Below, in pieces: positions 1-35,703 of a stretch of DNA of 35,703 nucleotides. The notes below the pieces were generated by a model. It did no database searches. It was given only the letters and a program-made list of their open reading frames with translations, and had not been told where the DNA came from. Numbering within the stretch: the stretch's first letter is position 1; each line of letters begins with the position of its first letter. A program made the position numbers and the translations under genes. This DNA comes from a virus: IMG/VR virus record IMGVR_UViG_3300043409_000811, positions 1 to 35,703 of that record; one strand, written 5' to 3'.

Positions 1-126
1 GACAAGTATCGTGGCGACCCAAGAGGTTGGGCAAGGAGAATTATCGACCGCCACACTGATGGCGAGCCAATCAGACCTGTGACGTTGCGTTTCGCTCAAG
101 AGGCTTTAGGATTGGAAAAGGTATGA
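1..126 (+). CDS. C-terminal fragment of an unknown phage protein
   Basis: An open frame enters from the left edge and stops with TGA at 124-126. The 41 visible residues begin DKYRGDPRGWARRII and end with FAQEALGLEKV, a basic, helical-looking tail. I do not recognise the family with certainty. Its stop overlaps the next start as ATGA, so it belongs to the same rightward unit as the RuvC-like gene. It is in the same phase as the DUF1376 gene that leaves the right edge, so on a closed circle the two could be one frame. The fragment does not look like the usual end of a DUF1376 protein, so it may be a separate gene. Confidence 0.6.
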   Translation, partial: DKYRGDPRGWARRIIDRHTDGEPIRPVTLRFAQEALGLEKV

Positions 127-329
127 CAAGACTAGAGGCAAACCAACTACTTGATGAACACAAAAATGGAATCAACAATTATTCCAATCTCGCAGTCACG
201 AGAGCCTTATGGGTTTGCGGTGACCTTCGAGGAACACCGATACCAGACCTTATTGCATCTTGTCAGGATGGCGAAAACACAGGGGTTCAAGCAGCACACA
301 TGGCACAGGGTGAAACAGTTGGAGAATGA
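123..329 (+). CDS. Small phage protein, N-terminal part of an apparently frameshifted gene
   Basis: This 68-codon frame starts at an ATG that overlaps the upstream TGA. Its first 35 residues (MTRLEANQLLDEHKNGINNY, then a segment ending in ALWVCGDL) look like a common type of short phage protein that begins with a helix and ends its first half in ALxVxGDL. After about residue 35 the frame turns into unlikely sequence. The frame at 151-393 becomes protein-like from about 229. I infer one gene of about 90 codons that shifts frame near 228, through a sequencing slip, a true mutation or programmed slippage. The function is unknown. Confidence 0.5.
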   Translation: MTRLEANQLLDEHKNGINNYSNLAVTRALWVCGDLRGTPIPDLIASCQDGENTGVQAAHMAQGETVGE

Positions 330-393
330 CATTTATGGGTTTTACAAGGGCATCCAAGATGAGTTTTTGCAAAAAGTTAAGGAAAATCAATGA
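151..393 (+). CDS. C-terminal part of the same apparently frameshifted small gene
   Basis: From about 229 this frame reads as a well-behaved amphipathic protein (EEHRYQTLLHLVRMAKTQGF, then an HTW and LENDIYGFYKGI stretch). Its stop at 391-393 overlaps the ATG of the RuvC-like gene. The first 26 codons are less convincing and overlap the better start at 123. Dropping one base at about 228 joins GDL of the first frame directly to EEHRYQ of this one. An independent gene starting at 151 cannot be excluded, but no good ribosome binding site precedes that ATG. The function is unknown. Confidence 0.5.
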   Translation: MMNTKMESTIIPISQSREPYGFAVTFEEHRYQTLLHLVRMAKTQGFKQHTWHRVKQLENDIYGFYKGIQDEFLQKVKENQ

Positions 394-869
394 TTTACAT
401 CGGTATTGACCCGGGCAGCATAAACGGCGCACTTGGGGCAATAGACCATCATGGGAACTACTTGGAAGCCTTCAACATTGAACACCAAGACAAACACATC
501 TTGGCCTTGGTTTTCAAAAGTAGGATTCTTGGCCTAGTAGACCCCAAGGAAGGGGCAGAGATTTGTATGGAACAAGTTCATTCAATGCCAAACCAAGGGG
601 TTAGCAGCACATTCTCGTTTGGTAGGGCTGTGGGTGTCATTTCAGCAGTTTGTCAGTTGACTAGATACCCTGTGCATCTTGTCACTCCCCAAAAGTGGAA
701 AAAGCACTTTCACCTGACAGCAGACAAAAATGAATCGCTGGACATGGCTAGATACTTATGGCCTGAAGCCAAGCTAAAGCTGAAAAAGGACATTAATAAA
801 GCAGAGGCATTACTAATCGCAGAATATTTAAGGCACACAATAAATGGGCAAACCGCACAAAAACCCTGA
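390..869 (+). CDS. RuvC-like Holliday junction resolvase (RNase H fold)
   Basis: This 159-residue protein matches the RuvC-like family in length and motif order. Strand one carries the first catalytic acid in IGIDPGSINGALG (Asp7). The second acid lies in MEQVHSMPNQGVSS (Glu61), followed by the typical TFSFGRAVGV helix. A PQKWKKHF segment follows at about 100-107, and the last motif is INKAEALLIAEY at about 135-146. Family members cut four-way or branched DNA. In a phage this resolves recombination intermediates or trims branched DNA before packaging. The start overlaps the preceding TGA as ATGA. It could be a general structure-specific nuclease rather than a strict Holliday resolvase. Confidence 0.85.
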   Translation: MIYIGIDPGSINGALGAIDHHGNYLEAFNIEHQDKHILALVFKSRILGLVDPKEGAEICMEQVHSMPNQGVSSTFSFGRAVGVISAVCQLTRYPVHLVTPQKWKKHFHLTADKNESLDMARYLWPEAKLKLKKDINKAEALLIAEYLRHTINGQTAQKP

Positions 870-1068
870 TACATACCCTAGACTGCTCAGAATCACGTTA
901 TCCAAGGATGAAGGCTTGATAGCTGAGACAATCGGAAACGGTGACAATGAACAAGGGATAAGGGTAGCGCTCATGTGGGCTAGGCATTTTCACAATGTGG
1001 GATTGCGTCTTGATGATCCTATAGACTGTATCGGTCTATGCTTGATGGCAGATAATGATATCGATTAG
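844..1068 (+). CDS. Hypothetical phage protein
   Basis: This 74-residue frame overlaps the end of the RuvC-like gene by 26 bases, which is usual in this compact unit. I do not recognise it. It has a basic start (MGKPHKNPDTYPRLLRITLS) and an acidic end. Its last third carries a DNA stretch (1021-1040) that resembles the inverted repeats of the neighbouring leftward island, so the gene end may have been shaped by that island. It is the last rightward gene before the leftward island and is probably real given its spacing and position. Confidence 0.6.
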   Translation: MGKPHKNPDTYPRLLRITLSKDEGLIAETIGNGDNEQGIRVALMWARHFHNVGLRLDDPIDCIGLCLMADNDID

Positions 1069-1133
1069 ACCGCCTAAAAGTGGCCTAGAATCGATTTTTA
1101 TGCTAAACCTAGGGTTAGGTATAGGTAGACAAG

Positions 1134-1156
1134 AAAAAAGCCCCGAAGGGCTTAAA
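1134..1156 (-). terminator. Rho-independent terminator of the leftward island
   Basis: Read on the - strand this is a perfect six-pair stem AAGCCC/GGGCTT around a TTCG loop, followed by six T. The C(UUCG)G tetraloop is exceptionally stable. It lies just past the stop of the leftward gene ending at 1177. On the + strand the stem has no T tract after it, so termination should be mainly leftward. Confidence 0.85.
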
Positions 1157-1176
1157 ATTGGAAAGTACTCACTAAC

Positions 1177-1479
1177 TTAGATGTGCTGGCTAACGTAGTC
1201 CTTCACTACTTGCATTTCACATGATGAAACGCTCCACTCGTTAGGGTTGCCACCGTCTAAACATAGACCATTGTCTAAGGGGCTACCATAATAACCATCT
1301 AGGCATAATATTGTGCCTATGTAATAACGGCTAATAAATTGGCCAAATTCAGAATGAGAATGCCTAGAATCGTAAAATTCGACCATAGGCTTGTTTTCAT
1401 CATAGGTTAGCTTATGATCTAAACCGTATTTATCCCCATTTTTCACAATACGGATATTGTATTTTCCTACTTTTATCAT
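1177..1479 (-). CDS. Hypothetical phage protein
   Basis: This is a 100-residue protein starting MIKVGKYNIRIVKNGDKYGL. I chose the ATG at 1479 because GAAGGGTG stands just upstream, the same ribosome site used at 1773; an upstream ATG at 1494 is in frame but lacks such a site. The family is not recognised. The mid region is rich in Asp, Tyr and Ser, and the C-terminal part has two Cys. It is the last gene of the leftward island and is followed directly by a strong terminator. Frequent ATA and CTA codons match its island neighbours rather than the virion genes. Confidence 0.65.
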   Translation of the reverse strand: MIKVGKYNIRIVKNGDKYGLDHKLTYDENKPMVEFYDSRHSHSEFGQFISRYYIGTILCLDGYYGSPLDNGLCLDGGNPNEWSVSSCEMQVVKDYVSQHI

Positions 1480-1490
1480 GTTAACACCCT

Positions 1491-1541
1491 TCATTTTTTA
1501 AAGATAATTCTCAGGATTAAAGCTACAGCGGCATAGATCAT
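1491..1541 (-). CDS. Possible 16-residue membrane micropeptide
   Basis: The frame MIYAAVALILRIIFKK starts with an ATGA overlap on the stop of the gene at 1538-1687. It ends at TGA inside the ribosome site of the next gene (TGAAGGGTG). It is one hydrophobic helix with a basic end. Its place in a chain of coupled stops and starts suggests it is translated. At this length it could be chance, or could act only to couple translation. Confidence 0.3.
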   Translation of the reverse strand: MIYAAVALILRIIFKK

Positions 1542-1687
1542 AATTTATCCCTCATGCCATCATCAAAACCCTTCTTATAGTAATTGTAGTATTGATCTAT
1601 AAAAGGATTATGCTGAAATTCATCATATAAAGCATGATAAAAACCTAAACAATAGGCCGCTTTTTTGTTTAATTCTCTAGTGGTCAT
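1538..1687 (-). CDS. Small protein with a ribosome-modulation-factor-like pattern
   Basis: This is a 49-residue protein starting MTTRELNKKAAYCLGFYHAL and ending FDDGMRDKL. A GF-containing first half, a central NPF and a closing GFDDG loosely recall short phage and bacterial proteins of the RMF-like type (GYxAG then NPY then WxxGF). That is a pattern memory, not proof. I prefer the ATG at 1687 over the one at 1723, because the earlier start would overlap the micropeptide gene ending at 1690. The function is unknown. Confidence 0.5.
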   Translation of the reverse strand: MTTRELNKKAAYCLGFYHALYDEFQHNPFIDQYYNYYKKGFDDGMRDKL

Positions 1688-1689
1688 GG

Positions 1690-1773
1690 TTAGCCCCACA
1701 ATCCGATAATGATCATCAAGCACAAAAAACCAGCAGCGCCTGCAAAAACAATAATTTGATCGATTTTATCCAT
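1690..1773 (-). CDS. 27-residue single-pass membrane micropeptide
   Basis: The frame MDKIDQIIVFAGAAGFLCLM plus IIIGLWG is a short polar start followed by one membrane helix. It has a strong ribosome site (GAAGGGTGTTAATA before ATG), the same leader type as the gene at 1479. It ends three bases before the next start at 1687, which suggests coupled translation. The leader contains the double-hairpin module described separately. The role is unknown; a membrane regulator or exclusion peptide is possible. Confidence 0.5.
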   Translation of the reverse strand: MDKIDQIIVFAGAAGFLCLMIIIGLWG

Positions 1774-1800
1774 TATTAACACCCTTCGATTGATTGATTA

Positions 1801-1826
1801 AAATTCTAGGTTAGTCAAAACCTAGA
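1801..1826 (-). promoter_or_regulatory. Hairpin in the leader of the 1773 gene
   Basis: A perfect eight-pair stem TCTAGGTT/AACCTAGA with a six-base loop is followed on the - strand by ATTTT. It could be a weak terminator or attenuator between the gene ending at 1864 and the gene starting at 1773. A similar CCTAG hairpin occupies the same place at 2258-2282. Confidence 0.5.
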
Positions 1827-1827
1827 C

Positions 1828-1861
1828 CATAGACCCCTAAATTAAGGGTCTACAGTCTATG
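1828..1861. repeat. Intergenic inverted repeat, copy 1
   Basis: The arms TAGACCC and GGGTCTA (1830-1836 and 1846-1852) lie inside a longer unit that begins CATAGACC and ends ACAGTCTATG. A near copy lies at 2284-2318. Both sit directly after the stop codon of a leftward gene and before a CCTAG hairpin. The alternative pairing CATAGAC/GTCTATG is also possible. Confidence 0.7.
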
Positions 1862-1863
1862 CA

Positions 1864-2067
1864 TTAATTACGGGAATAATGAATAGGTCGTTCATATAAA
1901 CCCCGTTCATCCCTATATATTGAAATATAACGTCCGTATTTCGTCCCGTCCTGATAGGTTAACGATAGGGTTTGGTCATATGCTATAGGTCGTTCATCCC
2001 ATGCATGGCCTAAATTTTCAGAATCTAAAGCTTCTGATAACGTGTTAAATTTATTTTGCTTCATCAA
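1864..2067 (-). CDS. Hypothetical phage protein
   Basis: This is a 67-residue protein with paired ATG codons at the start (2067 and 2064), overlapping the stop of the gene upstream. A GAAGGGGG ribosome site lies in the end of that gene. The C-terminal half contains GRYISIYRDERGLYERPIHY, a motif-rich stretch that looks like a conserved small phage protein whose role I do not know. Codons are rich in ATA, CTA and CGT, as in the rest of the island. Confidence 0.65.
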   Translation of the reverse strand: MMKQNKFNTLSEALDSENLGHAWDERPIAYDQTLSLTYQDGTKYGRYISIYRDERGLYERPIHYSRN

Positions 2068-2243
2068 TAGCCCCCTTCATATTGGATATCTTCTAAAGCA
2101 TTTACTAGCCCGTCAAAATCTTCGTTAGTCCCTAGCATATCGGCTAAAGCGAAAACAATCGATTGATCTAACCCGTAAGAATCGGCTAGATCGATTAAAT
2201 ACTCTTTTCGGCTATCAAAACCATTCTCTTTATAAATTGACAT
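2064..2243 (-). CDS. Small phage protein (ALADMLGxxEDFDGLVxALED type)
   Basis: This 59-residue frame starts MSIYKENGFDSRKEYL and continues with a helical segment containing VFALADMLGTNEDFDGL and NALEDIQ. This pattern is familiar from short proteins of phages and plasmids; I know no function for it. The ribosome site is GATAGGTG upstream of ATG. The stop overlaps the next start, so the two genes are probably translated together. The protein is acidic and helical, and its role may be regulatory. Confidence 0.65.
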   Translation of the reverse strand: MSIYKENGFDSRKEYLIDLADSYGLDQSIVFALADMLGTNEDFDGLVNALEDIQYEGGY

Positions 2244-2257
2244 TTTTTACACCTATC

Positions 2258-2282
2258 AAAAAGCCCTAGCGAAGATACTAGG
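2258..2282 (-). terminator. Terminator-like hairpin between island genes
   Basis: On the - strand a CCTAG/CTAGG stem with an eight-base loop is followed by GCTTTTTG. It stands between the gene ending at 2321 and the start at 2243, next to inverted repeat copy 2. The short stem suggests partial termination or attenuation. Confidence 0.5.
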
Positions 2283-2283
2283 C

Positions 2284-2318
2284 CATAGACCGCTAGAGAT
2301 AACGGTCTACAGTCTATG
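2284..2318. repeat. Intergenic inverted repeat, copy 2
   Basis: The arms TAGACCG and CGGTCTA (2286-2292 and 2303-2309) lie inside a unit starting CATAGACC and ending ACAGTCTATG, as in copy 1 at 1828-1861. The outer parts are identical, while the loop differs and the inner arm differs in a compensating way (CCC/GGG versus CCG/CGG), so the base pairing is conserved. Confidence 0.7.
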
Positions 2319-2320
2319 AT

Positions 2321-2581
2321 CTAACCAGTACAGCAGCCACAGCATGGCGCATCAATGCACAATCCTGCTTTATTCCTATAAGCTATATGCCCGCTAGAAA
2401 ATCGATATACATCCGATATATAGCGACCATGATCTGGCACGGTCTTAATCTGACAATCCCCTCTTTCTGTTAACCATGTTTTTTTGGTGACGGTATCAAA
2501 AACGATATCGTCCCCTTTATTGATAGCAGCGCCTGAAATGGCGCAGATACCCCTATATTTAGCTATCATGGTCTTATGCAT
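2321..2581 (-). CDS. Cys-containing small phage protein
   Basis: This is an 86-residue protein starting MHKTMIAKYRGICAISGAAI. I chose the ATG at 2581 because AAGGGG stands nine bases upstream and the start overlaps the end of the gene at 2574-3332; longer in-frame starts would run deep into that gene. The N-terminal pattern GxCAxSGxxIxKGDDI, with a later W, resembles small phage proteins with a zinc-ribbon-like knuckle. The end is Cys-rich (APCCGCCTG). Metal binding is an inference, and no function is known to me. Confidence 0.6.
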   Translation of the reverse strand: MHKTMIAKYRGICAISGAAINKGDDIVFDTVTKKTWLTERGDCQIKTVPDHGRYISDVYRFSSGHIAYRNKAGLCIDAPCCGCCTG

Positions 2582-3332
2582 AATGGATCCCCTTAATTTG
2601 GACAAAACCGTTATCTTCCCGCTTTGCTTTCCCTTTAGCATATAAAGCTACTACTACGTTTTTGGGCTCAATATGACGGACATCGCTATCATCACCGTCA
2701 ACAACTGGCCATGATCTGAAGGTAGTAGGGATATCGGATTGTTTTTGGAAGACTACAGCTACCCTAGAATTGTTAGGGTTAGTCAATCCCTTAATGGATA
2801 TAGGTTTTGGCGTAATAGCTGAAAAGCTATAGGTAAGATCATAATTCCCGCTTGTTTTGCCTACCAAATTACGGCTAGGTATTTTTGTATAGTCATAAAA
2901 TTGTATTTCAGGGAATAGCTGAAAAATGGTTTTGTTATCCCATACGATTAGATTCTCATAAGGGATATCGCTTGTTCCGTTAGGTCTAACTAAAGGGATC
3001 AAGCCTAGACTCTTCGCTCTTCGCTCTAATGACCATATGTCAGCAGCTAACGACAAAAGAAAAGCTTCTTTGTTGTTATAAAAATAATCGGTTTTGGATT
3101 GTCTAGCTAGTTGCACCGTATTGAATGCACCACGTCCAGCAGATTTAAGACAACCCTCAAAACAGCCAGCAGCCCTTGCAAGGGGACATAAATTGTGATC
3201 GGGTACTAGGTAGACAATACCCGTTAGAAAACCGATCTTTTCACCCTTTACGGTCTTCGCAGAGGATTCCCCTAGAATTGTCTTATAGGTTAGACCTAAG
3301 GATTTGAGAATTGTTTTGTATGGATTGTTCAT
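2574..3332 (-). CDS. Conserved phage/plasmid protein of unknown function with a Cys cluster
   Basis: This 252-residue protein is the largest gene of the island. Visible landmarks in order are GFLTGIVYLVP near 34-44, a three-Cys cluster (C49, C57, C61) in NLCPLARAAGCFEGCLKSAG, LVRPNGTSDIPYE, FYDYTKIPSRN, VVDGDDSDVRHIEP and VVALYAKGKAKRE. I recall this string of motifs from a family widespread in phages and plasmids and related to the 'gene 88' type proteins, for which no activity is established to my knowledge. The Cys trio suggests a metal site, and the GTSD and DGDDSD segments suggest an active site. It has a GATAGGCG leader like that of the gene at 2243. Confidence 0.7.
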   Translation of the reverse strand: MNNPYKTILKSLGLTYKTILGESSAKTVKGEKIGFLTGIVYLVPDHNLCPLARAAGCFEGCLKSAGRGAFNTVQLARQSKTDYFYNNKEAFLLSLAADIWSLERRAKSLGLIPLVRPNGTSDIPYENLIVWDNKTIFQLFPEIQFYDYTKIPSRNLVGKTSGNYDLTYSFSAITPKPISIKGLTNPNNSRVAVVFQKQSDIPTTFRSWPVVDGDDSDVRHIEPKNVVVALYAKGKAKREDNGFVQIKGIHYA

Positions 3333-3364
3333 TGTTCACGCCTATCAAAAAATGTTAATGAATC

Positions 3365-3385
3365 ATAGGATTTTCTTGATCCTAT
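3365..3385. promoter_or_regulatory. Inverted repeat upstream of the leftward 3332 gene
   Basis: ATAGGAT and ATCCTAT form a perfect seven-base inverted repeat with a seven-base spacer, about 33 bases upstream of the leftward start at 3332. It could be an operator or a leader hairpin. Confidence 0.45.
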
Positions 3386-3497
3386 ACATATATACATGAG
3401 AGAATCGTGCCAGTTCTTGTAACCCGTTGATCTATATAGTAGCTCCAAAACCCTATGAAGATTAACGTATTAATAATAATATAACTTCAAGCTTTAT

Positions 3498-3509
3498 TGA
3501 TCTAGATCA
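3498..3509. promoter_or_regulatory. Perfect 12-base palindrome TGATCTAGATCA
   Basis: This uninterrupted palindrome lies in the AT-rich half of the divergent intergenic region. It has the form of a dimer binding site. No partner copy was found. Confidence 0.35.
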
Positions 3510-3539
3510 TTAGATTGTTTTGTTATGGTTAGTAGTCCT

Positions 3540-3568
3540 TTGATTATGGTGCATCGATCCCTTATGCT
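3540..3568 (+). promoter_or_regulatory. Weak candidate rightward promoter
   Basis: TTGATT (3540-3545) and TATGCT (3563-3568) are spaced by 17 bases, four of six matches in each box. It points toward the terminase genes. The match is modest and could be chance. Confidence 0.25.
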
Positions 3569-3619
3569 GCCACACTATAAAACTTCCTTCCACATTATGA
3601 AATGCTCTGCTAGTGTGCG

Positions 3620-3644
3620 CTTACCAACTTGCCTGGTTAGTAAG
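3620..3644. repeat. Imperfect nine-base inverted repeat beside the G-tract
   Basis: CTTACCAAC and GTTAGTAAG pair with one mismatch around a seven-base spacer, and a further CTTACTA follows a few bases later. It lies directly before the G-tract at 3655, in the region where a packaging or control site is expected. Confidence 0.4.
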
Positions 3645-3654
3645 TGCTTACTAT

Positions 3655-3673
3655 GGGGGGGGGAGGGGGTGGG
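3655..3673 (+). other. G-tract with quadruplex potential
   Basis: Nine G, an A, five G, a T and three G follow one another. Four runs of three G with loops of one to three bases can be drawn, so a G-quadruplex is possible. Such a run is very unusual in this moderate-GC genome, and its length in the assembly may be uncertain. Confidence 0.5.
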
Positions 3674-4067
3674 TGAGTAGAGAGAATATTGATGTAGCCT
3701 CCACTCCACTTAAAAAGCTAATTTGTACTGTTTGACCGAACGAAGGTGGCTCAATAAGGAAGAAGACAAATAGGAAAGTCACCCGAAGAAAAAAGGGTAA
3801 TTCCCTGATTAGGGAGAGCCTCTCGTTTATCTAAGTTAGTGATGGCTGTCAGTCCTATCACTCCACGCTACTTGCCCTGTTCAAGTTGTTGCCAGCGATA
3901 TCACATCGTTAAGCAAGCCCTACTAGAAGCCACATGGTTCACTACGTTTATCCTACTTGGTCGGCTCAACCGCATAGAGGGGTGGGTGATGCCCCCGTTG
4001 TCTGCACTATACAAGATTCCTTTTCTGATGTAAAGTGATTGCTAACTTCCCATCCTGTGGACAAAAG

Positions 4068-4475
4068 ATGAATGCAATAGACGCTTTACCTGAACAACTG
4101 AAAAAGCCTAGAGGTCGCCCTCCAAAGGCTGTCAAAGTGGCTATCCCCAAGCCAATGACTATGGCTAGATATGCCGATAGTCCACCTCCCATGCTTCCCA
4201 AGACTGAACTCCAACGAGTCAAAGAACTCAAAGAGTTGCTGATTCATAGTGCTGGCTCCAACGTTGTCCACAAGGCAGTTGAGATTGCCATGAATGACGA
4301 ACACCCCGCACAGATGGCGGCAATCAAACTCTGTATGGACAGAATGCTTCCCGTTTCCCTGTTTGAAAAAGAAGGAAAACAGCGGTCGGCAGTGACAATC
4401 AATATCACAGGCATTGGTGAGATTTCCCATGCACCTGTAATTGATCTTGAAGACGTAGAAAGCAAAGATGTCTGA
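4068..4475 (+). CDS. terS: Terminase small subunit
   Basis: This is a 135-residue protein directly upstream of terL and overlapping it. The start has a basic, Pro-rich linker (KKPRGRPPKAVK) and the middle is helical (ELQRVKELKELLIHSAGSNV and EHPAQMAAIKLCMDRMLP). The end is a hydrophobic segment (AVTINITGIG) and an acidic tail. That plan is typical of small terminase proteins, which form a ring, recognise phage DNA and regulate the large subunit. I prefer the ATG at 4068, preceded by GTGGAC, to an upstream GTG at 4035 with no ribosome site. Position and overlap carry much of the assignment. Confidence 0.75.
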   Translation: MNAIDALPEQLKKPRGRPPKAVKVAIPKPMTMARYADSPPPMLPKTELQRVKELKELLIHSAGSNVVHKAVEIAMNDEHPAQMAAIKLCMDRMLPVSLFEKEGKQRSAVTINITGIGEISHAPVIDLEDVESKDV

Positions 4476-5727
4476 TCTGAACTTCAGTCTCCTCCCTTGG
4501 CAACAAGAAGTCTTTGCTGACAAAACAAGGTTTAAAGTCATCGCTGCTGGTCGGCGTTGCGGCAAGTCCCGCCTCTCTGCCGTTACCCTCCTGATTGAAG
4601 GACTGCAATGTAGTGCAGGTTCGGCAGTGCTTTATGTTGCACCAACCAATGGTCAGGCAAGACAGATTATTTGGGATGTACTGATGGAATTGGGTAGGGA
4701 TGTCATCCAAGCCAGTCACATCAATAACATGGACATCACCCTGATAAACGGAGCCAAAATCTATGTTAGAGGTGCAGATCGCCCAGATACTCTGCGAGGA
4801 GTGTCACTCACCTATGCTGTGCTTGACGAGGTTGCCGACATCAAACCAGAAGCATGGGAACAGGTTATTCGAGCTTCGTTGTCAGACAAAAAGGGTCGGG
4901 CAATGTTCATCGGAACTCCCAAGGGTCGTAACTTTTTCTATGACGTATTTAAACTCGGAAACTCAGAAACCGACCCAGACTGGAAATCTTGGCATTTCAC
5001 AACCAAAGACAACCCCCTGATTGACCCAACTGAGATCGAATCTGCCAAAAAAACCCTGTCTTCCTTTGCTTTCAAGCAAGAATACATGGCCTCCTTTGAT
5101 AACGCTGGTTCTGACGTTTTCAAGGAAGAATGGCTGAAATACGGTACTGAGCCTGAGTATGGTAGCTACTACATTGCCTGTGACTTGGCGGGATTTGAGG
5201 AGGTTGCCAAGCAAGCGGCTAACTCCAAGAAGCGGCTAGACCAAACTGCTATTGCTGTGGTCAAGGTCACTGATGATGGCAAATGGTTTGTCAAAGAGAT
5301 CGTTTATGGCAGGTGGGACATCAGGGAGACTGCTGCCACCATTTTGCTCAAGATGCGGGAATACCGCCCACTTTCGGTAGGAATTGAGCGTGGAGCATTA
5401 AAAAACGCAGTTTTGCCGTATTTGAGTGACTTGATGCGGAAGAATAATGTATATTCGCATATAGTTGACTTGACCCACGGCAATCGCAAAAAAGCCGACC
5501 GTATCATTTGGTCACTTCAAGGACGGTTTGAGCATGGGCGTATTGTGCTGAACTCCGAGGAAGATTGGGATGAATTCAAAGATCAACTCTTGATGTTTCC
5601 TTCCCAAGGTGTTCATGATGACTTGCCTGATGCCCTATCGTACATTGACCAACTGGCTGTCACTTCATACTTCCAAGATGACCAAGAAGATGAGTGGGAG
5701 CCTCTAGACATCATTTCGGGGATATAA
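4468..5727 (+). CDS. terL: Terminase large subunit (ATPase-nuclease)
   Basis: This 419-residue packaging motor is complete by motif. Walker A is GRRCGKS at 28-34. Walker B is AVLDEVAD at 117-124 with catalytic Glu121. The coupling motif is GTPKGRNFF at 149-157. The C-terminal RNase-H-like nuclease has acids at Asp239 (IACDLAG), Glu306 (VGIERG) and Asp383/384/387 (HDDLPDALSYID). The protein cuts concatemeric phage DNA and drives it into the procapsid through the portal. The start overlaps the end of terS. Size and motifs fit the short terminases of podovirus-like and related phages. Confidence 0.95.
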   Translation: MSDLNFSLLPWQQEVFADKTRFKVIAAGRRCGKSRLSAVTLLIEGLQCSAGSAVLYVAPTNGQARQIIWDVLMELGRDVIQASHINNMDITLINGAKIYVRGADRPDTLRGVSLTYAVLDEVADIKPEAWEQVIRASLSDKKGRAMFIGTPKGRNFFYDVFKLGNSETDPDWKSWHFTTKDNPLIDPTEIESAKKTLSSFAFKQEYMASFDNAGSDVFKEEWLKYGTEPEYGSYYIACDLAGFEEVAKQAANSKKRLDQTAIAVVKVTDDGKWFVKEIVYGRWDIRETAATILLKMREYRPLSVGIERGALKNAVLPYLSDLMRKNNVYSHIVDLTHGNRKKADRIIWSLQGRFEHGRIVLNSEEDWDEFKDQLLMFPSQGVHDDLPDALSYIDQLAVTSYFQDDQEDEWEPLDIISGI

Positions 5728-6666
5728 ATGGCAACTGGGTTATTAGGTGGAGTTCTACCCTATATCTATTCTAGAGCAGATGCCTTAAAACGCACTCTAG
5801 GAGATGTTGTCTCCAATCCTATGGCTTCTGCTGAACAAGTAGTAAACAATGCAAATGATCGTGCAAGATACCTTAATCAGTTACAAGCACAAGTTGCATC
5901 CCAAGGAGCAAAGGGCTTAACAAGTCCTCAAGGCCAAGAGTTGGCTAACTTGTACGCTGAAAGCTATAACCCTGCTGGAATATTTATTGGGTCAAAAGCC
6001 AAAATTTGGAATAAGGCTAATGCTGAAAAATTTCTAGATTTAGAAGTCCAAGGACTATCTCCAATTGAGATATGGAAAAAAACAGGCACATTCAGAACAC
6101 CAGATGGAGTCTTGAAGCAAGAAATCCCTGACAATTTAGCAAGACTAAGGGCTGATTTTAATGCTGCAATTGCCAATAAAGCCAATGACTACAAAGGCGG
6201 CATTGAAGGTGAAATAGGAGGAATGCTTCAACATTCTGAATTGTTCAAAGCCTATCCCGATTTATTGACAAATTTGAGATACACAGTTAACAAACAAGCG
6301 GACTGGCTTCCTGAAAGTGCGGCTGGCGCTCAATACAGTAAAACAATTGGCGGCAAAGAAAAAATATCTACCTCTACAAAAACAGAGGAAGATGCTTTGT
6401 CAAAACTAATGCACGAACTTCAACACGCTGTCCAAACAAGAGAAGGATGGCAATCTGGTGGCTTAGAAAGTCAATTCAGAAATACGCCTGATATGACTGC
6501 TTTTCAGCAATACAGAGCATTGCCTGGGGAGGTTGAAGCAAGAGCAGTTGAAGCACGAAGAACAATGACTCCAGAGCAAAGAATAGAAATGTTTCCATTG
6601 TCAAACTATGAATTGCCAATAGAATCACTTTTATACCGTGACCCTTTTGGAAGCACTACAAGGTAA
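5728..6666 (+). CDS. Putative zinc metallopeptidase-like protein between terminase and portal
   Basis: This is a 312-residue protein starting directly after the terL stop. Residues 84-135 (GIFIGSKAKIWN, then a segment with IWKKTGTFRTPDG) and the block around HELQH (229-233, in KLMHELQHAVQTREGWQSGG) match a domain I recall from phage and element 'large polyvalent proteins'. HELQH is an HExxH zinc motif, and GEVEARAVE at 267-275 could give the third ligand. Proteins of this type are predicted peptidases, but activity is unproven as far as I know. Its place suggests a role in head maturation, ejection or host modification. More A-rich codon use than in its neighbours may mark a later insertion. 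Confidence 0.65.
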   Translation: MATGLLGGVLPYIYSRADALKRTLGDVVSNPMASAEQVVNNANDRARYLNQLQAQVASQGAKGLTSPQGQELANLYAESYNPAGIFIGSKAKIWNKANAEKFLDLEVQGLSPIEIWKKTGTFRTPDGVLKQEIPDNLARLRADFNAAIANKANDYKGGIEGEIGGMLQHSELFKAYPDLLTNLRYTVNKQADWLPESAAGAQYSKTIGGKEKISTSTKTEEDALSKLMHELQHAVQTREGWQSGGLESQFRNTPDMTAFQQYRALPGEVEARAVEARRTMTPEQRIEMFPLSNYELPIESLLYRDPFGSTTR

Positions 6667-6670
6667 GAAT

Positions 6671-8725
6671 ATGGCAACAGACAAACAAGTGAAATTAGAG
6701 CAAAACGAGTTCTACCAGCCAACAGAGGCTGACAAAGAACTAACTGGGTTTGTTGTTGACCATTGCCAACGCTGGCGTGATTACCGTGATGTCAACTTTC
6801 TCCCTGACTGGCTGGAATATGAGCGCATCTTCCGTGGTCAATGGGCAGCAGAAGACAAGACTCGTGAATCAGAGCGTAGCCGCATCGTCACCCCTGCCAC
6901 ACAACAAGCTGTAGAAACCCGCCATGCTGAAATCATGGAAGCTATCTTCGGTCAAGGCGATTTCTTTGACATTGAAGACAATATCCAAGACATAGGTGGA
7001 AACCCTATAGATGTTGAGGTGATTAAGTCTCAACTGATGGAAGACTTCAAGAAAGACAAAATCAGAAAATCTATCGACCAGATCGAGTTGATGGCTGAAA
7101 TCTATGGAACAGGCATTGGCGAGATCATCGTCAAGACTGAGAAGGAATATGTCCCAGCGACTCAAGCAATCCCTGGACAAATGGGTCAAGCCGCTATTGG
7201 CGTGACTGAGCGTGATCGTATTGCGGTCAAAATCATGCCTGTCAACCCTAAGAACTTCTTATTTGACCCTAACGGCACAAGCATTGATGACTGTATGGGT
7301 GTGGCTATTGAGAAATACGTCTCAATTCACAAGGTTGTTGAAGGTATCGAAAAGGGCATCTACAGAAAAGTAGACATCACGCCCACCTATGAAGACACCG
7401 ATCTTGAGCCAACCCAAGAGGTAAGCCAATATCAGGACGAAAAGGTGCTTTTGCTGACCTATTACGGCCTTGTTCCTCGTGAATACCTGAATAACCTCAA
7501 GGAAAACAAGGAAATTGTCGAGTTATTCCCTGAGAATTCAGCCGCTGAAGACTATACAGACATGGTTGAGGCCATTGTGGTCATTGCCAACGATGGTTTG
7601 TTGCTGAAAGCTGAAGAAAACCCTTACATGATGAAAGATCGTCCAGTCTTGAGCTATCAAGATGACACGATTCCTAATCGTTTGTTGGGTCGGGGTACGG
7701 TTGAGAAGGCTTTCAATATGCAAAAAGCTATTGATGCCCAGACTCGTAGCCACTTGGATTCTTTGGCGCTGACAACTAGCCCCATGATTGCGATGGATGC
7801 GACTCGTTTGCCAAGGGGTATGAAGTTTGAGATCAAGCCAGGCAAGGCAATCCTCACAAATGGCGCTCCTAGCGAGATTTTGTATCCCTTTAAGTTTGGT
7901 CAGAGTGACCCAAACAACTTGGCGACTGCAAAAGACTTTGAAAGAATGCTGTTGCAAGCTACTGGAACTCTTGACTCACAGGGCATGGTTAGTAACGTCT
8001 CTCGTGATGGTGGTCAAGGCGGTATGTCAATGGCTGTTGCTTCCATCATCAAGAAGTACAAGCGCACATTGGTGAACTTCCAAGAAGATTTCTTGATTCC
8101 GTTCATTAAGAAGGCGGCTTTCCGCTATATGCAGTTTGACCCAGAGCGTTATCCCTCTGTGGACATGAATTTTGTGCCAACTGCCACCTTGGGCATCATT
8201 GCTCGTGAGTATGAGCAACAGCAGTTCATTGGCTTGTTGCAGACTCTTGGCCCAAATACTCCAGTTTTGCCGATTATCTTGAAGGGCATCTTGGCTAACT
8301 CTAGTCTGACAAACCGATTTGAGTTGATGGCGGCTTTGGATGAGATGAGCAAGCCTAACCCACAAGCGCAAGAGATGGAGCAGATGCAAGCTCAGTTGGC
8401 TATGCAAGCGGCACAAGCAAATATTGCTGTTCAGACCACTCAAGCTGAAGAAAACAAGGCAAATGCTGTGAAACTGTCTATGGAAGCACAGTTGATGCCC
8501 CAAGAGATTCAAGCAAAAGTGCTTGGCGCAACCACTAAAAACTTACCTAATCAAGATGATGCCGCAGCAAGGGAGTTTGATAAGCGAGTCAAGATTGCTG
8601 AACTAATGCTCAAAGAATCTGACATCCAAAACAAGGCAAAAATTGTTGAAATGCAGATGATGGACAAACAAAATCAGTCCCAAAAGGACAATGATTTTTT
8701 AAAAAGCATCATTGGTGAGCAATGA
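6671..8725 (+). CDS. Portal protein
   Basis: This 684-residue protein follows the terminase block and precedes scaffold and coat. The start at 6671 has AAGGTAAG before ATG; the earlier in-frame GTG at 6638 would overlap the upstream gene and lacks such a site. The N-terminal region has the portal-like stretch with WLEYERIFRGQW, RIVTPATQQAVETRHAEIME and IFGQGDFF. The middle shows a portal core, and the end (about 560-684) is a long Gln-, Ala- and Met-rich helix likely to form the barrel or coiled coil inside the head. Twelve copies would form the DNA entry ring bound by the large terminase. Confidence 0.85.
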   Translation: MATDKQVKLEQNEFYQPTEADKELTGFVVDHCQRWRDYRDVNFLPDWLEYERIFRGQWAAEDKTRESERSRIVTPATQQAVETRHAEIMEAIFGQGDFFDIEDNIQDIGGNPIDVEVIKSQLMEDFKKDKIRKSIDQIELMAEIYGTGIGEIIVKTEKEYVPATQAIPGQMGQAAIGVTERDRIAVKIMPVNPKNFLFDPNGTSIDDCMGVAIEKYVSIHKVVEGIEKGIYRKVDITPTYEDTDLEPTQEVSQYQDEKVLLLTYYGLVPREYLNNLKENKEIVELFPENSAAEDYTDMVEAIVVIANDGLLLKAEENPYMMKDRPVLSYQDDTIPNRLLGRGTVEKAFNMQKAIDAQTRSHLDSLALTTSPMIAMDATRLPRGMKFEIKPGKAILTNGAPSEILYPFKFGQSDPNNLATAKDFERMLLQATGTLDSQGMVSNVSRDGGQGGMSMAVASIIKKYKRTLVNFQEDFLIPFIKKAAFRYMQFDPERYPSVDMNFVPTATLGIIAREYEQQQFIGLLQTLGPNTPVLPIILKGILANSSLTNRFELMAALDEMSKPNPQAQEMEQMQAQLAMQAAQANIAVQTTQAEENKANAVKLSMEAQLMPQEIQAKVLGATTKNLPNQDDAAAREFDKRVKIAELMLKESDIQNKAKIVEMQMMDKQNQSQKDNDFLKSIIGEQ

Positions 8726-11646
8726 ATCTTAAAAAAGTCATCCTTTCAGATGCGTCCACAGAGGCAAAAGTCTCTGCTATTGCCATTCTTTTAGACAAAG
8801 AACTGCCTAAACTTACCGAACAAGTTCAAACTGTTAAGAAACTTGAAGGTAAGCAAGGTGAGCGTGGTTTAAAGGGAGACAAAGGCGATAAGGGTAAAGA
8901 CGGTAAGGATGGCAAAGATGGTCGTGATGGCAAAGATGGCCCTACTGGAAAAGACGGTAAAGATGGTGACGATGGCATTTCAGTAGTCAATGCCAAAGTA
9001 GATTTTGATGACACGCTAGTTATTAGTTTGTCAAACGGCAAAGAAATCAATGTTGGTGAAGTCAAAGGCGAAAAGGGTGACTCAGGTCGTGATGGAAACA
9101 CTGGTTCTAATGGTATTGGTGTTCCTACAGGCGGTACATCTGGACAGATTCTTGCCAAAAATAGCAATGCAGATTACGACACAGAATGGGTAAACGGTGG
9201 CGGTGGTAGCGGCGATGTGGTTGGGCCTGCCTCGGCGACTGATAACGCAATAGCCCGATATGACACCACCACTGGTAAGCTGATTCAAAACAGCGTTACA
9301 ACCATTGATGACACAGGTAATGCAAGCGGCATTTTGTCTCAACAATTCAGCAATGGCTCTGTTGTAACTTTAGCCGCTGGAAAGCTTTGGTACAACGGCA
9401 GTACAGGTTCTTGGAATGCAGGCATGGGTGGTGGAAACATTACTCAGCAAATTGGCGAAGAATTGTTCATTTATGGTAAAGCCTCTGCCGCTATTACCGA
9501 TTCGCCACTTCAGATTGTTTACCACACTGGCACAGTTGGGGCTAGCGGTGTTGTTACGTTTGGGCCAACAATTGCAGGCATCACAAACGCAAACGACATT
9601 ATTGGCGTGGCTACCGAAAATTTGGCGCTTAATGATTTTGGGCGTATTACTACATATGGGGTAGTGCGGGGCATCACAACCAACGGCAGTGCTTTTGGGG
9701 AAACTTGGGCTGACGATGATGTCATTTGGTACAACCCTGTAACAGGCAACCCCACCAAAGTTGAGCCTGTTGCACCCAACATCAAAATGCAAATTGGCAC
9801 TGTCATTACGGCAGGGTCTGGCGGCTCGGGATCGTTTCAAGTGCTATTACGGCCAGGCTCTGTGCTTGGCGGCACAGACTCCAATGTGCAATTTGGGACT
9901 CTAGCAAACAACAACTTGATTGCATATGACAGCGCCGCAGGGTATTGGAAAAATGTCACGGCATCCACACTAGGTTTGGGGACTGTGACAAGTGTTGCTG
10001 GCACAGGCACAGTCAGCGGTTTAACTTTGTCAGGCACAGTGACTAGCTCTGGCAACTTAACCCTTGGTGGTGCAATCACTGGATTTGCAACAAGTGGGGC
10101 AAATACCAACCTGACATCTGTGGCACTGACTACAGGAACAATATCTACGATTCCAACCAACAACACAGACATTGTTAATAAGCAGTACGCTGACGCAATT
10201 GCATCTGGCATTCACTTCCATGAAGCAGTGAGCTTGGCAACTACTGCGGCTTTGCCAGCAAACACCTACAACAACGGATCATCTGGGGTAGGGGCAACAC
10301 TTACAGCAACCGCCAACGGCGCTTTGTCTGTGGACTCAACACTGACTGTTGTTACAGAACGGATACTGGTAAAAAACGAAGCTACTGGCGCAAATAATGG
10401 TGTCTACACCGTTACTCAGGTTGGCTCTGCTGGAACACCCTACATTCTGACCCGAGCAACTGATTTCAATACTGTTGGCACTGGTGTTAACCAGATTGAC
10501 GAGGGAGACTTTTTTCTTGTCACTAGCGGAACGGCTAACGTAAACACAGCTTGGGTGCAACAGACCCCGCCACCAATAACACTTGGCACAACAGCACTTG
10601 TTTTTCAGCAGTTTGCCGCACCAATTACCTATACAGCGGGTACAGGGTTAAATGAATCGCCAAGTTTCACATTCAACATTGCCAACATCGGAACAGCAGG
10701 AACTTACGGTTCCTCCACGTTAATCCCTGTTATTACGACCAACGCTCAAGGTCAAGTAACTAACGTCACAACTGCCGCAAATCCGCAAGGAACGGTTACT
10801 TCTGTTGCTGCTACAGTCCCTAGTCTTTTAAGTGTTTCAGGTTCACCAATTACGTCAAGCGGTACATTAGCTTTTACATACAGTGGTACGGCATTGCCTG
10901 TTGTTAATGGTGGAACAGGACAAACAACCTACACAAACGGACAATTGCTTATTGGTAATACAACAGGAAACACGCTAACCAAGGCTACATTAACGCAGGG
11001 TGCTGGGGTAACAATAACAAACAGCACTGGCAGCATTACCATTGATTCGCCGTTGGCAAAAAGCACTTCAGCGTTTACAACAGGCACAGCACAAACATAC
11101 ACCGCACCAGCAAACACTCAATGGGTTAAGGTAACAGTGGTCGGGCCAGGCGGTAACGGTGGCGGCGCTGCCAACCAAAGGGCAACAGGCGGCGGCGGCG
11201 GTGGGGTGGCAATCAAATGGCTATCTATGACCGCAGGGCAGACGTTAACTTATACGGTTGGCACAGCATCTGGCACTGCCTCAACTGTTTCATCTGGCAC
11301 ATTAAGCATTACAACAATTACAGCAAATTCAGGTTCAAATGGCACAGGAACAGCTTATGCCTTGTCTCAAACTGCTGGTGCAGCGGGTGGTACGGCTACC
11401 AACGGTGATGTGAATATTACTGGTGGACAAGGTGGTTATTCTTATGGTTCAAGTACAACAGTAACAACAAACTTTTCTGGAAAAGGTGGGGATTGTGCGG
11501 GTTTTGGTTCTGGTGGCCCTGCTTTGGCAATGGTGGCTACTGCTGGTGTTCAAGGCAATGGTTTTGGTGCTGGTGGCGGCGGGGCGCATGGAAACAATAC
11601 TGCTGCCAATGGTCGGGGTGGCGTTATTATTTTTGAGGCATACTGA
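8722..11646 (+). CDS. Collagen-like tail fibre with a glycine-rich tip
   Basis: This is a 974-residue fibre protein whose start overlaps the portal stop. After a helical N-terminus (1-42), residues 43-85 are 14 unbroken Gly-X-Y triplets rich in KD and KG, a collagen-like rod. The middle has fibre repeats such as GTVTSVAGTGTVSGLTLSG and LPVVNGGTGQTTYTNGQLLI, plus a domain around NEATGANNGVYTVTQVGSAG found in other tail fibres. From about 793 the chain is very rich in Gly, Ala and Thr and ends GRGGVIIFEAY, like the polyglycine tips of phage adhesins. It probably binds the host receptor. It is unusual to find it between portal and scaffold genes. Confidence 0.8.
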   Translation: MNLKKVILSDASTEAKVSAIAILLDKELPKLTEQVQTVKKLEGKQGERGLKGDKGDKGKDGKDGKDGRDGKDGPTGKDGKDGDDGISVVNAKVDFDDTLVISLSNGKEINVGEVKGEKGDSGRDGNTGSNGIGVPTGGTSGQILAKNSNADYDTEWVNGGGGSGDVVGPASATDNAIARYDTTTGKLIQNSVTTIDDTGNASGILSQQFSNGSVVTLAAGKLWYNGSTGSWNAGMGGGNITQQIGEELFIYGKASAAITDSPLQIVYHTGTVGASGVVTFGPTIAGITNANDIIGVATENLALNDFGRITTYGVVRGITTNGSAFGETWADDDVIWYNPVTGNPTKVEPVAPNIKMQIGTVITAGSGGSGSFQVLLRPGSVLGGTDSNVQFGTLANNNLIAYDSAAGYWKNVTASTLGLGTVTSVAGTGTVSGLTLSGTVTSSGNLTLGGAITGFATSGANTNLTSVALTTGTISTIPTNNTDIVNKQYADAIASGIHFHEAVSLATTAALPANTYNNGSSGVGATLTATANGALSVDSTLTVVTERILVKNEATGANNGVYTVTQVGSAGTPYILTRATDFNTVGTGVNQIDEGDFFLVTSGTANVNTAWVQQTPPPITLGTTALVFQQFAAPITYTAGTGLNESPSFTFNIANIGTAGTYGSSTLIPVITTNAQGQVTNVTTAANPQGTVTSVAATVPSLLSVSGSPITSSGTLAFTYSGTALPVVNGGTGQTTYTNGQLLIGNTTGNTLTKATLTQGAGVTITNSTGSITIDSPLAKSTSAFTTGTAQTYTAPANTQWVKVTVVGPGGNGGGAANQRATGGGGGGVAIKWLSMTAGQTLTYTVGTASGTASTVSSGTLSITTITANSGSNGTGTAYALSQTAGAAGGTATNGDVNITGGQGGYSYGSSTTVTTNFSGKGGDCAGFGSGGPALAMVATAGVQGNGFGAGGGGAHGNNTAANGRGGVIIFEAY

Positions 11647-11648
11647 AA

Positions 11649-11888
11649 ATGACATCCGAACTACAAAAGTATTACGAAGAACGCTTTTCCATGATGGGAA
11701 CAGATGGTTGGAAGGACTTGACTATTGACATTGACAATATGATAGAGTCACTAAATAATATAAGCGTTATTCCTGATGAAAAGACCTTGATGTTCCGTAA
11801 GGGAGAACTTTCCATCCTGACTTGGCTGAAAACCTTAAAAGAGGTCAGCGAAAGAGCCTACGAGGAATTGAATGAAAAGAATGTATGA
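11649..11888 (+). CDS. Small acidic phage protein
   Basis: This is a 79-residue helical protein (MTSELQKYYEERFSMMGTDG, with GELSILTWLKTLKEVSERAY near the end). It starts two bases after the fibre stop and overlaps the next gene. Proteins of this look are common between portal and scaffold genes in podovirus-like phages, but I do not know their role. It could be a small head or assembly factor. No transmembrane segment is visible. Confidence 0.65.
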   Translation: MTSELQKYYEERFSMMGTDGWKDLTIDIDNMIESLNNISVIPDEKTLMFRKGELSILTWLKTLKEVSERAYEELNEKNV

Positions 11889-12099
11889 TTTTGTCTGTGA
11901 AAACGGACACAAGATTGAACGGTATTGTGTTTATGAGATGCAATCTGTTCAGTGTGAGTGCGGTGGTTTAGCCAATCGCACAATCTCAGCGCCAAGCATT
12001 AACTTGGAGGGGTGGTCAGGTAGTTTCCCTGGCTCGGCAATGAAATTTGACCGAAAACACCGTGAAAAGTTGGCTGCTGAACGCAAAACCACAACATAA
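11872..12099 (+). CDS. Small zinc-ribbon protein (FmdB-like)
   Basis: This 75-residue protein overlaps the previous gene by 17 bases. It begins with a zinc-ribbon-like part: YDFVCENGHKIE (C9, H13) and VQCECGGLANRTISAP (C28, C30). This resembles the FmdB-type ribbon, where two Cys pairs bind zinc and SAP follows; here one Cys of the first knuckle is His or missing. The remainder is basic and probably unstructured. In phages such proteins often sit near head genes. Nucleic-acid or protein binding is likely, but the exact role is unknown. Confidence 0.6.
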   Translation: MKRMYDFVCENGHKIERYCVYEMQSVQCECGGLANRTISAPSINLEGWSGSFPGSAMKFDRKHREKLAAERKTTT

Positions 12100-12155
12100 G
12101 CATTTATGCCGTTGTGTCTCCTAGAACCCAAAAGTGGCAGGAAAAAGGAAAAACA

Positions 12156-12917
12156 ATGTTGATTGATAACCCAGATGAGACGCAAAGTGAGTTAGAAGTC
12201 GTTGAAAAGCAACAACTTGATTCCACGGTTGAGCAAGCTAATGATGACATTCCCGACAAGTATCGGGGTAAAGAATTGTCAGACATTATCAAGATGCACC
12301 AAGAGGCAGAAAAGCTAATTGGCAAGCAAGCTCAAGAAGTGGGGGAAGTACGCAAATTAGCGGATGAACTCATCAAGCAGAACCTTGCGGGAAAGCCTCA
12401 ACCTGTTAAAGAGGACGAGCCAGAAGTAGATTTCTTTGAAAATCCACAAGCGGCTGTTCGTAAGACTGTTGATAACCATCCTGATGTACTTGCGGGTCGC
12501 CAAGCGGCTTTAGAGTTCAAAAAGATGCAAATTCAGCAAAAGCTCTCTACTGAACATCCTGATTTTGGTCAGATTGTTCAAGATACAGACTTTGTGAATT
12601 GGGTGAAATCTTCTCCAATTCGCCTTGGTTTGTATGCAAAAGCTGATGGTGAATATGATTATGACAGTGCTAACGAACTGCTCAGTACCTACAAGCAATT
12701 GAAGGGTGTTAAGGCTAAACAGACAAGTGACGCAGGGGAAACTCAGCGTAAGACTAATCTGAAAGCCGCATCTGTAGATGTTGGTGGTACTGGTGAATCA
12801 GGAAAACGAGTCTATCGAAGGGCTGACCTTATTCGGCTGAAGATGCAAGACCCGAACCGATACGATGCTTTAAGTGACGAAATCATGGCAGCATACGCAG
12901 AGGGACGAGTCAAATAA
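12156..12917 (+). CDS. Scaffolding protein
   Basis: This 253-residue, highly charged helical protein stands directly before the coat gene, the usual place for scaffold. The N-terminus is acidic (DNPDETQSELEVVEKQQLDS) and the middle contains a heptad-like stretch (IIKMHQEAEKLIGKQAQEVG). The C-terminus is basic (RVYRRADLIRLKMQDPNRYD), as expected for a scaffold tail that binds coat protein. The ATG at 12156 has an AAAGGA site; a GTG at 12114 in the same frame has none. The protein would direct procapsid assembly and then leave the head. The assignment rests on position and composition. Confidence 0.8.
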   Translation: MLIDNPDETQSELEVVEKQQLDSTVEQANDDIPDKYRGKELSDIIKMHQEAEKLIGKQAQEVGEVRKLADELIKQNLAGKPQPVKEDEPEVDFFENPQAAVRKTVDNHPDVLAGRQAALEFKKMQIQQKLSTEHPDFGQIVQDTDFVNWVKSSPIRLGLYAKADGEYDYDSANELLSTYKQLKGVKAKQTSDAGETQRKTNLKAASVDVGGTGESGKRVYRRADLIRLKMQDPNRYDALSDEIMAAYAEGRVK

Positions 12918-12947
12918 CTTAACTTTTGATTTTATTGGAGATACAAC

Positions 12948-13931
12948 ATGGCAACATCATTTTCCCCCACCAATTCAGTGACCACAACCACTGGCGCAAC
13001 GTTCATCCCAGAAATTTGGTCAGATGAAATCGTAGCGGCTTACAAGAAAAACTTGGTTCTTGCTAACCTTGTTATGAAGATGAACTTCAAGGGCAAGAAA
13101 GGTGACACCGTTCACATTCCTGCACCTACTCGTGGTTCTGCTTCTGCCAAGGCCGCTGAGACAGCAGTTACTTTGATTGCTGTTACTGAGTCTGAAGTCA
13201 ACGTGTCTATCAACAAGCACTATGAATATAGCCGCTTGATCGAAGACATCGTGGAAGCACAAGCTCTGAACTCTATGCGCCAGTTCTACACTGGTGACGC
13301 TGGCTACGCCTTGGCTCGTCAAGTTGATACCGACTTGATTCAGTTGGGTCGTTTGGCTAACGGTGGTTCTTCTGGCGCACGTTACGGTTCTGCCTTCATC
13401 GGCGGTGACGGTACAACCACCTTTGACTACACAGCCAATACCAACACTGGTAACGCCTCTGCTCTGACTGATGCCGCTATTCGCCGCACTATTCAGCGTT
13501 TGGATGACAATGACACTCCTATGGATGGTCGTTTCTTCGTCATTCCTCCATCAAGCCGCAACACTTTGATGGGTCTGGCTCGTTACACCGAACAAGCATT
13601 TATCGGTAACGGCGATGCCATCCGCAACGGTGAAATCGGTAATCTGTACGGTATCCCTGTGTTCACTTCTAGCAATGCTGACCATGCTTCTGCTACTGCT
13701 GCCTACCCCACAAGCGGTACTTCAATTGCTCGTGTCTGCTTGATGGGTCACAAGGACTCTATGGTTCTGGTTGAGCAAGTTGGTGTTCGTTCACAAGTTC
13801 AGTACAAACAAGAGTATTTGGCTACTCTGTTTACTTCTGACACTTTGTACGGTGTTGCCGCTTTGCGTGATGCCGCTTCTGTGGGTGCAGCAAAGTCTTC
13901 ATCCATGTTCGCTTTGGTTGTTCCTAGCTAA
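12948..13931 (+). CDS. Major capsid protein
   Basis: This is a 327-residue coat protein with a TTGGAG ribosome site. The N-terminal part has TGATFIPEIWSDEIVAAYKK and the middle GKKGDTVHIPAPTRGSASAK, a pattern shared by phage coat proteins of the HK97 fold that lack a long prodomain. The later part has GRFFVIPPSSRNTLM, GIPVFTSSNAD and an LYGVAALRDAA end. Codons are the most GC-ending of the window, as expected for the most highly expressed gene. A strong terminator follows within 15 bases, which would set its transcript apart from later genes. Confidence 0.9.
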   Translation: MATSFSPTNSVTTTTGATFIPEIWSDEIVAAYKKNLVLANLVMKMNFKGKKGDTVHIPAPTRGSASAKAAETAVTLIAVTESEVNVSINKHYEYSRLIEDIVEAQALNSMRQFYTGDAGYALARQVDTDLIQLGRLANGGSSGARYGSAFIGGDGTTTFDYTANTNTGNASALTDAAIRRTIQRLDDNDTPMDGRFFVIPPSSRNTLMGLARYTEQAFIGNGDAIRNGEIGNLYGIPVFTSSNADHASATAAYPTSGTSIARVCLMGHKDSMVLVEQVGVRSQVQYKQEYLATLFTSDTLYGVAALRDAASVGAAKSSSMFALVVPS

Positions 13932-13942
13932 TTGCAGTTGCG

Positions 13943-13973
13943 CCCCCTGCCCTAGTGGTGGGGGGACTTTTTT
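13943..13973 (+). terminator. Strong terminator after the coat gene
   Basis: CCCCCTGCC and GGTGGGGGG form a nine-pair stem (two G-T wobbles) with a five-base loop, then AC and six T. It lies 12 bases after the coat stop and should end most transcripts there. Confidence 0.85.
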
Positions 13974-13995
13974 AACTTAATTAGGAGAAATCAAA

Positions 13996-14322
13996 ATGGC
14001 AGCAGCAACAGCAGTAGTTTCCCGCCGTGGAAACGATCAATTCCGTGGTCTGTTTACAGATACTTGGGATGTTTCTTGTACTTTGGATAGCGCATCAGTT
14101 GCTACCACTGCTACAGCTACAGACACAGTAACTGTTCCAGGCGTGGCATTGGGCGACATGGTTCTTGGTATGGCAGTTGGCGTAAGTGAAGCTGGTTTGG
14201 TTCGCCGAGCCTATGTTTCAGCCGCTAACACTGTGACTATCGTGACCTACAACCCGACAGCAGGTTCTGTGGACTTGGCTTCTACAACATTGCAACTCAT
14301 CATTGCTCGTGCTGTAGTTTAA
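13996..14322 (+). CDS. Small head or decoration-type structural protein
   Basis: This is a 108-residue, Ala-, Thr- and Val-rich beta protein lying directly downstream of coat and its terminator, with an AGGAGA site. The body (TDTVTVPGVALGDMVLGMAV, then AYVSAANTVTIVTYNP) looks like small beta proteins seen after coat genes in many phages, often virion components such as head-decoration proteins. I infer a capsid surface protein; a tail role is possible. It is followed by its own terminator-like hairpin, so it may be expressed at high level. Confidence 0.6.
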   Translation: MAAATAVVSRRGNDQFRGLFTDTWDVSCTLDSASVATTATATDTVTVPGVALGDMVLGMAVGVSEAGLVRRAYVSAANTVTIVTYNPTAGSVDLASTTLQLIIARAVV

Positions 14323-14327
14323 TGATT

Positions 14328-14347
14328 GGGGGACTTGTTCCCCCTTT
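14328..14347 (+). terminator. Terminator-like hairpin
   Basis: GGGGGA and TCCCCC form a perfect six-pair stem with a five-base loop, followed by TTTCTCATTT. It lies between the gene ending at 14322 and the gene starting at 14365. It is probably a partial terminator. Confidence 0.65.
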
Positions 14348-14364
14348 CTCATTTAAGGGGTTTT

Positions 14365-14583
14365 ATGGCTACTTTTCGTTGTCTCCAGTCAGGTAATACC
14401 GTGACTTTCACCTTGCAACATGACATTGATTCTATGAAGGGTCATCAAGGTTATGTGCGGTTAGACGAGCCAGAAGTAACCATAGAGTCTCATGATTCTG
14501 TGCGTACAGATACCGCCTTTCGTGCGCCTGTCATCCCAACAATCAAACGCATGGGTAGACCCCGAAAGGTAGCAAATGTCTGA
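14365..14583 (+). CDS. Small hypothetical phage protein
   Basis: This is a 72-residue protein (MATFRCLQSGNTVTFTLQHD at the start, IKRMGRPRKVANV at the end). The ATG at 14365 has a TTTAAGGGG ribosome site; the open frame upstream crosses the hairpin and is unlikely to be coding. The N-terminal half looks beta-rich and the tail is basic with an RPRK hook. Its stop overlaps the next start. Position among head-tail genes suggests a virion or assembly role, not proven. Confidence 0.65.
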   Translation: MATFRCLQSGNTVTFTLQHDIDSMKGHQGYVRLDEPEVTIESHDSVRTDTAFRAPVIPTIKRMGRPRKVANV

Positions 14584-14779
14584 TATTGATGCCAGAGATT
14601 TCGGCAAATTAGAAGCTCAAGTCGAGGCTCTCCAGAAGGAGATGCACTTATTGAGTGCTGATGTCAAATCCCTGTTGGAACTTGCCAACAAGGGTAAAGG
14701 TGGCTTTTGGGGCGGCATGATGGTCGCTTCTGCTGTTGGTGGCCTGTTTACATTCATTGTTGATCGTATCTGGAAATAA
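14576..14779 (+). CDS. Small coiled-coil protein with a C-terminal membrane helix
   Basis: This is a 67-residue protein. Residues 8-40 form a coiled coil (KLEAQVEALQKEMHLLSADV) and residues 44-62 a hydrophobic helix (WGGMMVASAVGGLFTFIVD), with a basic end. That design recalls XhlA-type lysis accessory proteins and small phage membrane proteins. It overlaps the gene before it. Here it sits among head-tail genes, not in the lysis cassette, so a role in DNA ejection or membrane contact is as likely as a lysis role. Confidence 0.6.
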   Translation: MSDIDARDFGKLEAQVEALQKEMHLLSADVKSLLELANKGKGGFWGGMMVASAVGGLFTFIVDRIWK

Positions 14780-14789
14780 GGAGAACGCT

Positions 14790-14978
14790 ATGCCTATGGT
14801 CGGAAAAAAGAAGTTTCCCTACTCTGAAAAAGGCGAGAACGAAGCCAAAGAGTACGGCAAGAAAAAGGGTATTCCTGTAACTATCATGGTTGCTGTTGGT
14901 AAGCCAAAAAAGGCTATGCCTATGCGTGGTGGTCGTACCGCTACCAACATGATGAAAAAATCTTCAAGAGGTAAATAA
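14790..14978 (+). CDS. Small very basic phage protein
   Basis: This is a 62-residue protein with a high Lys content (MPMVGKKKFPYSEKGENEAK at the start). The ATG at 14790 has a perfect AAGGAGA site. The N-terminal MPMVGKKKFPY pattern is familiar from small proteins in the head-tail blocks of other podovirus-like phages. Its charge suggests binding to DNA or to an acidic virion surface. The stop overlaps the next ATG as TAATG. The function is unknown. Confidence 0.65.
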   Translation: MPMVGKKKFPYSEKGENEAKEYGKKKGIPVTIMVAVGKPKKAMPMRGGRTATNMMKKSSRGK

Positions 14979-15085
14979 TGGCTTCTTTAACTGACCCAAT
15001 CACACTCCTGAGCGCAGTTGGCGCTACTGTTGCTGACTTCAAACAAGCGGCAAAGACGGCAAAGAAGCCTAAAAAGGTGAAGTGA
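14978..15085 (+). CDS. Short basic-tailed peptide gene
   Basis: A 35-residue frame (MASLTDPITLLSAVGATVAD, then a Lys-rich end with KKPKKVK) sits exactly between its neighbours, overlapping both by one base (TAATG at the start, TGATG at the end). It has a short hydrophobic segment followed by a basic tail. The close fit suggests it is a real coupled gene. The function is unknown. Confidence 0.55.
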   Translation: MASLTDPITLLSAVGATVADFKQAAKTAKKPKKVK

Positions 15086-15396
15086 TGAAATCTCCAACTT
15101 GGCAGACAAAAGCTGGTCAAAATCCAAAAGGCGGCTTGAATGCCAAGGGCAGAGCCTCTTATAATGCAGAAACTGGTGGCAATCTGAAAGCACCAGTGAA
15201 ATCAGGGGATAATCCCCGCAGAGCAAGTTTCTTGGCTCGCATGGGTGGCAATGATGGCCCTGAGTACGACAAGAAAGGTGAACCGACCAGACTGCTTCTT
15301 TCGCTAAAGGCTTGGGGTGCTAACTCCAAATCTGACGCAAAGGCAAAAGCTCAAGCTATCTCCGCAAGGAACAAAGCAAAGGCAAAAAGCAGATGA
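15085..15396 (+). CDS. Small conserved phage protein (DUF6321-like)
   Basis: This is a 103-residue basic protein. The core WQTKAGQNPKGGLNAKGRAS, then LKAP, RRASFLARMGG and KKGEPTRLLLSLKAWG, matches a short domain common in phages and viruses that I recall as DUF6321. No function is known to me; the conserved Gly, Arg and Trp suggest DNA or protein binding. I use the ATG at 15085, which overlaps the upstream stop, rather than the GTG one codon earlier. Its own stop overlaps the next gene. Confidence 0.65.
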   Translation: MKSPTWQTKAGQNPKGGLNAKGRASYNAETGGNLKAPVKSGDNPRRASFLARMGGNDGPEYDKKGEPTRLLLSLKAWGANSKSDAKAKAQAISARNKAKAKSR

Positions 15397-16040
15397 CATA
15401 CCTAGAACTTGTTAATGATGTCCTTGTAAGGTTGCGTGAAACAACCGTTTCAACCGTCACCCAAACAGCTTACTCATCTTTGATTGGCAAGTTTGTCAAT
15501 GATGCAAAACGTCAAGTTGAAGATGCTTTTGCGTGGAATGTGCTTGGCACTACCGTTACCCTGTCTACAACATCAAGCACATACTCTTATGCTTTAACTG
15601 GCGCTGGTCAGAAGTTCCAAGTGCTTGATGTATTGAACGTCACTAGTAACATCCGCATGAGAAATGTGGACTTTGCTACGATGAATCGCTATCAGAACTT
15701 CTCTACCCCTGTTAATGGAATTCCCGCTTATTACGCCTTTGATGGCGTAGATGGTAGCTATGACACCAAGGTAACGATTTATCCTCGTCCTGATGGCGTT
15801 TACAGCATCCCTTTTAGCCTGACAGTGCCACAGTCAACATTGTCTAGTGACGCTACTGTTATCAAAGTTCCTGACACCTTGGTATCTCAGAATGCTTACT
15901 CTCGTGCTTTAGTTGAGCGTGGTGAAGATGGTGGATTGAGTTCCTCTGAGGCTCATGCGTTGTACAAAACAATGTTGTCAGATTACATTGCTTTGGAAGG
16001 CACTCGTTATCCTGAGAATCAGGAGTTTGTGGCAACATGA
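15393..16040 (+). CDS. Head-tail adaptor or tail-tube protein
   Basis: This is a 215-residue protein with the look of portal-attached adaptor proteins. A helical start (MTYLELVNDVLVRLRE) is followed by a second helix with FVNDAKRQVEDAFAWNVLG, then a beta-rich part (YSYALTGAGQKFQVLDVLNV) and a C-terminal helix. Twelve copies of such proteins extend the portal and build the upper tail in podovirus-like phages, as T7 gp11 and P22 gp4 do. It overlaps the genes on both sides. The assignment rests on pattern and place. Confidence 0.7.
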   Translation: MTYLELVNDVLVRLRETTVSTVTQTAYSSLIGKFVNDAKRQVEDAFAWNVLGTTVTLSTTSSTYSYALTGAGQKFQVLDVLNVTSNIRMRNVDFATMNRYQNFSTPVNGIPAYYAFDGVDGSYDTKVTIYPRPDGVYSIPFSLTVPQSTLSSDATVIKVPDTLVSQNAYSRALVERGEDGGLSSSEAHALYKTMLSDYIALEGTRYPENQEFVAT

Positions 16041-17596
16041 GTCAAGCACTCCAAGTTTCAACAGTATCAGCCCCAGGCTTTTATGGGTTGAACACTCAAG
16101 ACTCGCCTCTTGATTTGCAGAGTGGATATGCTTTGGTTGCGACTAATTGCATTATTGACCAGTATGGTCGTATTGGATGCCGAAAAGGTTGGACTAAGGT
16201 TAATTCATCTTCAGGAAACCTTGGAGCAAATGATGTTGGCGTAATACATGAGTTGGTGGAAGCAAATGGTACTTTGACTGTGTTATTTGCTGGCAATAAC
16301 AAGTTGTTTAAACTTGATAGTTCTAATGTTGTTGTTGAATTAACCTATGGGGGAGGGGGGTCTGCTCCTACCATCACGGCTAATAACTGGCAATGTGCAT
16401 CCTTAAATGGAATTACATACTTCTTTCAGTCTGGTCACAATCCTTTGATTTACGACCCTGCTGTTAGTACAACCACTTATCGCCGTGTTTCAGAGAAGAC
16501 AGGTTATGTGGCTACAGTTCCTGATGCCAATATTTGTATTTCTGCTTATGGACGTTTGTGGGCAGCTAACACCACTACCAACAATGCCACTGTCTATTTT
16601 AGTGATTTGATTGCGGGTCATGTTTGGGCTACTGGTAGTTCTGGTAGTTTGAACGTCAACAATGTTTGGCCTAATGGTGCTGATGAAGTCACTGGTTTGG
16701 CGGCACATAACGGCTTCTTGTTCATCTTTGGCAAGCGTCAAATCTTGGTTTATTCTGGTGCAACTACCCCATCAACAATGGCGTTGAGTGACACTGTTGA
16801 GAGTATTGGTTGCATTGCTAGGGATAGTATTCAGACCACTAGCACCGATGTTGTGTTTTTGTCCAACAGTGGCATTCGTTCTTTGATGAGAACAATCCAA
16901 GAGAAGTCTGCTCCAGAGCGTGACTTGTCTAGAAATGTGCGTGATGATTTGATGACTACATTGTCAGGCGACAACATGGCAAACATCAAATCTATTTACT
17001 CTGAAAGAGAAGCCTTTTACTTGTTAACAGCACCTATTGTTAAACAAGTATTTTGTTTTGATACGAGACAATCGTTACCTAATGGCGCATTTAGAGCATC
17101 AACATGGGATTCTATTGAGCCTAAATCATTTTTGTCTAGGCGCAATGGGGATTTGTTGATTGGTAAAAATGGGTATATTGGTAAATATTCTGGGTATCTT
17201 GATGATACAAATACCTATCAATTTGCCTATTACACAAATCATGCTGACCTTGGAAACCAAGCACAAACATCAATCATAAAAAAAATCAGTGTTGTTGTCA
17301 TTGGCGGTAGCAATCAGTATGTGACGATCAAGTGGGGATATGACTTCCTGACAAACTACTTGTCTGAGAATATCTTGATTCCAGCACAAGGTGTTTCTGA
17401 GTATGGAGTAGCAGAATATGGAGCAAATGCCACGATAGTTGCTTATTATTCAGAAGGAGTTGCTTTGCAAACATTGATTGCAAATGGCTCTGGTTCTGGA
17501 AAAGTTGTTCAAACTGGATATGAAACAACTGTTAATTCATCTCAATTATCAATCCAGAAGATTGAAATTCAGACAAAACAAGGCAGAATGTCTTAA
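16037..17596 (+). CDS. Tail stopper/tubular protein (gp12- or gp10-like)
   Basis: This is a 519-residue beta-rich protein overlapping the adaptor gene. It opens with GFYGLNTQDSPLDLQSGYAL and RIGCRKGWTKVN, a start familiar from beta-propeller stopper or tube proteins of podovirus-like phages. Repeated blades follow, each with a Gly- and Trp- or Tyr-containing motif (for example LAAHNGFLFIFGKRQILVYS). It would close the portal channel or form the tail hub beneath the adaptor, like P22 gp10 or T7 gp12. An alternative is a generic virion protein. Confidence 0.7.
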   Translation: MSQALQVSTVSAPGFYGLNTQDSPLDLQSGYALVATNCIIDQYGRIGCRKGWTKVNSSSGNLGANDVGVIHELVEANGTLTVLFAGNNKLFKLDSSNVVVELTYGGGGSAPTITANNWQCASLNGITYFFQSGHNPLIYDPAVSTTTYRRVSEKTGYVATVPDANICISAYGRLWAANTTTNNATVYFSDLIAGHVWATGSSGSLNVNNVWPNGADEVTGLAAHNGFLFIFGKRQILVYSGATTPSTMALSDTVESIGCIARDSIQTTSTDVVFLSNSGIRSLMRTIQEKSAPERDLSRNVRDDLMTTLSGDNMANIKSIYSEREAFYLLTAPIVKQVFCFDTRQSLPNGAFRASTWDSIEPKSFLSRRNGDLLIGKNGYIGKYSGYLDDTNTYQFAYYTNHADLGNQAQTSIIKKISVVVIGGSNQYVTIKWGYDFLTNYLSENILIPAQGVSEYGVAEYGANATIVAYYSEGVALQTLIANGSGSGKVVQTGYETTVNSSQLSIQKIEIQTKQGRMS

Positions 17597-17605
17597 AGGA
17601 ATGCC

Positions 17606-18367
17606 ATGACAAATTACACCAAATCAACCAACTTTGCGACTAAGGACACCTTAACTTCTGGTGACCCATTAAAGATTGTCAAGGGTACTGAAATCAATAC
17701 TGAGTTTGACAACATTCAAACTGCTGTCAATTCAAAGGCTGATGTTGCATCACCTACTTTTACAGGAACAGTGACAATTCCAACATTGAGCGTTTCTGGA
17801 ACTGCTGCTATTACTGGAGTTGCTACTTTTTCTGCTGACCCTTTGTTTAATTCAACAGGCGCTGTTTTGTTATCTAAGGGAACTACTGGTCAACGTCCTG
17901 TAAGTACATCTTCAGGTCAAATTAGATTTAATACAACTACGTCATTATTTGAAGGTTATAACGGCACAGCATGGTCTTCTGTAGGTGGTGGTGGCGCTAC
18001 TGGAACATCTGGCAATGATATTTTTTATGAAAACTCCCAGACTGTGACAATGGGGTACTCAATAAGCGCTGGTAAAAATGCTATGTCTACTGGCCCAATT
18101 ACTATTGCGGCCAATTTTACTGGTACAGGTTCTATTTCTGGAACGACTTTGACAATCACAGGAACAACTGGTTCTGGTGTTTTGGTTGTTGGTTCTATCA
18201 TTAGTGGGACTGGCGTAACTGCTGGAACATTTATCAGTGCATTTGGAACTGGTACAGGTACTACAGGCACTTATACAGTTTCAGCTTCACAGACTGTATC
18301 TAGTACCGCAATCACAACATCAACTGCTGTCACTGTTCCTAGTGGTAGTCGTTGGGTTATTTTGTAA
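17606..18367 (+). CDS. Tail fibre or appendage protein
   Basis: This is a 253-residue protein rich in Thr, Ser and Gly with an AAAGGA site. The start ([20 protein letters not shown], then an [14 protein letters not shown] repeat) is a common fibre N-terminal module that trims the chain onto the tail. The middle has [20 protein letters not shown], a fibre motif. The end carries repetitive TG-rich strands. It precedes three paralogous fibre-tip genes, so I infer a short fibre that carries or assembles with them. Confidence 0.7.
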
Positions 18368-18376
18368 AGGAAATAT

Positions 18377-18964
18377 ATGTCATCATTGATTATTGCTGGA
18401 GACACAAGCGGTACTTTGACGCTTGCCGCCCCCGCTGTTGCAGGGTCTAACACATTGACGCTTCAGGCGGGTACTGCCACGAATTCGATGAATACGCTGG
18501 CGACTGCTGTTGCGTCTACCAGCGGTACTTCGATTGACTTTACAGGTTTGCCTGCATGGGTGAAACGTATTACTGTGATGTTAAACGGCGTAAGCACAAA
18601 TGGAACATCCATTGAAATTTTACAGATTGGTTCAGGTAGTTTTACTACAACAGGATATAGTTCAACAGCAGGATATTTTGTTAACGGAGCTGCAAGCGTA
18701 GGGTCTGGTCAAACAACAGGTTTTGCTTTAAACAGTACAAATTCTGCTGCAGTCTCTATTATTTCTAGTGCTGTTTTAACTCTTGTTTCTGGAAATACTT
18801 GGCTTATGGCTTATTCAGGTTTTGCGGCTGGAGGCAGCGCTGCAGTTTTAGGCGGTGGCGGTACTTTAACTCTTGGTGGCGCTCTTGATCGCGTTCGTAT
18901 CACCACAGTCAACGGCACTGACACCTTTGACGCTGGGTCTGTAAACATTCTTTACGAGGGCTAA
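18377..18964 (+). CDS. Fibre-tip paralogue 1
   Basis: This is a 195-residue protein, the first of three tandem relatives. Shared blocks are GTSIDFTGLPAWVKRITVML near 55-74 and ALDRVRITTVNGTDTFDAGS near the end, followed by VNILYEG. Between them lies a variable region of about 90 residues (Ser-, Thr- and Gly-rich beta strands). The last part is identical to paralogue 2 over 59 bases (18878-18936). I infer a receptor-binding or fibre-tip beta domain. The paralogues could form a mixed trimer or be alternative tips. Confidence 0.65.
   Translation: MSSLIIAGDTSGTLTLAAPAVAGSNTLTLQAGTATNSMNTLATAVASTSGTSIDFTGLPAWVKRITVMLNGVSTNGTSIEILQIGSGSFTTTGYSSTAGYFVNGAASVGSGQTTGFALNSTNSAAVSIISSAVLTLVSGNTWLMAYSGFAAGGSAAVLGGGGTLTLGGALDRVRITTVNGTDTFDAGSVNILYEG
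18878..18936 (+). repeat. 59-base direct repeat, copy 1
   Basis: This stretch in the 3' end of paralogue 1 is identical to 19471-19529 in paralogue 2. Such identity across two full wobble-free coding segments suggests recent duplication or gene conversion and provides a track for recombination that would delete or fuse the genes. Confidence 0.85.
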
Positions 18965-18966
18965 TC

Positions 18967-19557
18967 ATGTCAATACTTGTTTTAACTTCTGACACGCTGA
19001 TTGGCACAGCAGCCGCTGGCAATATTGAGTACAACGGTCAGTTCTATGGAACTGATAGCGCCGCGTCTAGAGCGCAGATGCAACGAATTACCCAAGGTAC
19101 GGCTGTTGCCTCTACAAGTGGCACTTCGATTGACTTTACAAGTTTGCCTGCATGGGTGAAGCGTATCACTGTGATGTTTAGTGGATTTTCTACAAACGGT
19201 TCTTCTAACTATTTGGTTCAGATTGGTTCAGGCTCGGTAACATCGTCAGGTTATATCGGAGCTACAACGGTGTCATCGACTAGCGTTACAAGTACAAACT
19301 CAACCGCTGGTTTTATTATTGGTAACGGCGCAGCCGCTGCTTCTTTTGTGGTAAGCGGTAATCTAATGATTACATTGCTTGGTTCAAATACATGGACAGC
19401 AAACGGTTCTTTCGGTGGTAGTGACGCAGCCCGTACCATTACTTCTGGTGGATCATCTCCAGCACTTGGCGGCGCTCTTGATCGCGTTCGTATCACCACA
19501 GTCAACGGCACTGACACCTTTGACGCTGGCTCTGTCAACATTTTGTATGAGGGTTAA
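18967..19557 (+). CDS. Fibre-tip paralogue 2
   Basis: This is a 196-residue protein starting two bases after paralogue 1. Its N-terminal 40 residues differ (DTLIGTAAAGNIEYNGQFYG, a fibre-attachment-like motif). It then has the shared SIDFTSLPAWVKRITVMFSG block, a different central variable region and the same C-terminal block. The closing DNA (19471-19529) is identical to paralogue 1, which points to recent exchange or duplication. The pattern of a fixed frame with a changing centre fits host-range variation. Confidence 0.65.
   Translation: MSILVLTSDTLIGTAAAGNIEYNGQFYGTDSAASRAQMQRITQGTAVASTSGTSIDFTSLPAWVKRITVMFSGFSTNGSSNYLVQIGSGSVTSSGYIGATTVSSTSVTSTNSTAGFIIGNGAAAASFVVSGNLMITLLGSNTWTANGSFGGSDAARTITSGGSSPALGGALDRVRITTVNGTDTFDAGSVNILYEG
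19471..19529 (+). repeat. 59-base direct repeat, copy 2
   Basis: Identical to 18878-18936. Recombination between the copies would remove 593 bases and produce one fusion gene with the N-terminus of paralogue 1 and the C-terminus of paralogue 2. Confidence 0.85.
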
Positions 19558-19560
19558 ACA

Positions 19561-20097
19561 ATGAGCACAATAATTGATGGTTCAGCAAGCGTCACGATCA
19601 ACTCTGGCGCTGTGCTTGGAATTACTTCTGGTACTGCTGTTGCATCTACCAGTGGAACAAGCATTGACTTCACAGGCATTCCATCTTGGGTGAAGCGTAT
19701 TACTGTGATGTTTGATGGGGTTAGTACGAATGGTACATCACCAGTACGCTTGCAAATTGGAGATAGTGGCGGAATATCTGCTAGCGGATACGCAGGAACT
19801 TCTGGAGCTATCTCTACCTCAAGTGCTGCCTCAACTCAAGTAGGCGCTGCAGGTTGGGATTTTAATGATGCATTCACTGCTGCTTCTACCCGTTTTGGAG
19901 TAATTACATTGGCGTTACTTAGTAATACAAGTAACACTTGGTGCATTTTTGGCGGCTATGGTCAAGGAAACCAAGCTTTGTTTTCAGGAATTGGTGGAGC
20001 TAAATCACTTTCTGGAACTCTTGACCGAATTCGTATTACCACAGTAGGCGGAACAAACACCTTTGACGCTGGTTCAATTAACATTCTTTACGAGTAA
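19561..20097 (+). CDS. Fibre-tip paralogue 3
   Basis: This is a 178-residue protein, the shortest and most diverged of the set. It keeps GTSIDFTGIPSWVKRITVMF and LDRIRITTVGGTNTFDAGSI near the end, but its DNA differs at many third positions, so it is older than the split of paralogues 1 and 2. The centre has its own sequence (a GDSGGISASGYAGTSGAIST stretch). It starts three bases after paralogue 2. Role as inferred for the others: fibre tip or receptor contact. Confidence 0.65.
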   Translation: MSTIIDGSASVTINSGAVLGITSGTAVASTSGTSIDFTGIPSWVKRITVMFDGVSTNGTSPVRLQIGDSGGISASGYAGTSGAISTSSAASTQVGAAGWDFNDAFTAASTRFGVITLALLSNTSNTWCIFGGYGQGNQALFSGIGGAKSLSGTLDRIRITTVGGTNTFDAGSINILYE

Positions 20098-20102
20098 ACA
20101 CC

Positions 20103-20255
20103 ATGACACACAGAATAGTAGTTAATTGCGAAACAGGTGTAACCACACAAGTGGAGTACACCGCTGAAGAGCAAGCAATCCACGATGCGGCAGTAGTTGA
20201 ACAAGCTGAAGCACAAGTCCAACAACAAGAGCAACAAACAAATACACCAGCATGA
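20103..20255 (+). CDS. Small Gln/Glu-rich phage protein
   Basis: This is a 50-residue protein (MTHRIVVNCETGVTTQVEYT at the start, then a Gln-, Glu- and Ala-rich helix). It starts five bases after the last fibre-tip stop, and its TGA overlaps the next ATG. Short proteins that begin with VVNCETGxxxxxxYTxEE are often found beside phage fibre genes; I know no function. The helix could be a chaperone or linker for fibre assembly. Confidence 0.6.
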   Translation: MTHRIVVNCETGVTTQVEYTAEEQAIHDAAVVEQAEAQVQQQEQQTNTPA

Positions 20256-20572
20256 TGATGCAAGACCCAGAATTCCGCATTACGCATCACTTCAGTGATG
20301 GCCTGTACGCCAAGGAGTCGTTCTTTGGGGCTGGCATGGCAATCATGAAGCATACGCATGACTTCAGCCATCTATCTATCTTGGCGATGGGAAAGGTTGC
20401 TGTATTGCGTGGTACTGAGATTGACATTGTTTCTGCGCCAGCTTGTATTGAGATTGAGGCTGGTGTTACTCATGGCGTTAAGGCCATCACAGATGTTGTT
20501 TGGTTTTGCATTCATGCCACAGACGAGAAAGACCCGTCAAAAGTGGATGAGATTTTGATTAAAGGGGATTGA
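20252..20572 (+). CDS. Cupin-fold small protein
   Basis: This is a 106-residue protein beginning with three Met codons (ATGATGATG) that overlap the preceding stop. The sequence KHTHDFSHLSILAMGKVAVL, with IEAGVTHGVKAITDVVWFCI, fits the double-stranded beta barrel of cupins. HTHDFSH could give metal-binding His residues and THG the last one. Cupins are versatile (enzymes or structural barrels). Among fibre and ejection genes a structural or assembly role is likely. No catalytic role can be read from the sequence. Confidence 0.65.
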   Translation: MMMQDPEFRITHHFSDGLYAKESFFGAGMAIMKHTHDFSHLSILAMGKVAVLRGTEIDIVSAPACIEIEAGVTHGVKAITDVVWFCIHATDEKDPSKVDEILIKGD

Positions 20573-20573
20573 T

Positions 20574-21596
20574 ATGCCATTTATTATTGCTGGCGCTAGT
20601 TTGCTTGGTGGCTTAATGCAGGGTAATTCTGCAAGGAAAGCGGCTAATACTCAAGCTGATGCTCAAACTCGTGCAGCCCAAATAGCGGCTGAAGAAGCTC
20701 GTTTTCGACCTGTAGGTGTAACCACACGCTTTGGTGGCTCTCAGTTTAAGTATGACCCTTCTGGTCGTGTTTCTGGCGCTTCTTACAAACTTTCCCCTGA
20801 ACTGCAAGCCTATCAAAATAGGTTTAGAGGCATGGCTGGTGGTGCTTTGAGCCAAGCAGAACAAGCCCCAGAACAGTATGCTCCTTTAACTGGTGCGGCT
20901 AGTAATCTCTATGGCCTTGGTCAGCAGTATTTAGCTCAAAGTCCTGAACAGGTTGCGGCTCAATACATGGCTCGTCAACAAGACTTGTTAGCTCCTAGCC
21001 GTGAGCGTCAGATGGCTCAACTGCAAAACCAGTTATTCAATACTGGTCGTTCTGGCTTGTCTGTAGGCGCAACTGGATTACGCCCAGGAGGTGGGCTTGG
21101 ACTGAGTGCTACTACCCCTGAGATGGAAGCCTACTACAACGCATTGGCACAACAAGATTTGCAGTTGGCTAATCAGGCTCAGACTGCGGGACAAGAGCAA
21201 TTGAAGTTTGGCGCTGGATTGTTTGGTGTTGGCTCTGACTTGTTGAATCAGTATCAACAAGGTCAAGTTGGTGCTTTGCGCCCATTTGAGGCTTATCTTG
21301 GTCAAGAGAAAGCTATTGAGGGTCTTGGACAAAATGCCTTAGACCTTGGTATCAATATTGGTGCTAAAGGCATGAGTCCTTCAGCGGCTAATGCTTTGTA
21401 TGCTGGCGGAACTAATGCTGCCAACACAATGGCTAGTGCAAATGCTTATAACCCATTAGCTTCTGCATTGCTTTCAGGCTCACAGAATCCTCAATTGATG
21501 AATGCGTTTACCTCTGGCGGTTTTGGTGGCGGTTCTGATGCTTACTTTGGCAGGAGTGGCGGTTATGGGTTTGATATTTCCAAGTTGTTTAGCTAA
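20574..21596 (+). CDS. Internal virion (ejection) protein 1
   Basis: This is a 340-residue protein with a hydrophobic N-terminus (FIIAGASLLGGLMQGNSARK) followed by a long Ala- and Gln-rich helical body and a Gly-rich tail. Proteins with a GxLLGGxxQGNSA start that precede two larger internal proteins are typical ejection proteins of podovirus-like phages. They leave the head with the DNA and help make a channel across the host envelope. The ribosome site is AAAGGGG. The assignment is by position, composition and start. Confidence 0.65.
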   Translation: MPFIIAGASLLGGLMQGNSARKAANTQADAQTRAAQIAAEEARFRPVGVTTRFGGSQFKYDPSGRVSGASYKLSPELQAYQNRFRGMAGGALSQAEQAPEQYAPLTGAASNLYGLGQQYLAQSPEQVAAQYMARQQDLLAPSRERQMAQLQNQLFNTGRSGLSVGATGLRPGGGLGLSATTPEMEAYYNALAQQDLQLANQAQTAGQEQLKFGAGLFGVGSDLLNQYQQGQVGALRPFEAYLGQEKAIEGLGQNALDLGINIGAKGMSPSAANALYAGGTNAANTMASANAYNPLASALLSGSQNPQLMNAFTSGGFGGGSDAYFGRSGGYGFDISKLFS

Positions 21597-21609
21597 TAAG
21601 GAATAAATC

Positions 21610-23097
21610 ATGGCGACACCATCACAAGTTTTAGGTTTGTTCACAAGCCCACAGCAGTATCAACAACAGCAACAAGACCTTGCTCGTTCAAGAGCAATAG
21701 AGTTTGCAAGGCTTAATCCATTTGAGCAAGCAAGTGCTGCTATTGGTCAAGGTTCTTATAACTTGGCTGGTGCTATCGGTGGTGCTTTGGGTGGTCAAGA
21801 CCCACAGTTGCAGAAGATTACTCAGCGTCAGCAGTTGCTCGGCATGATTGACCCTGCCAATCCTGATTCTTATGGTCAAGCCATTCAAGCCGCATTGCAA
21901 ACAGGTGACCAAGAAGCCGCTTTCCTGTTGCGTAATGAGATGATGAAAGTGAAAGAACAGGCTCAAAATCAGCAATTGAATGAACTCAAGACTAAAGATT
22001 ACTTGACTCAACGTGGTCAAGGTATGCAAGCGACTGGTCTTACCAATCTTGCTAATGAGTTGGTTGGACAACTCAAGAATCCTGATGGCACTATCAATGA
22101 GGAAGTTAAAACTAAGTTGCTTTCCTTCCCTCAAGGTCGTGCGGCTATCTCTGAACAAGCCAAGGTTTTGCCTGACTTGCGTAGACTTGGTGTATCTGGT
22201 ACTGCTGAAGTTAATCCATTTCAACGATTTGTTGATGACCCTAATGCTCCAGATTGGATTAAAAACAGTGCAAAACAATTTGCTAACAGTTTTAACGCTG
22301 GCATCTATAACGAGGAACAAGCAGATAAACTTGTCAACAGGTTAGATGAATCTTTAGGAAAGTTAGAACCCAAGACACCATCATATGGTGCTGAAGCAGA
22401 AAGAAAAGCAAAGAGATTTTTTGATAAACCATATTCTGCTTTGACTCAAGAACAAGCAGCTACAGTTGATAAAGCAGTTGAGGAGTCTGAACAAGCTAAA
22501 GCTCCAAAAATTGTGTTGCCTGGTCAACCAGTAGAACCTAAAGATTGGTTGAAATTTAGCGAATACATCAGCAAAGACCCTGTGATGGATAGAACATCTA
22601 CAATTATTTCTGATGCTCCAACAGCAATTGAGACAATTAGAAGCTCTACTCAAAACAGCTTTTCTGCCGCATCTTTACCCGCTGCAATTGCAAAGTTGAC
22701 TGGCGAGGGTAAGAATATGTCTAATCAGGACATAGCTCGTTATGCCAGAACTGGTGGATTAACCGACAGATTGTCGCAAGATGTTGTTGGATTCTTCACA
22801 GGTAAGAAAACTGATGTTACGAAACAACAAGCAGAACAATTTGCTGTTGCTTTGTATCGTGGCGCATTGATAGAAAGAAAGAAATTTATTGAAGATCAAG
22901 CTGCACAACTTGGTTACGATAAATCGCCAAATTATCAAACAAGCATTCAACAACTAGATAAAAAGTTGTCTCAATTTAAATTAGTAAATCCACAAGGCGG
23001 TAAAACACCAACACCAACAGAAACCAAGCCTTTTGATGCAGATAAAGAACGCCGTTATCAAGAGTGGAAAGCCAAACAAACTGGAGCAACACGATGA
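21610..23097 (+). CDS. Internal virion (ejection) protein 2
   Basis: This is a 495-residue, mainly helical protein rich in Gln and Ala (the start includes LGLFTSPQQYQQQQQDLARS). It has a hydrophobic patch near 55-62 (AIGGALGG) and a charged end with DADKERRYQEWKAKQTG. It lies between the other two ejection proteins and overlaps the third. It likely forms part of the core stacked on the portal and is ejected with DNA. The C-terminal RYQEWKAKQ motif recurs in ejection proteins. No peptidase or lytic transglycosylase motif is visible. Confidence 0.65.
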   Translation: MATPSQVLGLFTSPQQYQQQQQDLARSRAIEFARLNPFEQASAAIGQGSYNLAGAIGGALGGQDPQLQKITQRQQLLGMIDPANPDSYGQAIQAALQTGDQEAAFLLRNEMMKVKEQAQNQQLNELKTKDYLTQRGQGMQATGLTNLANELVGQLKNPDGTINEEVKTKLLSFPQGRAAISEQAKVLPDLRRLGVSGTAEVNPFQRFVDDPNAPDWIKNSAKQFANSFNAGIYNEEQADKLVNRLDESLGKLEPKTPSYGAEAERKAKRFFDKPYSALTQEQAATVDKAVEESEQAKAPKIVLPGQPVEPKDWLKFSEYISKDPVMDRTSTIISDAPTAIETIRSSTQNSFSAASLPAAIAKLTGEGKNMSNQDIARYARTGGLTDRLSQDVVGFFTGKKTDVTKQQAEQFAVALYRGALIERKKFIEDQAAQLGYDKSPNYQTSIQQLDKKLSQFKLVNPQGGKTPTPTETKPFDADKERRYQEWKAKQTGATR

Positions 23098-25823
23098 CAG
23101 AACAAGAAGAATTTGAGTTTCGTCTTAGACTGGAAAGTGAAGGCGGTGCAACTACAACTAACCAGCCAACTCCAACAGAAGAAATACCAGCACCATTGCA
23201 GATGATTGGTGATGAGCCAACTCCACCAACAATGTCAGAGTATTTGTTAAATCGTGCTCAAATGGGTTTGACAAATATTCCTGCCTTACTTGGTGGTGCT
23301 AGTGCTATTTATGGCACTTATGATGGCGAGTTTCCATCTCAATTGCCACCACAAGGAACAACACAGCAAGCAATGGATGCTGTTCGCAGTGGCCTTGGAA
23401 TCAATCCAAACTTGCGCCCTGCCACTGGTTTGCAAAGATACATTGGTGCTGGTGTTGAGGCTGCGGCAGACCCATTAAATTTGTTTGGTTTGGGTGGTGC
23501 TAAATCAGCACTTGGTTTGGCTGGAAGAACATTGTTTTCTACTGGAACTGCTGGTGCAGCTGGTGTGGCTGGTGAAGCTGGTGGTGAGATTGGCGGTCAA
23601 GTTGGCGGTCTTACAGGTCAAGTAATAGGTGGGATAAGTTCTGCTTTGCTTTTTGGAGGCTTAACTTCAAAAACTGGTCAATTATTGTTTGACAAGGCAC
23701 AGGCAAGGTTCAATCCTAAAGATTTTGATGTTCAAGACTTGGCAGATGTAGAAGGCGCATCTAGAGCTAAAGACCTTGTTGAAAGAGCTTTAGAAGCAGA
23801 CCCAAATCTACAACAAAGACTTAAATCTATTCAGGATAGGGTTGTTTTTGTAACTGGAGAAAAAGGCGCTGCGGCAGTTACTGGATTGGACAATCTTGCA
23901 CTCAGAACAAAGTTAGAAGATATTGCAAGAAATGATGTTGGATTTGCGGCTGAACTACAGAAGCTGTATGCTGATTTAAAAATTGCTGTTGGCAAAAAAT
24001 CTTCTGAGTTGTATCCCGCTCCTAGCGCAGAAATACCTTCTGGCAAAGCAAAGATTGCAGAACAAGAGGTTGATAACGATAAGCGCATTGGGTTTATCAA
24101 CAATCAAATAGACAAGATTACAGCCAATCTTGACATTACTGGTGCAACCAAGCCATCAGAAATTGGCACATCTATTCAAAATCTTGTTTTAACCAAAGAG
24201 AAAGCCGCACGAGCCGCACTTTCACCTGAATACGATTCAATCTTGAGTCAGGCATCCAATCAAGGTGCTTTGTTATCAGCACAAGACACTCAAAATTTGT
24301 TGCGTACAGCAGAAGATTTGTTTCAAGGCGACCCTTGGGCTAAACAAGCTCCATTGTTGAAGTTGGTTCGTGAGCAGTCTTCTAAATTCAAGGCAATGCG
24401 TAGACAAGCTACACCAACAGAAGCTGGAACAATGTTGCCAGCTACAACTGCACCAGACTTGACTATGGGTATGGACATCACTAGTCTTGACTCCTTAAAA
24501 AGGCGTGTTGCTCAAGATATTAGGGAGACTCGTGACCCTAATAGACAAGATAAATTACGTCTTTTACAAACCAATGTTGATGAAGCATTAAACAAAGTGC
24601 AAAACTCAAGTGGCGATATTCAGGTTGATCTGAGAGGTGAAAAAATGCCTTTTGGTGAAGCAATGTCTAACTTAGACAATGATTATTTTAATAAAGTTGG
24701 CATTCCTTTTAGAAATGCTGAAGCCGTTAAAAAGATCAGTTCTCTTGACTACTCAGAGAAGATTGCGCCGTTGATTGCCACAAGTCCTACAGCCATGACG
24801 CAGTTTTTGCGTGTTGCTGGAGATGAAGGTACTAGTTTGGCAGAAAAAGCCGTTATGTCCAAGATGTATAACCAATCATTGGACAAGAATGGTTATGTTG
24901 ACCCTGCAAAACTCCAATCATTGTTAAGCAAGACAAGCAACAATGGCGGGTATAGCGATATAGTAGATCAACTTCCTGCCCTGAAGCAAAGACTTAACGA
25001 TGCAACAATCAAGAGTCAATATCTGTCTTCTGAGAAGGTGGCTATAGATGATGCTGCCAAAGAAACAAGGACTCGTTTGGGTCAAAGTTTCTTGTCAGAC
25101 TACGATGCTGGTGGTGTTGACACCATTGTTTCAAAGATGACTGGTTCTACAGGAAAGGGCTACAGAAACAAGTTTTTTGTTGACCTTAAAAAGTTGTCTT
25201 CTGATGAGCAAACAAACGTCAAACTTGCCGTTAAAAATGGCTTAGTTCAAAAGATGCTTTCTGAAAAGAATCCTATGGAATATCTTCAGGTAAATGAAGA
25301 CACTTTCACTCAAGTTTTTGGCAAAAAACACGTTAACAACTTGATGTCATTGGCTGATGTTGCTCGTTTGGCAAATGAGGTGGATATTAAAAAGTTGAAT
25401 ATTCGTGCTGCCGCTGTAAAAGAAACATCAATTATAGAAAGGGCTACTGGTGGTGTAAGTCCACAACAAATCTCGGGTATTGCAGTCAATCAAATTTCTA
25501 GCGTGTTCAATAAGGCTTTCAGGATTATGGCTTTGATTGGCAAGAGCAATATTGATGAGTCAACAAGAGAAGCCCATAGAAAGCTGTTTCTTGATGAGAA
25601 TGGTGTAAACAAAATCCTGAATACATCAACCAAAATCTTGAGCAAAAAAGGCGAAGAAGTTGATTTGAAGTCATTTGTCAAGCCAGAGGATTTATCTGAT
25701 TTTGGTCAGGCATTGGGTATGGGTGCATTACGGTCAGGATATTTTGGTGGTTCTACTGCCATAAGTCCGAGCCAAGTTGTTGAGCCAAACACAGAGCCTT
25801 ACTATCAATTCACCCCTCAATAA
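23094..25823 (+). CDS. Large internal virion (ejection) protein 3
   Basis: This is a 909-residue protein starting MTEQEEFEFRLRLESEGG, overlapping the stop before it as ATGA; the longer frame from 23064 is not used. Residues about 130-200 are a Gly- and Ala-rich, partly hydrophobic stretch (with GLTGQVIGGISSALLFGG), possibly membrane-active. The rest is long helices. I see no classic lysozyme or transglycosylase motif, unlike T7 gp16. It is probably the largest core protein, which forms the trans-envelope channel during DNA entry. Confidence 0.65.
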   Translation: MTEQEEFEFRLRLESEGGATTTNQPTPTEEIPAPLQMIGDEPTPPTMSEYLLNRAQMGLTNIPALLGGASAIYGTYDGEFPSQLPPQGTTQQAMDAVRSGLGINPNLRPATGLQRYIGAGVEAAADPLNLFGLGGAKSALGLAGRTLFSTGTAGAAGVAGEAGGEIGGQVGGLTGQVIGGISSALLFGGLTSKTGQLLFDKAQARFNPKDFDVQDLADVEGASRAKDLVERALEADPNLQQRLKSIQDRVVFVTGEKGAAAVTGLDNLALRTKLEDIARNDVGFAAELQKLYADLKIAVGKKSSELYPAPSAEIPSGKAKIAEQEVDNDKRIGFINNQIDKITANLDITGATKPSEIGTSIQNLVLTKEKAARAALSPEYDSILSQASNQGALLSAQDTQNLLRTAEDLFQGDPWAKQAPLLKLVREQSSKFKAMRRQATPTEAGTMLPATTAPDLTMGMDITSLDSLKRRVAQDIRETRDPNRQDKLRLLQTNVDEALNKVQNSSGDIQVDLRGEKMPFGEAMSNLDNDYFNKVGIPFRNAEAVKKISSLDYSEKIAPLIATSPTAMTQFLRVAGDEGTSLAEKAVMSKMYNQSLDKNGYVDPAKLQSLLSKTSNNGGYSDIVDQLPALKQRLNDATIKSQYLSSEKVAIDDAAKETRTRLGQSFLSDYDAGGVDTIVSKMTGSTGKGYRNKFFVDLKKLSSDEQTNVKLAVKNGLVQKMLSEKNPMEYLQVNEDTFTQVFGKKHVNNLMSLADVARLANEVDIKKLNIRAAAVKETSIIERATGGVSPQQISGIAVNQISSVFNKAFRIMALIGKSNIDESTREAHRKLFLDENGVNKILNTSTKILSKKGEEVDLKSFVKPEDLSDFGQALGMGALRSGYFGGSTAISPSQVVEPNTEPYYQFTPQ

Positions 25824-25833
25824 GGAGTAGACC

Positions 25834-26520
25834 ATTGACCCAATCAGTCTATGCCTACTTGCTGCTGGTCTTGTCAAGAACATCCAAGCTGGCTGTGATC
25901 TTTACAAGCAAGCTAAAGAGTCTTTTGTCGAGATTAAAGCCAGTGCAGATGAAGTTATCGCTATTGGTAGAGAGGTTCAAGGTTTCTGGAATCAGCTTCT
26001 TGCGTTCTTTGGTAGCAAGCCTACGCCTAAAGCTGTCAAGCCTGTTTCAAAAGCTAAAAAGTCTGACTATGTTGCTGTTAACGAAACTCAAGTCAAAGTT
26101 GACATCGTTAAAAACCTCACTGAGTTCTTCAAACTTCAAGAACAGTTGGAAGCGCATATTAGAGAAGAAGAAGAAAAGTCAAGAACAGTTTACGACCCAG
26201 ATCAAAACCATATGGAGGCGGCGCTCAAACGAGTGATGGCTCAACAGGAGATGGACAGGTTGATTGTCCAAATCAGGGAGACTATGGTTTACCACAGCCC
26301 TCCTGAGATGGGTGCTTTGTACAGTTCAGTCTTTGAGATGCGTGAAGTCATCAAAAAGGAGCAAGAAGAAGCCAGGCTGATTGAGGAGTCCAAAGAGAGG
26401 TACAAGCAATGGCGGCGGCGGGAAGCAAAACGAAACCTAATGCTAAAAGAAGCGTACCTAGCGGGAACGGTAATCCTCCTCCTTTACATATGGATGTGGT
26501 TTCTGTTCGTCAGGAGATAG
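25834..26520 (+). CDS. Coiled-coil protein with a C-terminal membrane helix, apparent ATT start
   Basis: The frame is open from just after an in-frame TAG at 25828-25830 to 26520. It translates to about 228 residues beginning (I/M)DPISLCLLAAGLVKNIQAGC, exactly like phage proteins that start MDPIS or MDPIT. No ATG, GTG or TTG exists in frame before 26146. AGGAG at 25823-25827 stands six bases before ATT at 25834, ideal spacing. So translation seems to start at ATT, or an ATG was changed to ATT. The middle is charged coiled coil; residues near 210-224 (GTVILLLYIWMWFLFV) form a membrane helix. The role is unknown, near lysis and ejection genes. Confidence 0.65.
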   Translation: MDPISLCLLAAGLVKNIQAGCDLYKQAKESFVEIKASADEVIAIGREVQGFWNQLLAFFGSKPTPKAVKPVSKAKKSDYVAVNETQVKVDIVKNLTEFFKLQEQLEAHIREEEEKSRTVYDPDQNHMEAALKRVMAQQEMDRLIVQIRETMVYHSPPEMGALYSSVFEMREVIKKEQEEARLIEESKERYKQWRRREAKRNLMLKEAYLAGTVILLLYIWMWFLFVRR

Positions 26521-26531
26521 GAGAGGAAATC

Positions 26532-26792
26532 ATGGGGTGGGTTGCTTGTTGCGTACTTATCGCCCTATTGCTCCCTATGGGTGGAATGCTGTACTTGGAC
26601 ATCTTGGAAGCAAAGAATGAAGCTAAACGTGCTTTGCAGAAGTTAGAGAAGATTGAACAACGCATTGAAAGGAAACAGCGTGACAAAGACCGTAAAGAGC
26701 CTGATGCTATTGGCGACAATCCTGTTTTTGACAGGGTGCGAAGACCGTTTTCGTTATCCTTGCCAAGACCCACTGAATTGGGGAAAAGATGA
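26532..26792 (+). CDS. Membrane-anchored coiled-coil protein (i-spanin-like)
   Basis: This is an 86-residue protein starting at ATG 26532 with a strong AGGAGAGG site. The N-terminus is one membrane helix (WVACCVLIALLLPMGGMLYL), followed by a coiled coil rich in Glu, Lys and Arg (AKRALQKLEKIEQRIERKQR). An earlier in-frame ATG at 26409 would overlap the previous gene by 112 bases and is less likely. The end overlaps the lipoprotein gene at 26680 in another frame, an arrangement like spanin pairs. A true spanin pair lies just downstream, so this may be a second set or a different membrane complex. Confidence 0.55.
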   Translation: MGWVACCVLIALLLPMGGMLYLDILEAKNEAKRALQKLEKIEQRIERKQRDKDRKEPDAIGDNPVFDRVRRPFSLSLPRPTELGKR

Positions 26793-26865
26793 ATGTAAGC
26801 CACCGATTTGTACCGCTACAGGTACTTGCCCAGAGATGTTAGTCAAACCAGAGGAGAAAAAGTAA
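26680..26865 (+). CDS. Small lipoprotein overlapping the previous gene
   Basis: This is a 61-residue protein read in another frame over the end of 26532-26792. I start it at GTG 26680, preceded by GAAAGGA. It has a lipoprotein signal (TKTVKSLMLLATILFLTGCE) with the lipobox LTGC, so the mature protein starts at the Cys in the outer membrane. The mature part has further Cys in FRYPCQDPLNW, KDECKPPICTATGTCPE; this pattern is known to me from phages including marine ones, without a firm role. It could act as an o-spanin-like partner. The stop overlaps the holin start as TAATG. Confidence 0.65.
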   Translation: MTKTVKSLMLLATILFLTGCEDRFRYPCQDPLNWGKDECKPPICTATGTCPEMLVKPEEKK

Positions 26866-27188
26866 TGGCAACCATTGGATACAAGCAAAACAACCGTTTG
26901 ACCGCAGACGAGATTGAAGTCAGGGTATGGGCATTCGTTATCGTAGTCTTGGTGACAATTCTGTTGGCTTCTATGGGTATGTTCCTGTACTCAGTCTCCT
27001 TTGTCACTCAGCCTATGAATGGTGCTATGGCGGCAATTGACAAGGTTTACACGCAACAGATTAGCACCATCATGGTGTTTATCACTGGTGTCTTGGGTGG
27101 TGTAGCGGGACGTTCTGGTGTCAAGGCTATTGCCAATGCCAGTGCCAAGGCTGAAGCCACTGACAACGATGAGCCACCTACGCCATGA
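26865..27188 (+). CDS. Putative holin
   Basis: This is a 107-residue protein with GAGGAGA before ATG 26865. Two membrane helices are visible at about 21-45 (VWAFVIVVLVTILLASMGMF start) and 66-84 (ISTIMVFITGVLGGVAG), with a polar tail. It stands directly before Rz/Rz1 and the endolysin, the place of a holin. Class II holins have two helices and this length. It would make the inner-membrane lesion that releases or activates the endolysin. No motif proves holin activity. Confidence 0.65.
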   Translation: MATIGYKQNNRLTADEIEVRVWAFVIVVLVTILLASMGMFLYSVSFVTQPMNGAMAAIDKVYTQQISTIMVFITGVLGGVAGRSGVKAIANASAKAEATDNDEPPTP

Positions 27189-27664
27189 GTATCTTTAACC
27201 CTTGGGTAATCTTGGGGTTTGTCTTGTCTGTAACCATTTCTTTTGGGAGTGGTTACTTCAAGGGCAAGCATGATGAGAATGTCTCTCAACAACTAGAGAT
27301 TGCTCGTTTAAATGCGGTTGCAAGGACAAAAGAGGCTGCTTTGGCAACAGCAGTGACATCAACAGCTACGGCACTAAGGACATCAAATGAGAAAGCAAGA
27401 CAGATTTCAAAAGAGCGTGATTTGGCTATTGCCTCTGGCGCTCTCAAGTTGCGGCTTCCTGTCAAAACCAACTGCCCCATATCAACCTCCTCAGATACCG
27501 CCTCTGCCACAGGAAATAGCAGTCAAGAGGGAGGCGAACTTGACGCAACGACTGCTCAAACTCTTATCGCCATCACAGACGATGGAGACGAAGCAATCAG
27601 ACAACTCACCGCCTGTCAACAAGCCTACGAATCCATCTACGAAACCTTAAAGGAGAAAAAATGA
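27185..27664 (+). CDS. Rz: Rz-like inner-membrane spanin subunit
   Basis: This is a 159-residue protein with one N-terminal membrane helix (PWVILGFVLSVTISFGSGYF), a periplasmic coiled coil (residues about 35-90) and the Rz-type end with TLIAITDDGDEAIRQLTACQ followed by QAYESIYETL. The Rz1 gene lies wholly inside it in another frame, the hallmark of lambdoid-type spanins. Rz and Rz1 bridge the periplasm and fuse the inner and outer membranes in the last lysis step. The start overlaps the holin stop, and its stop overlaps the endolysin start. Confidence 0.85.
   Translation: MSIFNPWVILGFVLSVTISFGSGYFKGKHDENVSQQLEIARLNAVARTKEAALATAVTSTATALRTSNEKARQISKERDLAIASGALKLRLPVKTNCPISTSSDTASATGNSSQEGGELDATTAQTLIAITDDGDEAIRQLTACQQAYESIYETLKEKK
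27387..27650 (+). CDS. Rz1: Rz1-like outer-membrane lipoprotein, nested in Rz
   Basis: This 87-residue protein is fully embedded in Rz in the +1 frame. The signal (KSVIWLLPLALSSCGF) ends in a lipobox-like LSSC with Cys22. The mature part is Pro-rich (KPTAPYQPPQIPPLPQEIAV) and then has a Leu-rich helix (ANLTQRLLKLL), as in Rz1 proteins. It would be anchored in the outer membrane and dock on Rz. The tail past about residue 62 is longer than in short Rz1 proteins. Confidence 0.8.
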   Translation: MRKQDRFQKSVIWLLPLALSSCGFLSKPTAPYQPPQIPPLPQEIAVKREANLTQRLLKLLSPSQTMETKQSDNSPPVNKPTNPSTKP

Positions 27665-28125
27665 ACCTGTCAGCTAACTTCACCCTGAAAGAACTCACAA
27701 AGTCAGATACTGCCACTCGGTTAGGGTTGGACAATACACCTGATGACGAGGCTTTGGAGAACTTGAAAACCCTTTGCGAGAAGGTGCTTCAACCTGTTCG
27801 TGAACACTTTGACAAGTCTGTTAGCGTGAATTCTGCCTATCGCAGTCCTGAGTCCAATGCTGCCGTTGGTGGCTCTAAGACTTCTGACCACTGCAAGGGC
27901 ATGGCGGCTGACATTGAGATTGTTGGTGTTGCTAATGCTGATCTGGCTCAGTGGATTATGGACAATTTGGACTACACACAGTTGATTCTGGAGTTTTACA
28001 CCCCAGGCATTCCTGACAGTGGTTGGGTTCATGTGTCTTACGACCCAAATAACCTGAAGAAACAGGAATTGACTGCCACCAAGGTGGCGGGTAAGACCAC
28101 CTACTTGAATGGTTTGGTGGCCTAA
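27661..28125 (+). CDS. Endolysin, peptidase M15 family (zinc carboxypeptidase-like)
   Basis: This is a 154-residue cell-wall peptidase. Zinc-site motifs are SDHCKGMAADIEI (His77, Asp84) and GWVHVSY (His124), preceded by SVNSAYRSPESNAAVGGSKT, the usual M15A layout. It would cut the peptide stems of peptidoglycan. There is no signal peptide, so export depends on the holin. The ATG overlaps the Rz stop. It is the last rightward gene of the lysis cassette. An overlapping leftward peptide gene begins from the other side, and no terminator is visible. Confidence 0.9.
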   Translation: MNLSANFTLKELTKSDTATRLGLDNTPDDEALENLKTLCEKVLQPVREHFDKSVSVNSAYRSPESNAAVGGSKTSDHCKGMAADIEIVGVANADLAQWIMDNLDYTQLILEFYTPGIPDSGWVHVSYDPNNLKKQELTATKVAGKTTYLNGLVA

Positions 28126-28220
28126 TCGTCTAGGAAGAAGAGCAGGGCGACTATAGCTAGTAGCGTCACTGCTCCTCCTAATGCAAGTACAAGCAAGATG
28201 TTGATGACGTTACTCAGCAC
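28122..28220 (-). CDS. Possible 32-residue membrane peptide at the operon end
   Basis: The frame starts at GTG 28220 inside the end of the previous leftward gene (GGAAGG lies upstream) and stops at TAG 28122, overlapping the endolysin stop on the other strand. It encodes LSNVINILLVLALGGAVTLL, then AIVALLFFLDD, a near pure membrane helix. The position as last gene of the operon and the ribosome site support it. Length and unusual start keep it uncertain. Confidence 0.35.
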   Translation of the reverse strand: MLSNVINILLVLALGGAVTLLAIVALLFFLDD

Positions 28221-28554
28221 CCTTGACCTTCCATTCACGTTCGTTACGCCCTGATTTTGACTTGACTGTGCGCCCTGTCAACTCAATAAATCCCATGTTG
28301 GACAACTCATTTAAACGCCTTGAGACTTGATTTGAGTCTAAGCCGCTATGTCTGGCTATCCCATCTTTTCCAAGCGCACCATGAGCCTTTAAAGTGTCCA
28401 CAATGATGCCAAAGTGCTTAGAAGCCAAGTCTTTCGCTGAGTCTGCTGCTTCAAAGCTGGTAATTGGGTCTGAAGCTCTTGCCCGACCAAAGATAGGCAA
28501 GTCAAAGAACTTCTTCACGCCACCACCAAAATGTATATCGTCTAGTTTTGTCAT
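28210..28554 (-). CDS. Winged-helix DNA-binding protein
   Basis: This is a 114-residue protein with an AGGAG site. The first 40 residues contain RARASDPITSFEAADSAKDL, a motif common in phage proteins, then a winged helix: GIIVDTLKAHGALGKDGIAR, the recognition region HSGLDSNQVSRRLNELSNMG and a wing with FIELTGRT. The end is basic. This family occurs in phage early operons and probably binds DNA as a regulator or replication factor. The palindrome at 28574-28587 lies just upstream and could control it. Confidence 0.7.
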   Translation of the reverse strand: MTKLDDIHFGGGVKKFFDLPIFGRARASDPITSFEAADSAKDLASKHFGIIVDTLKAHGALGKDGIARHSGLDSNQVSRRLNELSNMGFIELTGRTVKSKSGRNEREWKVKGAE

Positions 28555-28567
28555 TATTCACTCCTGT

Positions 28568-28587
28568 TAAGTTAGTGGGTACTCACT
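28568..28587. promoter_or_regulatory. TAAGTTAGTG motif with a near-perfect palindrome
   Basis: The sequence AGTGGGTACTCACT (28574-28587) is a 14-base palindrome with one mismatched pair, centred on GTAC, in the gap upstream of the winged-helix gene. The left part TAAGTTAGTG recurs at 1169-1180 (- strand) and 3831-3842. It could be an operator. Confidence 0.4.
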
Positions 28588-28610
28588 TATGCTTTCCCCA
28601 TTTAATTACA

Positions 28611-28856
28611 TCAAAAAGGGATGTCGTCATCCATATCTTCAATTTTCTTTGAAGACTTAGCTTGTGGTGCTTGGCCTTGTTCTTCTTTAGGGCTTACTGC
28701 CAGACCCATGAACTTGCCGTTCTTGCCTTCTTTAATCCATGCTGAGAGCCAGTATTCCTGACCATTCACCCGAATATTTCCTTTGTAGTCTGGGTGGTTG
28801 CTTGTTTCCTTCTTGTCGTTCTTGAACAAAACACCACTGTTGTCACGCTGTTCCAT
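28611..28856 (-). CDS. Small single-stranded DNA-binding-like protein
   Basis: This 81-residue protein begins [20 protein letters not shown], with a short OB-like core ([30 protein letters not shown]). It ends in an acidic tip DDDIPF, very like the C-terminal tip by which bacterial SSB proteins recruit partners. In phages such short proteins are linked to replication and recombination. It stands downstream of exonuclease and annealing genes in one operon, which fits coating single strands. The OB fold is inferred from pattern only. The ribosome site AGGAG is good. Confidence 0.7.
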
Positions 28857-28857
28857 A

Positions 28858-29199
28858 TTATTCTCCTAAGTTAAGACCACGATTAGTTTTTGCTTCTTGA
28901 AATCTGCATACCAACATCTCAAGAACCATTTTTGTAAACTCAAAATGCACTAAAGAATCATCATCTAATCCCTTTTTTGCTGAGTTTTTACTTGGCTCTA
29001 ATCGTTTTTGCCAGTGATCTCTTGTTTTTATAATTTCAGCAATAGCACCATCAAGCCCCATTTCAAAGCCAGATTTCATGCCTTCGACATAACCATCACC
29101 TAGCGCTCTTAGTTCTGCTTCTACAATTTCTTGTTTAAGTTGTTCTTGCTTTAGCTTTTTAAGCTGTTCTAGATAACTTGATTTTTTATCTATTAACAT
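28858..29199 (-). CDS. Hypothetical coiled-coil protein
   Basis: This is a 113-residue protein with a Lys- and Glu-rich coiled coil at the start ([20 protein letters not shown]) and a Gly-rich turn ([20 protein letters not shown]). The remainder is helical with a few Cys and Arg. It lies between YqaJ and SSB-like genes with two-base gaps and an AAGGTG site. I recognise no family. It could be an accessory factor of the recombination module. Confidence 0.55.
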
Positions 29200-29201
29200 A
29201 T

Positions 29202-29822
29202 TTACACCTTAATTTCATTGAGTTTTTTAACTTTGTCGTCCACTTCCGCAAGGAACTGGATAACCTCTTTTTCGAGTTCTGCAATGTACAAGTCATTGCG
29301 CTCGATTCTTTTGATGAACAACTGAAGATGGCTAGGCATTCGTGGGTCAAAACTCACAAAATCACACCAACTTCTGTCTGCACATCGCATCTGCCACTGC
29401 ATCTGATCGTAGTATTTCTTGGATGGTTCTTCACCAAGAATGGTGTCGATATGGGTGGCAGTGTTAGGACACTTTATCTCTAGGCATCCATCATCACCCA
29501 CCAAGCCATCAGGAGAGGCGGCAGACATAGGAATACTAGGATGGTCAATAGCACCTACCTGATCGACCATATTGCCTGTTTTAGACTCATACGCCCCACG
29601 AGCATAAATTTCCTGCTCGATTCCCCATTCCATAGCCGCATTGGTGTATGACTCTGCCACTTGGTTTGTCATACGCTCGACTACCAGTTGAGCCATGTAA
29701 TTAGCCCTGCTGGTGCTGTAGCCTGTCTTTGTCTTGGCAACAATGTCAGAGATACGAGAAGCAGTAGCCTTGCCACAACGCTGTGCAAACCATTCTGGTG
29801 TGCCTTGTACGATTTCAGTCAT
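29202..29822 (-). CDS. YqaJ/lambda-exonuclease family 5'-3' exonuclease
   Basis: This is a 206-residue nuclease using the ATG at 29822, which overlaps the stop of the gene before it. The N-terminal QGTPEWFAQRCGKATASRI, a middle AAMEWGIEQEIYARGAYE and the catalytic core SAASPDGLVGDDGCLEIKCP (Asp105, Glu115, Lys117) are the YqaJ signature; YYDQMQWQMRCADRSWCDFV follows. Such enzymes chew one strand of double-stranded DNA and pass the other to the annealing protein coded just upstream in the operon. The pair supports phage recombination and concatemer formation. Confidence 0.9.
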   Translation of the reverse strand: MTEIVQGTPEWFAQRCGKATASRISDIVAKTKTGYSTSRANYMAQLVVERMTNQVAESYTNAAMEWGIEQEIYARGAYESKTGNMVDQVGAIDHPSIPMSAASPDGLVGDDGCLEIKCPNTATHIDTILGEEPSKKYYDQMQWQMRCADRSWCDFVSFDPRMPSHLQLFIKRIERNDLYIAELEKEVIQFLAEVDDKVKKLNEIKV

Positions 29823-30064
29823 GCTTCCCTCGCCATCAGCATTGCGTCTGCCATGATGTATGCACTTCTTGCACACATTTGCTCTGAGTCATTGTCATTG
29901 TCACCAACATAAATTCCATCTTCATATTGGCTTTGTAAAATTACCTGCATAGCCTTTGCCGCCATGTAGTCACGAAGTGTCATGCCGTTGTATTGGCGAA
30001 GCTCCTTGGCCCATTTAAATGAAACTGGAAATGCTGGTGCATTTTGCATTTGTGCATAGTTCAT
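29819..30064 (-). CDS. Small hypothetical phage protein
   Basis: This is an 81-residue protein. The core GMTLRDYMAAKAMQVIL with YIMADAMLMAREA near the end is a familiar short phage protein, often beside recombination genes, for which I know no function. It has an AAAGGAG site. It overlaps both neighbours by ATGA, so it should be made in step with the annealing protein and the exonuclease. Confidence 0.65.
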   Translation of the reverse strand: MNYAQMQNAPAFPVSFKWAKELRQYNGMTLRDYMAAKAMQVILQSQYEDGIYVGDNDNDSEQMCARSAYIMADAMLMAREA

Positions 30065-30624
30065 TTCAACGCTCCTTTACGCTTTTCCTTGGCATCAATC
30101 ACTTTCTTTTGCCAATTCTTATCAGAACCGCAAGCACCATAAGCATCTGTGTAAGCATTCTTCAGTTCTTCCATTGTTGAAGCAGCATCAATAGCCGCCA
30201 AGTGGTCAATCATTGCGTTTACATCAATGTCAGAGCCTGACTCACCTTCAGGCAAGTCTTCTCCAGCATACAAATATAGGGCGAGTCCATGCAAAGACAA
30301 AGCCTTAGTCATGCACCGCATGATGGCAGTGTTGACAGCAAATGCGTCAGGGTTGAGGATTGCTTTGTTGCGGAAGTCCATCACTGGTAACTGGCAAGTC
30401 ATTGGTTTGCCAAACATGGTGACTGTGACAAACACCATTGCTGTGCCGTTGATGTCCATGAAGCACTTACCATCAAACATCTCGACTTTGTAGACAGCTT
30501 CTGGGTCTGCCTTTAGTGCTTCAGCCCATGCCCATGCCCACGAAAGGTAGGTAAGGTTGGCCTTTTTCTCTGTATGACTATTTACGTTCATACTGAGCAA
30601 TTTTTCAATTTGAGACTTATCCAT
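30061..30624 (-). CDS. Single-strand annealing protein (DUF1071/Sak3-like)
   Basis: This is a 187-residue protein. I use the ATG at 30624 with GGAGG upstream; the open frame further upstream lies inside the HNH gene. Landmarks NLTYLSWAWAWAEALKADPE, VTMFGKPMTCQLPVMDFRNK and NTAIMRCMTKALSLHGLALY, then LYAGEDLPE, match the DUF1071 group of phage single-strand annealing proteins (Sak3 type). It would anneal complementary strands exposed by the YqaJ exonuclease. The Glu-rich tail is typical. The exonuclease is coded in the same operon. Confidence 0.8.
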   Translation of the reverse strand: MDKSQIEKLLSMNVNSHTEKKANLTYLSWAWAWAEALKADPEAVYKVEMFDGKCFMDINGTAMVFVTVTMFGKPMTCQLPVMDFRNKAILNPDAFAVNTAIMRCMTKALSLHGLALYLYAGEDLPEGESGSDIDVNAMIDHLAAIDAASTMEELKNAYTDAYGACGSDKNWQKKVIDAKEKRKGALK

Positions 30625-31078
30625 TTGCAACCTCCATGTACGCCTTATGAGCCTGTTCAGCAGTGTCATAAATACCAATGTATTTATGTACGCCATTCCT
30701 TGTTATTTGTGCAATGAATTTTCCAGATTGATGCTTACTAGCGCCAATCAATTTAGTCTTTGAATTGACTTGATGACATTTTCTGTTTTCCATGTTTTTG
30801 CTTTGAGTACAAGCAAGCAAATTACTCCATCTGTTGTCATCTTTAACTCCATTAATATGGTCAACAACATTTTTAGGGAAACTTCCTGTCATGCACAAAA
30901 ATGCAAGTCTATGAGCGTAATATCTTTTTTTATTTACAGATATGCTTGTATATCCATGATTATGTCTTGAGCCAGCAATCGAACCAGCCGCCTGTCTTCC
31001 GTTTCTAGTCTTCCAACGAAACAAACCTGTTTCTGGCTCATAGTTGAGCAACATTAACACTTGTTCTTGATTCATCAT
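30617..31078 (-). CDS. HNH endonuclease with AP2-type domain
   Basis: This is a 153-residue protein starting at a double ATG with an AGGAG site. The N-terminal part (LNYEPETGLFRWKTRNGRQA, then a YYAHRLAFLCMTG segment) and the HNH motif in VVDHINGVKDDNRWSNLLA with CTQSKNMENRK identify a phage HNH endonuclease. The C-terminus GKFIAQITRNGVHKYIGIYD plus TAEQAHKAYME is an AP2-like DNA-binding domain. Such genes behave as free-standing homing endonucleases. It lies inside the recombination operon and overlaps the annealing gene by eight bases, which suggests invasion. Confidence 0.85.
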   Translation of the reverse strand: MMNQEQVLMLLNYEPETGLFRWKTRNGRQAAGSIAGSRHNHGYTSISVNKKRYYAHRLAFLCMTGSFPKNVVDHINGVKDDNRWSNLLACTQSKNMENRKCHQVNSKTKLIGASKHQSGKFIAQITRNGVHKYIGIYDTAEQAHKAYMEVANG

Positions 31079-31269
31079 TCACTCCTATATACGCCATCTA
31101 AAATGTCTTTTGTTTCTTGAGCAACCATCCACATTGCTAGATGTGTCAGGTCGGCATGGATTTGGGCTATGTCGTTACTGTATCCTTCGTATTTTCTGTG
31201 AAGGCACTTGTCCGACAGCTTCTTGGTGTTCTGCTCTATTCGTATCAGCAGAGGTGCATAGTCGATCAT
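31075..31269 (-). CDS. Small hypothetical phage protein
   Basis: This is a 64-residue helical protein (MIDYAPLLIRIEQNTKKLSD at the start, HLAMWMVAQETKDILDGVYR near the end). The ATG at 31269 has AGGAGTTGAGG just upstream. The stop overlaps the HNH start. The long frame upstream of 31269 would cover the neighbouring gene and is not used. No family recognised. Confidence 0.6.
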   Translation of the reverse strand: MIDYAPLLIRIEQNTKKLSDKCLHRKYEGYSNDIAQIHADLTHLAMWMVAQETKDILDGVYRSE

Positions 31270-31408
31270 CCTCAACTCCTGTTTTTTGTTGAAACTTTTT
31301 CCACGTTTGCGCCACATTGGTTTGTGCGGCATTCACATACCCAAACTCTGGGTCGGTGATCGGTTTAGATGGCACAGCAACACTTTGGTATTTGCCTATA
31401 AATGCCAT
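31175..31408 (-). CDS. Small phage protein, overlapping its downstream neighbour
   Basis: This is a 77-residue frame from ATG 31408, with AGAGGG upstream. The first half (AFIGKYQSVAVPSKPITDPE, then YVNAAQTNVAQTWKKF) resembles short phage proteins with a TDPxFxYVxAxxTxVxxTWKKF pattern that normally end soon after. Here the frame runs on for about 35 residues and overlaps the next gene by 95 bases, an exception in this tidy operon. The end may be an artefact of a frameshift, or the gene is truly long. The function is unknown. Confidence 0.5.
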   Translation of the reverse strand: MAFIGKYQSVAVPSKPITDPEFGYVNAAQTNVAQTWKKFQQKTGVEDDRLCTSADTNRAEHQEAVGQVPSQKIRRIQ

Positions 31409-31412
31409 CTTT

Positions 31413-31601
31413 TTAGCCCTCTTTTCTCGCAATTTCCGCTGCGATTTCATGTTGACTATCGGTGTCCAAATCTGAAAATAAGACAAAGTGGTTTTCACCG
31501 CAACAAGACACGACTCCCATGCGTGGCTCAATGCAATAAGCACAATATTCTTCATTTGAGTGTTCCTCAATAATTCGGTCTAGGTTGAGCTTGGTTTTCA
31601 T
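31413..31601 (-). CDS. Small Cys-containing phage protein
   Basis: This is a 62-residue protein (MKTKLNLDRIIEEHSNEEYC at the start). It carries EEYCAYCIEPRMGVVSCCGEN, a CxxC plus CC cluster that could bind zinc, and an acidic helical end. The ATG at 31601 overlaps the upstream stop. It looks like a small zinc-knuckle protein of early phage operons. The function is unknown. Confidence 0.6.
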   Translation of the reverse strand: MKTKLNLDRIIEEHSNEEYCAYCIEPRMGVVSCCGENHFVLFSDLDTDSQHEIAAEIARKEG

Positions 31602-31933
31602 TGCTGGCCTTGCTTTTGGTAGGGATTGATTGTAGGGATTGCACCTTGTTCTTGTTTGATTTGCTCTTGCAGTCTCTCCATGCGATAGAAGCGCCATAGG
31701 TTGAGTTCTTCCTCGTCATCGACCCAAGGTGTTGTTGGCAGTTCTAGGGAGATTTCAGCCATACGCTGTGCTTTGAGTTCGACTCTGGCTCGTACCATGT
31801 CTGCAACATCTGCCCATGCGTTACAAAGGATGGCTTCAAGGATAGCTTTGCTATCGCAAATTGCATCTGCTACATCATCAGGTGTGAAATCCTGAAGTGC
31901 TGCCCATGTCTCGTGCTTAATATCAATCATCAT
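31598..31933 (-). CDS. Hypothetical protein, first gene after the internal control element
   Basis: This is a 111-residue acidic protein starting at a double ATG (31933 and 31930) with CAGGAGTGA upstream. The body is helical (TPDDVADAICDSKAILEAIL), with a WVDDEEELNLWRFYRMERLQ region and a Gln-rich end. No family recognised. It is the first gene downstream of the repeated regulatory element at 31969-32006, so a transcript may start before it. Confidence 0.6.
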   Translation of the reverse strand: MMIDIKHETWAALQDFTPDDVADAICDSKAILEAILCNAWADVADMVRARVELKAQRMAEISLELPTTPWVDDEEELNLWRFYRMERLQEQIKQEQGAIPTINPYQKQGQQ

Positions 31934-31968
31934 TCACTCCTGTTAAAAACCTATCAATGCGTGTATTC

Positions 31969-32006
31969 TGTCAGACATTATTGTAATTGACCATAGGGAT
32001 TTCCCT
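31969..32006 (-). promoter_or_regulatory. Compound regulatory element, copy A
   Basis: This element has the odd palindrome TGTCAGACA (31969-31977), then ATTGT, then the dyad AGGGA-TT-TCCCT (31995-32006). The same order and similar spacing occur at 34375-34414. Copy A overlaps the 3' end of the gene at 31971-32156 and precedes the gene starting at 31933, so an internal leftward promoter under the same control is likely. No strong -35/-10 pair is visible here. Confidence 0.5.
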
Positions 32007-32156
32007 AGTGCAGTTGTGTATTTCAGACAGTCGTTTGTTAGTGAACACTTTCCCGCATTTCAAGCACAGCCATGCAATTCCTTGGTCAACAGTTGTTTGT
32101 CTGTTGCCGTGGAGTCCTTTTGTGCGACCATAAAAAGTGCGGATTTGTTGAATCAT
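31971..32156 (-). CDS. Small zinc-finger-like protein
   Basis: This is a 61-residue protein with ATG 32156 overlapping the upstream TGA; an ATG at 32192 in frame would overlap that gene by 40 bases. The core WLCLKCGKVFTNKRLSEIHN plus CTRE has the CxxC then HxxC spacing of a C2H2/C2HC zinc finger. It may bind DNA. Its last codons coincide with regulatory copy A, so coding and control share the same bases. Confidence 0.6.
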   Translation of the reverse strand: MIQQIRTFYGRTKGLHGNRQTTVDQGIAWLCLKCGKVFTNKRLSEIHNCTREIPMVNYNNV

Positions 32157-32347
32157 GTCTTCACTCTGTTCTTGTAAATGTTGTATCTCCATGCTGTTGC
32201 CTCAGCGTCAATGCGTGTCCAGATGCCTTGCTTTTCTTCTTCTGACATACCGTTCCACTTGGCAACCTCGATGTAAGTTCTGCCACACCCCTTGCATACC
32301 TCGTCATACAGTGTTGTACAGACTGCTATGCAGGGGCTGTCAGTCAT
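32153..32347 (-). CDS. DUF1289-like Cys-rich protein
   Basis: This is a 64-residue protein. SPCIAVCTTLYDEVCKGCGR followed by TYIEVAKWNGMSEEEKQGI is the DUF1289 pattern: four Cys that probably bind a metal, then an E-x-x-x-W helix. DUF1289 proteins occur in Proteobacteria and their phages; their role is not known to me. It has an AAGGA site and overlaps the next gene. Confidence 0.75.
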   Translation of the reverse strand: MTDSPCIAVCTTLYDEVCKGCGRTYIEVAKWNGMSEEEKQGIWTRIDAEATAWRYNIYKNRVKT

Positions 32348-32371
32348 GTGTTGCGTTCCTTGATTTTGACT

Positions 32372-32632
32372 TCAATGTTTTGTAATCTCAAATATCTTGT
32401 CAAGCGCATGGAGCTTTTTGACTTCTTCAAGACTAGGATATTTCATCTCCCACTCTTTCCCCATAGTGGTATGGATAGTTTTTATCTTTAATTGTTGAAT
32501 AACATTGCCAGCAAACTCAAGTTCTGCTTTTGAAACTTTTTCCATAATGTCTAACGCATTTTCTACATCAAATTTTTCTTTTTCAGTTAATTCAAGGTTT
32601 TCTGATTGATTTTTAAATACTTCTTTGTTCAT
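32372..32632 (-). CDS. Hypothetical helical protein
   Basis: This is an 86-residue, Glu- and Lys-rich protein (MNKEVFKNQSENLELTEKEK at the start, SLEEVKKLHALDKIFEITKH at the end). ATGA overlap with the gene before it shows coupling. Codon use is more AT-rich than that of the recombination genes. No domain recognised; it is likely all helical and may pair with a partner. Confidence 0.55.
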   Translation of the reverse strand: MNKEVFKNQSENLELTEKEKFDVENALDIMEKVSKAELEFAGNVIQQLKIKTIHTTMGKEWEMKYPSLEEVKKLHALDKIFEITKH

Positions 32633-33438
32633 TTGATGCTTTCTTTGGTTAATTGTTTGTCTGCTACATAGTCATGCACGATCAATCCGTTTTCTATGCT
32701 ACCCACCCACATCTCAGGTATCCATGTAAAACTGCCATCTCTTTTTTTTCTTATGTGCGCCCTACGCTTATGTCTTGCTGGACTGGCATGAGTACCACCC
32801 TTGTGTTCCTGCTTTACTTGTGCGCTTGGCTTAAGTTCAATGGTGTTCCATGAATAAAGCAATGGCTGATGTTTGGCTTTTCTTTTTCGATTGATGAAGT
32901 CCAAACCTTTTGCGTTGTGAGCCAATAGAACTTCATCTGTTTTATGCGCTCGTAAATTTATTAAACAAGCAAAGTTAACTGCACTAATACAAAATTTTGT
33001 GATTTGTTGCATGGCATATTCTTGTGTGTCGCCTTTATCTAAAAACGATTTTAGAAAATGCTTTTTCATAAAAGTATTTGTTTTTAACAAAGGCTTATTT
33101 TCAACCACTTGAATTGGATAAGCAGTTAATACAGCTAATGGAACTTCATCTCCATCACAACCCCACATCATTACTGCTGCGCCTGTATATTTACCAATAG
33201 TTATTGATTTGTCATAAGTGAAAATTACATTATCAATACTAGGATGTAAAACAGCCATGTTTTCTGATGGTGTATAAAATTCATTTAACGCAAGCGCTTT
33301 ATTGTCCCAACCACTTTCGTGAGCAACATTTTTTAATTCTGCCTCAATGCTGTTTGGCACATCAAAGAAGTCAAACCATGTGTATTTGGCCGCATCAAAT
33401 CCAACCTTGGAGGCCATATCTGCTACTCTTGGATTCAT
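32629..33438 (-). CDS. Conserved phage protein of unknown function
   Basis: This 269-residue protein is the longest of the early operon. The N-terminal two thirds are mixed helix and strand, including GAAVMMWGCDGDEVPLAVLT. The C-terminal part GGTHASPARHKRRAHIRKKR with WIPEMWVGSIENGLIVHDYV is a motif I recall from other phage proteins of unknown role: several His and Arg in HxSPxxHxRRxHxR, then WVG and a DY end. It suggests nucleic-acid binding. The start overlaps the previous stop and has an AAGGAG site. Confidence 0.65.
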   Translation of the reverse strand: MNPRVADMASKVGFDAAKYTWFDFFDVPNSIEAELKNVAHESGWDNKALALNEFYTPSENMAVLHPSIDNVIFTYDKSITIGKYTGAAVMMWGCDGDEVPLAVLTAYPIQVVENKPLLKTNTFMKKHFLKSFLDKGDTQEYAMQQITKFCISAVNFACLINLRAHKTDEVLLAHNAKGLDFINRKRKAKHQPLLYSWNTIELKPSAQVKQEHKGGTHASPARHKRRAHIRKKRDGSFTWIPEMWVGSIENGLIVHDYVADKQLTKESIK

Positions 33439-33743
33439 GTATTACGCTCCTTGAGTTTGGCTTCAATGGCTCTAGCAAAGTCAATGGCGCAATCCATAGT
33501 GAATTTACCTTCATCAATACATTCACAAGCGAAACCAATAATTTCATCCTCGTGAAGCCCTTCCCACCCACGATGTTGCTTCATTACTTTTTGCATATCA
33601 TTTAAAACTTTTTCAACCGATTCCATTATTGCAACTTCATCACTGACTTCAATACGCCTATTGGTATTGATACTCATTGACGACCCATCTTTATCGGTGG
33701 CTTTAAAAATAATGCAGTTGTTTCCTATATTAAACATATTCAT
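33435..33743 (-). CDS. Hypothetical phage protein
   Basis: This is a 102-residue protein (MNMFNIGNNCIIFKATDKDG at the start). The first half is beta-like. A helical middle (IMESVEKVLNDMQKVMKQHR) leads to IGFACECIDEGKFTMDCAID with clustered Cys. No family recognised. It overlaps both neighbours by ATGA. Confidence 0.55.
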   Translation of the reverse strand: MNMFNIGNNCIIFKATDKDGSSMSINTNRRIEVSDEVAIMESVEKVLNDMQKVMKQHRGWEGLHEDEIIGFACECIDEGKFTMDCAIDFARAIEAKLKERNT

Positions 33744-33958
33744 TTCAAACCTCGAATGTAAATAGCAAAGCTGTGCAATGTATCCTTGCCAAACCCTTCC
33801 ATCTTCAAAATGGCATCAGCCACTTCATCCAGTACTGTGTCTCGGTAGGGGTTCAAAGACTCCACCCGCTGCTTCAACTGCCCTATCTCTTGTTCAACAA
33901 CTTCAACCCTAGATTCAATCTGACGTTTACGCCAGATACTTTGAGCAGAATCGTTCAT
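33740..33958 (-). CDS. Small coiled-coil protein
   Basis: This is a 72-residue protein with AAAAGGA upstream of ATG 33958. Residues about 14-38 (IESRVEVVEQEIGQLKQRVE) form a clear heptad coil, followed by a short helical end. It probably forms dimers. It overlaps the membrane protein gene upstream by 32 bases. The function is unknown. Confidence 0.55.
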   Translation of the reverse strand: MNDSAQSIWRKRQIESRVEVVEQEIGQLKQRVESLNPYRDTVLDEVADAILKMEGFGKDTLHSFAIYIRGLK

Positions 33959-34136
33959 GCTTTTTCCTTTTGGCTTTCTTCATGTTTAAACAGGCTTTCT
34001 CTGCCGACCTAACCTTACCCTTCTCTCGTATCTCTTGAGGGCTTAAAGGCTCTGTACGAGGCTCTGTATGGATAAAGATGCTAATGGACAAGCCCATCAT
34101 TAGCACTATCCTGATAAAGGCTTGTGCGTAGGTCAT
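33927..34136 (-). CDS. Small protein with N-terminal membrane or signal helix
   Basis: This is a 69-residue protein. The start MTYAQAFIRIVLMMGLSISI is a membrane anchor or signal, followed by a highly basic domain (KGKVRSAEKACLNMKKAKRK). The start overlaps the stop of the gene before it. A membrane-linked, DNA- or membrane-binding early protein is possible, for example one acting on the host envelope. The function is unknown. Confidence 0.5.
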   Translation of the reverse strand: MTYAQAFIRIVLMMGLSISIFIHTEPRTEPLSPQEIREKGKVRSAEKACLNMKKAKRKKHERFCSKYLA

Positions 34137-34342
34137 AGCGACTTTGCGTATCTACGAGCAATGCGCTCGCACTCGTCTTGTTCTTCACCAGACAAATCGT
34201 CTTGAACGTCCTTGCCAGTCTCGTCTTGGACTTCCCATTCAAAGTCAAGGTAATTGGTAGCTACGTCATAGTCGTACCAAGTCAAAACAACAGTGACATC
34301 TTTCTCAAGTTCTTCGCTGTAAAAGTTTTCAATGATTTCCAT
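34133..34342 (-). CDS. First gene of the leftward early operon, acidic protein
   Basis: This is a 69-residue, very acidic protein (MEIIENFYSEELEKDVTVVL at the start, with DETGKDVQDDLSGEEQDECE later). The ATG at 34342 has AGAGGTG upstream; an open frame to 34423 would cross the promoter and is not used. A strongly acidic early phage protein may mimic DNA or block a host protein, but no family is recognised. Confidence 0.6.
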   Translation of the reverse strand: MEIIENFYSEELEKDVTVVLTWYDYDVATNYLDFEWEVQDETGKDVQDDLSGEEQDECERIARRYAKSL

Positions 34343-34374
34343 GTTGACACCTCTTAAGTTGTTGGAATCTGTAT

Positions 34375-34414
34375 TGTCAGACAGAATGATTGTGATGGTA
34401 TAGGGACTTTCCCT
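34375..34414 (-). promoter_or_regulatory. Compound regulatory element, copy B
   Basis: TGTCAGACA (34375-34383), then ATTGT, then AGGGA-CTT-TCCCT (34402-34414) repeats the layout of copy A at 31969-32006. Here the AGGGA/TCCCT dyad lies between the -35 and -10 boxes of the leftward promoter, a classic place for a repressor. TGTC-A-GACA would lie just downstream of the start point. Confidence 0.6.
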
Positions 34415-34423
34415 TATTGTCAA
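34397..34423 (-). promoter_or_regulatory. Leftward early promoter
   Basis: On the - strand a perfect TTGACA (34418-34423) is followed after 15 bases by TATACC (34397-34402). The expected start near 34390 leaves a leader of about 48 bases before the ATG at 34342. The 15-base spacer is short, so activity may depend on a regulator. Confidence 0.55.
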
Positions 34424-34443
34424 ACTGTATGACGCTATACAAT
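34417..34443 (+). promoter_or_regulatory. Rightward promoter overlapping the leftward -35 box
   Basis: TTGTCA (34417-34422) and TACAAT (34438-34443) are spaced by 15 bases. The -35 box coincides with the leftward TTGACA read in reverse, so the two promoters cannot both be fully occupied. A start near 34450 would leave almost no leader before ATG 34453. Confidence 0.45.
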
Positions 34444-34452
34444 CCTAGCACT

Positions 34453-34656
34453 ATGCCAAGACCACCATCAGAAATCACAGGCTCAAGCATTCAAATTGCT
34501 GTCAGAGTCACTGCAAGCCTCAGAGATGAGTTCAAAAACCTTGGAGGAGCCAACTGGTTGCGTAAACTGTTGGCACAATCCATCAACAAGAAGTTAAACA
34601 ATGAAACTGTCAATTCCACAACTGCAAACCCTCAAACGTCTGACAAACGGAGCTAG
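34453..34656 (+). CDS. Ribbon-helix-helix-like regulator
   Basis: This is a 67-residue protein. SIQIAVRVTASLRDEFKNLG followed by GANWLRKLLAQSINKK reads as a short strand and two helices, the ribbon-helix-helix plan; the preceding RPPSEITG arm is often seen in such phage proteins. It would bind DNA as a dimer. I use ATG 34453: no ribosome site is visible, but a -10 box ends ten bases upstream, so the mRNA may be leaderless. Its place between divergent promoters points to a control gene of the early operon. Confidence 0.7.
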   Translation: MPRPPSEITGSSIQIAVRVTASLRDEFKNLGGANWLRKLLAQSINKKLNNETVNSTTANPQTSDKRS

Positions 34657-34951
34657 AAGTAGCGTTTCGTTTACCACAACAGAGACTTATTCGCCCGGCT
34701 CGTATCACTGCCTCACCCACCTGAAAAACCTTGAAATGAATGGTTTTGTGGTGGAGATTGACGATATGTGGCACTTGACCAATGCTGGTCGGATGAAGCT
34801 GATTGAGACTAAATCAGAGAATACGCCTCGCCATGCCAATGGCACGACACATGAGACTTATGTCCAAGGGAACTGGAAAGACCTTGTTCATCGTAGGGGT
34901 GCTTTAGATTTTTTGAAGTGTGAGAGTCGGTTCAGCAACTACTTTGTTTAA
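34601..34951 (+). CDS. Conserved small phage protein, winged-helix-like
   Basis: This is a 116-residue protein overlapping the regulator by 56 bases. The first part (IPQLQTLKRLTNGARSSVSF, then CLTHLKNLEMNGFVV) reads like a winged helix. The end (RHANGTTHETYVQGNWKDLV, then RRGALDFLKCESRF) is a motif common in phage and prophage proteins of unknown role: a GTTxETYxG turn, then RxGAxDFxxxxSR. It may be a DNA-binding accessory factor. Both reading frames of the overlap look real. Confidence 0.65.
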   Translation: MKLSIPQLQTLKRLTNGARSSVSFTTTETYSPGSYHCLTHLKNLEMNGFVVEIDDMWHLTNAGRMKLIETKSENTPRHANGTTHETYVQGNWKDLVHRRGALDFLKCESRFSNYFV

Positions 34952-34961
34952 AGGAGAAATC

Positions 34962-35111
34962 ATGAAAAAAGCCATTATTGGTGCGTACTTAGCGGTATCT
35001 AGCCTGACAGTTTGGGCGGCTTGTTCAACACATACCTACTATGCCAATGGTCGTTATGTGACTTGTACGACCTGCTGTTATGGAAATAATTGCAGTACCA
35101 ACTGCTACTGA
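34962..35111 (+). CDS. Small secreted Cys-rich peptide
   Basis: This is a 49-residue protein with a perfect AAAGGAGA site. The first 20 residues (KKAIIGAYLAVSSLTVWAAC region) are a signal peptide ending in AxA before Cys. The mature part of about 29 residues is rich in Tyr, Thr and Cys (CSTHTYYANGRYVTCTTCCY, then GNNCSTNCY), six Cys in all. Near copies with a CTTCCYG core are familiar from phages and prophages of Betaproteobacteria. It should act in the periplasm, with disulfides likely. Its role is unknown; exclusion of other phages is one possibility. Confidence 0.75.
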   Translation: MKKAIIGAYLAVSSLTVWAACSTHTYYANGRYVTCTTCCYGNNCSTNCY

Positions 35112-35217
35112 TTACAATGTTGCGAAACACGGCTAGATGAGGATTGATCCCCTCATCGAAAAGAGAACAGACCCCTCCTGCCGAGGTTTCCTTTCAGGGT
35201 CTAGTTTGGGTCTGAAA
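35112..35217 (+). promoter_or_regulatory. Structured leader before the DUF1376 gene
   Basis: Two hairpins lie in this gap: GATGAGG/CCTCATC (35136-35142 and 35151-35157), and AGACCC/GGGTCT (35169-35174 and 35197-35202) with an inner CTC/GAG stem. GGGTCT then repeats at 35208-35213. No T-tract follows the stems, so they are more likely leader or operator structures than terminators. Confidence 0.4.
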
Positions 35218-35703
35218 ATGCACTTTTACCAATTCCACATTGGTGACTACAAGTCACACACGCACCATCTTTCTCTTATAGAAGACCTTGCCTTTAGGCG
35301 GCTTCTTGACCATTACTATCTGCACGAATTACCTATTAAACAGCGTGATATTGCTCGTCAGATTGGTATGCGTGAACACGAACAAGAAGTTTTGGCGGTC
35401 TTGAACGAGTTCTTTGTTTCTACTGAGAATGGATTCATAAACCCTAGAGCAGATGAAGAAATTACGAAATATCGTAAATTTTCAGAGGATGGCAAAAAGG
35501 GTGCTGCTGCTAGGTGGCATAAGGGTGGCAATGGGGAGGCCAATAGCCCCCCTAATGCGACCCCAATGGCAACCATTAACCAAGAACCAATAACCAATAA
35601 CCATAAACCAATTAAAGATAAAGAAGCTATCGCTTCTTTGTCGGGAAGTACCTTCCCTCCATGTCCCCATCAAGAACTTTTGAAGTTGTGGGCAAAGCAT
35701 CTG
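35218..35703 (+). CDS. DUF1376 (YdaU-like) replication protein, 3' end outside the window
   Basis: The frame begins at ATG 35218 and runs open for 162 codons to the edge. The first 100 residues (MHFYQFHIGDYKSHTHHLSL, LAFRRLLDHYYLHELPI and FINPRADEEI with KYRKFSEDGKKGAAARWHKG) are the DUF1376 domain, found in phage replication-initiation proteins near DnaC- or DnaB-like partners. A linker rich in Asn, Pro and Lys follows, then LLKLWAKHL, where the usual C-terminal domain begins. Phase is compatible with the open frame at 1-126 if the molecule is circular. Confidence 0.85.
   Translation, partial: MHFYQFHIGDYKSHTHHLSLIEDLAFRRLLDHYYLHELPIKQRDIARQIGMREHEQEVLAVLNEFFVSTENGFINPRADEEITKYRKFSEDGKKGAAARWHKGGNGEANSPPNATPMATINQEPITNNHKPIKDKEAIASLSGSTFPPCPHQELLKLWAKHL

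Follow-up and report, generated by a model that had tools for sequence, protein, structure and literature searches.

The viral DNA analyzed here (IMG/VR record IMGVR_UViG_3300043409_000811, positions 1 to 35,703; 35,703 nucleotides, referred to as the window) carries three adjacent genes, A, B, and C, which, as judged from their sequences and those of their relatives, are conserved slots with their own N-terminal modules and not simple recent duplicates. In each protein, two fixed blocks enclose a variable centre, and one and the same centre was found in different slots of related phages, with breakpoints in or near the blocks. We consider it probable that the array encodes exchangeable tips of a tail fibre, whose centres are moved between phages and slots by recombination through the blocks.

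The features of the array and the candidate recombination genes are listed in Table 1. The three open reading frames (ORFs) lie on one strand, with intergenic gaps of 2 nt between A and B and 3 nt between B and C. An N-terminal block (TAVASTSGTSIDFTxxPxWVKRITVM) and a C-terminal block (LDRxRITTVxGTxTFDAGSxNILYE) were found by alignment to be common to A, B, and C, and the centres between them were dissimilar. The initial annotation had described three neighbouring genes with two fixed blocks around different centres, and the ORFs and the alignment agree with that description.

Table 1. Features of the fibre locus and candidate recombination genes, in window positions.
Feature	Position	Strand	Description
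Anchor fibre gene, 253 aa	17606..18367	+	5' of the array; orthologues in relatives with the tip domain fused C-terminally
Slot A putative tip gene	18377..18964	+	195 aa; N-module MSSLIIAGDTSGTLTLAAPAVAGSNTLTLQ.. and common tip domain
Slot A N-block tract	18527..18564	+	37/38 nt identical to slot B
Slot A C-block tract, 59 nt	18878..18936	+	Exact match to slot B
Slot B putative tip gene	18967..19557	+	196 aa; N-module MSILVLTSDTLIGTAAAGNIEYNGQFYGTDS.. and common tip domain
Slot B N-block tract	19123..19160	+	37/38 nt identical to slot A
Slot B centre (limits approximate)	19155..19477	+	Recurs in slot A of L159, 98.8% DNA identity
Slot B C-block tract, 59 nt	19471..19529	+	Exact match to slot A
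Slot C putative tip gene	19561..20097	+	178 aa; short N-module MSTIIDGSASVTINSGAVLGIT and common tip domain
YqaJ-like viral recombinase (exonuclease)	29202..29876	-	Pfam PF09588, E 5e-27; candidate exchange partner
Sak single-strand annealing protein	30061..30696	-	Pfam PF06378, E 3e-39; candidate short-homology recombinase

Directly 3' of the array, the window encodes a small cupin-like protein (20252–20572) with PHROG matches to "tail fiber adhesin" and "short tail fiber protein", and this gene was kept after every tip architecture seen among the anchor-fibre relatives. A second large fibre-like protein (8722–11646; 974 aa), comprising a collagen-like repeat and a glycine-rich domain, is encoded between the portal gene and the scaffold/capsid genes.

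The role of the three proteins was approached by comparing the gene that follows orthologues of the upstream gene (16037–17596), which gave 121 distinct orthologues of the anchor fibre protein. The tip domain was fused at the C-terminus of 20 of the 121 anchors, and no slot genes were seen after those 20. All nine anchors seen with slot genes following ended in ..PSGSRWVIL, and the remaining anchors ended in different tips (..NANLQPYIVVYMWQRTA) or in chaperone-like ends. The tip domain was also found at the C-terminus of longer fibre-like proteins. As the domain is fused to anchor orthologues, A, B, and C are probably the detached tips of that fibre, and the fibre-tip location suggested by the initial annotation is favoured by this gene-fusion evidence. 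Over the tip domain, copy C matched phrog_18673 (tail fiber protein) and phrog_29482 (unknown function), copy A matched phrog_29482, and copy B matched neither of the two at E ≤0.1; a profile built from relatives matched all three copies. The sequence matches and the C-terminal location in fibre proteins place the copies in a tip-domain family of the phrog_18673/phrog_29482 type, although these profiles comprise 373 and 477 positions, of which the tip domain is one part. Small beta-sandwich proteins can decorate capsids, and copy C weakly and non-significantly matched a phage cement protein (7eel_H, E 0.72); however, the C-terminal placement of the domain in long fibre-like proteins, its fusion to anchor orthologues, and the PHROG tail-fibre match make a role for A, B, and C in capsid decoration, or elsewhere in the virion away from the fibre tip, very improbable.

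Copy B was modelled using AlphaFold2 with 107 aligned sequences, and a beta-sandwich was predicted from approximately residue 54, mostly with confidence, the N-module being modelled at low confidence (pLDDT ~54–63). In this model, the conserved blocks correspond to the first and last strands. A Foldseek search with the model gave no match below E 0.001 in the PDB; in BFVD, it retrieved only predicted proteins of phages and other viruses, the top matches having ~30–50% identity and often being parts of longer proteins. The best VIA-align matches were legume lectins (Z 7.8, 135 residues, 3.4 Å), a score within the range of common arrangements, and the model may hint at a lectin-like function of the tip domain. 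Profile searches for a solved homologue returned none, and the single-sequence matches were at E 0.1 or worse.

Relatives were collected as IMG/VR loci, later extended with loci anchored on neighbouring genes, and the tip family proved to be large. At least 16 distinct trios, including that of the window, were in A-B-C order, with each slot holding its own conserved N-terminal module. Among the matches listed, the distinct adjacent pairs were A-B (42), B-C (41), A-C (3), and B-A (1), and the gaps between slot genes in relatives were mostly 2 and 3 nt. Slot modules were also joined to other tip domains (21 A, 13 B, and 8 C proteins among the matches listed), and the tip domain was present on many other N-modules, including those of proteins of 300–390 aa. 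Copy C had been regarded as older in the initial annotation, which was not borne out: core protein identity was ~56% for A-B, 54% for A-C, and 54% for B-C, so that the three cores are equally distant, and relatives have a conserved slot C. Copy C differs only by not having the recent block tracts of A and B.

Three further observations were made on these loci. The slot-B module often carried another undescribed tip domain, QYYRLNADLAGANATGAQSIFGVG.. (L076, L084, L130, L159, L190, L224, and L232), which is probably another adhesin family. Extra genes were located in or beside the fibre locus of relatives (L222 5412–5951, L247 10775–11314, L235 2778–3065, and L244 7989–8276); those of L222 and L247 resemble HNH-type endonucleases by eye and could promote local gene conversion. 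A search for the host in bacterial genomes gave eight MAG contigs from unrelated phyla, which were uninformative and are possibly phage contigs binned in error.

The key mosaic was retrieved by searching with the centre of copy B only, which matched a near relative, IMGVR_UViG_3300020044_002319 (L159; also L220 and L300), at 99% protein identity. Over 3 kb (window 15581–18582), L159 and the window share 96.6% identity. Its slot-A gene opens with the A module of the window, of which the first 137 nt are identical, and continues with a third N-block, the B centre of the window, and a third C-block, followed by a regular slot B start. The centre spans 323 nt at the identity given in Table 1, and the flanking blocks are only ~73% identical. 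The right breakpoint is near the left edge of the 59-nt tract shared by A and B in the window. Going by these alignments, a mosaic of the type predicted in the initial annotation exists, with a near relative holding the centre of copy B in slot A. Past position ~3692, L159 continues with the downstream region in inverted orientation, 87.6% identical to window 22328–20077, and this join is either a real inversion or, possibly, a chimeric contig. The source data being metagenomic and the inversion join of L159 unexplained, cross-slot mosaics in general might be chimeric contigs assembled through the common blocks. We regard this as improbable, since third-party blocks stand on both sides of the L159 centre in a gene that precedes the join and has the correct context on both sides, which would need several chimeric joins, and the other cross-slot cases keep their correct neighbours too.

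The exchange of centres extended beyond L159. In 15 trios, the N-modules stayed conserved by slot, and the amino acid identity of the centres was ~0.30–0.34 in every class of comparison (same or different slot, same or different genome). Centre pairs with at least 80% DNA identity numbered 29, of which 13 were on unrelated N-modules; at 90% or above, this was the case for 7 of 20 pairs. For example, the centres of L076 slot A and L026 slot C were 97% identical in amino acids, one centre was found in three slots (L015 slot C, L031 slot B, and L026 slot A) at 86–95% amino acid identity, and the centre of L019 slot C matched a 354-aa fibre-like protein in L030 at 95%. In nearly all cross-module pairs, DNA identity was lower in the blocks than in the centre, which is direct evidence that the centre moved independently of the frame around it. 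Maximal high-identity segments began at or beside WVKRITV in several pairs, often ending in the C-block, and several segments were shorter than the centre. The L159 mosaic and 12 further centre pairs on different N-modules thus support the earlier proposal of a frame that stays fixed around a variable centre exchanged by recombination. Exchange between slots is not free, as nearest-neighbour centres were in the same slot at 0.49, compared with 0.38 with shuffled labels. The centres of copies A and C had best matches elsewhere of only 48% and, over its length, 50%, respectively.

The window also retains probable traces of exchange between blocks. The 59-base identity of A and B reported in the initial annotation was confirmed at exactly the positions in Table 1, and the N-block tract consists of 18 and 19 exact nucleotides separated by a single mismatch. 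Given the same amino acids and the codon usage of the phage, the probability that 19 full codons are identical by chance is ~3e-9. No exact run in the 126 within-locus pairs of family members was longer than these 59 nt, and runs reaching 59 nt were found in 14 of 23,964 between-locus pairs. Runs of at least 40 nt were enriched within loci over between loci (p 0.003, uncorrected for the codon usage shared within a genome). General concerted evolution within the genome was rejected, with average block codon identity of 0.43 within and 0.42 between loci for A-B C-blocks; as the two values are equal, the 59-nt tract represents a specific event. We propose that it was left by a block exchange that took place recently in this lineage. 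A different account is that the blocks are kept only for folding, as terminal strands of the beta-sandwich, and that the identical tract resulted from protein selection and codon bias. The blocks are indeed conserved at the protein level throughout the family and coincide with terminal strands in the model, but the copies otherwise agree in ~43% of the synonymous codons of the blocks, which contrasts with the 19 identical codons, and centres are found again on different N-modules between blocks that have diverged, leaving this account only a slim chance.

Whether centres are exchanged within a genome or between phages bears on what the array is for. None of the centre pairs at 0.5 identity or above came from the same locus, and the swapped centres were found between contigs. 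Fixed slots with distinct N-modules also suit three parallel adhesins. Exchange only between co-infecting phages, with the array being three adhesins for three receptors and the slot changes being by-products, has in our judgement a little less than an even chance, as the A/B block tracts of the window and the enriched within-locus runs suggest that exchange, at least of blocks, occurs in the genome too. Both routes may contribute. A stronger version, in which the array is a gene-conversion system whose extra tips serve as donors within the genome while Sak/YqaJ recurrently move centres between slots during infection, appears rather unlikely to us; if it were true, the adhesin in the decisive slot would change in a manner similar to the cassette switching of bacterial surface antigens.

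A dedicated diversity system, either a diversity-generating retroelement or a site-specific invertase, was considered as the source of the variable centres. Major tropism determinant is the name of a retroelement target, and a homologue in Pseudomonas phage AH02 is so annotated, which is annotation only. However, neither a reverse transcriptase nor an invertase-type recombinase was identified among the window ORFs scanned with Pfam, in a record that may be incomplete. Inverted repeats flanking the array were also not found, the sole inverted pair being inside the downstream cupin-like gene. The centres, moreover, differ by indels and throughout their length and not at adenines of one template, and there is next to no probability that such a system is responsible. 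The lack of these elements in the window favours short-homology recombination through the blocks.

Candidate genes for such recombination are present in the window (YqaJ and Sak, Table 1). An HNH endonuclease gene (30617–31078) is beside the Sak gene, and a weak RuvC-like match was noted at 390–869. Rad52-like phage recombinases, to which the Sak group belongs, are reported to drive mosaicism even where the sequences have diverged, and the minimum for Red-beta is ~30 bp (PMC3945230). The A/B tracts of ~38 and 59 nt exceed this minimum and are long enough for recombination by that yardstick.

In the explanation that we favour, A, B, and C would be small adhesin tips of the tail fibre, each docking through its slot-specific N-module, probably on the fibre encoded upstream or on neighbours. 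The common tip domain of ~155 aa, a predicted beta-sandwich, would consist of the two blocks as a fixed frame and a centre of ~100 aa that varies and probably carries receptor specificity. As these blocks are conserved in every slot and in many related phages, they could supply short homology arms, and recombination through them, probably via the YqaJ and Sak proteins of the phage itself, would move centres between phages and slots, with a presumed benefit in host range.

Phage host range is usually thought to shift by point mutation, exchange of whole genes or C-termini, retroelements, or inversion. The analysis, made on sequence alone, located one centre in different slots of near-identical phages, which makes the array a real substrate for reshuffling possible binding. 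It provides a natural, testable system for the shuffling of adhesins by short homology, together with a large collection of interchangeable tip modules with which phage specificity could be mapped.

The tip domain can be considered very common among environmental phages yet undescribed, and it is organized as a fixed three-slot array; this arrangement was absent from the titles and abstracts returned by a search of a partial library. Homologous C-terminal domains (39–45% identity) are present in gene 15 of Pseudomonas phage AH02 and in Rhizobium phage proteins, but in AH02 the domain belongs to one longer protein (1407-nt gene), and the stretch viewed had no tandem slot genes. The array resembles the branched tail-spike arrays of Ackermannviridae (tsp1–tsp4) in that several adhesin genes stand side by side and every one has a distinct conserved N-terminal part for docking; in those arrays, the addition of a fifth gene by engineering was followed by recombination or deletion of the tandem genes (PMC11414711). 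In contrast, the Ackermannviridae proteins are large polysaccharide-recognizing spikes, whereas the proteins here are of ~180–200 aa and exchange an internal centre. In mode of variation, the array works like the T-even tip adhesin gp38, in which conserved motifs alternate with hypervariable segments that are reshuffled (PMC6630733; Tetart 1998 and Trojet 2011, both cited in PMC12529663). Both systems have conserved motifs around hypervariable segments, and the chimeras that recombination between the conserved motifs yields in gp38 have their counterpart in the centre swaps detected here. They differ in that the gp38 motifs are glycine-rich and the array blocks are not, and in that the array has a predicted beta-sandwich fold and presents the tip as three tandem genes with slot-specific N-modules.
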